Assembly: GCA_025361165.1 (NCBI GenBank)
Contig: JANYAU010000008.1
Coordinates: forward strand, 1-43,455
DNA length: 43,455 nt
DNA from: Betaproteobacteria bacterium
GTDB taxonomy: Bacteria; Pseudomonadota; Gammaproteobacteria; Burkholderiales; Thiobacteraceae
Reading direction: 5' to 3'
Within the stretch, counting starts at the first letter, position 1, and every line of letters starts with the position of its first letter. The position numbers were made by a program, and so were the translations under genes. Of the stretch, positions 1 through 43,455 are shown one piece after another. The notes under the pieces were generated by a model. It saw only the letters and a program-made list of their open reading frames with translations. It did no database searches and was not told the DNA's origin.

Positions 1-440
1 GCGGCCAGTATTGCGCCGAAACGCTGACATTCAACCTAGACAGGAAAGTTGTGCGCGGATGCGCCCACTATGCAGCGGCGGAATAACGCCATTCCAAAAT
101 ATGAATTTATGTTGATGCTCCGACTTGGCAGCATACGACCCTTAGCAGCCGATCCCGCGCGGTAAGAGCAGACCTTCATCAGCCCTGCGAATGTACTGCA
201 CCTGGAACCGCGTGATGTCGGCTTCCCCATTCGCTAGCTGTCTACCCTTCAGGAGCATTGTCGTCGATGGCCTATATCATGGATTGTGTTTGCGCACAGT
301 TGGAGGCACTGCGCCGTTGATCAAAAGGCCGGATACCGCCGGCTTTGCGCCACGCATCCCTAACAACGCTTGAATCGAAATCCACTGATGTCGCGGCGCG
401 GCATGGCCCAGTTATCAGGATTGACCGTTTAGAATTGCAC
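1..440. other. Stretch without a recognisable gene
   Basis: No open frame here has both a credible start context and a protein I recognise; the frames present are short and read like random translation. It forms the upstream flank of the TetR gene that starts at 510 and may be degraded accessory DNA. Confidence 0.5.
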
Positions 441-468
441 TTGTATTTCGTTTAATTTTATATATAAT
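441..468 (+). promoter_or_regulatory. Likely promoter of the TetR-MBL pair
   Basis: A TTGTAT box (441-446) and a perfect TATAAT (463-468) are separated by 16 bp, about 40 bp before the TTG start at 510. The surrounding DNA is very AT-rich. The arms AATTT (454-458) and AAATT (470-474) form an inverted repeat across the -10 box, which would suit autoregulation by the TetR protein; that last point is inference. Confidence 0.55.
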
Positions 469-509
469 CAAATTAATTAGAGGCCACACCTCACGCAGGA
501 ACCGCCCCG

Positions 510-1139
510 TTGAAAACTAGGACCTACAACATCGAATCACGTCGCAGGCAGCAGGCCGCGCTGAAGGACAGCATCGCGGCCGCTGCGGCCGAGTTGCATG
601 CAGCCAAGGGGGTGTTTGCGACCAGCTATGTCGACATCGCCAAGCGCGCCGGCGTGTCGCTGCCCACAGTGTACAAACACTTTTCGACCCAGCATGAGCT
701 GCTTCAAGGCTGCACCGGGCACGTCATCGCCAAGGCACCGCTGATGCCGGTTGAGAAGATCATTGCGGCTTTCGACCTGCCAGCCGCCGCCAAGCTGCTG
801 GTGTCCGCAATGGAGAAGCAACATCTGCACTTCGAGCCTTGGTCGGCTTGGCGCGAGGATCGGCAGATTCCGTTTCTCACCGAGATGGTTGCCGGCATCC
901 GCCAAGCGAGAGCCGCATTGGTGGCTGAGCTATTGGCGCGCCACGGTGTACGGGGTAGGCACCGAGAGTTGGTGGCTGCGTGGGAATCCATACTGTCTTT
1001 CGATTTTTGGCACCGCCTGGTGCGCGAGCACCAGTTACCGCGTCAAGCGGCGCACCGCATCCTTATTCAATGTTTGCTGGCAGTTGTCGGGCCGATGCTC
1101 GCATCCCCATCCACCCCGAGTCCAAGGAGAAAACCATGA
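510..1139 (+). CDS. TetR/AcrR family transcriptional regulator
   Basis: A 209-residue one-component repressor. The N-terminal helix-turn-helix is clear at about residues 20-60, ending in the typical family signature TVYKHF, and a divergent ligand-binding C-terminal half follows. The only plausible start is TTG at 510, preceded by AGGA about 9 bp upstream. The stop overlaps the ATG of the next gene (ATGA at 1136-1139), so the two are almost certainly co-translated. The AT-rich promoter just upstream with an inverted repeat would fit autoregulation. The ligand cannot be read from the sequence; the neighbour suggests control of an MBL-fold metalloprotein, perhaps in response to a small toxic molecule or redox stress. 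Confidence 0.85.
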   Translation: MKTRTYNIESRRRQQAALKDSIAAAAAELHAAKGVFATSYVDIAKRAGVSLPTVYKHFSTQHELLQGCTGHVIAKAPLMPVEKIIAAFDLPAAAKLLVSAMEKQHLHFEPWSAWREDRQIPFLTEMVAGIRQARAALVAELLARHGVRGRHRELVAAWESILSFDFWHRLVREHQLPRQAAHRILIQCLLAVVGPMLASPSTPSPRRKP

Positions 1140-1858
1140 CCCAGACCCCGCTCGCCTCGATCAACCAAATCGCTGCGGATACCTATCGCATCAGCATCGC
1201 ATTACCAGAAATGATGCCCGGTGGCTTTTCGTTCAACCAGTACTTGGTGGTCGATGAGATGCCCCTGCTTTTTCACACCGGGCCGAAAAGGTTGTTCACG
1301 CTAATTTGCGAGCAGATCGAAACCGTGCTCCCGGTCTCCAAATTGCGCTACATCGCGTTCTCGCATGTCGAGGCCGACGAGAGCGGTAGCCTGCCCGAGT
1401 TCCTGGCTGCAGCACCGCAGGCCAAGCCTGTGTGCAGCGAAATCGCCGCGATGATCTCAATCGGCGATATGGTTGACGTCGCGCCGCTGACCATGGCTGA
1501 CGGCCAGAAGCTGAGCCTGGGCCGGCATCAGTTGGTGTGGCAATCAACCCCTCATTTGCCGCATGGCTGGGAATGTGGCTACTTTTTCGATGCGACGACC
1601 AAGGTGCTGTTCTGCGGCGATCTGTTCACGCAGCCCGGCATGGGCGAACGGCCCCTGGTCAGCGACGACATCCTTGGGCCCAGCGAGGCATTCCGACGGC
1701 AGATGGATTACTTTGCGCACAGCCGCGACACCTCGGGAATGATCGACAAGCTGGCTAATCTGCATCCCGATGTGCTGGCCTGCATGCATGGCAGCGCCTG
1801 GTCAGGTGACGGTGCCGGTCTGCTGCGCAGGCTAGGCGCATCGCTTGCGCAGCCGTGA
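1136..1858 (+). CDS. MBL-fold metalloprotein, FprA/ODP-like di-iron type
   Basis: A 240-residue metallo-beta-lactamase-fold protein. ATG 1136 is chosen because AAGGAGA lies 5 bp upstream and the ATG overlaps the tetR stop by 4 bp; a longer in-frame extension has no such signal. The metal motif is HVEADE (His77, Glu79, Asp81, Glu82), then TPH (His140), GDLF (Asp162) and MHG (His218). The H-x-E-x-D arrangement is that of the oxygen-binding di-iron proteins (flavodiiron/ODP) rather than the H-x-H-x-D-H of hydrolytic family members. The sixth position, normally His, is Glu here. There is no flavodoxin or rubredoxin domain, so if it is an O2/NO/peroxide-active di-iron protein it needs a separate electron donor. 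Role is inferred from family only. Confidence 0.75.
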   Translation: MTQTPLASINQIAADTYRISIALPEMMPGGFSFNQYLVVDEMPLLFHTGPKRLFTLICEQIETVLPVSKLRYIAFSHVEADESGSLPEFLAAAPQAKPVCSEIAAMISIGDMVDVAPLTMADGQKLSLGRHQLVWQSTPHLPHGWECGYFFDATTKVLFCGDLFTQPGMGERPLVSDDILGPSEAFRRQMDYFAHSRDTSGMIDKLANLHPDVLACMHGSAWSGDGAGLLRRLGASLAQP

Positions 1859-2192
1859 GGCAGCAGCGTCTCGCGGCTGTGCCACCCTGACAGCACAAAC
1901 CCTGCACAGCCCACTTAACGGCGTAAGGTGTCAGAGAAACTGCCCTGACACTTCGCATACCCGCTTCGCCACCTTGATAGGCGGCAAGTGAATGTCGGCA
2001 ATGCGCAGCCATGGTTGGACGACTGGAACTGGCACGATGCTGACCCCCAGTATTCATCGCTGACAGGCAACTCCCGCTGCAAAACGGACATACAACGAGC
2101 AATCCATAACCGGCTGCCACATGTCGATTTTAGCCAGTCCATCACGAACATTGGATACCCAAAATATTTTAACAAGGTGCGCAACATTGTCT
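1859..2192. other. Gene-poor spacer with a short hairpin
   Basis: No frame here looks like a real protein. A 7-bp inverted repeat (GTGTCAG 1928-1934 and CTGACAC 1945-1951, 10-base loop) lies about 70 bp after the MBL stop. It has no T run, so it is not a classical terminator. The stretch may be decayed mobile DNA given the repeat that follows. Confidence 0.4.
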
Positions 2193-2250
2193 AAATCGGT
2201 GATCGCGTTTGATCAAAACGGGTGATCACGGTTCGCCGAAATGGGTGCGC
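2193..2250. repeat. Tandem direct repeats resembling an IS21-type end
   Basis: Two copies of an about 18-bp motif occur 23 bp apart: 2193-2210 and 2216-2233, sharing CGGTGATC or GGGTGATC followed by an A/G CG core. Multiple short direct repeats of this TGATC-rich kind near a terminus are characteristic of IS21-family elements. No istA or istB remnant was seen next to it, so this would be a solo end left after decay. The family assignment is from memory of IS21 ends and is tentative. Confidence 0.35.
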
Positions 2251-2301
2251 AAGCTAGGTCAAAATATATACTTTGCGCCGCTTCGCGGATAACCGCGCTT
2301 T

Positions 2302-3729
2302 TCAATACCGTACCCGCACTTTGTACACCAGCTTGGTTTGGCCGTTGGCCGGCACATTCACTTTCCACACCGCGGTATTGGCGGCCTCTTTTACATGTGG
2401 CTGCGATTCGGACAACATTTGCCAATCGCCCGGAATCGGTTCCATCACTTTCACTTGCACCGCTTCGTCCTTGGCATTCTTGAGCGTGATCTCGAATCCG
2501 GTATCGGACACATAGTTGTAACGGCTGGCGCCACTGACTTTTTCGAAGCTGGTTTGTTTTTTATCGGCCGTCACATCGAAGGCCTCGCCCAACTTCAGCC
2601 GCACTTTTTCGTTCTTCGGGGTATGGTCGATTCGATCCTCGCCCACGAACTGCGCATTGCCCGCTTTATCTTTCTTGTACACGCGCACCACGCCCTTGGG
2701 CAGCGGAATGCCTAAGCCCGTGCCTTTATTCTCGAATTCCATGAACACGCCGACTTTCATCTTTTGGCCGATGTCGCCGTAGCTCGAGCGGTAGTAGTAA
2801 TCCGCGCCGCGCAGTAAAAATTCCTTGCTGACGGGAATGGCTGTTGCACTCATGAGCGCGACTTGTTTGGTTTGGCTCTCGGCAATCGTGGTGGGGCGAT
2901 CAAGGGTATACAGGTGATATTCGAACAAGCTTTCTTCGGCCATGGCGGGTGCCGCTTTGGCCACCATACGCGGTGCTGATGCCAACGCTTCTTGCCGCAT
3001 TGCATCTTGGACTTGATTCACATCGCCGGCCACCAATTGCAGTTTGGCATTCTGATAGGTCGCGCCACTGGTGTTGGTCAAAGTCACCCAACCATTCAGA
3101 TCGAGCTTGTCTTCATTCTTCGACAGCTCGGCAACATAATCCGCGCGCCAACTTAAGCCGCCGGTGAGATAGGACAACTCCAGCGTATCGTCCGCGGCCT
3201 GCGCGGCATTGAGGTACATCACTAACGTCGGGTGGTCGCGCAAATTTCCAGGCACGCTGGGGAACGCAATGCGCCCCGGCACGCCGGTTTCGATCCGATC
3301 CGCATATTGCAGCACTACGCCGTTGTTGGTGGCCAGCACCGTCGCATCCTCACGCGAATCCGCACCGGTGGCGGGATTGGTGCGGATCACGGTGACGCGT
3401 TTGCCGACATACTTGTCCAATAGCGTTTGCGGTGTGAGCAAATCGAAATCGAAGTTCTGCTCCAGCAAATAAAATCCCTTAGGATGTGTCAGATCACGCA
3501 GCAGCGCAGTTTCTGGCCGCATGCGCGCGGACACGTCGCGCCACGCCAACCGGCCTTCGCCCGCCGCCATACCGACCTTGCGCGTGTCTTTCACCAACGC
3601 CAGATTCTCGTTGTAAATGGTGACCGCAACTTCTTGCTGATCCTTGAGGGTGGTGATGTGTTCCGGTGCAGCGTGGGCGATACACGCAGTAAACGCGAGG
3701 CTGGCTGCAATAGCGGTTTTGCTCAACAT
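2302..3729 (-). CDS. DUF4139 domain-containing exported protein
   Basis: A 475-residue protein with a Sec signal peptide (hydrophobic residues 5-18, probable cleavage after AHA at about residue 20), so it is probably periplasmic or secreted. The body is the beta-rich DUF4139 fold; recognisable segments include the SYLTGGLSWRADYVAELS region and the C-terminal NGQTKLVYKVRVRY tail. Molecular function of the family is not established. ATG 3729 is chosen over an upstream start because AAGGAGACC lies just before it and the signal peptide then begins properly. The Shine-Dalgarno overlaps the pgl stop codon and only 10 bp separate the genes, so it is co-transcribed with pgl. Confidence 0.85.
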   Translation of the reverse strand: MLSKTAIAASLAFTACIAHAAPEHITTLKDQQEVAVTIYNENLALVKDTRKVGMAAGEGRLAWRDVSARMRPETALLRDLTHPKGFYLLEQNFDFDLLTPQTLLDKYVGKRVTVIRTNPATGADSREDATVLATNNGVVLQYADRIETGVPGRIAFPSVPGNLRDHPTLVMYLNAAQAADDTLELSYLTGGLSWRADYVAELSKNEDKLDLNGWVTLTNTSGATYQNAKLQLVAGDVNQVQDAMRQEALASAPRMVAKAAPAMAEESLFEYHLYTLDRPTTIAESQTKQVALMSATAIPVSKEFLLRGADYYYRSSYGDIGQKMKVGVFMEFENKGTGLGIPLPKGVVRVYKKDKAGNAQFVGEDRIDHTPKNEKVRLKLGEAFDVTADKKQTSFEKVSGASRYNYVSDTGFEITLKNAKDEAVQVKVMEPIPGDWQMLSESQPHVKEAANTAVWKVNVPANGQTKLVYKVRVRY

Positions 3730-3739
3730 GGTGGTCTCC

Positions 3740-4435
3740 TTAAGGGGAATGTTCTTCCGGCCAAGCGGCGTTATCCAGCAGCACATCGACGCCGTTAGGA
3801 CAATGGATCGCCGCAGCGGGTATGGGTTCGCCGCTTTTCCAACGCGCGACGGCGTCCTGCTTGCCTGCGCCAGTCACTAAAAATAATACTTGGTGCGCGC
3901 GCGACAACCGAGTTGCGCTGAGAGAGAGCCGCTGCGGCGGTGGTTTGGGCGCATCGAGCACCATCAACACATCGGGCGCATTGTCTGTGGCGCCGATGTC
4001 ATGTCCAGGAAATAAACTGGCGGTGTGGCCATCTTCGCCTAATCCCAACAACACCAAATCGAATTCGCCGACATTGGCGAGCAATTGCGTATAGGCCGCG
4101 CATGCCGCCTCTAGGCCGCACTCAGTCAGCATCGCATGAATTTGCTTAGACGGAATAGATGTCTGCGCGAGCCACGCATCCTGCGCCATTGTGCTGTTGC
4201 GCTCGGGATGGTCGGCGGGCAGCACACGCTCGTCACCGAAATAGATATGCCACGCCGCCCAGTCCATAGACAAATCACACAAGGACTCATACACCGCGCG
4301 CGGCGTGCTGCCACCCGCGAGTACGATATGAAAAGCGCCGCGTGTTTGAATCGCCGCGCGAGCCGCCGCATCGATTGCGTGACGGGCGGCAAGTTTCACA
4401 TCCGCGTCACGCGCAAACCATTGCCATCGAACCAT
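3740..4435 (-). CDS. pgl: 6-phosphogluconolactonase
   Basis: Hydrolyses 6-phosphogluconolactone to 6-phosphogluconate, the second step of the oxidative pentose phosphate pathway, in the cytoplasm. The 231-residue product has the family landmarks GGSTPR (41-46), FGDER (66-70) and GLGEDGHTASLFPG (131-144), the last with the catalytic His region. Length is normal for the DevB/SOL family. ATG 4435 is preferred because it gives the usual short N terminus before the WQWF segment; a TTG 24 bp upstream is possible, and neither has a strong ribosome binding site. zwf and gnd lie on the same strand but about 3.8 kb away, separated by accessory DNA. It is followed closely by the DUF4139 gene. Confidence 0.93.
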   Translation of the reverse strand: MVRWQWFARDADVKLAARHAIDAAARAAIQTRGAFHIVLAGGSTPRAVYESLCDLSMDWAAWHIYFGDERVLPADHPERNSTMAQDAWLAQTSIPSKQIHAMLTECGLEAACAAYTQLLANVGEFDLVLLGLGEDGHTASLFPGHDIGATDNAPDVLMVLDAPKPPPQRLSLSATRLSRAHQVLFLVTGAGKQDAVARWKSGEPIPAAAIHCPNGVDVLLDNAAWPEEHSP

Positions 4436-4527
4436 GCCGCTCTCAGTGCCTAGAGGCAAAATCCATCGTAGACGAATTATGCACTATGCCAAACGGCGGC
4501 ACACTATTACACCTCCAGCCTAGGAAT

Positions 4528-4944
4528 TTATACCTGCACGATAGTCGTGAAATCGCCCGCCGTTAGCGCGTTCATGTAAGCGAGGATTAGCTCCTTAGTG
4601 AGGTAGCGCCCGTGCGTTTTTTCGTCGTGTTCGCGAACGATGGGGAAGGTGTCGAGGATGTAAGCGGCATCGTCGCGGGAAAGGCCGTAGAGGTGGAAGA
4701 ACAAGGCATCGAGCCGCGCCAAACGATGACGGCGGTCGTTCTCGTCCCACGCGAAGGGTGCGCCGTCATAGCCCAGGTCGCGGGCGAAGGGCGCGAGGTC
4801 ATGGGCGGTGTAGGAAAGGTGCAGCACTTCGCCGCGCACGTAGTCGTCGATGTTAGTTTTGCCCAGCGTTTGCTCGAACTGCTTCTGGCGGATCAGCGGA
4901 AGCTGTTCGACGATGTACAAATTAGATTTATTAGTAGTTCCGAC
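4528..4944 (-). pseudogene. 3' remnant of a large restriction-modification DNA methyltransferase
   Basis: Encodes about 139 residues that match the far C terminus of Eco57I-like/type IIG adenine-specific methyltransferases. Recognisable signatures are YIVEQLPLI near the start, then DLAPFARDLGYDG, the stretch around LDALFFHLYGLSRDD, AYILDTFPIV, and a basic HGRY-TKELIL end. The methyltransferase catalytic domain (NPPY) and all upstream parts are missing. The homologous frame runs upstream of any start codon to about 4944, where homology stops and IS481-like sequence begins. It lacks its catalytic core and is a decayed relic lying upstream of pgl on the same strand. Confidence 0.75.
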
Positions 4945-5145
4945 TTGATCTGACAGTAAGGCGTTGCCAAAGGGTGGGGTTACCCGGTTTGATATAGGTG
5001 CGGATCTTTATCAAACAACGCGCGCAAGCGCCAAGGAGTAACCCATGAATAGTTTTCAACAGAACGTCATCAAACACAAGATTCACCTGCTGAATCTAGC
5101 TGCCAACTTGGCAATGTGTCCCGCGCCTGCAAGGTGAGACTACTA
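4945..5145 (+). mobile_element. IS481-family insertion sequence remnant (transposase 5' end)
   Basis: ATG 5045 follows AAGGAG at 5033-5038 and opens a frame reading NVIKHKIHLLNLAAN, typical of the N-terminal helix-turn-helix of IS481-type transposases. At about 5106 the homology jumps frame: the +1 frame continues LGNVSRACKV, the next expected segment, while the original frame stops at 5135. One base appears to have been lost. After about 5140 no transposase homology remains. The segment from about 4945 to 5044 would be the left end of the element, and its edge coincides with the point where the methyltransferase remnant is cut. IS family is assigned from the peptide; the terminal repeat was not verified. 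Confidence 0.6.
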
Positions 5146-5476
5146 AAGCTCAAATTCATACGGAATTTCTCGCCGTATACCTCCTCTTGTCGTCCGGGTT
5201 GCGTAAGCATTCGTGGCAAACCCACTCTCCTCCCCCCCTTCAATTTGCCGCAGCGCTAGTGCTCAAGAAGTGTACATAATTTCCGATATAGATATTTAAC
5301 CCCATAACTTTGGCCTAACTTGTGGCGTCGCGATAAAAATAATTAATTAAATCAACAATTTGGTGCGTAAGAAATAAGGCTGGTGTTAAATGGGTTCACT
5401 GGGTAGAGAAGGCATCACATTCAAGCGCTAGGGTAGTTTGAAGGCCTGACGAACATCTAATTGATAAGGAGTTGCT
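5146..5476. other. AT-rich spacer without a gene
   Basis: About 330 bp between the transposase relic and the DUF2892 gene. No coding frame is credible. AT content rises around 5270-5400, which probably contains the promoter of the DUF2892/GGDEF-EAL pair, but no single -35/-10 pair stands out. Confidence 0.4.
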
Positions 5477-5677
5477 ATGTCTGTGATAAGGATAGTGCGG
5501 ATGGTTGCTGGATTTGTTGTCTTGGCATCAATGGCGCTTGGGATGGAAGCTAGCCCATTATTTCTAGACGTCAATTGGCTTTGGCTCGCCGTTTTTATCG
5601 GCGGCAATCTCTTCCAAAGTGCTTTCACTAATATCTGCCCCCTCGAGATCGTGCTCAAAGCGGGGGGTATTGACTAA
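5477..5677 (+). CDS. DUF2892 (YgaP-type) small membrane protein
   Basis: A 66-residue inner-membrane peptide with two hydrophobic segments (about 8-24 and 33-50) and the family signature NLFQSAFTNICPL with its conserved Cys. In YgaP this domain anchors a rhodanese; here it stands alone, as it often does in proteobacteria. Start ATG 5477 is supported by AAGGAG about 7 bp upstream. It lies 51 bp before the GGDEF-EAL gene on the same strand and may share its transcript. Function of the stand-alone form is not established; a role in sulfur or redox handling is only suggested by the rhodanese link. Confidence 0.8.
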   Translation: MSVIRIVRMVAGFVVLASMALGMEASPLFLDVNWLWLAVFIGGNLFQSAFTNICPLEIVLKAGGID

Positions 5678-5728
5678 TCAGAGAGATCGCCGCTAGACGC
5701 ACTTGGGGCGAACGCGCGTGACTGGATA

Positions 5729-8179
5729 ATGGCAACCACAAAAAAAAACCGTTCACGCGCATTCTTTCGTAGTCTGCCGGGGAGATTGATTGTCTCCATG
5801 CTGGTGGTCACGCTCATCCTGGGAACACTCTTGGTTGGCAGCATACTTTTCTTGTCGACTAAAGCTCAAGAAGATATCTTCGTTCAAAATGTCCAGGAAG
5901 AAACTCACGCATTGGCCGAGTCGATTGGGCGTAACTCGGATTCCTCGACACATAGAAATATATTGGCAAATGCAATACGGTCACATGGATTAGTTTATGT
6001 GGAGCTAGATCGTTCGAAATACGGCAATGCAGAATCGCTTACCTTGGTGACAGACAGTAAGCTTAAGTTTAGGAAAGACATTAAATTCGGGGGGCATGAC
6101 GACAATGTGTATTACCTGTCTGAGCCGGTTCGAGATGAGAAGGGCAATGTAACTGCTGTACTCAAGACGGGCTATGACGAGTTGCGATTGACCAATCAGG
6201 CAAAGCATATGGTCCACCGGAGCATGGTTTTTTCGCTGGTTTACTTGTGGGCGCTAACACTTGTCGCAGCCTCCCTGGCGTTGCGTTTGACCAATCCCCT
6301 TAAAACCCTGCAGAAGGCTTGCAGGGAAATTGCATCCGGGCAGATCGACAAAGAACTTAATATTGAAAGTAATATTTCGGAAATTTCCGATTTGGGGTAT
6401 GACTTGGAGCACATGCGCCAGGAGTTATTGGCGAGGAATAAACAAATCGCGGCTAGCGAGGCCCGATACGCCGCGATTCTAGATAATGCAGCCGAAGGTA
6501 TTTTTACTTTCGATAGGCAAGGCATCATTCACAGCTTCAACCGATCTGCGGAGCAGCTTTTTGGGTATTGTGCCGACGAAGTCGTGGGACGGGATATCAC
6601 ACTGCTAATTCCTCCTCCCGATGCCATTGACCGCCGCAAAGGTTATCTTGAACACTTTATGCGGACGGAAATCAACCAGCTTGTCGGCCATGAGGGTGAG
6701 GTCACCGGATATCACAAAGACGGTGCGAGTTTTCATATGGCGCTCAAAGTGAGCGTGGTCGTGCTTGATGATAAGGAAATGTATACGGCGTTGGCAGCCG
6801 ATATCAGCGAACGAAGGGCGCTGATTGATCGCCTGAAGTCGATGGCTGAACATGATGGGCTGACGGGCCTCTACAATCGAGGGTATTTTCACGAGGAATT
6901 GGAGCGCTTGGTGGAGCTGACCAAACGCAATAAGCAACCCAGCGCGTTGTTCTATATTGATCTTGATCACTTCAAGTACGTGAACGACGCGCTGGGCCAC
7001 GCGGCGGGTGACCGCTTGTTGATTGAGATCAGCAAGATCCTTGTCAAGCGTGCCCGAAAAAGCGATCTGATTGCGCGACTAGGCGGCGATGAATTCACGG
7101 TATTACTCAATAGTATCCCCGTCGAGGAAATTCACAGCGCGGCGGAGTCCTTTCGCCGGGCACTTGCCGACTATCCGTTCAGGGCGGGCGCGGAGCAGGT
7201 CGACATTGGCTGCTCCATCGGCGTGTCGATGATCACTGAAGAAACCCGGTCCGCGGGCGAAGCACTTTCCCAAGCCGACATCTCCTGTCATTTAGCCAAG
7301 CGCAGTGGTCGCAACCAGGTACACATCTTCAACCCCGCGGACGAGGCCAATGTCACGGTGATGTCGATGGATATGGGCTGGTCAAGACGCATCAAAGAGG
7401 CAATCGAGATGGGCCGCTTCGTCCTCGCTTGTCAGCCCATCGTAGCTACGCAAAGCGGTGAAATCGAGTCTTTTGAGGTATTAATCCGCATGCTTGATGA
7501 GCAAAATATGCTCATCATGCCCGGCGCGTTTCTGCCTTCCGCCGAGCGCTTTGGGCTCGCTAAGGAAATTGACAAGTGGGTCATTGTGAATGCCATCGAG
7601 ACCTTGGCCCAGCAACGCAAAGATACACCGGGGCTACGCTACTCGTTAAATCTATCCGGCCAGACTTTCTCGGACCCGAGTATCTGCGACCTTATTCAAG
7701 ATGTACTGCGTCGGAGCGGGCTAGACCCCGCTGCGCTCACATTTGAAGTTACCGAAACGGTGGCTATTTCCGATATGTCGATTGCGGGCAGTTTTTTGTC
7801 CAAGCTTCGACAGATCGGTTGTAAGACGGCTCTGGATGATTTCGGCGCTGGCATGTCATCCTTCGCCTATTTGCGAGATTTGCCCGTCGATTACGTAAAG
7901 CTTGACGGGCGTTTTGTGAAGAATATGGCCACCAATCCCATCGATGAAGCTATGGTGAAAGCGATGAACGAGATTGCCCACGCGCTCGGCAAACAGACCA
8001 TTGCAGAATTCGTGGAAGACGATGCCACCATGAAACTCCTCAAGGCCTACGGTATTGACTACGCCCAGGGCTACTACCTAGGCAGGCCCAATATTGTTAT
8101 GCCGTGTAAGTCGATTTCGGATCACGCCGGCACGCCGTCCTTGTGTTTTATTTCTTCGGCGACGTCGTCGGAATGCTAG
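5729..8179 (+). CDS. Membrane sensor with PAS, GGDEF and EAL domains (cyclic di-GMP turnover)
   Basis: An 816-residue inner-membrane signalling protein. Transmembrane helix 1 is at about 20-43 and helix 2 at about 166-187, flanking a 120-residue periplasmic sensor. A HAMP-like linker (188-240), a PAS domain (about 242-360), a GGDEF domain (about 370-535) and an EAL domain (about 550-795) follow. The diguanylate cyclase motif is intact (GGDEF 452-456) and an RKSD inhibitory site sits exactly five residues upstream (443-446). The EAL motif reads EVL (583-585) with the metal-binding Glu kept, and DDFG (703-706), the NLSGQ segment and the Lys of VKLDG are present. Both activities are therefore possible. 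The gene sits in the accessory block between zwf and pgl. Confidence 0.93.
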   Translation: MATTKKNRSRAFFRSLPGRLIVSMLVVTLILGTLLVGSILFLSTKAQEDIFVQNVQEETHALAESIGRNSDSSTHRNILANAIRSHGLVYVELDRSKYGNAESLTLVTDSKLKFRKDIKFGGHDDNVYYLSEPVRDEKGNVTAVLKTGYDELRLTNQAKHMVHRSMVFSLVYLWALTLVAASLALRLTNPLKTLQKACREIASGQIDKELNIESNISEISDLGYDLEHMRQELLARNKQIAASEARYAAILDNAAEGIFTFDRQGIIHSFNRSAEQLFGYCADEVVGRDITLLIPPPDAIDRRKGYLEHFMRTEINQLVGHEGEVTGYHKDGASFHMALKVSVVVLDDKEMYTALAADISERRALIDRLKSMAEHDGLTGLYNRGYFHEELERLVELTKRNKQPSALFYIDLDHFKYVNDALGHAAGDRLLIEISKILVKRARKSDLIARLGGDEFTVLLNSIPVEEIHSAAESFRRALADYPFRAGAEQVDIGCSIGVSMITEETRSAGEALSQADISCHLAKRSGRNQVHIFNPADEANVTVMSMDMGWSRRIKEAIEMGRFVLACQPIVATQSGEIESFEVLIRMLDEQNMLIMPGAFLPSAERFGLAKEIDKWVIVNAIETLAQQRKDTPGLRYSLNLSGQTFSDPSICDLIQDVLRRSGLDPAALTFEVTETVAISDMSIAGSFLSKLRQIGCKTALDDFGAGMSSFAYLRDLPVDYVKLDGRFVKNMATNPIDEAMVKAMNEIAHALGKQTIAEFVEDDATMKLLKAYGIDYAQGYYLGRPNIVMPCKSISDHAGTPSLCFISSATSSEC

Positions 8180-8248
8180 GTACGCGACTTTCTATTTTCC
8201 TTGCGCACTTGCCTCTCGTCGTCTGGACTTCACCCGCTTCAGTATGCC

Positions 8249-9736
8249 CTACACTTCGTTGCGCCACTCCTGATCCTCGCCATCGAACAAGCGTCCTGCT
8301 TCATGCAAGCCCCACGTACCGGCGGGATAGGTGTGGATGTAATCACGCTCCATCGCCCAATATTTGAGGATGGGATCGACCACGCGCCAGGCCCACTCCA
8401 CTTCGTCGAAGCGGATGAATAGGGTGCGGTCGCCTTCAATCACGTCCAGCAGCAAGTTTTCATAGGCGTCGAGTGCAGCTTCGCCGGTGCCCAAATACGA
8501 GGCGTTGAGCTTCAACACCCGGGTGTCCATTTCCAGCCCCGGCTTCTTGACGTGAATTTCCATGTGCATACTCTCCTCGGGCTGCAAAGACAGCAGCACC
8601 CAGTTGGGGGCGATGGATTCCACGGGCGTTTCGCGGAACAACTGTTGCGGCGGATGTTTGAAGCGGATGGCGATCATCGACGTCTGTTTTGCCATGCGCT
8701 TGCCAGTGCGCAAATAAAACGGCACGCCGCGCCAACGCCAATTGTCGATATAGAATTTCGCCGCGACAAAGGTTTCGGTAACGGAATTTTCTTCCACGCC
8801 CTCTTCCTGCGCGTAGCCCGGCACTTGCTGGCCATCGACGACGCCTGCCGCATATTGGGCGCGGAAAGCATGCGCATGCACCGAACGTTTGGAGATCGGC
8901 CGGATGGAGCGCAACACTTTCACCTTTTCGTCGCGTACTGCATCGGCATCGAGGCTTGGCGGCGGCTCCATCGCCACCACCGTCAGTAATTGCATTAAAT
9001 GGTTTTGCAGCATGTCGCGCAACGCGCCGGCTTTGTCGTAATAATCGGCACGCTTGCCGATGCCGTCATCTTCCGCCACGGTGATTTGCACATGGTCGAT
9101 GAAGTTGCGGTTCCATAGCGGTTCGATCAAGGTATTAGCGAAACGGAACACCAACAAGTTTTGCACCGATTCCTTGCCCAAATAATGATCGATGCGGTAC
9201 ACCTGCTCTTCGTCGAAGTGTTTGTGCAGCAAGCCGTTCAACATTTGCGCGGTTTCGATGTCCTCGCCGAAGGGTTTTTCCACCACGATGCGATGCTGGC
9301 CGCGCGGCCGGTTCAAGCCCGACTTGTCGAGATTATTGATCACCGCACCGAACTCGGTGGGCTTGATCGCGAGATAGAAAATGACGTTGGTGCAGCTGCC
9401 CATTTTCGGGGTGGCCAGCGCTTCCTTGAGTTTGGCGTAATCCGCATGGTTGTGCAGTTCTCCTTGCACATAAGCAAAGCGTTGGGCGAACTTATCGAAT
9501 AATGCCGCATCGAATTTGTCACCCAATTTTCTCTTCAGCGCGTCCTCCACGAAGGTGCACCATTCCTCTTTGGAGAATGGCCGGCGCCCGAAAGCGAACA
9601 GACTCATATCCGGCGGCAAACGTTGGGCACGTTCCAAGTGATATAAAGCAGGCAGCAGCTTAAGCTGCGATAGATTGCCGGTAGCGCCGAAAATAACGAA
9701 GCTGCATGGAGTTTGCTGAGGCTGAGCGCCGATCAT
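8249..9736 (-). CDS. zwf: Glucose-6-phosphate 1-dehydrogenase
   Basis: Oxidises glucose 6-phosphate to 6-phosphogluconolactone with NAD(P)+, the entry step of the oxidative pentose phosphate and Entner-Doudoroff routes. The 495-residue length is standard. The Rossmann GATGNL motif is at 17-22, VVEKPFG at 151-157 and the active-site RIDHYLGKE at 181-189. Its ATG overlaps the gnd stop by four bases (ATGA), so gnd and zwf are translationally coupled with gnd first. The usual downstream partner pgl is displaced about 3.8 kb further on by accessory DNA. Confidence 0.97.
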
Positions 9737-10650
9737 TTTCCGTCTCCCGCTTTCACCGCATGACCGCCGAAGCCTTTGCGCATCATGGCGATGAGCTTAG
9801 CGGGATAATCGTTCTTGCCTTGGGTAGCGAAGCGCATCATCAGCGCCAGCGTCATCACCGGGGTCGGCACGCCTTGCTCCACCGATTCCAGCACGGTCCA
9901 GCGGCCCTCGCCGGAATCCGGCACGAAGGGCTCGATGTTATCTAGCGTCTGATCCTGAGCCAAAGCATCGGCTGTCAAATCCAGCAACCAGGAACGCACC
10001 ACGCTGGAGTGCCGCCAGAGTTCGGCGATGGCGGCGATGTCGAGATTGAATTCGGATTTCGATTTCAGCAGCGCAAAGCCTTCGCCGAAGGCTTGCATCA
10101 TGCCGTACTCGATGCCGTTATGAATCATCTTGGTGAAGTGGCCGGAACCCGCCGGCCCGCAGTGGTGCCAGCCGGTATCAGGCGTGGGTGCAAGCACTTG
10201 GATATAAGGCTGGATGCGCGCAGCCGCGGCTGGCTCGCCGCCATACATGATGCAATAGCCGTTGGCCAAGCCCCAGATACCGCCGGAAACGCCGGCATCG
10301 ACAAACTGCAAACCCCGCGCTGTCAGCATTTGCGCATGACGCATGCCGTCCTTATAAAAACCGTTCGCGCCGTCAACCACCAAATCGCCGGGAGATAATA
10401 GATCGAGCATATGCTTAAGCGCGTCATCGGTGGCCTGGCCCGCGGGCAGCATGAGCCAGACGATGCGCGGCGCGGGTAAAGCCGCCACCAGATCTTTGAG
10501 TTCGCGCACCGCTGTTGCGCCGGTTTCCTTAGCGAGCGCCTCGGTCACGTCATAGCTACGGTTATATACCACCACCTCGACCCCGCCACGGCGCAAGCGC
10601 CGCGCCATATTGCCGCCCATGCGGCCTAAGCCCACCATACCGATTTTCAT
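9733..10650 (-). CDS. gnd: 6-phosphogluconate dehydrogenase (decarboxylating), short form
   Basis: Converts 6-phosphogluconate to ribulose 5-phosphate and CO2. At 305 residues it belongs to the short class (YqeC/GndA-like), not the about 470-residue classical class. [10 protein letters not shown] (7-16) binds the dinucleotide, [12 protein letters not shown] (117-128) is the substrate signature and K174 with HN (177-178) forms the catalytic centre. The loop after beta-2 reads NRS, so NADP use is possible even though short forms are often NAD-linked. An AAGGA lies 7 bp before the ATG. It is the first gene of the minus-strand gnd-zwf operon and is divergent from glgA. Confidence 0.94.
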
Positions 10651-10716
10651 AATGCGTCCTTTTTTCTTGTTGCGCTCGGGAATTCCAAAACATCAAGCAG
10701 GCGCCCAACACCGCTT

Positions 10717-10725
10717 TGCTATAAT
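10717..10725 (+). promoter_or_regulatory. Extended -10 promoter element of glgA
   Basis: A perfect TATAAT (10720-10725) is preceded by TGC, giving an extended -10 box 47 bp before the glgA ATG. No good -35 box is visible, which is usual for extended -10 promoters. The divergent gnd promoter must lie in the same 120-bp interval. Confidence 0.6.
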
Positions 10726-10771
10726 CGCCAGCCGTTCTATCAATGTAGCGCACATACCCCGCTATTCAACC

Positions 10772-12235
10772 ATGACATCGGCAAGCCTAAAAGTATTATT
10801 CGCCACTTCCGAGGTCCATCCCCTGATTAAAACCGGCGGCTTGGCGGATGTTTCCGGCGCCTTGCCCGCGGCGCTGCATGCATTGGGCGTTGACATCAAG
10901 ATACTCATTCCCGGCTATCGGCAGGTATTAGATCGATGCCAGCATGCCACGCCGTTCGCCCGGCTACCCAACCCCTTCGCCCCAGGCGAGGTAGATATAC
11001 TCGAAGCGCGACTGCCGGATACCAGCGTATCCGTTCTTATCGTCGCCTATGACGCCTTCTTTAACCGCAAGGGTGGTCCCTATCAAACGGCGAGCGGCGG
11101 CGACTGGCCGGATAATGCGCTGCGTTTCGGTCTCTTGTCTTATGTTGCCGCCTGGTTGGGGAGTGCCCGCAACACCAGCGCCTGGCAACCGGACATCGTC
11201 CATTGCAACGATTGGCAGACCGGGCTGGCCCCGGCTTATTTGCGCTTCTGGCCGGGCCGCAAACCGCCCACCATCATGACCATCCACAACCTCGCCTATC
11301 AGGGTGTGTTCGGACCGGAGGTGGTGAAAGCGCTACATCTACCAGCGGAGAGTTTCAAAATTCAGGGATTGGAGTACTACGGCAACCTATCGTTCCTCAA
11401 GGCCGGCATTTTCTATTGCGACCGCATCACTACCGTGAGCCCGACCTATGCGCGCGAAATTCAGCAAGAGACTTTGGGCTTCGGCATGCACGGCCTACTG
11501 CATGAGCGGCGCTCGATATTGTCCGGCATCATCAACGGCATCGATACCCAAGAATGGGATCCGCAACAGGACGCCTATTTACCGCAGCGCTATGACGCGA
11601 AACATCTAAGCGCGAAAACGCAGAACAAAACCGCATTGCAAGCAGCGCTAGGCTTGCACAGCGAAAAAAATACCCCGCTGGTGGCGATCATATCGCGCAT
11701 CACCTACCAAAAAGGCTCGGATATCACGCTCGGCGTAATACACGAATTGGTACGCGAAGGCGTGCAATTCGCTCTGCTCGGTTCCGGCGATAAAGTGATG
11801 GAGTTAGCCTTCGTCGAGTTGGGGCACGCACATCCCGGCCGCATCAGCATCAACATCGGCTACGACGAGAATCTGTCGCACCGCATCGAAGCCGGCGCGG
11901 ATATGTTTCTCATGCCTTCGCGCTATGAGCCATGCGGGCTCAATCAAATGTATAGCCAGCGCTACGGCACGCCGCCGATTGCGCATGCCACCGGCGGGCT
12001 GAGTGACACTATCGTCGATGCCACAGCGGAAAATCTCGCCGCGGGCTTGGCCACCGGCTTTCTTTTCAGCGCAATGACCCGCCAGGCATGCGCCGATGCC
12101 TTGCGCCGTGCAATCGCGCTATACCACGACCCCAAAGGCTGGCGTCGGGTGCAGATAGCCGCGCTAGGCCGCGATTTTTCCTGGGAAAATAGTGCGCAGG
12201 AATACTTGAAGCTTTATCGATCGCTCGCAGCGTAG
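10772..12235 (+). CDS. glgA: Glycogen synthase (ADP-glucose, GT5 family)
   Basis: Elongates glycogen from ADP-glucose. The 487-residue product begins with the Rossmann segment and the ADP-glucose binding KTGGLADV (20-27), the classic glgA N-terminal motif. The C-terminal GT5 signatures are present (SRITYQKGSDI, then MPSRYEPCGLNQMYSQRYG and HATGGLSDT). ATG 10772 is chosen because the conserved N terminus starts there, although no clear ribosome binding site precedes it; an in-frame extension upstream crosses the promoter and is not used. Its 3' end faces glgP with only 6 bp between. glgB and glgC are not in this window. Confidence 0.96.
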   Translation: MTSASLKVLFATSEVHPLIKTGGLADVSGALPAALHALGVDIKILIPGYRQVLDRCQHATPFARLPNPFAPGEVDILEARLPDTSVSVLIVAYDAFFNRKGGPYQTASGGDWPDNALRFGLLSYVAAWLGSARNTSAWQPDIVHCNDWQTGLAPAYLRFWPGRKPPTIMTIHNLAYQGVFGPEVVKALHLPAESFKIQGLEYYGNLSFLKAGIFYCDRITTVSPTYAREIQQETLGFGMHGLLHERRSILSGIINGIDTQEWDPQQDAYLPQRYDAKHLSAKTQNKTALQAALGLHSEKNTPLVAIISRITYQKGSDITLGVIHELVREGVQFALLGSGDKVMELAFVELGHAHPGRISINIGYDENLSHRIEAGADMFLMPSRYEPCGLNQMYSQRYGTPPIAHATGGLSDTIVDATAENLAAGLATGFLFSAMTRQACADALRRAIALYHDPKGWRRVQIAALGRDFSWENSAQEYLKLYRSLAA

Positions 12236-12241
12236 AACAAA

Positions 12242-14797
12242 CTACAGCCACGCCATCAATCCCATCTCCAGCGGATGCGTAAGCAGGGGATGCGAGGGAT
12301 AGATGCGAATTTTGTAGTCGAGCCGGCCGCAAAGATTGGGCGCGAGATCCATGGCGAAGCGGTGCTCGCCGGTTTTGGCGTCGAGACCGCGAAATTCAAA
12401 GCGGTAATGGTGAAAATCCTTGTTCTCGGCTTTATTCGGGCGCGATACCAGCATTTCCACCACGACGTCTTCGGGCAGTAGCCCGTTCAAATTCACCGCC
12501 ATTTCGAATTCCAGCATATCGCCGAATTGGATACGCTTTTTCGGCACATCGATACGGTGCATGCCGACGCCCGGCCACGCTGCGCGCACGCGCGCTTTCC
12601 ACGCCGCCAAGGTGCGCGCATTGTCGAAATCCTTTTGCGCATACAGCCGCCCGCGCTTACTCGCCGGCAAGTAAAACCGGCTCACATACTCACCCACCAT
12701 GCGGCTGGCGTTGAAACGCGGTAACAACGAGGCGATGGAGTGTTTGGCCATCCTCACCCACTCCGCCGAATAGCCCAGCTTGTCACGCCGGTAGTAGATC
12801 GGGAGCACATGATCCTGCAGCAGCTCGTACAGCGTTTGGCTGTCTTCTTTGTTGCGCCGGTAGTCGTCCATGTATTCCGGCGGGGGCTTGATCGCCCAGC
12901 CGTTCTTGCCGTCGTAGCCTTCACCCCACCAGCCATCGAGCACGGAAAGATTTATCACGCCGTTGATACCGGCTTTCATGCCGGACGTACCGGACGCTTC
13001 CAAGGGATACATCGGTGTGTTGAGCCACACGTCCACGCCCGACACCATGCGCCGCGCCAAACCCAAATCGTAACCTTCGGTCATCAGCACTTTGCCCACG
13101 AATTCCGGCATGTGCATGATGCTATAGATCTGGCGGATCAAATCTTGGCCGGGAAGATCAGCCGGATGCGCCTTGCCCGCGAAAATGAACAACACCGGGC
13201 GCTCGGCATCAGACAAAATCTCGCGCAGCCAATCGAGGTTTTCGAACAATAGCGCCGCACGCTTATAGGTGGCGAAGCGGCGCGCGAAACCAATAGTGAG
13301 CACATTCGGGTTGCCGGAATCGGCGAGCTTGAACATGCGGTCGAGATGCGCCTCCGAACCATGATTGCGGAAATGCTGTTGCGTCAAACGCGTGCGCACC
13401 AATTGCAGCATTTGCGATTTCAGCGATTGATGCACGCTCCAAAACAAGTGATCGGGAATCGCCTCGATCTTGGACCAATATTCCACGTCCGACATGCGAT
13501 GCCGCCACTCGTAGCCCAAATATTGGTCGAACAAATCCGCCCATTCCAGCGCCAAGAAAGTCGGCACATGCACGCCGTTGGTGACATAGCTTATAGGGCT
13601 TTCGCTGGGGTCGATTTGCGGCCATAAATCGGCGCAGATACGCGAAGACACCTCACCGTGAATGCGCGACACGCCGTTGTGGTGGCGCGAACCGCGCAGC
13701 GCCAGCGCGGTCATGTTGTAATCCGGCCCGTCGTCCTTGCGCCCCAGCGCCATGAGTTCCCGGTGGGTGATGCCCAGCTCCGGCAGCATGTCGTGAAAAT
13801 AAGTTTCGATCATGCTCTCACTGAAATGATCGTGGCCAGCCGGTACCGGCGTGTGGGTGGTGAACACCGTGTTCACCGCCACCGCCTCCATGGCGCTGGC
13901 GAAATCCAAGCCTTGCGAGCGCAGCAAACGAATCCGCTCCAATACCAAAAACGCCGCATGGCCTTCGTTGATATGCCACACGGTCGGCTTTAGTCCCATT
14001 GCATCCAAGGCGCGTGCGCCGCCCACGCCGAGAATAATTTCCTGCTGAATGCGCAAATTGCGGTCGCCGCCATACAGTTGGTGCGCGATGTAGCGATCTT
14101 CGGGCGTATTTTCTTCCAGGTCGGTATCCAGCAAGTACATGCGCACATGGCCGACAATGGCTTCCCATACTTTGACCGCCACTTCGCGGCCCAGCAAGGG
14201 CACGGTAATTTTCAACTCGGCGCCGTCATCGCGTAGCACTGGCGTGATCGGCAAATCGTCAAAATCAGAATCGGCGTAGCTCGCCACCTGCTGCCCTTCG
14301 GCATCGACGGTTTGCGTGAAGTAGCCTTGACGATACAACAGCCCTACCGCCACGAACGGCAGACGCATATCGCTTGCCGCCTTGCAGTGGTCACCCGCTA
14401 AAATACCCAAGCCGCCGGAGTAGATGGGAAAGCTTTCGTGAAAGCCGAACTCAAAACAAAAGTAAGCGATCAGATCGCTTTCCTTCAGTTGCTCTTGGCT
14501 CGACGGCCGCATCGGCTCGCTGTGATAGGTGTCGTAGGCGGACAGTACGCGGTTATAGGTCGCGAGAAACACCTGGTCGTCCACCGCGTCCACCAAACGT
14601 TGCTCGTCGATGCGGCGCAAGAATACCTTGGGGTTATGTCCGACCACGCCCCATAAACTCGGATGCAAGCGCGCGAACAGGGTGCGGGTCGGCTTATCCC
14701 AGCTGTACCACAGGTTGTTAGCCAACTCCTCCAAGCGCGCGAGTTTGCGCGGAATCTTGGGCGTAACTTCGATGTTAAATGTGCTGCCCGATTTCAT
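12242..14797 (-). CDS. glgP: Alpha-glucan phosphorylase (DUF3417-type)
   Basis: Releases glucose 1-phosphate from glycogen or maltodextrin using pyridoxal phosphate. The 851-residue protein begins with the DUF3417 N-terminal domain (LANNLWYSWDKPTR at about 26-39), which marks the alpha-1,4-glucan phosphorylase type distinct from the E. coli GlgP/MalP class. Substrate motif INEGHAAF is at 276-283. The cofactor site EASGTSGMK is at 600-608, with Lys608 the expected Schiff-base lysine. GGAG lies 5 bp before the ATG. It converges on glgA, so synthesis and breakdown genes share a 3' boundary with no space for separate terminators. Confidence 0.95.
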   Translation of the reverse strand: MKSGSTFNIEVTPKIPRKLARLEELANNLWYSWDKPTRTLFARLHPSLWGVVGHNPKVFLRRIDEQRLVDAVDDQVFLATYNRVLSAYDTYHSEPMRPSSQEQLKESDLIAYFCFEFGFHESFPIYSGGLGILAGDHCKAASDMRLPFVAVGLLYRQGYFTQTVDAEGQQVASYADSDFDDLPITPVLRDDGAELKITVPLLGREVAVKVWEAIVGHVRMYLLDTDLEENTPEDRYIAHQLYGGDRNLRIQQEIILGVGGARALDAMGLKPTVWHINEGHAAFLVLERIRLLRSQGLDFASAMEAVAVNTVFTTHTPVPAGHDHFSESMIETYFHDMLPELGITHRELMALGRKDDGPDYNMTALALRGSRHHNGVSRIHGEVSSRICADLWPQIDPSESPISYVTNGVHVPTFLALEWADLFDQYLGYEWRHRMSDVEYWSKIEAIPDHLFWSVHQSLKSQMLQLVRTRLTQQHFRNHGSEAHLDRMFKLADSGNPNVLTIGFARRFATYKRAALLFENLDWLREILSDAERPVLFIFAGKAHPADLPGQDLIRQIYSIMHMPEFVGKVLMTEGYDLGLARRMVSGVDVWLNTPMYPLEASGTSGMKAGINGVINLSVLDGWWGEGYDGKNGWAIKPPPEYMDDYRRNKEDSQTLYELLQDHVLPIYYRRDKLGYSAEWVRMAKHSIASLLPRFNASRMVGEYVSRFYLPASKRGRLYAQKDFDNARTLAAWKARVRAAWPGVGMHRIDVPKKRIQFGDMLEFEMAVNLNGLLPEDVVVEMLVSRPNKAENKDFHHYRFEFRGLDAKTGEHRFAMDLAPNLCGRLDYKIRIYPSHPLLTHPLEMGLMAWL

Positions 14798-14911
14798 TTC
14801 AACTCCATGCGGTTATTTTTATCGGAATACCTTAAGGGCAAATTCGACTATAGCGATTTAACGAGCAAGGTTCATACCATCATGATAGGAAATCATGCGG
14901 AAATTAGCCAA

Positions 14912-15421
14912 TCAGCGCATCCCGCGTAAAGTCAGTTGATTCTCACGCTGAGTAAATTCCACGTGTTTAAGAAAACTCATCCCCAGCAATACGGTGTCAT
15001 CCATCATGCCATCGGAGAACACGGCACTCACTTCATGCACCACAATATCGCCCAAACGCACGGTATTGAGGCGCGTTTGATAGCCCACCGCAATACCGTT
15101 GGCTGTATCGACTTGGATCGCGGCGCCGCGCTTGAGATCGATCGCGCGCGCCAGCCGGGACGACAGCGCTACCGATGTCGCACCCGTGTCCACCATGAAC
15201 GTCACTTTACGCCCGTTGATCTCGCCATCCGCCACGTAGTGCCCCTCGCGATTGCGTTGCAGCACCACCTCGCCGTTAGCGGTGACCACGGGCTGCTGAT
15301 TGGGGTTCGCCTCCCGCGCCAGCCAGCGATCGGCCGCCCACCAGCCGCCGCCGAGTATCAACAGCCACGCAATCCAGAGCATGGCGACGCCGGATCCGCG
15401 ATGCGGATTTTCATGCGGCAT
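14912..15421 (-). CDS. Membrane-anchored retropepsin-like aspartic protease (clan AA, TIGR02281 type)
   Basis: A 169-residue protein with one N-terminal transmembrane helix (about 13-30) and a single aspartic protease half-domain exposed to the periplasm. The active-site VDTGATS motif is at 77-83 and the hydrophobic VLLGMSFL near the end provides the partner segment. As in retropepsins, two copies must dimerise for activity. The ATG comes 3 bp after the orn stop, so it is the second gene of an orn operon. The natural substrate of bacterial members is not known. Confidence 0.88.
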   Translation of the reverse strand: MPHENPHRGSGVAMLWIAWLLILGGGWWAADRWLAREANPNQQPVVTANGEVVLQRNREGHYVADGEINGRKVTFMVDTGATSVALSSRLARAIDLKRGAAIQVDTANGIAVGYQTRLNTVRLGDIVVHEVSAVFSDGMMDDTVLLGMSFLKHVEFTQRENQLTLRGMR

Positions 15422-15424
15422 GTA

Positions 15425-15979
15425 TTACGCCTTGATGAAATGCTCGCGGTAATATTTCAACTCCGCGATCGATTCGTAGATATCGGCGAGCGCCGTGTGC
15501 TTGCCTTCTTTGTTTACACCCGAGGCGATCTCCGGCTTCCAGCGTTTCACCAATTCTTTGAAAGTGGAGACATCGAGATTGCGATAATGGAAATACGCTT
15601 CTAATTGCGGCAGATTGCGTGCGAGAAAACGCCGGTCTTGGCAAATCGAGTTGCCGCACATCGGCGATTTACCCTTGCCCACCAGCGGTTCGAGGAAGGC
15701 AATCATTTGCGCTTCAACCTCGGCCTCTGAAAGCAGTGACGCGCGTACTTTATCGACCAAGCCGGAACGCCCATGCGTGGATTTGTTCCAATCATCCATG
15801 CCATCGAGCACCGCATTCTCCTGATGCACCACCAGCGCCGGCGATTCGGCGATAACGTTCAACTCGGCATCGGTCACTACCAACGCCACTTCCAGCACGC
15901 GGTCAGTGTCGGGGAACAGGCCGCTCATTTCCATGTCGATCCAGATCAGGTGATTATTATTGTCCGGCGCTTGTGCCAT
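15425..15979 (-). CDS. orn: Oligoribonuclease
   Basis: Degrades 2-5 nt RNA fragments, including pGpG released from cyclic di-GMP, to mononucleotides. The 184-residue product has the DEDDh exonuclease motifs: D15 and E17 in WIDMEMSG, the middle Asp in the MDDWN region (about 59-63), and the C-terminal HTALADI with its conserved His and Asp. AGGGA lies before ATG 15979. It is divergent from the M48 peptidase gene with 40 bp between them. The link to cyclic di-GMP is shared with the PAS-GGDEF-EAL protein in this window, though the two are not adjacent. Confidence 0.96.
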
Positions 15980-16019
15980 AATGATTCCCTAGTTTTTTCG
16001 AAGTAACCCTATTATCGAC

Positions 16020-17264
16020 ATGCAAACTTTCACCCTCGTCTTTCTTGCCGCGACAGGACTCACCACGGCTTTACAGGTTTGGCTCGCACGCCGCCATGTC
16101 GCCCACATTCTAGCGCATAAGGCCTGCGTCCCTGCCGTCTTTAGCGACAAAATCGGCCTAGCGGCGCACCAAAAAGCGGCGGACTACACCGTGGCCAAAA
16201 CCCGGCTATCGTTCGTGCAGATCACGGTGGAAGTCATCGTGCTATTGGCTTTCACCCTCGGCGGCGGCATTGAGCAACTCGCCCGCGCTTGGCATGGCGT
16301 GTTCCAATCCCCTTTGCTGGAAGGCGCGGCCTTGATTCTGAGCACCCTGGTGCTGATGGGCGCGCTGGATATCCCCTTGAGCCTGTACCGCACCTTCCGC
16401 CTCGAAGCGCGCTTTGGCTTCAATAAGATGACGCCGGAACTATTTGCACTCGACCTCCTCAAACAAGCGGGATTAGCCCTAGCGCTAGGCATCCCCTTGG
16501 TATTGGGCGTGCTGTGGTTGATGGGTGCAATGGGCGAATACTGGTGGCTTTATGTCTGGCTGGCATGGATGGCGTTTAACCTGCTCATCATCGCCGTTTA
16601 TCCAAGCTTCATCGCGCCACTGTTCAATAAATTCCTGCCGCTGGAAGATGCGCAACTCAAAGCGCGCGTCGAAGCGCTGCTCGACAAGTGCGGCTTTCAC
16701 ACCAGCGGTTTGTTCGTGATGGACGGCTCCAAGCGTAGCAGCCACGGCAACGCCTATTTCAGCGGCTTTGGCAAAACCAAGCGCATTGTGTTCTTCGACA
16801 CGCTACTCAAGAACCTGAGCGAGGACGAAATCGAAGCTGTATTAGCACACGAACTCGGGCACTTTAAACGTCGCCATATTATCAAGCGCATGGCGTGGCT
16901 GTTCGCTGGGAGTTTGGTGGGCTTGTGGCTGCTGGCTACGCTGATGCAAGCGGATTGGTTCTATGCCGGGCTGGGCGTCACCACGCACACGACTGCCACC
17001 GCACTGCTGCTGTTCGTGCTGGTGAGCCCGGTGTTTACGTTCTTATTGCATCCCGTGCTCGCGCGCTTGTCGCGTAAGCACGAATTCGAGGCCGATCAAT
17101 ACGCGGCGCAAACCGCCAGCGCGACTGCGCTGATCCGGGCGCTGGTGAAGCTCTACGAGGACAACGCGTCTACACTTACACCGGACCCGATACATTCTGC
17201 GTTTTATGATTCTCACCCACCCGCCGGCATACGCATTGCGCGCTTGCAAACGACGGCCACCTAA
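16020..17264 (+). CDS. M48 family membrane metalloprotease (Ste24/CAAX-type)
   Basis: A 414-residue integral membrane zinc protease. The N-terminal part has the CAAX-protease-1 helices (about 1-20, 60-85, 100-125, 148-170, 175-195). The zinc site HELGH is at 277-281, and the third ligand lies in the HEFEADQYA motif about 75 residues later. This is the Ste24-like branch, larger than HtpX; bacteria have no prenylated CAAX substrate, so a role in membrane protein quality control is the usual inference. There is no clear ribosome binding site before ATG 16020, and the transcript may be leaderless or short-leadered. It heads a row with cytochrome c, phhB and rsgA. Confidence 0.92.
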   Translation: MQTFTLVFLAATGLTTALQVWLARRHVAHILAHKACVPAVFSDKIGLAAHQKAADYTVAKTRLSFVQITVEVIVLLAFTLGGGIEQLARAWHGVFQSPLLEGAALILSTLVLMGALDIPLSLYRTFRLEARFGFNKMTPELFALDLLKQAGLALALGIPLVLGVLWLMGAMGEYWWLYVWLAWMAFNLLIIAVYPSFIAPLFNKFLPLEDAQLKARVEALLDKCGFHTSGLFVMDGSKRSSHGNAYFSGFGKTKRIVFFDTLLKNLSEDEIEAVLAHELGHFKRRHIIKRMAWLFAGSLVGLWLLATLMQADWFYAGLGVTTHTTATALLLFVLVSPVFTFLLHPVLARLSRKHEFEADQYAAQTASATALIRALVKLYEDNASTLTPDPIHSAFYDSHPPAGIRIARLQTTAT

Positions 17265-17275
17265 GGAGCTTAATC

Positions 17276-17581
17276 ATGCGTTATTTGCTACTACTGTCTG
17301 CCCTATTCGGCTTTTCACTCGCCCACGCTGCGCCGTTCGAAAAAGGCGACGCCAACAAGGGGAAAGCCCTGGTCGACAAGCAATGTGTGGCCTGCCATGT
17401 ATCCTTATTCAAGGGCGATGGTTCCGGTGTTTATACGCGCGCCGACCACAAAGTAAAAAATCCGAATCAACTCGTGGCGCGCATCGCTGGATGCAACATC
17501 AACACCGGGGCCGGCTGGTTCCCAGAAGACGAACTCAATGTCGCCGCTTATCTCAATAACAAATACTACAAATTCAAGTAA
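17276..17581 (+). CDS. Small periplasmic c-type cytochrome
   Basis: A 101-residue protein with a Sec signal peptide (cleavage after AHA at about 17-19) and one haem c site, CVACH (37-41). The distal axial ligand is not obvious: there is no Met in the C-terminal half, and His58 in ADHKVKNPNQL is a candidate. TAAGGAG lies 7 bp before the ATG, 12 bp after the M48 stop. The family is seen in betaproteobacteria as cytochrome c precursor proteins; the electron partner is unknown. Confidence 0.9.
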   Translation: MRYLLLLSALFGFSLAHAAPFEKGDANKGKALVDKQCVACHVSLFKGDGSGVYTRADHKVKNPNQLVARIAGCNINTGAGWFPEDELNVAAYLNNKYYKFK

Positions 17582-17586
17582 GGGCG

Positions 17587-17928
17587 ATGACTATGACTGT
17601 TTGCGATCTGTCCAAGGGTAAGTGCAAGCCTTGCGAAGGCGGTGTGCCGCCGCTCACCGCAGCGGAAATTAAAAGCAATCTGGCGCAACTTTCGGGCTGG
17701 GAAGTCGTGAATGGCGAAATCGCCAAAACCTACGCCTTTAAGAATTACTACGAGACCATGGCGTTCGTGAACGCTGCCGCGTGGATTTCGCATCGCGAAG
17801 ATCATCACCCTGACATCGAAGTCGGCTATAACAAATGCCGGGTGCGCTACATGACCCACGCCATCAACGGCCTGTCCGAAAACGACTTCATCTGCGCCGC
17901 AAAAATCGACGCCTTGTTTGACTTGTAA
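17587..17928 (+). CDS. phhB: Pterin-4a-carbinolamine dehydratase
   Basis: Dehydrates 4a-hydroxytetrahydropterin, recycling the pterin cofactor of aromatic amino acid hydroxylases. The 113-residue product has the active-site motif HREDHHPDIEV (69-79) with the conserved histidines. Three Cys (6, 13, 16) in a short N-terminal extension are unusual. Two in-frame ATGs exist (17587 and 17593); the GGG at 17582-17584 fits the second better, so the protein may start two residues later. No phenylalanine hydroxylase gene is near, so the substrate context is open; members also support molybdopterin metabolism in some bacteria. Confidence 0.92.
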   Translation: MTMTVCDLSKGKCKPCEGGVPPLTAAEIKSNLAQLSGWEVVNGEIAKTYAFKNYYETMAFVNAAAWISHREDHHPDIEVGYNKCRVRYMTHAINGLSENDFICAAKIDALFDL

Positions 17929-17958
17929 GCCAAAAAACTTGATAGACAGGATTCTGCT

Positions 17959-18867
17959 GTGACGAAGTCACACAGACCCAGCGCGAGTGTTCTGAAGGGC
18001 CAGGTCGTCGCCGCGCATGGCAAGCACTGCCAGGTTGAGCTGGCCGATGGCCAACGTATTTCCTGCGTCACCCGCGGCAAAAAAACCGGCACCGCCTGTG
18101 GCGATCGCGTCGAGATCGCGCTGACGGCCGACGATCAAGGCGTGATCGAACGTATCGCACCGCGTACCGCGCTACTCTACCGCTCCGATCTATACCGCGA
18201 AAAAATAATCGCCGCCAATGTCGATCAGATCGTGGTCGTGGTCGCGGCGGTGCCGAGCTTCTACGAAGAGCTTATCAATCGCTGCTTGGTCGCCGCTGAG
18301 ACCGCTGGCATTCGCGCGCTGATCGTGCTGAATAAAACCGACTTGCCCGAAACCGCCGCAGCGCGCGAGACGCTCGCCTTGTACGAAACCCTGGGGTATC
18401 CGCTGCTGCCGCTGTGCGCGAAACAAGATGTGGCGCCGCTCAAAGATCACCTCCTGCATCGCACCAGCGTACTGGTCGGGCAATCCGGCATGGGCAAGTC
18501 CACGCTCATCAACGCGCTGTTGCCGGATGCCCACATCCGCGAAGGCGATATCTCCGTGGCGCTGGATTCCGGCAAGCACACCACCACCCAAGCCACGCTC
18601 TATCACCTGGATCGCGACAGCCACATCATCGATTCACCGGGCTTGCAAGAATTTGGCCTGCATCACGTGCAAGCGGAAGACATCGCGCAGGCCTTTATCG
18701 AATTCCGTCCCTATCTTGGGCAATGCCGTTTCCACAACTGCCGCCACTTAGTCGAACCGGGCTGCGCCTTGGATACGGCCGCACAATCGGGCGCGATTAG
18801 CCCGCGCCGCCTCAAGGTGTACCGCGCATTAACGCAAGAAAAATTGCGCGCGCCGCGCATCTACTGA
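17959..18867 (+). CDS. rsgA: Ribosome small subunit-dependent GTPase A
   Basis: A late 30S assembly factor. The 302-residue product has the N-terminal OB fold and a circularly permuted GTPase: NKTD (G4, 125-128) comes before GQSGMGKST (G1, 174-182) and DSPG (G3, 225-228). A C-terminal zinc site follows with C256, C261, H263 and C269. The start is GTG 17959. The G1 motif contains Met where many homologues have Val, which is a common variant. Confidence 0.96.
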   Translation: MTKSHRPSASVLKGQVVAAHGKHCQVELADGQRISCVTRGKKTGTACGDRVEIALTADDQGVIERIAPRTALLYRSDLYREKIIAANVDQIVVVVAAVPSFYEELINRCLVAAETAGIRALIVLNKTDLPETAAARETLALYETLGYPLLPLCAKQDVAPLKDHLLHRTSVLVGQSGMGKSTLINALLPDAHIREGDISVALDSGKHTTTQATLYHLDRDSHIIDSPGLQEFGLHHVQAEDIAQAFIEFRPYLGQCRFHNCRHLVEPGCALDTAAQSGAISPRRLKVYRALTQEKLRAPRIY

Positions 18868-18915
18868 CCATGTTATATTTCCGCCTATAAGCCGTATCCT
18901 ACGCGAAATCTTTTC

Positions 18916-19848
18916 ATGACCGATCACACCAATCCCCTGCAAGCCACGCTGAATCAAGCGGTAGAACAGGCATCGCAAATCATCCTGGGCAAGGAACACC
19001 AAATCCGACTCGCGCTCGCCTGCCTGCTGGCGCATGGCCATTTGCTGATCGAAGACCTGCCCGGCATGGGTAAAACTACTCTCGCACATGTGCTGGCGCA
19101 AACCCTCGGCTTGCAATTCCACCGCATCCAATTCACCAGCGATCTGCTGCCGGCGGATATTCTCGGCGTCTCGGTGTACGACCGCGAGCGTAACGGCTTC
19201 GTGTTTCATCCCGGCCCGATCTTCGCCCAAGTGATACTCGCCGATGAAGTGAATCGCGCCACGCCCAAGGCGCAAAGCGCGCTGCTGGAGGCGATGGAAG
19301 AACACCAAGTCACCGTGGAAGGCGAAACGCGCAAATTGCCGGAACCGTTCTTCGTTATCGCAACGCAAAATCCGGCACATCAAGTCGGCACTTTCCCCTT
19401 ACCGGAATCACAGCTCGACCGCTTTTTGATGCGCATCGAACTCGGCTATCCCGAGCGCCAAGCCGAGCGCGCCTTACTCACCGGTGTAGACCGGCGCGAC
19501 CTACTAGCGCGACTCGCCCCGCTGTTAGCGCCGCAAAGCATCGCCGTGCTGCAACGCGAAGTGGCCAGCATCCACATCGCCGATGCCCTAGTGGATTACG
19601 TGCAAGCGCTGATTGCCGCCACGCGTCACCCCGCGCGCTTCACGTTCGGGCTTTCCCCACGCGCCGGCATTGGCCTCATCCGCGCCGCTCAGGCCTGGGC
19701 CTTATTGCACGGCCGGCGCCAAGTAGTGCCGGAAGATGTGCAAGCCGTGTTCGTCGCCGTCGCCGGCCATCGCTTGCGCCCGGCAGGCGGTAACGAATCT
19801 GGTACTGCTGCCGCACAGTCACTGCTGACGTCTATCGCGATTCCCTGA
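18916..19848 (+). CDS. MoxR-type AAA+ ATPase
   Basis: A 310-residue MoxR family ATPase with Walker A PGMGKTT (49-55), Walker B LADEVNRA (108-115), the sensor 1 segment IATQNP and a C-terminal AAA lid. MoxR proteins act as chaperones that load metal or cofactor into partner proteins, normally with a VWA or DUF58 protein encoded next to them. No DUF58, VWA or transglutaminase gene follows here; the next gene is convergent. It is therefore either a solitary MoxR or has lost its usual operon partners. Confidence 0.93.
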   Translation: MTDHTNPLQATLNQAVEQASQIILGKEHQIRLALACLLAHGHLLIEDLPGMGKTTLAHVLAQTLGLQFHRIQFTSDLLPADILGVSVYDRERNGFVFHPGPIFAQVILADEVNRATPKAQSALLEAMEEHQVTVEGETRKLPEPFFVIATQNPAHQVGTFPLPESQLDRFLMRIELGYPERQAERALLTGVDRRDLLARLAPLLAPQSIAVLQREVASIHIADALVDYVQALIAATRHPARFTFGLSPRAGIGLIRAAQAWALLHGRRQVVPEDVQAVFVAVAGHRLRPAGGNESGTAAAQSLLTSIAIP

Positions 19849-19888
19849 CTGGAAAAGAGATATCCTGGTCTTGCTTCTCTAAATAGAC

Positions 19889-20617
19889 TCAGAAGCGCGT
19901 TGTAATTGACACCCACGCATCGGGCAGCCGCTGGGTGACTTGTGCTTCTAGCCATTTGTCGGCCCCCAGGAGGATCGCAATGCCGACGAGAAGAATCAGC
20001 CACGCGAAACCCTGCTTCAATTTGCCAATATGTGCCAGAACCCAATCACGCGAGCGCGCGAAGCCGGCGCGGGTTGCGTAGGCGATGGCGACTAAGGGTA
20101 TCGCCGCACCGAGGCCGAACATACCGAGAATAACAGCGCCCTCCGCTGCGCTACCTTTGGTCGCAACCAGTGCCAGCGCCGAGGCGAGCAAGGGACCCGA
20201 GCATGGGCTCCAAACCATGCCTAACAGCGCACCCAGCACAAACGCGCCGGCGAGGGATCCGCCTTCGACGCGGCTCGAAGCTTGGTTGGCAAAACCGGCG
20301 AGCGGTGTCATCAGTTGGGTGAAGCGGTTGTTGAGCGCGGGCACCAACATGACGACGCCGAATGCGATCAACAACACCGCACCTGCGATGCGGATGGTAT
20401 CGCTGTCGATACCGAGCGCCGCGCCCAGCGCGCCGACCAATATGCCCATGAGTGCGAACGCGGTAACCATCCCCGCTCCCATTGCGACCGGCGCCAGCCG
20501 GTTGCCTTGCATTGCGCCGCCGACCACGAGTGGCAGTATCGGAAACACACAAGGGGATAAGGTGGTGAGGCTGCCGGCCGCCATGCTGAGGCCGAGTTGT
20601 GCAATGCCGATGCTCAT
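19889..20617 (-). CDS. CcdA/DsbD-type thiol-electron transporter
   Basis: A 242-residue inner-membrane protein with six predicted helices that passes reducing equivalents from cytoplasmic thioredoxin to the periplasm. The two required Cys are in SPCVFP (C23) and WSPCSGP (about C143), each at the start of a three-helix half. ATG 20617 is chosen because GAGGAGA lies about 8 bp upstream and the conserved N terminus begins there; a longer frame upstream is not supported. It follows the thioredoxin-like gene by 28 bp, so the two are probably co-transcribed and work together. Confidence 0.88.
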   Translation of the reverse strand: MSIGIAQLGLSMAAGSLTTLSPCVFPILPLVVGGAMQGNRLAPVAMGAGMVTAFALMGILVGALGAALGIDSDTIRIAGAVLLIAFGVVMLVPALNNRFTQLMTPLAGFANQASSRVEGGSLAGAFVLGALLGMVWSPCSGPLLASALALVATKGSAAEGAVILGMFGLGAAIPLVAIAYATRAGFARSRDWVLAHIGKLKQGFAWLILLVGIAILLGADKWLEAQVTQRLPDAWVSITTRF

Positions 20618-20645
20618 AGCGGAAATCTCCTCGCAGGCCGAGCCG

Positions 20646-21026
20646 TTATAGCGCCGACACCAGAACGGCGCGAATCTTATCAGCTTGACTTTCGCCCGCC
20701 AGACGCCCGGTCTCATGCCGGCCCTTAAAGGCGATAATCGTTGATTGGGTGTAAACGCTAAACTGTTTCCGCAGCGACTTTTCCTTATCGTAATTCACGA
20801 CGAAGACGGTCACATTCAACTTCGGATCCGCTTTGAGTGCTTCGAGCACTTGCGATTGGGCGCGGCACACTGGACACCAATCGGCGTGGAAATGCAGCGC
20901 ATAGGATTTGCCGGACTGTTGCGCCTGGGCCAGCGCTGCGGGCGTATAGGGAGTGATTTCCAGAGCATAGGCGGAAGCCGCTGTCAGGAAGGAAAACAGA
21001 ACGAATAGCGTACGGACAAGCTTCAT
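20646..21026 (-). CDS. Periplasmic thioredoxin-like protein
   Basis: A 126-residue protein with a signal peptide (cleavage near residue 21) and a thioredoxin fold carrying the redox motif ADWCPVC (C51 and C54). It lacks the classic cis-Pro context, with only a TQSTIIAF segment there. Its position immediately upstream of the CcdA-like gene suggests that CcdA keeps its cysteines reduced in the periplasm, for cytochrome c maturation or envelope repair. The partner is not visible from sequence. Confidence 0.88.
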   Translation of the reverse strand: MKLVRTLFVLFSFLTAASAYALEITPYTPAALAQAQQSGKSYALHFHADWCPVCRAQSQVLEALKADPKLNVTVFVVNYDKEKSLRKQFSVYTQSTIIAFKGRHETGRLAGESQADKIRAVLVSAL

Positions 21027-21165
21027 GATTTCTCCACATAAATGAGTTTACATAGGGAGTAGTCGCGGTAGCAGTGGGATCCTTACATCTGGCGCCTGGA
21101 ATTTACTTCTGGTGTAGCCGGCCGGCGAAACCGTGCTGGCGAAAAAACACTCTGGCGGGCGCACG

Positions 21166-21192
21166 CAAAAAAACCCTCGGACGAGCCGAGGG
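21166..21192 (-). terminator. Rho-independent terminator of the PRC-barrel gene
   Basis: Read on the minus strand, a 7-bp GC stem (CCCTCGG/CCGAGGG, 5-base loop, 21174-21192) is followed by an uninterrupted run of T (the A tract at 21167-21173 on the plus strand). It lies 37 bp after the PRC-barrel stop codon. Confidence 0.85.
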
Positions 21193-21228
21193 AAAGTCCA
21201 CGCAGGGGGGGCGTGGCAGGGAAGAACG

Positions 21229-21669
21229 TTAATGTCTTGTATCCGGGGTGCGGTCCGAGTACCACTTGGTTCCATAATAAGCATGAATTTTCTCGGCCCA
21301 GCTTCGGTCAGCCATGTCAGGCCATTTATCCTTATCGAATCCAGGGGCATCTTTGAGGCTTTCTTTATCCACATTCAATACAAAACGTTTGTTCTCGGTA
21401 TCCAGGGTCAAGGCATCCCAAGGCACGGCAAACAACTTTTCGCCCATCCCGAGAAAGCCGCCGAAGGCAAGCACCGCATAGCTCACTTTGCCGCTACGCA
21501 TGTCCAATATAATTTCCTTGATATCGCCTAAGTCCTGCTCTTGATGGTTATACACATCGTTACCGAGCAAAGTCCCGGCGCCCATCAGTTCGGGGCCGGG
21601 GCCCTCATCCTTATTCGAACCCATGCCGACTTTATACATACCGTAAGTGTCACGCTCTTCATAGTTCAT
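21229..21669 (-). CDS. PRC-barrel domain protein
   Basis: A 146-residue cytoplasmic protein. The PRC-barrel fold runs from about residue 30 to 100; the LMGAGTLLGNDVYNHQEQDL and MRSGKVSYAVLAFGGFLGMG segments are typical. Such proteins are commonly found among stress and osmotic response genes of proteobacteria. Three consecutive ATGs occur at 21675, 21672 and 21669; the last is preferred because AGGAG is then 6 bp away. It is the first gene upstream of the terminator at 21166. The function is not established. Confidence 0.85.
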   Translation of the reverse strand: MNYEERDTYGMYKVGMGSNKDEGPGPELMGAGTLLGNDVYNHQEQDLGDIKEIILDMRSGKVSYAVLAFGGFLGMGEKLFAVPWDALTLDTENKRFVLNVDKESLKDAPGFDKDKWPDMADRSWAEKIHAYYGTKWYSDRTPDTRH

Positions 21670-21773
21670 CATCATCTCCTGAAAAAATCGGGTTAAGAAC
21701 AAGCGTTAAGGTCAGAATAATTTTTGTCTTCGGTGGATGGCTAGCCAATTTTTTGCACTAAGCATTTCACAAG

Positions 21774-22022
21774 TCACGACAGTATAAAAACCGGACTTGC
21801 CGCCACCGTCTCCCTGATTTTCGTGTGACGCACCAGTATCACGCGGGGCTTTTTTTGACCAATAGGCTTACTCGCGTCGTCTGGGGGATTCAATAAGTCT
21901 TTGGGTACGGCTGGGGTGGGGAAAACAACGGGTACGGGTGAGGTATGAGTAGTGACCCGCTTGTCGCAGGCACCCAATCCCAGCGCCGTAAAAAGCGTTG
22001 CCCATACTATCGAATAGTTCAT
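21774..22022 (-). CDS. Small lipoprotein, paralogue-like partner of the collagen-like lipoprotein
   Basis: An 82-residue predicted outer-membrane or periplasmic lipoprotein with lipobox LGLGAC (Cys19). The start ATG 22022 is preferred over an upstream in-frame TTG because AAGGTGG precedes it. The first 25 residues resemble the collagen-like lipoprotein encoded 160 bp upstream: both have MxYS followed by a hydrophobic run and a Cys-Asp/Glu-Lys start of the mature protein. The rest is proline-rich (PVPVVFPTPAVP) and then basic. No domain is recognised. Confidence 0.6.
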   Translation of the reverse strand: MNYSIVWATLFTALGLGACDKRVTTHTSPVPVVFPTPAVPKDLLNPPDDASKPIGQKKPRVILVRHTKIRETVAASPVFILS

Positions 22023-22142
22023 GTCCACCTTTCCCGTATCAACCATTTCTTAGCCAATAGAGAAAGCATAAATTGCGGGAATATCTGCTTCCGTACGGCA
22101 CCGTACATAATGCAATTTTTTGCGGGCACTTTTGAAGATACC

Positions 22143-22175
22143 CGATTCACTGTCGCAATCTTGGACAGTGAATCG
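22143..22175. repeat. Perfect 12-bp inverted repeat
   Basis: CGATTCACTGTC (22143-22154) and its exact reverse complement (22164-22175) surround a 9-base loop. It is 11 bp after the stop of the collagen-like lipoprotein gene. There is no T run on either strand, so it is either a factor-dependent transcript end or a protein-binding palindrome. Confidence 0.7.
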
Positions 22176-22185
22176 GCGCATTAAA

Positions 22186-22458
22186 CTATTTCGGCTGATC
22201 CGCCGGGGGCGGCACGATGACGACGGTACCGCCACCCGTATTCCCGGTATCTCCTTTAGCCCCACTATCACCGGGTGCGCCAGGATTACCCGGAGAACCG
22301 GGTGCACCAGGTGCGCCGGGATTACCGGGGGCCCCTGGAGGGCCGGGGGGGCCGGGCACGATGGTAGGCGTGGACGGAACATTCACTACTGTGGGTTTTT
22401 CACATGCCGCTAAACCCAATACCGCCAACAACGCTAAGAACCACGATGAATATTTCAT
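22186..22458 (-). CDS. Collagen-like repeat lipoprotein
   Basis: A 90-residue lipoprotein. Lipobox LGLAAC places the lipid on Cys19. After a short linker rich in Pro, Thr and Val, 14 consecutive Gly-X-Y triplets run from about 36 to 77, starting GPPGPPGAP and ending GDTGNTGGG; the tail is PPPADQPK. Gly-X-Y tracts of this kind can form a triple helix without hydroxyproline when Pro-rich. The start ATG 22458 is supported by AGGAG 7 bp upstream. The mature protein would be a membrane-tethered rod of unknown role. Confidence 0.8.
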   Translation of the reverse strand: MKYSSWFLALLAVLGLAACEKPTVVNVPSTPTIVPGPPGPPGAPGNPGAPGAPGSPGNPGAPGDSGAKGDTGNTGGGTVVIVPPPADQPK

Positions 22459-22632
22459 GCTGACACTCCTCAAAGTAATAGGAAAATCGGATCGCGTGGC
22501 ATCGCACGTTATTAACCCGATTACCTTACGATAAGCAGAAAGAGGAGTAACTTCTGTACGCTAGCGAACATGGGAGGTACTACGATCAGACCGAACTGGA
22601 GAGAATGGCGTAACGTGACCGTGACGCACGTT

Positions 22633-22669
22633 GCGCGTACCGCACAATATTTCTGCCGGCGGTACGCGC
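22633..22669. repeat. Perfect 10-bp inverted repeat
   Basis: GCGCGTACCG (22633-22642) pairs with CGGTACGCGC (22660-22669) across 17 bases. It lies just past the DUF3096 stop and may end that transcript, but no T run follows. Confidence 0.6.
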
Positions 22670-22679
22670 TAACGGGCGC

Positions 22680-22826
22680 TTAAATCCTGCCACCGCCGAA
22701 CAAGCCGATTAAACCGATGACAATCAAATAGATCGCGACAATGTAGTTAAGCAGGCGTGGGACAACCAAAATAAGGATGCCGGCGATCAGTGAGACCAAG
22801 GGAGCAAGGCTGATAGTCATATTCAT
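22680..22826 (-). CDS. DUF3096 small membrane peptide
   Basis: A 48-residue hydrophobic peptide. The segment LIAGILILVVPRLLNYIVAI with IYLIVIGLIGL is the DUF3096 consensus: two short membrane helices around the Pro-Arg turn. AAAGGAGAAC lies immediately before ATG 22826. Such peptides are widespread in proteobacteria next to stress genes and have no known function. The orientation matches the surrounding minus-strand genes. Confidence 0.85.
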   Translation of the reverse strand: MNMTISLAPLVSLIAGILILVVPRLLNYIVAIYLIVIGLIGLFGGGRI

Positions 22827-22966
22827 GGTGTTCTCCTTTTTATCTATCGATGGGGACTACTATGCGCACAGAAAACATTTCTGCAAGCATAACTCGTACG
22901 CTGCGCTCGCCATGCGGCACGAACGCTGCAATCTTTCGTCTTTTTGTCGTGTAACACCACTTGCAT

Positions 22967-24136
22967 CTATTCAACCGCCCAGTGTGGCGTCGCGATACCT
23001 TCACCCAAATCCGCCTCGACTAAGCGCCGGCGCACTTCCAACAGTTTTTCGATTAACGCCGGTTCGGCGCGCGCATAGGCATCAGCGTCAGGATTGCGTT
23101 TGACCACGACACCGAGCAGTTCGGTGATGGCGTTGCCTATCGAATTTTGGCTGATGGTGACGATGAGCTTGCCCTTGTCGTTGCGGTAGATCAGTTGCTT
23201 GAAAGCGGGCTGCCAGCGAATCGAATTGGCATACTTAGCGTCGGTGATGCAACGGTCGCGCACCATTTTCGCCGTCTTTAGAAAATCGTTATTGAATTGC
23301 AGTTTGGTTTCTACTAGCTCGGGGAAATTTATGTCGCGCGGCAGTGTAGCGTTGCGCGTCGACACCTGGGTAAAAAAGGTACGATAGAAATCGATGAAGC
23401 CCTTGAGTATGGTGTCGTATTCTTTCCAGAAGCCGATTTCTTTTAGTGCCTCTACTCCCCCCTGCACTTCCCAACTAGGCAAACCTTGCGGATAGCCGGT
23501 CAAGGCAATCTTGCAACTACCCTCTTGGCACGGCCGCAGGATTTGCAAATCGAGTTCGTCGAAAAAATGGCGATACACCTCGCGCATATAGGATTGGAAC
23601 AAGGAGTGCTGGCCGCCATCGGTGAGGTTGGGGTTATTGACATCGGCGAGCGGTGCATCGCGTAACTCGGCTTTATTGAAAACGATGAAGTGGTTGTGCA
23701 GCATGCGAATACTCGGCACGCCGGGCGAGGTGAGCGGCCAAGTCGCATCTAAACTCGCCTCGCCGGCCAGGACCAAAGTCTCGTCCGGATCGGGGTAGCG
23801 CTCGAGCATGTACTCGATGATGATCTGGTTCATCCGGTTCCAGACGTTTTTTACTTGCTCCGGTACTTGGGTACGGCGCACCGGACGACCAAGTGGATCG
23901 AGAATGCGTTGTGAAGTGTTATAGATGATCGAGGCATCGAACTCATTGCTGTGGCCAAGCGCCTTGCGGTAGAGCAGCAAACCCTCCGGGTTTTGCAGCA
24001 AACCGTTGTTGTGCACCAGGTCGTTAAGGTTCTCCGCGCTATTGAAAAATTCGTTCGCCTTCATCCCCTCCGGCACGTCGAGGGGTATTGGGCGAAACGG
24101 CGTGACAACTTCTCTTGGGCCAGATTGCATGGGCAT
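22967..24136 (-). CDS. Unrecognised 389-residue protein
   Basis: No family is recognised. The product is acidic to neutral, without signal peptide or membrane segments, so it is probably cytoplasmic. Visible points are an HNHF motif in IRMLHNHFIVFNKAEL (about 145-160), reminiscent of the His-x-His cores of HIT/GalT-like nucleotide-binding proteins but without the full motif; a Cys pair in LRPCQEGSCKIAL; and a hydrophobic aromatic stretch around FIDFYRTFFTQV. GAGGTG lies before ATG 24136. A perfect 14-bp hairpin (24160-24193) sits just upstream. The open frame is long and uninterrupted and has base use like its neighbours, so it is a real gene. Confidence 0.8.
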   Translation of the reverse strand: MPMQSGPREVVTPFRPIPLDVPEGMKANEFFNSAENLNDLVHNNGLLQNPEGLLLYRKALGHSNEFDASIIYNTSQRILDPLGRPVRRTQVPEQVKNVWNRMNQIIIEYMLERYPDPDETLVLAGEASLDATWPLTSPGVPSIRMLHNHFIVFNKAELRDAPLADVNNPNLTDGGQHSLFQSYMREVYRHFFDELDLQILRPCQEGSCKIALTGYPQGLPSWEVQGGVEALKEIGFWKEYDTILKGFIDFYRTFFTQVSTRNATLPRDINFPELVETKLQFNNDFLKTAKMVRDRCITDAKYANSIRWQPAFKQLIYRNDKGKLIVTISQNSIGNAITELLGVVVKRNPDADAYARAEPALIEKLLEVRRRLVEADLGEGIATPHWAVE

Positions 24137-24159
24137 TACACCTCAAAATATTTTTTATA

Positions 24160-24193
24160 GCGCTCAGGTTTACTCAAGCGTAAACCTGAGCGC
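24160..24193. repeat. Perfect 14-bp inverted repeat upstream of the 389-residue protein gene
   Basis: GCGCTCAGGTTTAC (24160-24173) and its exact complement (24180-24193) enclose a 6-base loop. On the minus strand it is followed by an AT-rich stretch (TATAAAAAAT) rather than a T run. It could end the aminopeptidase transcript (stop at 24257) or be a regulatory palindrome in the promoter of the next gene, for which the TATAAA would be the -10 region. Confidence 0.75.
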
Positions 24194-24256
24194 CTGGTCG
24201 GGATTAGGCATGGTAGCCGATCTGGTGTGGCAGAGAAACCACGAGCAGAACCCAGG

Positions 24257-25334
24257 CTAGCTGGCGCCGGCCTCTTTGCGCGCGTCTTTGGCTGCTGACT
24301 GCAGCATGGCGACGCGCTCGGGCGCCGATAGCTTGCTCAATTTTTTAACGGCAGCGTAAAACCGGCCCATATCGCCGTGCTGTTGTGCGAGCAAAGCCTG
24401 CAATGCGGGCACCAGTTGGGTGTAGGTGACAATCGAAGCTAGGTGGGCGTTGTTCAGTTGTAGCGCATGCCATCGGTCGGAGCGGCTGGCTCCGCCTGCG
24501 GCGGTTTGCAAGCGGGTAAGTTCTGCGCGCAGCTCGGTAAAGAGATGCACCTTGGCTGCACGTTTGTCCGTGTCGTTCACGCCTGAGGCATACACCGCCT
24601 CTAGCCTTCGTCGAATGTTGAGCACGATCTCGGTGAAGGCGATTTGTCTTTGCTGCGTCGCATCCCATGCGGCACGCTGCGCGGCCGTGCCATTGCGCTG
24701 CAACCAACGGCGTACGCCTTCCAATTCGACCACGGTAGCGAAGGATTCGTTGAAGGCGCTGTCGTCGCGCACATACATGACCTGATGCGCGAGTTCGTGA
24801 AATATCAGGCGTGCGAGTTCGGTTTCGGAATAGCCGATAAAAGTGTTGAGCACGGGATCATTGAACCAACCCAGGGTGGAGTAAGCGGGAACCCCGCCCA
24901 CGGAAACATCGTAGCCTTCGCGCCGAAGTTCTTGCGCAAAATTGTCCGCATCCGCTTTAGAGAAAAAGCCGCGATAGCTGACGCAACCCACGCCCACGAA
25001 GCACCATTTTTTCGGTTCGGTGGAAAATTCGGGCGCTACAAATACATTCCACACTACAAAGGGGCGTTTCAGATCAGCGTAGCGGGTATAGCTTTGGTTA
25101 TCGGGAAGCTGGAGTTCACGGCTGGCGAATGCGCGCAACGCGACGACTTTGGCCAGCGTGCGCTTCAAGCTTGGATCGGCGTTGGGGTCTTCGGTAATGG
25201 TGCTGATCGGCTGGGCGCGGCGTAGCAGTTCCATCTGGCCGCCCACCGCTTGGGAGATTGGCGCAGCCACCGAGCCAAGCAGTGAGCACCAGCGCAAACG
25301 CCAGCTTGAATGTGCGCGATAGGGACAGCGTCAC
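24257..25334 (-). pseudogene. Lipoprotein aminopeptidase (PF10023-type) with an apparent one-base frameshift
   Basis: The PF10023 aminopeptidase body is intact: YRGFFSKADADNFAQEL, GGVPAYSTLGWFNDP, the zinc motif HELAHQ and NESFATVVELEG. The N terminus lies in a different frame: GTG 25334 begins SLSRTFKLAFALVLTAWLGGC, a perfect lipoprotein signal. That GTG overlaps the preceding hydrolase stop (GTGA), which supports it as the true start. The switch needs one base to be skipped near the CCC at 25252-25254, after which QAVGGQMELLRRAQPI continues the family consensus. The shortened frame alone (25297 onward) has only TTG as start and no signal peptide. Either a recent mutation or a sequencing error. 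Confidence 0.72.
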
Positions 25335-25999
25335 AATGATTCCACTGGGCGCAAAAAATATCCATGCTGCAAAAAAGCGCATATCTGGCGCGCGAGCCCG
25401 GTGGATAACAGCATGCCGGAATGGCTTACTTTGAGGACGATGTGGTCCCTGGCATCCGGCACCCGCGTCTCCTCCACTGTTACCACGCCATCATTGGGCC
25501 GCGGTACGCCGCCGGTGAGTGTGCCCATTCCCACACTGCGGCAGCCCGCAATCACGCCCACCGCGTAGTGACCGGTGCGCGCCGGTGCCGTCCGGCCTAG
25601 CCACTGCGCCATGCTGTGCCCAATCAGCCAGCGCCCTAAGGCACGGCGCGCGAGCTTACTAGCCACGGCATTGTTGCGGTAAGGGCTCCCCGCGAGCACC
25701 ACGCGGCCGGTGCGCGGCTGCGGATAGTCTGCCAACATTTGCAGCACTAACAGGCCACCGAGACTATGGCCTACGAAATGGATGCGTGGGGCGGCAAGGC
25801 CCGCGACGAAACGCGACAGTTGCAGCGCATTTTGCGACAGCGAGTTGCGTACGGAAGGATAGGAAAAAACGACGGTACGAAAGCCACAGCGCCGCACCCG
25901 CAGCGCCAACAAAGCCATCGCCCAAGCAGGCATCCACAGACCATGCACCAGCACGACGGTTTCTTCGTCTTGCGTCACTGACACATTCACTCCATGCAA
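25331..25999 (-). CDS. Alpha/beta-hydrolase family protein
   Basis: A protein of up to 222 residues with the alpha/beta-hydrolase fold. HGLW (19-22) is the oxyanion segment, FVGHSLGG (75-82) carries the nucleophile Ser79, and a late NDGVVTVEE and HSGM give the Asp and His candidates. It resembles the PGAP1/lipase-like esterases of proteobacteria. No signal peptide is seen. The start is uncertain: TTG 25999 is the longest option and two in-frame GTGs follow within 15 bases. Its TGA overlaps the GTG of the aminopeptidase gene by 4 bp. The substrate is unknown. Confidence 0.82.
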   Translation of the reverse strand: MHGVNVSVTQDEETVVLVHGLWMPAWAMALLALRVRRCGFRTVVFSYPSVRNSLSQNALQLSRFVAGLAAPRIHFVGHSLGGLLVLQMLADYPQPRTGRVVLAGSPYRNNAVASKLARRALGRWLIGHSMAQWLGRTAPARTGHYAVGVIAGCRSVGMGTLTGGVPRPNDGVVTVEETRVPDARDHIVLKVSHSGMLLSTGLARQICAFLQHGYFLRPVESL

Positions 26000-26136
26000 C
26001 CCTGAGGGTGAATGAATATTATGCTCGTACCCGCACCGAGTGTGGGAAACTTAAGGCGAGAATACGTGCATCAGTACGCACACTTTGCATTCGTCCGCCC
26101 TTGACCGATTTGAAGCCAGCACAAGGAAGCAGCACT

Positions 26137-26334
26137 ATGACCGAAGAACGCGTGATACACATCGAATCCAAAATCACCTATCTGGAAGACACCGTGCAGG
26201 AGCTGAGCACCACGGTCTATCAGCAGCAGAAACAGATCGACCAACTCCAAGCGATGTGCGAATCCCTGCTTATACACATGCAGGAGCTTGCAGCGGCGAC
26301 GGGCGAAGACAGCGAGCGGCCGCCGCACTATTAG
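26137..26334 (+). CDS. slyX: SlyX family protein
   Basis: A 65-residue protein that is almost entirely coiled coil. IESKITYLEDTVQELS, the QQQKQIDQLQ heptads and the invariant C-terminal PPHY identify SlyX. The start is ATG 26137, with AAGGAAG 7 bp upstream; the frame is open far upstream but that part is not coding. The role of SlyX is unknown in bacteria generally. It stands alone between convergent genes. Confidence 0.92.
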   Translation: MTEERVIHIESKITYLEDTVQELSTTVYQQQKQIDQLQAMCESLLIHMQELAAATGEDSERPPHY

Positions 26335-26393
26335 TGAGCGGCACGCACACAGGCCCAAGAGTTAGGATGAAGCGCTAAAGAAAATTCAAAACC

Positions 26394-26717
26394 TTAAGCG
26401 GCCACCCAGGCGATGCACCAACCTTCCGATGCAACTTGCCCCTCAACTACTTTGCAGGTGTTGGAGCTGGCAATGAAATTAGTACAGTTCGCGCATTTCT
26501 GTGTGCCCTTAGGCTGCGGCTGGTATTGCGCTTGAGCTTGGCTCATTTTAGTGCTCGGCGCCGCTGCCGACGAGGCCTCGCTCACGGGTGCCGGGCCGGT
26601 CTGAGAGGTGGGCAGGCTCTCCTCTTGTTTGGCTTTGCAGCCGAAGAGCATTAGGGTGACCCCAGCGGCGAGCGTACCGCGCAATACGGTTCTACGTTGC
26701 GGATCATGCGCTTCCAT
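26394..26717 (-). CDS. High-potential iron-sulfur protein with Tat signal and lipobox
   Basis: A 107-residue electron carrier. The N terminus has a twin-Arg motif (RRTVLRG, residues 8-14), as expected for export of a folded [4Fe-4S] protein. The HiPIP domain occupies the C-terminal third with Cys75, Cys78, Cys88 and Cys101, followed by the conserved WCIAW context. Between them is a low-complexity linker rich in Ala, Ser, Pro and Gln (about 28-70). The signal ends with MLFGC, which fits a lipobox at Cys27, so the mature protein could be lipid-anchored rather than soluble. GAAGGAGAAT lies before the ATG. Confidence 0.9.
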   Translation of the reverse strand: MEAHDPQRRTVLRGTLAAGVTLMLFGCKAKQEESLPTSQTGPAPVSEASSAAAPSTKMSQAQAQYQPQPKGTQKCANCTNFIASSNTCKVVEGQVASEGWCIAWVAA

Positions 26718-27033
26718 TATTCATTCTCCTTCGTTTAACAAGTGGTTAGGCGAGACAAGATACCGACGAGTCGCGCGAAGCGATAGCAGAGCGCGCGCTC
26801 ACCGTCCTATGGAATAGAAATTAAACGCTGAGAATTTTGTGGTCTGTGCGCTAGTACACAAAGCATAACGATGTCTTGCCTGAGGAGCATCGACCCATCA
26901 CCAGCCCTGGCGAATCAGGCGCTATTCAACGGCGAGTGAAGCGAGTACAGGGCCGAACGGCCGCTGCATTATTAGATTAGCCTGCGTTGCGCCCTCCCCC
27001 AATGGGAGAGGGCATTCGGGAGAACGGCCTATA
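26718..27033. other. Intergenic region with a GC-rich hairpin
   Basis: About 316 bp hold the promoter side of the HiPIP gene and the 3' end of the lipoprotein gene at 27034. The only structure is GCCCTC (26991-26996) with GAGGGC (27008-27013), extended by a CCC/GGG pairing with one bulge, 21 bp past the lipoprotein stop. A hairpin of this CCCTC/GAGGG kind is common as a dispersed intergenic element and may stop the minus-strand transcript. No gene is seen. Confidence 0.5.
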
Positions 27034-27414
27034 TTATTTGATGACGTGCCACACGTCTTTGACGTTGTCGCCCAACATATCGCCCGGCTTTTGATCCTTG
27101 GCAAACAAGTAGACGGGCTTACCTTTGTAGGCCAATTGCTTGCCGCCATCGTCGCGGGTAACGACGGAATAATCACCGCTCATCATGCCACCCGAAGCAG
27201 CGACCGCCGGCCACAGCGAGGCACACGGACCGTTACACGCGCTCTTGCCGCTGTTGGCGGTGTCTTTGTCGAAGGTGTAGAGCGTCATGCCGGCGCTATT
27301 CACCATCACGCCACCGGACATCATAGTGGGCGCGGCATGCATTGAATCGGTAGCGCATGCTGCTAAGGACAGGGCGAGCAAAACGGCACCCAGATATTTT
27401 GCAATGCGGTTCAT
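27034..27414 (-). CDS. COG4315-type secreted lipoprotein repeat protein
   Basis: A 126-residue predicted lipoprotein (LSLAAC, Cys20). Two copies of the COG4315 repeat follow: LYTFDKDTANSGKSACNGPCA with WPAV in the first, then LAYKGKPVYLFAKDQKPGDM in the second. The pair of Cys in SACNGPCA probably forms a disulfide. The family is periplasmic and has been linked only loosely to stress or electron transfer. AGGAG is about 7 bp upstream of ATG 27414. Confidence 0.9.
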   Translation of the reverse strand: MNRIAKYLGAVLLALSLAACATDSMHAAPTMMSGGVMVNSAGMTLYTFDKDTANSGKSACNGPCASLWPAVAASGGMMSGDYSVVTRDDGGKQLAYKGKPVYLFAKDQKPGDMLGDNVKDVWHVIK

Positions 27415-27536
27415 TTTTCATCTCCTCAAATTGAAGTTTAGGGACTTACGCCGGGGTAAACAGCTAAGCAGCCCTTTTATTCCAGGAAGAGAAAAATATT
27501 TCTCTGTTAATTTGTTCGTCGCGCCGGGCAAGTACC

Positions 27537-28388
27537 CTATTTTCCCATTTCCAGCTTATAGCGTTGACGTGCCGTTTCTTCTTTGAGTGCGTCATTCACT
27601 TCGCGCATCACGCTGGCCACATCAGCCGGTTTTTCATTGCGTTCAAAGCGGCCTGTCAGTGCAATCTCTGGATGCAAATTGCCGCTTTGGTAGTGCGACC
27701 ATATCTCCCCGCCGTAATTGGTGAGGAGAAGCTCGGGAGCAAATTGACCGAAGTACGTGGTGAGATTATTGACGTCGCGTTCCAACATGCTGAAAGCGTG
27801 GTTGTTACCCGCTGCATCGACGGCTTGGGGTAAATCGATAATGACCGGCCCTTCGCTGCTGACTAGCACGTTGTATTCGGACAAATCGCCGTGGACGATG
27901 CCGGCGCACAGCATGCGCACCACTTGTGTCATCAGCATGCCGTGGTATTCGCGCGCCTGCTCTGGCGTAAGCGTGAGATCGTTGAGCCTGGGGGCGGCAT
28001 TGCCATCACTATCTGTAACCAGTTCCATCAACAATACACCGTCGAGAAAATTGTACGGCCGCGGTACACGCACGCCTGCAGCGGCGAGCCGGTATAAGGC
28101 ACTGACCTCGGCGCTTTGCCAGGCTTCTTCCTGCGCTTTGCGGCCGTACTTGCTGCCCTTCTCCATGGCGCGCGCCTGACGGCTATTTTTGACTTTGCGG
28201 CCTTCGGTGTAATCCACACTCTGGCGGAAAGCGCGTTTGTTCGCTTCCTTGTAAACCTTGGCGCAGCGGATCTCCTCGCCGCAGCGCACGACAAAGACCA
28301 TCGCTTCTTTGCCGCTCATGAGCTGGCGCAGAACCTCATCAACAAGGCCTTCTTGCACCAGCGGTTCAATTCGTTTGGGTATCTTCAT
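27537..28388 (-). CDS. RIO1-family serine protein kinase
   Basis: A 283-residue atypical protein kinase of the PA4780-like bacterial RIO type. An N-terminal helix precedes the nucleotide loop SGKEAMVFVV (25-34). The RIO insertion KSRQARAMEKGSKYG-like region is at about 66-82. The catalytic loop is HGDLSEYN (166-173) and the metal-binding Asp is in IIDLPQAVD (Asp185). Bacterial members phosphorylate unknown targets. The gene is alone, between the COG4315 lipoprotein and msrB, on the same strand. Confidence 0.93.
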   Translation of the reverse strand: MKIPKRIEPLVQEGLVDEVLRQLMSGKEAMVFVVRCGEEIRCAKVYKEANKRAFRQSVDYTEGRKVKNSRQARAMEKGSKYGRKAQEEAWQSAEVSALYRLAAAGVRVPRPYNFLDGVLLMELVTDSDGNAAPRLNDLTLTPEQAREYHGMLMTQVVRMLCAGIVHGDLSEYNVLVSSEGPVIIDLPQAVDAAGNNHAFSMLERDVNNLTTYFGQFAPELLLTNYGGEIWSHYQSGNLHPEIALTGRFERNEKPADVASVMREVNDALKEETARQRYKLEMGK

Positions 28389-28426
28389 GGTATCTAGGCG
28401 AACGGCAGCACGCTGCCGCCGGCAGT

Positions 28427-28825
28427 TTATTTATCCTGGTCGAATTTGAGCGCAACGGAATTGATGCAATAGCGCAGGCCGGTAGGCTGCGGGCCATCTT
28501 CGAACACATGCCCCAGGTGGGCGCCGCAGCTATTACACAATACTTCGGTTCTTGCCATGAACAAACTCTTGTCGGTTTCAGTGGCGACATTTTCCACCGC
28601 GATGGGCGCCCAAAAACTCGGCCAGCCGGTACCGGAATCGAACTTGGTTTCCGAGCCAAATAGTTCTGCGCCGCAACAAGTACAGCGATAACGCCCGGTT
28701 TCTTTGCTGTTCCAGTATTGGCCGGTAAATGCCCGTTCGGTGCCCTTCTCGCGGCACACGCGATATTGTTCCGGGGTGAGTTCGGCTTGCCACGCTTGTT
28801 TGCTCTTAGAAGTTTTCTCGCTCAT
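28427..28825 (-). CDS. msrB: Peptide-methionine (R)-S-oxide reductase
   Basis: Repairs methionine-R-sulfoxide in proteins. The 132-residue protein has the two zinc-binding CxxC pairs (C48/C51 and C97/C100), the GTGWPSF substrate segment and the catalytic Cys120 in RYCINS. ATG 28825 is chosen over one 24 bp upstream because it matches the family N terminus; an AGAGGG lies about 11 bp before it. No msrA is in the window. Confidence 0.95.
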
Positions 28826-28979
28826 TTGTTTGGGCCCTCTTTCATGCAATCGCTTTATAGTAGAAAAACACTTGGGGCGCGGCCTTTCTTTTATACAATA
28901 TCATTTTATAGCACGCCTTTTCGCTACGCTGAATGCGACAGGGGTATTATAAGCACCCTCTACACAGAAGGATGAAGAC

Positions 28980-29381
28980 ATGCTGCACGGCCTTTGGCAG
29001 TTTTTAGCGCATTGGGGCTTGATGTCGCTTGCACTCTGGGTGGCAAGTTTTATTTTTCACGGGATAACGTTTGAGAATAAAGCATCGCTGTTCGTATCGG
29101 CTTTGTTGTTGGGTTTGGCAAATGCGATCGTGCGACCCTTATTTATTCTGTTTACGCTGCCGCTCACGCTGCTGACCTTCGGGTTGTTTTTGCTGGTGAT
29201 CAATGCGCTGATGATTTTGCTCGTGGCTTCTCTCGTCAAAGGCTTCAAAGTTTCCGGATTTTGGACCGCCTTTTTTGCCAGCATCTTCATTTCGATTTTC
29301 AACTTTTTTATCGATAGACTTATTTTTCAAGGGGATCACGCCATGCTAATCCTACCGTCTTCTCAGGGCGTCCTCATATAG
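28980..29381 (+). CDS. YvlD/4-TMS holin-like membrane protein
   Basis: A 133-residue integral membrane protein with four helices (about 8-26, 37-57, 61-82 and 92-112), matching the PF04020 family. The LLGLANAIVRPLFILFTLPLT and ALMILLVASLVKGF segments are typical. Despite the database name of phage holin, chromosomal copies are probably envelope proteins and there are no phage genes nearby. GAAGGATG lies 6 bp before the ATG. Confidence 0.9.
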   Translation: MLHGLWQFLAHWGLMSLALWVASFIFHGITFENKASLFVSALLLGLANAIVRPLFILFTLPLTLLTFGLFLLVINALMILLVASLVKGFKVSGFWTAFFASIFISIFNFFIDRLIFQGDHAMLILPSSQGVLI

Positions 29382-29603
29382 CCGCACGTCTCTTGCCCCC
29401 TATTCTGGTACCCGGATTGAGCAAAATGGGGTTTCGCTTCGGATTTTGATAGAAATACGTTGAACTGAGGTGGGTATTCATGGTACTAATAGGCATCTGT
29501 GGGATTCAAGCTTCAAGTTGCGGTACCTCTGGTTGGCCTCTTTTTCCTTGATATTCGATAGATCGGGCATGTCGCTCACATTAGTTTATTTAAGGAAAAT
29601 GCA
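29382..29603 (+). promoter_or_regulatory. Leader region of the cold-shock gene
   Basis: About 220 bp between two plus-strand genes; the part after about 29460 would be the 5' leader of the cold-shock mRNA. Such leaders usually fold as a temperature-responsive structure. AAGGAAA precedes the ATG at 29604. I did not find a convincing -35/-10 pair or a fixed cold-box sequence. Confidence 0.35.
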
Positions 29604-29807
29604 ATGGAAACAGGTACAGTAAAGTGGTTTAACGACGCTAAAGGTTTTGGTTTTATCACTCCCGATAGCGGTGGCGACGATCTTTTCGCGCACTTCTCCG
29701 CGATCAACGCCGACGGCTTCAAGTCACTGCAAGAGAACCAAAAGGTTTCTTTTGAAGTAACGACCGGCCCTAAAGGCAAACAAGCATCGAACATCAAGCC
29801 TGTTTAA
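29604..29807 (+). CDS. Cold-shock protein (CspA family)
   Basis: A 67-residue single-strand nucleic acid binding protein of the OB fold. RNP1 KGFGFI (13-18) and RNP2 LFAHF (27-31) are both intact, and [12 protein letters not shown] opens the domain. It acts as an RNA chaperone in the cytoplasm. A strong terminator follows at 29825. It is a typical CspA-length protein. Confidence 0.97.
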
Positions 29808-29824
29808 GTTAACAACAGCTTGAG

Positions 29825-29851
29825 AAAAACCCCGGCATGCCGGGGTTTTTT
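29825..29851. terminator. Bidirectional rho-independent terminator
   Basis: ACCCCGGCATGCCGGGGT is a perfect palindrome with A tracts before and T tracts after, so it works on both strands. It lies between the convergent cold-shock gene and the small lipoprotein gene (stop at 29878). Confidence 0.92.
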
Positions 29852-29877
29852 ATTGGCCGGGCGCTATGCAAGCTAGC

Positions 29878-30087
29878 TCACTGATTGGCTGCTTTGTCCG
29901 CTTCTTCCAGCCGTTTCTGTGCGTCTTGGTTCGCCTGATCCAAGCGTTGCTTAACTTGCTCCTCGGTCTTTTTTGCTTGTTTGATTTCTTCGGCCTTGGT
30001 CGCAGCGCCCGTTGCCGCGGCGCCGATCACATCCGCCCCGCAGCCACTTAGCAAGAGCACTAAAACTATCGCGATAAATCGGTGCAT
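29878..30087 (-). CDS. Small coiled-coil lipoprotein
   Basis: A 69-residue lipoprotein with lipobox LLSGC (Cys16). The mature part is an Ala/Gly-rich start followed by a charged helix of Glu, Lys and Gln heptads (about 30-67), similar in style to Lpp-type anchors but not homologous by eye. GGAGGG lies 6 bp before the ATG. It shares the bidirectional terminator with the cold-shock gene. Confidence 0.8.
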   Translation of the reverse strand: MHRFIAIVLVLLLSGCGADVIGAAATGAATKAEEIKQAKKTEEQVKQRLDQANQDAQKRLEEADKAANQ

Positions 30088-30258
30088 TTAATTACCCTCC
30101 AAATGTTACGCACCATCCAATGGTAGATGGCTTAAGGCACACGCGCCAGGCCATTTTTGATATCATTACGTGCCTCTCGCCGCCCGCCGCAACCTGGCTG
30201 GCGGTTTTGTTTTTTTGTGGGGATATTGCAACCCCCTTCTTTGTACGCATTGTTATCC

Positions 30259-31872
30259 ATGACTGATACGCCTTTCCCTCCTGACCTGCTGCGCGATGTG
30301 GCCAAACGCCGCACTTTCGCCATCATCTCCCACCCGGATGCGGGCAAGACCACGCTCACGGAAAAGCTGTTGCTGTTCGGCGGCGCGATTCAGATGGCGG
30401 GCACAGTGAAGGCGCGCAAGAGCGCGCGTCATGCCACTTCCGATTGGATGGAAGTGGAAAAACAGCGCGGCATTTCGGTGACCAGTTCGGTGATGCAGTT
30501 CGACTACGCCGGCCATACCATCAATCTGCTGGATACGCCGGGCCACGAAGATTTTTCCGAGGATACCTATCGCGTACTGACGGCGGTGGATGCGGCGGTG
30601 ATGGTGATCGACGCGGCCAAGGGCGTGGAGGTGCAGACCATCAAGCTGTTGGACGTATGCCGCCTGCGCAATACGCCCATTATCACTTTCGTGAACAAAA
30701 TGGATCGCGAGGTGCGCGAGCCCATCGAATTGCTGGAAGAAATCGAATCGGTATTGAAGATCGACTGTGCGCCCATTACCTGGCCGATTGGCATGGGCAA
30801 GCGCTTCCGCGGCGTGTATCACTTGTTGAATGATCGCGTGCTGCGCTTTGCGCCGGGCGAAGAAAAAATAAGTACGCAGACCGAATTGATCGAGGGCTTG
30901 AACAATCCGACTTTGGATCAACTGTTTCCGGACGAAGTGGCGCATTTGCGCAATGATGTGGAATTGATTCAGGGCGCGAGCACGCCGTTTGATTTGGCAA
31001 CTTTTTTGGCCGGCAAGCAAACGCCGGTGTTCTTCGGTTCCGGCATCAACAACTTCGGCGTGCAAGAGATTCTGCAATCCCTGGTGAATTGGGCGCCGCC
31101 GCCACAGTCGCGCGATGGTGGCAGCCGCTTGGTGCAACCGGCGGAAGCGCCCTTCACCGGCTTTGTGTTTAAGATTCAAGCCAATATGGATCCGAAGCAC
31201 CGCGACCGTATCGCCATTTTTCGTATTTGCTCCGGACGCTACACATCGGGCATGAAAGTGCAGCACCAGCGTTTGGGACGCGAGATCAAGCTCGCTAATG
31301 CGCTGACCTTCATGGCCAACGAGCGCGTGCATATGGAAGACGGCGTGGCTGGCGATATCATCGGCATCCATAACCACGGCCAGTTACAGATCGGCGATAC
31401 GCTCACCGAAGGCGAAGCGCTAAGCTTCAAAGGCATCCCCTACTTTTCACCGGAAATGTTTCGCACCGCGCGTCCGCGTGACCCATTTAAAGCCAAGCAA
31501 TTGCAGAAGGGCTTGCGCGAGTTGGGCGAAGAAGGCGCGATTCAGGTATTCGAAACCCTCACCGGCGGCGATATTCTGTTAGGCGCGGTGGGGCAATTGC
31601 AATTCGAAGTCGTGGCCTCCCGGCTCGCTGCCGAATACAAGGTGGATGCGGTGTATGACGCAGCCGACATCTACACCGCGCGCTGGCTCACCTTTGCCGA
31701 TGAAAACACCTGGCGCAATTTCGAGAAAGAGCAATTCGGCCGCATCGCCCGTGATGTGGACGGCAACGCCGTGTATCTCGCCACCAACCGCTACAATCTT
31801 CAAATCATCATGGAAAAGTGGCCGCAAGTCACCTTCCACGCCACGCGTGAGCATGGCCAGCGGTTTGCGTGA
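30259..31872 (+). CDS. prfC: Peptide chain release factor 3
   Basis: A translational GTPase that recycles RF1/RF2 after termination. The 537-residue product has the P-loop SHPDAGKTT (24-32), switch [16 protein letters not shown], and the NKMD G4 motif, followed by domains II and III typical of RF3 ([23 protein letters not shown]). ATG 30259 is chosen because homologues begin [19 protein letters not shown]; a longer open frame upstream is non-coding. Confidence 0.97.
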
Positions 31873-32066
31873 GTCCGTGTCGATAAAGGGCAAACCAGCC
31901 AACCTTTTTGCGAATTAGCAACTAGAATGAAATCACCCTTGCGGTAACAGTTGCCCTGAACCTTTCTCGCACAAGCAAGTCAGTCATAGTGCAGTCAATA
32001 GGGATTTATTGCTGCGTGTTGGAAAGGTGTTTGCCTCTAACGCATTGTCAAAAAGGAGTTTTTGTC

Positions 32067-32618
32067 ATGCCCGAAGTGAAATCTAAATCAAGTAGTAAGA
32101 AAGAGCCCAGCCACGCTGCTGCCAAGCCTCTTGCCGCGACTGAAAGCAAAGCAATAATGTCCACACGTCAAGAGTCCGCCGTTACGCCCGAGCAACGTTA
32201 TCAGATGATCGCCGAAGCGGCTTATTTTCACGCGGAGCGGCGCTATTTCCTCGGCGGTGATCCGGCGCAGGATTGGCAGGAGGCCGAGGCGGAAATCGAC
32301 CGCATTCTGCAACATCCGTCAAAAGCGGGGCGTTCCCCAAAGCAAATTTTTCAACAAAAGCTCGAAGCGCAGCTCCGGGACTTGGATACCGTCTTCGATG
32401 AGTTGAAACTGCAATCCAGTTTAGCCAAAGCGGAACTTCGAGCCGAGTTCGAGAAGCAGCTTGAGGGGTTGGCCTCCAAACGGGCAGCGGCCCAAGCCAA
32501 GTTGGGCGAATTGTCCCGCCGCACGGAAGGTGCCTGGGAAGATTTGAAAGGCGGCACGGAAAAGGCGTGGGACGATATGCGTCAAACCCTGAATCAGATC
32601 GCTTCCCGGTTCAAGTGA
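32067..32618 (+). CDS. DUF2934 domain protein with C-terminal helical coil
   Basis: A 183-residue soluble protein. After a low-complexity, Lys/Ser-rich N terminus, the DUF2934 motif (AEAAYFHAERRYFLGG, then PAQDWQEAEAEID) spans about 48-81. The C-terminal half is a long amphipathic helix rich in Glu, Lys and Ala (about 95-183), with a GAWEDLKGGTEKAWDDM repeat that recalls apolipoprotein-like or stress-helix proteins. AAAAGGAG precedes ATG 32067. A terminator follows at 32655. The function of DUF2934 is not established. Confidence 0.82.
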   Translation: MPEVKSKSSSKKEPSHAAAKPLAATESKAIMSTRQESAVTPEQRYQMIAEAAYFHAERRYFLGGDPAQDWQEAEAEIDRILQHPSKAGRSPKQIFQQKLEAQLRDLDTVFDELKLQSSLAKAELRAEFEKQLEGLASKRAAAQAKLGELSRRTEGAWEDLKGGTEKAWDDMRQTLNQIASRFK

Positions 32619-32654
32619 ACAGCACTGGATCGGATTTCGGAATAAGTTGAACAG

Positions 32655-32679
32655 AAAACCCCGCTGCGGCGGGGTTTTT
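32655..32679 (+). terminator. Rho-independent terminator
   Basis: AACCCCGC and GCGGGGTT pair across the loop TGCG and are followed by a run of five T (32675-32679). It lies 37 bp after the DUF2934 stop codon. Confidence 0.9.
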
Positions 32680-32723
32680 GTTTCCGGAATGCCTCCATGA
32701 ACTCGCCTTAAGAGGAATCGATC

Positions 32724-33194
32724 ATGTCGCCGCAACTGACTTCGAGTGCCTTTCACGACGGGGGTGAAATCCCCGCGCGCTACACCTGTGAAGGGCAAGA
32801 CATCTCGCCACCGCTCACTTGGTCTGATGCACCCGCGAATACACGGAGTTTCGTGTTGATCGTGGATGATCCGGATGCGCCCGACCCTCAAGCACCGCGC
32901 ATGGTGTGGGTGCACTGGGTGCTGTACAACTTACCTCCCAACACGACTGGACTGCCCGAGGCAGTCAAGCAGTTGCCTAGTGGCGCCGTAGCAGGTATCA
33001 CGGATTTCCAACGCACGAATTATGGCGGGCCGTGTCCGCCGATTGGCAGACATCGTTATTTCTTCAAGCTATATGCACTCGATATTGTGCTGGCGGACAA
33101 GGGGCATGCAACTAAGGCTCAAGTAGAGCTCGCTATGGCTGGGCACGTGCTAACGCAAGCGCAACTGATGGGCACTTATCAAAAACGGCGCTAG
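32724..33194 (+). CDS. YbhB/YbcL family Raf kinase inhibitor-like protein (PEBP fold)
   Basis: A 156-residue protein of the phosphatidylethanolamine-binding fold. The ligand-binding motifs DDPDAP (48-53), VHWVLYNLP and GGPCPPIGRHRYFF are all present and in order. Bacterial members are of unknown function; the name comes from the eukaryotic RKIP homology. AAGAGGAAT lies before ATG 32724. It is convergent with the MBL hydrolase gene, 13 bp apart. Confidence 0.94.
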   Translation: MSPQLTSSAFHDGGEIPARYTCEGQDISPPLTWSDAPANTRSFVLIVDDPDAPDPQAPRMVWVHWVLYNLPPNTTGLPEAVKQLPSGAVAGITDFQRTNYGGPCPPIGRHRYFFKLYALDIVLADKGHATKAQVELAMAGHVLTQAQLMGTYQKRR

Positions 33195-33207
33195 CCATCC
33201 GTGATGC

Positions 33208-33900
33208 TTAGGATTCTGGGTTTTTGACCGGGCCATAAGGCGTCTCGCGCTTATGCTCCACCATGCGGTAACGCACAAAATCCGCCACATTATGGAAATG
33301 CATAAAAGGATTGCCCGAAATTTGATCGCGCAGCGTAGTGCTCGGCTCGTGGGCATAATTATGTCCCGGCAAAATGCGCGTTTCTGCCGGGAAGTGTTGC
33401 GCCAGTTTTTTTAAAGTGTGATACATGGCTTCCGGATCTCCGCCTTTCAAATCGCAACGGCCGCAACCATAAACAAACAGCGTGTCCCCCGTCAGTAATT
33501 GGTCATGCACATGAAAACAGGCAGAGCCTGGCGTATGTCCCGGCGTATGCAAAAATTGTATGGGCGTTTTTCCTAGGAGCAGCTCATCTCCGCCATAGTG
33601 GTGTACTACCGGAAACCCCTGCTTACCCCAAAAATCCGCCTCGGATTTAAGTACATGGACTTGTGCCGGCGCGTGCTCCAACAGGGTGGCCACACCGTTA
33701 ACATGATCAGCGTGGCTATGGGTCAGCAACACATCGCTGATGGTCAGCCCTTTTTCTTCGGCTAGCTGTATTACTTTATCCACTTCCCATGCCGGATCCA
33801 CTACGGCGGCGCGACGCGTGGCGTGGTCTTCCACCACGTAAATAAAGTTCTCCATGGGGCCGAGTTCTAACTGGTGAATCGTGAATCCGTCTGCGTCCAT
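33208..33900 (-). CDS. MBL-fold hydrolase, glyoxalase II/persulfide dioxygenase-like
   Basis: A 230-residue metallo-beta-lactamase-fold enzyme. The metal motif THSHADH (60-66) is complete, TPGHTPGS supplies the next His, GDTLFVYGCGRCD has the bridging Asp, and the LPGHNYA motif ends the site. The GCGR-C-D sequence is shared by glyoxalase II and ETHE1-type persulfide dioxygenases, and the choice between them cannot be made by eye. GGAGGC precedes the ATG. It is divergent from the YlqF GTPase gene. Confidence 0.88.
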   Translation of the reverse strand: MDADGFTIHQLELGPMENFIYVVEDHATRRAAVVDPAWEVDKVIQLAEEKGLTISDVLLTHSHADHVNGVATLLEHAPAQVHVLKSEADFWGKQGFPVVHHYGGDELLLGKTPIQFLHTPGHTPGSACFHVHDQLLTGDTLFVYGCGRCDLKGGDPEAMYHTLKKLAQHFPAETRILPGHNYAHEPSTTLRDQISGNPFMHFHNVADFVRYRMVEHKRETPYGPVKNPES

Positions 33901-33997
33901 ACTGCCTCCACATTTAGATGGCTTTTACCTGCCCGATGCAAGTTTCATTATATTGCGCTGGAGTAGAATACGCCTTTGATTAAAGCGTGATTCAACA

Positions 33998-34894
33998 ATG
34001 GCCATTCAATGGTTTCCCGGACACATGCTGGCGGCGCGCAAAAAAACCGCCGAGACCATGGAGAATATCGACCTCGTCATCGAGGTTCTGGATGCACGCC
34101 TGCCGCAGGCCAGCAGCAACCCGATCATTACCGAGCAACGTCTGTTCCGCCAGCGCCCCTGCCTTAAAATTCTGAACAAAGCCGACCTGGCCGACCCTAC
34201 CGCCACGAAGGCATGGCTCACGTTCTACAATGCGCAAAAAGATGTCACGGCAGTGGCGCTCTCGTGCAAAAAACCCAGCGACGTCGCAAAGATTCCCGGT
34301 CTGTGCGAAAAACTTGCGCCGCATCGCGGCACCTCCGAAAAACCCTTGCGCATGATGATCATGGGCATCCCCAACGTCGGCAAATCCACCTTGATGAATG
34401 CGCTGCTGAAACGCCGTATCGCGGCCGTGGGCGATGAGCCCGCCGTCACCAAAAGTCAGCAACGCATCAACTTGAACGATCACATGACATTAATCGATAC
34501 CCCCGGCATGATGTGGCCGCGAATCGAACACGACACCGATGGCATGATGCTGGCCGCCAGCCACGCCATCGGCCGCAATGCCGTGATCCCCGAAGCAGTC
34601 GCCGCCTTTCTCGGCGACATCCTGCTCGTACGCTATCCCACGCTGCTGAGCGCCCGTTACAGTATTTCGGTGGAAGACATGGATGGCGAAGATTTGATTG
34701 ACGCTGTCGCTAAACGCCGCAGCTACCGCCTGAAAGGCGGTGAATACGATCGTGAAAAAGCCGCGCTCATGCTGCTGCAAGATTATCGCGACGGCACCAT
34801 CGGCCGCATCAGCCTAGAGACACCGGAGAGCCGAAAAGCCATGTTGCATGCCCATGCGCTTGCCTTGGCGCCTCAGCCAGAAGGTGGAGCCTAA
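33998..34894 (+). CDS. ylqF: YlqF/RbgA-type ribosome biogenesis GTPase
   Basis: A 298-residue circularly permuted GTPase for 50S assembly. The N-terminal QWFPGHM is the family hallmark; NKAD (G4, 60-63) precedes GIPNVGKST (G1, 123-131) and DTPG (G3, 167-170). The C-terminal domain with the RRSYRLKGGEYDREKAA segment completes it. It is separated from srkA by about 60 bp. Confidence 0.95.
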   Translation: MAIQWFPGHMLAARKKTAETMENIDLVIEVLDARLPQASSNPIITEQRLFRQRPCLKILNKADLADPTATKAWLTFYNAQKDVTAVALSCKKPSDVAKIPGLCEKLAPHRGTSEKPLRMMIMGIPNVGKSTLMNALLKRRIAAVGDEPAVTKSQQRINLNDHMTLIDTPGMMWPRIEHDTDGMMLAASHAIGRNAVIPEAVAAFLGDILLVRYPTLLSARYSISVEDMDGEDLIDAVAKRRSYRLKGGEYDREKAALMLLQDYRDGTIGRISLETPESRKAMLHAHALALAPQPEGGA

Positions 34895-34955
34895 AAAGTA
34901 CCGGATCTACCACTCGCTTGCGGCAAGGAACAGTCATTGTCCGTACAATAGACAT

Positions 34956-35945
34956 ATGAATTCCACCTCCACGCCTTATGCCACGCTCACGCCGGACGCA
35001 GTATTGAACGCAGTAGACAGTATCGGCTTACACAGCGATGGGCGCTTGCTCGCCCTCAATAGCTATGAGAACCGCGTGTATCAGATCGGCTTGGAAGATA
35101 CCTCGCCGGTAGTCGCGAAGTTCTACCGCCCCGCGCGTTGGCCGGATGCCGCGATTTTAGAAGAGCACGCTTTCACACAGGAATTAGCTGAGCGTGAGAT
35201 TCCGGTGGTTGCGCCGCTAATCGTCGATGGCCGCAGCTTGCACACCTATGAAGGCTTTCGTTTCACTGTGTATCCACGTCGCGGTGGACGCGCACCGGAA
35301 CTGGACGACCCCAACACCTTGGAATGGATGGGACGTTTTATCGCGCGCATTCATGCGGTGGGTGCGCTAACGCCATTCCAGCATCGCCCGACGCTGGATA
35401 TCGCCAGCTTCGGGATCGCACCACGCGAATTTCTACTGAACAATAATTGGATTCCGCCCGATCTCGATGCCGCTTATCGCAGCGTGATCGATCAAGCGTT
35501 GGAGAGTGTGCGCCACTGCTACGCACGCGCGGGAGACGTCAAGCATCTGCGTTTGCACGGCGATTGCCATGCCGGGAATGTGTTATGGACGGACGACGGC
35601 CCGCACTTCGTCGATTTCGACGACAGCCGCATGGGCCCAGCGGTGCAGGATTTATGGATGATGCTTTCCGGCGAACGCGCCGACCGCGCGCGCCAACTCG
35701 CGGATGTGCTCGCAGGTTACGAAGATTTCTACGAGTTCGATCCGCGCGAGTTACATCTGATCGAAGCGCTGCGCACCCTGCGCTTGATCCATTATTCGGC
35801 ATGGCTCGCGATGCGGTGGGAAGACCCGGCATTTCCCATTGCCTTCCCCTGGTTCAATACGCAAATCTATTGGCAGGATAGAATTCTCGAATTACGCGAA
35901 CAAATTGCGCTGATGGATGAACCGCCCTTGTGGTCGAATAGTTAA
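34956..35945 (+). CDS. srkA: Stress response serine/threonine kinase A (SrkA/YihE type)
   Basis: A 329-residue kinase of the choline/aminoglycoside kinase fold. The NSYENRVYQIG segment near the N terminus is diagnostic. The catalytic loop is HGDCHAGN (201-208) and the metal site is FVDFDD (218-223). It phosphorylates proteins in stressed cells and counters programmed death in E. coli. ATG 34956 is chosen because the conserved N terminus starts there. It is followed by asnB-like enzyme after 14 bp and is probably co-transcribed with it. Confidence 0.95.
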   Translation: MNSTSTPYATLTPDAVLNAVDSIGLHSDGRLLALNSYENRVYQIGLEDTSPVVAKFYRPARWPDAAILEEHAFTQELAEREIPVVAPLIVDGRSLHTYEGFRFTVYPRRGGRAPELDDPNTLEWMGRFIARIHAVGALTPFQHRPTLDIASFGIAPREFLLNNNWIPPDLDAAYRSVIDQALESVRHCYARAGDVKHLRLHGDCHAGNVLWTDDGPHFVDFDDSRMGPAVQDLWMMLSGERADRARQLADVLAGYEDFYEFDPRELHLIEALRTLRLIHYSAWLAMRWEDPAFPIAFPWFNTQIYWQDRILELREQIALMDEPPLWSNS

Positions 35946-35959
35946 AAGGACGAATTAGC

Positions 35960-37744
35960 ATGTGTGGCATTGCAGGTGAATTACGCTTCGATGGCATAGC
36001 GCCGGATAGCAGCATGATCGAACGCATGTTGGCGCAACTGGCGCGGCGCGGGCCGGATGCGGCAGGAACGCATATTGACGGCCCGCTCGCGTTCGGACAT
36101 CGGCGGTTGGCCATCATCGACCTCTCGCCGCGCTCGAATCAGCCCATGGTGGATACGGAGTTGGGCTTGGTGCTGGTCTTCAACGGCACTATTTACAACT
36201 ATCCGCAATTGCGCATTGAGCTTCAAGCGCGGGGTTATCGGTTTTTTTCCGACGGCGATACCGAGGTCATCCTCAAAGCCTATGCCGAGTGGGGCGAAGC
36301 CTGTGCCGAACATCTGCACGGCGCATTCGCCTTCGCCGTATGGAATCGCCGCGCGCAAACACTGTTTCTCGCGCGCGACCGGCTCGGCATCAAGCCGCTG
36401 TACTACAGCCAAGACGCGAAAGGTTTGCGCTTCGCTTCCAACACCCAGGCGCTACTGGCCGCGGGCGGCGTGGATACTACTATCGATCCCGTGGCGCTGC
36501 ACCATCAGTTCACCCTGCACGCCGTAGTACCCGCGCCGCGCACGATTTTGCAAGGCATTCGCAAACTCGCACCGGGCACGACGCTGACGCTGGACGCGCA
36601 CGGCAACGCCACCCCACGCCGCTATTGGCAACTGCGCGCACAGCGGCCCGCGACGGTACTCACCGAGCGCGAGTGGGTCGAGGCAATTCACGCGGCACTC
36701 AAAGCGGCGGTAAAAAAACGGCTGGAAATTGCCGATGTGAAAGTCGGTGTGCTGCTCTCAGGCGGGCTCGATTCGAGTTTGCTGGTGGCGCTTCTCGCCG
36801 AGCAAGGCGTGCCGGATTTGCTCACCTTCTCAGTGGGCTTCGAAGATCAACCGGAGGAACGCGGCCACGAATTCGAATACTCGGACGCAGTGGCAAATTA
36901 TTTCGGCACGCGCCATCATCAATATCGCATCGCCAACAGCGAAGTGCTGAAGCGCCTGCCGGAAGCCGTGGACAACATGGCTGAGCCGATGGTGAGCCAA
37001 GATGCAGTGGCGTTTTATCTGCTCGCCGAACAAGTATCGAAAACGGTGAAAGTGGTGCAAAGCGGTCAGGGTGCGGACGAAATTTTCGGTGGCTATTACT
37101 GGTATGCGCGCATGCAAGAAGATACCGCTGGCACGCCGCTGGAACGCTTCCGCCGCCACTATTTCGACCGCGATCACGACGAATATTTGCAAACCGTCAT
37201 GCCCGCTTACCACGGCCCGGACTACACCGCGCAGACCGTGAGCGCGCATCTGAGCGAGCCGCACGCGGACACCTTCCTCGATCAAGTGCTGCGCATGGAT
37301 GCCACCATGCTCATCACCGACGATCCGGTGAAGCGCGTGGATAACATGACCATGGCTTGGGCGCTGGAGGCGCGCGTGCCCTTTCTCGATCACGAACTGG
37401 TGGAACTGGCGGCGCAAATGCCGCCGGAACTCAAGCTGCAATCGGATGGTAAGCATGTGTTAAAGCGCATCGCGCGCGGCCTGCTGCCGGATATGGTGAT
37501 CGATCGCACTAAAGGCTACTTCCCCATGCCCGCGCTCAAATACGTGCGCGGCGAATTTTTAGATTTCATGCAAGATATTCTGAACTCGCGCGCCTGCCAC
37601 GAGCGCGGCATCTATCAACGCAGTTATGTAGAAAAACTCTTGGCCGCGCCAGAGCAATATCACACGCGCATCCAAGGCAATAAACTGTGGCACCTCGCGC
37701 TGTTGGAATATTGGTTGCAGCGCAATGTCGATGCGGCAAGGTAA
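35960..37744 (+). CDS. Asparagine-synthase-like amidotransferase, probable N-acetylglutaminylglutamine amidotransferase
   Basis: A 594-residue enzyme with an N-terminal class II glutaminase (catalytic Cys2) and a C-terminal ATP-pyrophosphatase domain (SGGLDSS 267-273). The whole-length pattern, notably HHQFTLHAVVPAPRTIL, SQDAVAFYLLAEQVSK, QGADEIFGGYYWY and PVKRVDNMTMAWALEARVPF, is that of the NAGGN amidotransferase family (TIGR03104 type), which makes the osmoprotectant N-acetylglutaminylglutamine amide, rather than classic AsnB. Its usual partner, the N-acetylglutaminylglutamine synthetase (ATP-grasp/GNAT), is not adjacent. The upstream gene is srkA with 14 bp between, AAAGGA preceding the ATG. 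Confidence 0.85.
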   Translation: MCGIAGELRFDGIAPDSSMIERMLAQLARRGPDAAGTHIDGPLAFGHRRLAIIDLSPRSNQPMVDTELGLVLVFNGTIYNYPQLRIELQARGYRFFSDGDTEVILKAYAEWGEACAEHLHGAFAFAVWNRRAQTLFLARDRLGIKPLYYSQDAKGLRFASNTQALLAAGGVDTTIDPVALHHQFTLHAVVPAPRTILQGIRKLAPGTTLTLDAHGNATPRRYWQLRAQRPATVLTEREWVEAIHAALKAAVKKRLEIADVKVGVLLSGGLDSSLLVALLAEQGVPDLLTFSVGFEDQPEERGHEFEYSDAVANYFGTRHHQYRIANSEVLKRLPEAVDNMAEPMVSQDAVAFYLLAEQVSKTVKVVQSGQGADEIFGGYYWYARMQEDTAGTPLERFRRHYFDRDHDEYLQTVMPAYHGPDYTAQTVSAHLSEPHADTFLDQVLRMDATMLITDDPVKRVDNMTMAWALEARVPFLDHELVELAAQMPPELKLQSDGKHVLKRIARGLLPDMVIDRTKGYFPMPALKYVRGEFLDFMQDILNSRACHERGIYQRSYVEKLLAAPEQYHTRIQGNKLWHLALLEYWLQRNVDAAR

Positions 37745-37762
37745 TTTAGCGAGGAGAGGTAT

Positions 37763-37780
37763 GGTGCTATACTTTGCACC
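37763..37780 (+). promoter_or_regulatory. Putative HicBA operator over the -10 box
   Basis: GGTGC (37763-37767) and GCACC (37776-37780) form an inverted repeat whose 8-base centre holds a -10-like TATACT (37768-37773), 33 bp before the first gene. Binding of the antitoxin-toxin complex there would block the promoter; this is inference from position. Confidence 0.55.
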
Positions 37781-37805
37781 AGCATGCTCTCGCCGGAGAT
37801 TCACG

Positions 37806-38012
37806 ATGAATGAGATTATTTTTCTTGTAGAAGAGTCACCCGAGGGCGGCTATACCGCGCGTGCCCTGGGCGAATCAATCTTTACCGAAGCAGACGATCT
37901 AGCGCAGTTGCATACGCGTGCCCGCGATGCGGTGTTATGTCATTTCGAGGCGGGCAATATACCTAAACTCATTCGGTTGCATTTCGTGAAAGACGAAGTT
38001 ATCGCCGTATGA
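37806..38012 (+). CDS. HicB-type antitoxin (small form)
   Basis: A 68-residue protein of the truncated HicB fold. EIIFLVEESPEGGYTARALG with SIFTEADDL and the IRLHFVKDEVI end is the typical pattern of the small antitoxins placed before hicA, sometimes wrongly named dehydrogenase subunits. No DNA-binding tail is seen beyond the HicB fold. ATG 37806 is preceded by GGAG. Its stop overlaps the hicA start by 4 bp (ATGA). Confidence 0.85.
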   Translation: MNEIIFLVEESPEGGYTARALGESIFTEADDLAQLHTRARDAVLCHFEAGNIPKLIRLHFVKDEVIAV

Positions 38013-38251
38013 AAGTGCCAAGAGATCTCTCCGGCGAGCAATTGATCAAAAAACTGGAGCGCCTTGGCTATAAGGTAACCCGGCAAACCGGAAGCCACAT
38101 TCGCTTAACTTGTGACAACCCTACACAACATCACATCACCATCCCCCATCACGACCCGCTCCGGCTGGGCACATTGAACAGCATTCTCGGCGACGTAGCG
38201 GCACAGCTTAAAATGACTAGGGATGAGTTGTTGCAGCGCTTATTCGGCTAA
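38009..38251 (+). CDS. hicA: HicA-type mRNA interferase toxin
   Basis: An 80-residue toxin with the double-stranded RNA-binding-like fold of HicA. The catalytic His30 sits in TGSHIRL, and the HHITIPHHDPLRLGTLNSIL stretch is the conserved core. It cleaves mRNA when not bound by HicB. The order antitoxin then toxin is reversed from the classic hicAB but usual for this subclass, and the two are translationally coupled. Confidence 0.9.
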   Translation: MKVPRDLSGEQLIKKLERLGYKVTRQTGSHIRLTCDNPTQHHITIPHHDPLRLGTLNSILGDVAAQLKMTRDELLQRLFG

Positions 38252-38286
38252 CTGGATAGCTTCCCTGCGCCTATTCTGTAACTCCC

Positions 38287-39498
38287 ATGCACTTTGACGT
38301 CATTATCATCGGCGCCGGTGCGGCCGGCATGATGTGCGCTGCGCAAGCTGGCCTGCGCGGCCGCAAAGTACTGCTGATCGAGCACACGCAAAAGCTAGGC
38401 GAACGTATCCGCATCTCGGGCGGCGGGCGCTGCAACTTCACCAATCGTGAAATCGGCGCGCAAAACTTTCTTTCGCAAAATCCGCACTTCTGCCGTTCCG
38501 CGCTGGCGCGATTTTCGCAACGCGATTTCATTGCCATGGTGGAACGGCACCGCATCGCCTATCACGAACGCGAGCACGGCCAGTTGTTTTGTGACGACTC
38601 GGCCAAGCAGATTATCGACATGCTCAAAAAAGAGTGCGATGCAGCGCAAGTGCAATGGGCGATGCCGTGCGAGGTTTCACGGGTGGAACAACGCGCTAGT
38701 GTGAAAGATACGCGCTTCCGTATCCACACGACGCAAGGCGAGTTTGATTGTCTATCATTGGTGATTGCCTGCGGTGGTTTAGCTGCACCGAAAATCGGCG
38801 CGAGCCCGTTCGGCTATCAGATCGCGGAACAATTCCATATTCCAGTTGTGCCGCCCAAGCCCGCGCTCGTACCCTTGGCACTGGCGCCCGAAACCCTCAC
38901 GCCACTGCAAGTACTCGCCGGAGTGTCGCTCGACACCCTAACGCGCGTGCCGGGCGGCAAGCAGACTTTTCGCGAGCAGCTACTAATCACGCATCGCGGC
39001 CTGTCCGGCCCGGCGATTTTGCAAATTTCGAGTTACTGGCAAATGCAGGAATACCACGCACACGACAAGAAGCAAGCCATCGAGATCGATCTGCTTCCCG
39101 ACAGCGACAGCGCTGCTTGGCTAGCTGAACATCGGCATACCAAAACGCTGCTCGCGAATTTGCTGGCGGAAAAATTGCCGCGCCGCTTCGCGCACGAATG
39201 GTGCGCGCTGCACGGCTGGGAAAAGCCGCTCGCTGAATATTCCAATCGTGACTTTGAAACCATAGTCCGCGCCTTGCAAGGCTGGACACTGATGCCGGCG
39301 GGCACGCTCGGTTATAACAAGGCAGAAGTCACCTTGGGCGGCGTGGATACGCGCGCGCTGTCATCCAAAACGATGGAGGCGGAAGCGACGCCAGGCTTAT
39401 TCTTTATTGGCGAAGTAGTCGATGTCACCGGCTGGCTCGGTGGCTACAATTTCCAATGGGCGTGGTCATCTGCTTGGGTAGCCGGGCAAGCGGTGTAA
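38287..39498 (+). CDS. HI0933 family FAD-dependent oxidoreductase
   Basis: A 403-residue flavoprotein. The Rossmann motif is GAGAAG (9-14). The signature GGGRCNFTN (45-53) and the C-terminal VTLGGVDT, GEVVDVTGWLGGYNFQWAW identify the HI0933/BaiN-like family, which has no firmly known substrate in most bacteria. It is probably cytoplasmic. The ATG comes 35 bp after hicA. Confidence 0.94.
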   Translation: MHFDVIIIGAGAAGMMCAAQAGLRGRKVLLIEHTQKLGERIRISGGGRCNFTNREIGAQNFLSQNPHFCRSALARFSQRDFIAMVERHRIAYHEREHGQLFCDDSAKQIIDMLKKECDAAQVQWAMPCEVSRVEQRASVKDTRFRIHTTQGEFDCLSLVIACGGLAAPKIGASPFGYQIAEQFHIPVVPPKPALVPLALAPETLTPLQVLAGVSLDTLTRVPGGKQTFREQLLITHRGLSGPAILQISSYWQMQEYHAHDKKQAIEIDLLPDSDSAAWLAEHRHTKTLLANLLAEKLPRRFAHEWCALHGWEKPLAEYSNRDFETIVRALQGWTLMPAGTLGYNKAEVTLGGVDTRALSSKTMEAEATPGLFFIGEVVDVTGWLGGYNFQWAWSSAWVAGQAV

Positions 39499-39542
39499 AG
39501 ATGGGCTATGCTCATAGCTAACTTACTAGGCGGCAAAAATCA

Positions 39543-40097
39543 ATGCGCACAGCTTTAACAATAGGATGCTGCATGATCGTGATCGCGGCGCTCAGCGGCT
39601 GTGCCGGCCAGCGCTATCAAACCGTTTACCGCTACGAAGCGCCCACCGATGCCGCCGGTCGCGCATGCTTAGCAAGGTGCGAACCGAAGTTAGCCGCTTG
39701 CCAAACCGACTGCCAAGGTAAATATCAAGTCTGCCTCAAAGCCATCGAACCCACAGTGGAAGCCCGCTATAGCGACGCGCTCAAGCGCTACGAGGCTGAG
39801 CTGGAGCGCTATCGCCATGAACTCGATTTTTACCAACTACGTTCGTCGCTGGGCTGGGGCTACCATTTGGGGTATGGCCCCTGGCCCTACTACTACACCC
39901 CGTGGCCCGACCCTTATTATTTTGCCCCTACCCCACCGGATAAACCCAGCCGCGACAAACTATTCAAACAAGTGCGGCAAGAGAAATGTGAAAACGACTG
40001 TGGATGCCAGCCGATTTACGATGCGTGCTTCCTCACCTGCGGCGGCAAGAAAGTTCCGGAAGTGCAGTGCATCGCGCATTGTCCGAAGGACAAATAA
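39543..40097 (+). CDS. Cys-rich lipoprotein with CX3C pairs
   Basis: A 184-residue predicted lipoprotein (LSGC, Cys20). The mature part has 12 further Cys in a regular pattern: C42-x3-C46, C53-x3-C57 and C64 before a central helix, then C149-x3-C153, C155, C162-x3-C166 and C176-x3-C180. The centre has a coiled-coil stretch (about 70-98) and a Tyr/Trp/Pro-rich segment (100-130). The CX3C pairs suggest disulfide-braced helices. The last 30 codons are repeated at 41006-41113. No known family is recognised. Confidence 0.8.
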   Translation: MRTALTIGCCMIVIAALSGCAGQRYQTVYRYEAPTDAAGRACLARCEPKLAACQTDCQGKYQVCLKAIEPTVEARYSDALKRYEAELERYRHELDFYQLRSSLGWGYHLGYGPWPYYYTPWPDPYYFAPTPPDKPSRDKLFKQVRQEKCENDCGCQPIYDACFLTCGGKKVPEVQCIAHCPKDK

Positions 40098-40129
40098 ACT
40101 CGTTTATTCCATTTCACCGCAGGGAAATA

Positions 40130-40163
40130 TTGATTTTAATCAGACCAGTCTATATACTGGTCT
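40130..40163 (+). promoter_or_regulatory. Promoter and operator of the Phd/YefM-VapC module
   Basis: TTGATT (40130-40135) and TATACT (40153-40158) are 17 bp apart. A perfect 8-bp inverted repeat, AGACCAGT (40142-40149) and ACTGGTCT (40156-40163) with a 6-bp centre, overlaps the -10 box. This is the expected layout for antitoxin autoregulation. Confidence 0.8.
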
Positions 40164-40192
40164 ACATTAAGCTCGCATTGCAGGAGAAAATT

Positions 40193-40435
40193 ATGAAGAT
40201 CGAAATTGGTTCGTATGAAGCGAAAACAAAGCTTCCCGAATTGCTGCGTCAGGTTAAAACTGGCAAAAGCTTTACCATCACCAATCGCGGGGAAGCCATT
40301 GCGGATCTCGTGCCCAGCGCGGGCGTGAGGACGAAGGACAAAGTGGCGGCAGCAGAAAAACTTAAGGCATTCATGCTGGCCGATCCGGTGCGTGGTGTAA
40401 ACATCAAGGAACTCATTGAGGAGGGGCGTGCGTGA
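40193..40435 (+). CDS. Phd/YefM family antitoxin
   Basis: An 80-residue antitoxin and likely autorepressor. IGSYEAKTKLPELLRQVKTGKSFTITNRG is the YefM/Phd DNA-binding N-terminal domain; the C-terminal tail (ADPVRGVNIKELIEEGRA) would wrap the toxin. AGGAGA lies 5 bp before ATG 40193. Its TGA overlaps the toxin GTG by 4 bp. Confidence 0.92.
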   Translation: MKIEIGSYEAKTKLPELLRQVKTGKSFTITNRGEAIADLVPSAGVRTKDKVAAAEKLKAFMLADPVRGVNIKELIEEGRA

Positions 40436-40851
40436 GCTTCGTCCTGGATAACTCGGTGACCATGCGTTGGTTTTTTGGTGATGGCAAGCCACAAGAACTT
40501 GCCTATGCCGGAAAAGTGCTGGATGCGATGAAAAAGGCCAACGCACTTGTACCCGTGACATGGGGACTGGAGGTGGCAAACGTCATTGCCAAAGCGGAAG
40601 CAAAAACCTTGGTGACGGAAGCGCGGAGCGGGGCGTTTCTTGAGATGCTGGAAGGCGTAGATATTGAGGTGGACGCGGCCACATTCGCACACGCGCTGTC
40701 TGATACTTTGCAACTGGCGCGGCGATACAAGCTATCCGCTTACGATGCCTCTTACCTCGAACTGGCCTTAAGACTAGGCATACCGCTGGCCACGCTCGAC
40801 GAAGATTTGCAGAAGGCTGCAAAGAAAGCGGGTGTGAAAAAGTTTGCTTGA
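40432..40851 (+). CDS. vapC: VapC-type PIN-domain ribonuclease toxin
   Basis: A 139-residue PIN-domain nuclease. The acidic active site is visible: D6 in VLDNS, E47 in WGLEVAN, D105 in SAYDASYLE and D123 in TLDEDL. The start is GTG 40432, overlapping the antitoxin stop (GTGA), so translation is coupled. VapC toxins cut tRNA or rRNA. The pairing of a Phd/YefM antitoxin with a PIN toxin is common. Confidence 0.92.
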   Translation: MSFVLDNSVTMRWFFGDGKPQELAYAGKVLDAMKKANALVPVTWGLEVANVIAKAEAKTLVTEARSGAFLEMLEGVDIEVDAATFAHALSDTLQLARRYKLSAYDASYLELALRLGIPLATLDEDLQKAAKKAGVKKFA

Positions 40852-41005
40852 AATTCCAAATGGAATCTATTGCTGTCCAGCCGGTAAACAAGTGCGGGGT
40901 GGATTGAAGTTATGACAATCGGCGAGCGGAATGTCGCTTTGTAAGCTGACATTTGGCCCAGCCAATACACGTTAGGTTTCAGATGATCTCGTATCAGGAC
41001 GGAAC

Positions 41006-41113
41006 GAAAATGAGAGTGGATGCCAGCCGATTTACGACGCGTGCTTCCTTACCTGCGGCGGCAAGAAAATTCCGGAAGTGCAGTGCATCGCGCATTGTCC
41101 AAAGGAAAAGTGA
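41006..41113 (+). pseudogene. Second copy of the 3' end of the Cys-rich lipoprotein gene
   Basis: 41016-41113 is about 90% identical to 40000-40097, the end of the lipoprotein gene at 39543. It can encode CQPIYDACFLTC, KKIPEVQCIAHC and a PKEK end, then TGA. Most of the differences are silent (GAT/GAC, CTC/CTT, CCG/CCA) with only conservative changes (Val to Ile, Asp to Glu), so this copy was once under selection. The rest of the gene, including start and signal peptide, is missing, and a frame upstream is closed by TAG near 40972. Confidence 0.8.
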
Positions 41114-41439
41114 CGCTGCTTTTTCTGATTTAAAGCAGAATAAATCTTCCCGCCACGGAGTACCCGGAGGGCATGGAAGAAGTGAGATTCGTCGTACAGA
41201 TGGGCGACTTGTACGTGCTGCTTTGTGCGCCTGATAGAACCCAACTCCCAAAACGAATCAAGCGCCAAGAGGTTCGACATACTACTTGAGCTGGGTCTTT
41301 TGCAACCGCAAACCATGGTCGACGGTGGCAATAGAAGAAGAATCGTACTCTTACCCCTTGATAAAGCGGTCGCTGGCGAAGCCAGCGGGGGATTAGCGGT
41401 GGCCCTCCTTACCACAGCAAGTAGCATCCCAGCCTAGAA
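41114..41439. other. Intergenic stretch without a supported gene
   Basis: About 325 bp between the repeated lipoprotein end and the nitroreductase stop. The frames present (for example 41225-41437 on the plus strand) do not resemble any protein family, and none has a good ribosome binding site. A hairpin CGCTGGC GAA GCCAGCG (41370-41386) is present, with a loop of three bases and no T run. Possibly part of the decayed neighbour of the toxin-antitoxin cassette. Confidence 0.45.
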
Positions 41440-42042
41440 TCAAAACCGGTCTTCAATCACCACCTGGTCCATCGGCAACTGTCCGCCGCGCGGCAAAGGT
41501 TCCTTAATGCCACGACCCACGGCCAGCATCATAGTGATTACATGATCGTGCGGCAGGTTGATGAGCTTGCCAACAGCGGCGAAATCAAAGCCGTCCATTG
41601 GACTGGAGTCGTAGCCTATTTCCTTCGCCATCAGCATCAGCGTCATGGCCGCGATGCCGCAGGAACGCATGGCTTCATCGCGCTGCACCTGCTCCTTGCC
41701 AGAATAATATTGGCCAATCGCGGGAATCAAGAAATCCTGTACAGGCTGGGGCGCATTGCGCCAATAACGTGCAGGATCTTTCTCCCAGGATTTAAGGTCG
41801 GCGCACAGCACGAGCAATAGAGGTGCATCAGTCACCTGCGCCTGATCCCAGGCCACTTTTCGTATTTCCTGGCGAAGTTCCGGGTCTCTCACCAGCACCA
41901 AACGCCAGTTCTGAATGTTGAACGCCGTGGGCGCGAGCATGGCATGTGACAGGAGTTTCTTTACTTCAGCCTCGGTCATTCTGTGACCGGGATCATATCC
42001 CTTGACCGAGCGGCGAGTTTCAATGGCAGTTGCAACATTCAT
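41440..42042 (-). CDS. Nitroreductase family protein
   Basis: A 200-residue FMN-dependent oxidoreductase. The N-terminal ETRRSVKGYD is the phosphate-binding motif, LAPTAFNIQNWRLVLV is the substrate/FMN segment, and IGYDSSPMDGFD is typical of the NfsB/YfkO-like group. It probably reduces nitro or quinone-like compounds with NAD(P)H. It follows tusA by 22 bp and lies in the likely regulon of the TetR protein encoded at 42387. Confidence 0.92.
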   Translation of the reverse strand: MNVATAIETRRSVKGYDPGHRMTEAEVKKLLSHAMLAPTAFNIQNWRLVLVRDPELRQEIRKVAWDQAQVTDAPLLLVLCADLKSWEKDPARYWRNAPQPVQDFLIPAIGQYYSGKEQVQRDEAMRSCGIAAMTLMLMAKEIGYDSSPMDGFDFAAVGKLINLPHDHVITMMLAVGRGIKEPLPRGGQLPMDQVVIEDRF

Positions 42043-42064
42043 ATTTGGCTATCCTTGATTGAAA

Positions 42065-42292
42065 TTATTTTTTCTTCACGAAGAACATGAATTCAGCCCC
42101 GGCTTGTGCAGAAGAGAGCAGATCATTGCCCGTCTGCCTGGAAAAGGCCTGGAAATCTTTAACTGCGCCCGGATCGGTGGTGACAATTTTCAGTACCTGT
42201 CCAGCGGACATATCAACCAAAGATTTTTTGGCGCGCAGAATCGGTAGTGGGCAATTCAATCCGCGTGCATCCAGTTCTTTGTCAAAGTTCAT
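42065..42292 (-). CDS. tusA: TusA/SirA-like sulfurtransferase
   Basis: A 75-residue sulfur carrier. DARGLNCPLPILRAKK carries the active Cys14 in the conserved CP motif, which accepts persulfide sulfur. In housekeeping use it serves tRNA thiolation; alternatively it can deliver sulfur to oxidation enzymes. Being in an operon with a nitroreductase under a TetR regulator is unlike the housekeeping setting and points to a sulfur or redox stress role. AAGGAGAACG precedes ATG 42292. Confidence 0.9.
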   Translation of the reverse strand: MNFDKELDARGLNCPLPILRAKKSLVDMSAGQVLKIVTTDPGAVKDFQAFSRQTGNDLLSSAQAGAEFMFFVKKK

Positions 42293-42324
42293 TTTCGTTC
42301 TCCTTGTAAAATGAATTTTTAAAA

Positions 42325-42343
42325 CATACCGACCATACGGTAT
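42325..42343 (-). promoter_or_regulatory. Putative TetR operator upstream of tusA
   Basis: ATACCG (42326-42331) and CGGTAT (42338-42343) form an inverted repeat with a 6-bp centre, 34-51 bp before the tusA start. Its 12-base half 42332-42343 (ACCATACGGTAT) matches the site at 43016-43027 at 9 of 12 positions, with the flanks ACCA and GGTAT shared. Confidence 0.65.
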
Positions 42344-42386
42344 CTCACTGCTCAAATAAAATGCAGCTTGCGCTGCCACTCTATTT

Positions 42387-43001
42387 TTACTTTGCTTTCC
42401 TTGTGGTTTTCAGACCTGATACATACACTCGCAACTGCGCCATGCAAAGCCGAAATGTTTTTATCGACTGCATGTTTTTTGCCACTCCCCAACAACCCTC
42501 CCAGGCGGCCACGATGAATAACGCGGCTGCCTCGCAATCCACGTCCGCGCTGATCTGGCGTTGCCGCTGCCCTTGCACCAGCGCATTCTGCACAGTCGTT
42601 TGCCAAGTCTTGAGTATCCGCGTCAGGCGCTCCTTAAACTCCTCGTCAAGCGGGCTCATCTCCTGCATCAGGTTGTTCAGCGGACAGCCCAGTTTGACGG
42701 TCGTCTCATTCAGATATTCGGATTTGCGCTGCAAAATATCCAGCAATTCCTCAACCGGATGCTCTGCCTCACGCAGCGGACGGAATACCATTTCCTCAAA
42801 ACCCGCCTGGATTACCTCGTCTATCACTGCCAGTCCGAGTACACGCTTAGCTGGGAAATAATGATATAGCGCACCTTTGGTGAGTTTGGTATCGGCCAAA
42901 ATATTGGCGATGCTTGCCGCCTGAAACCCGCTGCGGTGTATTTCACCGTAGGCGGCATTCAGAATTTTGTCGCGCGTTTGATCGAGTAGTCCGGAATCCA
43001 T
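42387..43001 (-). CDS. TetR family regulator, NemR/AcuR-like
   Basis: A 204-residue repressor. The HTH is at about 28-49 (SIANILADTKLTKGALYHYF). The segment KLGCPLNNLMQEMSPLDEEF holds Cys106; in E. coli NemR Cys106 is the redox sensor at the same position, so electrophile or hypochlorite sensing is a reasonable inference. It lies upstream of, and on the same strand as, tusA and the nitroreductase, and has matching sites at its own promoter and at theirs. Confidence 0.9.
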   Translation of the reverse strand: MDSGLLDQTRDKILNAAYGEIHRSGFQAASIANILADTKLTKGALYHYFPAKRVLGLAVIDEVIQAGFEEMVFRPLREAEHPVEELLDILQRKSEYLNETTVKLGCPLNNLMQEMSPLDEEFKERLTRILKTWQTTVQNALVQGQRQRQISADVDCEAAALFIVAAWEGCWGVAKNMQSIKTFRLCMAQLRVYVSGLKTTRKAK

Positions 43002-43015
43002 AGGTTCTATTACCT

Positions 43016-43027
43016 ACCAACTGGTAT
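43016..43027 (-). promoter_or_regulatory. Putative TetR autoregulatory operator
   Basis: ACCAACTGGTAT overlaps the near-perfect palindrome TACCA-AC-TGGTA (43015-43026), 15 bp before the start of the TetR gene. It shares the ACCA...GGTAT core with the site before tusA. Confidence 0.65.
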
Positions 43028-43397
43028 GGATGTGTCAAGTGGTTTTTTATATTCTCCTCTGAGGGTGGCAGCAAGCCTGTGGACAATGCCGTCTTTTGTT
43101 GCGCCCAGCCCAAAGCCAGCCTGGGTCAGGCGCGAGATCATCTGTTTGAACCAAAAAATAGCGTTTCACCGCAGAGATGCGGGGAAGCAGAGGTCAAAGT
43201 AACTTAACGTTGTTGGCGGAGCGACGAAATAAAAATAGTAAAAATAGAAAAATAGGGTCAGACACTCATGTCTCTCGGTTAAGCCCTAGGGATGGGTGCC
43301 GAGCCACGAACAAGCCCCCTTGTATGTCGCAAAATAGGGTTGTAGGTTGGGAAGCATGAGATCGCATGCCCCTGGTACTGCGTAGTGGTAAGTACGT
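43028..43397. other. Window end without a recognised gene
   Basis: No coding frame is credible. A short dispersed-type sequence (CACCGCAGAGATGCGGGG, near 43149) and AATAGGGTCAGACACTC (near 43251) recall intergenic motifs often found beside REP-associated tyrosine transposases. The region from about 43255 is rich in short complementary segments and may be the start of a structured RNA that runs beyond the window. Confidence 0.35.
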
Positions 43398-43428
43398 GGG
43401 AGAGCGAAGATCCATGCTCCCTTTTTTT
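43398..43428 (+). terminator. Possible rho-independent terminator at the window edge
   Basis: GGGAGAGC pairs with GCTCCC (with one bulge) and is followed by seven T (43422-43428). If it is a terminator, it would end a plus-strand transcript covering the structured stretch before it. Confidence 0.5.
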
Positions 43429-43455
43429 GGTAACTATGTTGTGTAAACCCGAACG

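Follow-up and report, generated by a model that had tools for sequence, protein, structure and literature searches.

We found a toxin-antitoxin module of the Phd/YefM-VapC type directly behind an intact Cys-rich lipoprotein gene, followed on its far side by a second, truncated version of the end of the same gene. Both lie in a window of 43,455 nucleotides, which is the whole stretch of DNA that was analysed. The best reading of this arrangement, which we hold with modest confidence and at somewhat better than an even chance, is an insertion of the module that did not depend on a transposase and that left a long duplication of the gene end. The features of the locus are collected in Table 1.

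Table 1. Features of the lipoprotein gene, the module and the two gene-end copies (positions in the window)
Feature	Position	Strand	Basis or remark
Cys-rich lipoprotein gene, 184 aa, intact	39543..40097	+	ORF list; Pfam match sub-threshold only
Copy 1, the lipoprotein gene's own intact 3′ end	39990..40097	+	Repeat search and alignment
Mobile toxin-antitoxin cassette, ~750 bp	40129..40879	+	DNA shared with other genomes in unrelated contexts
Putative operator palindrome, AGACCAGT-CTATAT-ACTGGTCT	40142..40163	.	Read in the sequence
Phd/YefM-type antitoxin, 80 aa	40193..40435	+	TIGR01552, 25.6 bits (cut-off 20.8)
VapC-like PIN-domain toxin, 139 aa	40432..40851	+	PF01850, 40.3 bits (cut-off 23.6)
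Spacer between cassette and copy 2	40880..41005	+	Without match in relatives; contains a 12-bp in-frame lipoprotein piece
Copy 2, 5′-truncated lipoprotein gene end, own stop TGA, no start codon	41006..41113	+	

A repeat search of the window detected a direct repeat with 83% identity over 133 nt (39990–40122 and 41006–41138), within which local alignment of 39990–40093 with 41006–41109 gave 96/104 identical positions. The in-frame core (40001–40097 against 41017–41113) is identical at 90 of 97 positions (93%) and both copies end at a stop codon. Compared flank against flank, the pair reached a BLAST E-value of 2e-40, far above chance. On these counts the original prediction, that about 98 bp of the lipoprotein gene end recur with about 90% identity beyond the Phd/YefM-VapC module, was right. 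In the frame of copy 2, stop codons occur soon upstream, and copy 2 has no gene upstream of it. In addition, a 12-bp piece of the lipoprotein gene, AAACAAGTGCGG at 39966–39977, is found again without any difference at 40886–40897, 7 bp beyond the right border of the module, where it keeps the reading frame of copy 2. A 12-mer match to the lipoprotein gene was obtained in 0.17% of dinucleotide-shuffled spacers, a figure that belongs to a post hoc observation. This in-frame piece is suggestive of a copy 2 that may once have been ~130 bp long and was later interrupted by ~96 bp of unrelated DNA. A dispersed repeat was ruled out as the cause, since the lipoprotein gene matches its own genome only at copy 1 and copy 2.

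The seven differences within the core comprise four silent ones (GAT/GAC, CTC/CTT, CCG/CCA and AAA/AAG), two conservative amino acid replacements (V/I from GTT/ATT and D/E from GAC/GAA) and one change from stop to stop at the matching position (TAA in the first copy, TGA in the second). When a drifting fragment was simulated against a constrained gene until seven differences had accumulated, zero non-conservative changes were seen in 0.8% of the runs (P=0.008). Because free drift gives such a pattern in less than 1% of the simulations, most of the divergence is, as judged from these codons, of the kind that built up while both versions were coding, which agrees with the earlier claim that the second copy had diverged as a coding sequence. 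With 93% identity and nothing but silent or conservative differences, the two copies appear to have had coding histories of their own. Compared with relatives, copy 2 has the common isoleucine and copy 1 an unusual valine; thus neither copy is simply the older one.

The genes of the module overlap by 4 bp, with the GTG start of the toxin overlapping the stop of the antitoxin. The antitoxin scored 24.3 bits against the Pfam Phd/YefM family PF02604, under the cut-off of 29.8, and the toxin gave profile matches to the Pyrobaculum PIN proteins PAE0151 and PAE2754. In an alignment of 18 toxin homologues, D6, D105 and D123 are invariant and E47 nearly so, and all four residues are present in this toxin. 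By its domains, the pair is a predicted type II toxin-antitoxin system of the Phd/YefM-VapC kind. The core of the palindrome that precedes it is also found upstream of distant homologues, with GGTCTATATACTGGTCT-like sites in 30/138 loci, and this retention suggests that the palindrome is probably an autoregulatory operator of the antitoxin/toxin promoter. Estimates of dN/dS were 0.065–0.083 for the toxin and 0.05–0.12 for the antitoxin; the toxin values suggest that the module has been kept as a working unit under strong purifying selection. It is worth mentioning that two small ORFs reading like HicB/HicA (MNEIIFLVEESPEGGYTARALGES... and MKVPRDLSGEQLIKKLERLGYKVTRQTGSHIRL...) lie ~2 kb upstream, at 37725–38251, and are probably a second toxin-antitoxin module.

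The DNA of the cassette recurs in three genomes that belong to three other families of the same order, with identities of 90% in G323 (40129–40879), 84% in G329 (40130–40854) and 80% in G078 (40148–40851), and outside the module borders these loci share nothing with the present one. The neighbouring gene, in contrast, shares only 75–77% DNA identity with its same-genus orthologues. A module that is better conserved across families than its neighbour is within a genus is, by this comparison of identities, horizontally acquired, and the predicted horizontal movement of the cassette is thereby supported. The segment between the copies (40098–41005) holds the two toxin-antitoxin genes only and no ORF for a transposase, recombinase or integrase, in line with the claim that a transposase is lacking. 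Moreover, the repeat search revealed no inverted repeats framing the module, and the locus does not qualify as a transposon or an insertion sequence. A plasmid origin was considered and rejected, as module DNA had no match in 72,556 plasmids and all protein matches were below 60% identity.

Two further loci with related genes were noted. In another genome of the same genus (L023, 400–1084, in G004:C114), an antitoxin with 91% DNA identity is followed by a toxin reduced to its first 43 bp; this antitoxin is joined to a second Phd-like antitoxin near pilus-biogenesis-like genes, and it looks like a decaying module in another context. In G323 (L092, 4185–6400), a 94%-identical toxin has an AbiEi-like gene as its neighbour and is enclosed by copies of a dispersed repeat that resembles palindromic repeat elements.

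Gene-end copies were also found around related modules elsewhere. The clearest case is the Nitrospira locus L144, where 157 bp containing the 3′ ends of both convergent neighbours are present on both sides of the module with 90% identity and either neighbour is intact on its own side; this is the pattern that a 157-bp target duplication would leave. In G259 the module follows an rfbH-like gene, 169 bp of whose end are found again behind the toxin with 84% identity, mostly silent differences and a small deletion. The sister genome G043 carries the rfbH gene without a Phd-VapC module; the G259 gene end before the module is 89% identical to that of G043, like the rest of the gene, and the copy behind the module 83.5%. 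At the spot of the G259 module, G043 has a different HTH-antitoxin-like gene after its rfbH-like gene (L103, 2797–3300), which makes the rfbH-like gene end a possible hot spot for insertions. In G592 it is the 5′ end of a coq7-like gene that is copied, over 67 bp with three silent differences. Next to a spermidine-synthase-like gene, straddling gene-end copies occur in two Nitrospira bins, L144 included, and these two hits may share one event; others were observed in a Kiruna bin, the bacterium RI_372 (copies 99% identical), Aquisphaera insulae JC669 and G324.

These cases come from a small survey of 134 non-redundant loci, most of them, this one included, in fragmented draft assemblies; a scan of named genomes had added 80 loci. 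Direct repeats of at least 28 bp within 500 bp of the module straddled it at 11/134 loci, against 18/969 size-matched control holes taken from the same contigs (Fisher p=2.9e-4, an optimistic value because the control holes overlap one another and because the 11 include this locus, from which the search started). By inspection, which covered the module hits only, nine of the 11 are copies of neighbour gene ends, this locus included, and two (L137 and L228) are dispersed repeats. The repeats around G323 and L228 are dispersed and were left out of the gene-end count. A stricter automatic gene-end test gave only a borderline result, 7/108 against 5/220 (p=0.059), with some miscalled ORFs on both sides. 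An enrichment around related modules is likely, not settled. The original prediction had held that this locus shows how such a cassette integrates; this was too strong for a single locus, and what stands, given the recurrence, is that integration independent of a transposase is reasonable.

Other origins have to be weighed against insertion. Two full tandem lipoprotein genes may have existed, the second of which lost its 5′ part to the module, as the original prediction suggested, or to a later deletion. Such a history would explain why copy 2 diverged in the manner of a coding sequence and why a 12-bp remnant lies in frame further upstream, at 40886. The comparison with relatives speaks against it: among 399 genomes of the order that were searched, 20 others carry the lipoprotein, apparently in one copy each, and none of the 20 has a tandem paralogue or a partial copy (G007 gives two matches, but these are the parts of a single gene divided by an assembly gap). 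A scan of the named genomes with the lipoprotein gave no match. The module is absent at the orthologous lipoprotein gene in G001, G006, G007 and others; in G006 and G001 the order is an HI0933-like gene, the lipoprotein gene as here and then an ABC transporter gene. One gene and no second copy, the other state expected of relatives that lack the module, is hence what was seen in G006 and G001, and in G007 the gene is single but gapped. Since this history would also leave unexplained why gene-end copies of unrelated genes accompany related modules, we regard the truncation of a tandem paralogue as unlikely. A rearrangement junction is about equally improbable in our view, although some rearrangement did occur: the left flank is conserved, the DNA right of copy 2 lies beside the lipoprotein gene in no relative examined, and since the right flank differs in every one of them, the locus was also rearranged, which may have brought copy 2 to its place. 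According to this explanation, an inversion or translocation put a lipoprotein fragment and the nitroreductase gene behind the module, which is incidental. In fact, the nitroreductase gene, which lies after copy 2 here, has an ATP-grasp gene for a neighbour in G003, G005 and G007; two of these genomes, G003 and G007, have it ~20 kb upstream of their HI0933-like gene, with the relative orientation reversed; in G001 and G006 the place after the lipoprotein gene is taken by the ABC transporter gene. Yet an inversion with the module at the junction, suggested by the nitroreductase orientation, was rejected because no reciprocal junction was found; in the own genome the ATP-grasp gene adjoins a phosphoesterase-like gene, and the recurrence at other loci would remain without explanation. 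Separately, a ~40-bp sequence (CCACGGAGTACCCGGAGG...) at 41140–41181 recurs elsewhere in the genus, at several sites in other genomes and frequently close to an inverted partner, and looks like a small dispersed repeat.

The module may also be what is left of a larger integrative element with its attachment site at the gene 3′ end, all but the toxin-antitoxin genes having been lost. Prophage e14 of Escherichia coli sits at the 3′ end of icd and uses the icd end as attachment site, and a gene-end copy behind the insert together with a slightly different restored end is the classic signature of such elements. The locus resembles e14/icd in having an element at a gene 3′ end, an alternative end rich in synonymous differences and the displaced end on the far side. 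However, e14 is a prophage with an integrase and neither is seen here, the segment being without an integrase, and the related cases involve unrelated genes, lengths of 33–169 bp and one 5′ end, unlike the use of one attachment site; we therefore find this origin highly improbable. Slightly less probability still is given to an assembly artefact, a chimeric contig joining the lipoprotein ends of two strains. The window is indeed a contig of a 169-contig draft genome, but copy 2 breaks off at a unique spacer instead of continuing into a second full gene, the DNA of the module is independently present in other genomes and the pattern is also found in Aquisphaera insulae JC669, whose record is not labelled as a metagenome bin.

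Returning to transposase-independent insertion, a compact Phd/YefM-VapC cassette would have entered directly behind the lipoprotein gene by recombination and would have left two versions of the last ~100–130 bp of the gene, one on each side. The front gene would have stayed whole, with the version behind the module as a non-functional remnant. Because the copies differ only by changes that the gene tolerates, the second version most likely goes back to the end of a diverged homologue, brought in with the donor DNA or displaced by it, rather than to fresh copying; between a donor-carried homologue and a duplication in situ, we lean somewhat to the former. Two routes can be envisaged, neither of which requires a transposase. 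By the first, the module would enter with a long target duplication, and duplications would be seen at gene ends because only events sparing the neighbouring genes survive. By the second, donor DNA carrying the module beside a homologous gene end would recombine at that gene, and the foreign or displaced end would remain. The first route fits L144 and RI_372, the latter with 99% copies; the second fits G259 and this locus, with their coding-type divergence. A fresh target duplication should have given neutral changes in the fragment, whose absence here counts against the first route; we hold the second to be slightly more likely at this locus. We infer from the arrangement both the way in which recombination took place and that one version stems from the donor. 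As a doubtful generalisation, the Phd/YefM-VapC modules of this family may themselves be minimal mobile units, whose entry at gene ends makes a duplication of 30–170 bp, needs no transposase and leaves the neighbours whole, in parallel to restriction-modification systems.

The spread of small chromosomal toxin-antitoxin pairs without a visible mobile element is poorly understood, and a recurrent scar, in which part of a neighbouring gene's end reappears beyond the module, would be a readable trace of entry. Within the accessible part of the literature, no description was found of toxin-antitoxin modules flanked by gene-end copies. In Microcystis aeruginosa PCC 7806, a ParE/ParD-like module lies beside MaOC1 with 152-bp direct repeats (PMC7935541). 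As here, a toxin-antitoxin pair is located just downstream of a gene and surrounded by long direct repeats; unlike here, the Microcystis repeats are identical and begin 14 bp past the stop codon, outside the coding end of the gene, and the toxin family differs from the PIN toxin of this locus. For restriction-modification systems, PMC3874152 (citing Nobusato et al. 2000 and Furuta et al. 2010) describes insertion with a long and variable target duplication of ~100 bp. The likeness lies in an addictive two-gene cassette that is present in some genomes and absent from others, without a transposase, and in the long, variable direct target copies, of the order of 100 bp, that flank it. The cargo here is different, being a Phd/YefM-VapC pair; the copies differ by silent and conservative changes, and the relatives examined showed no uninterrupted site with the two flanks. 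If confirmed as recurrent, such scars would tie the entry of toxin-antitoxin modules to the insertion of restriction-modification systems, the addictive character being common to both.
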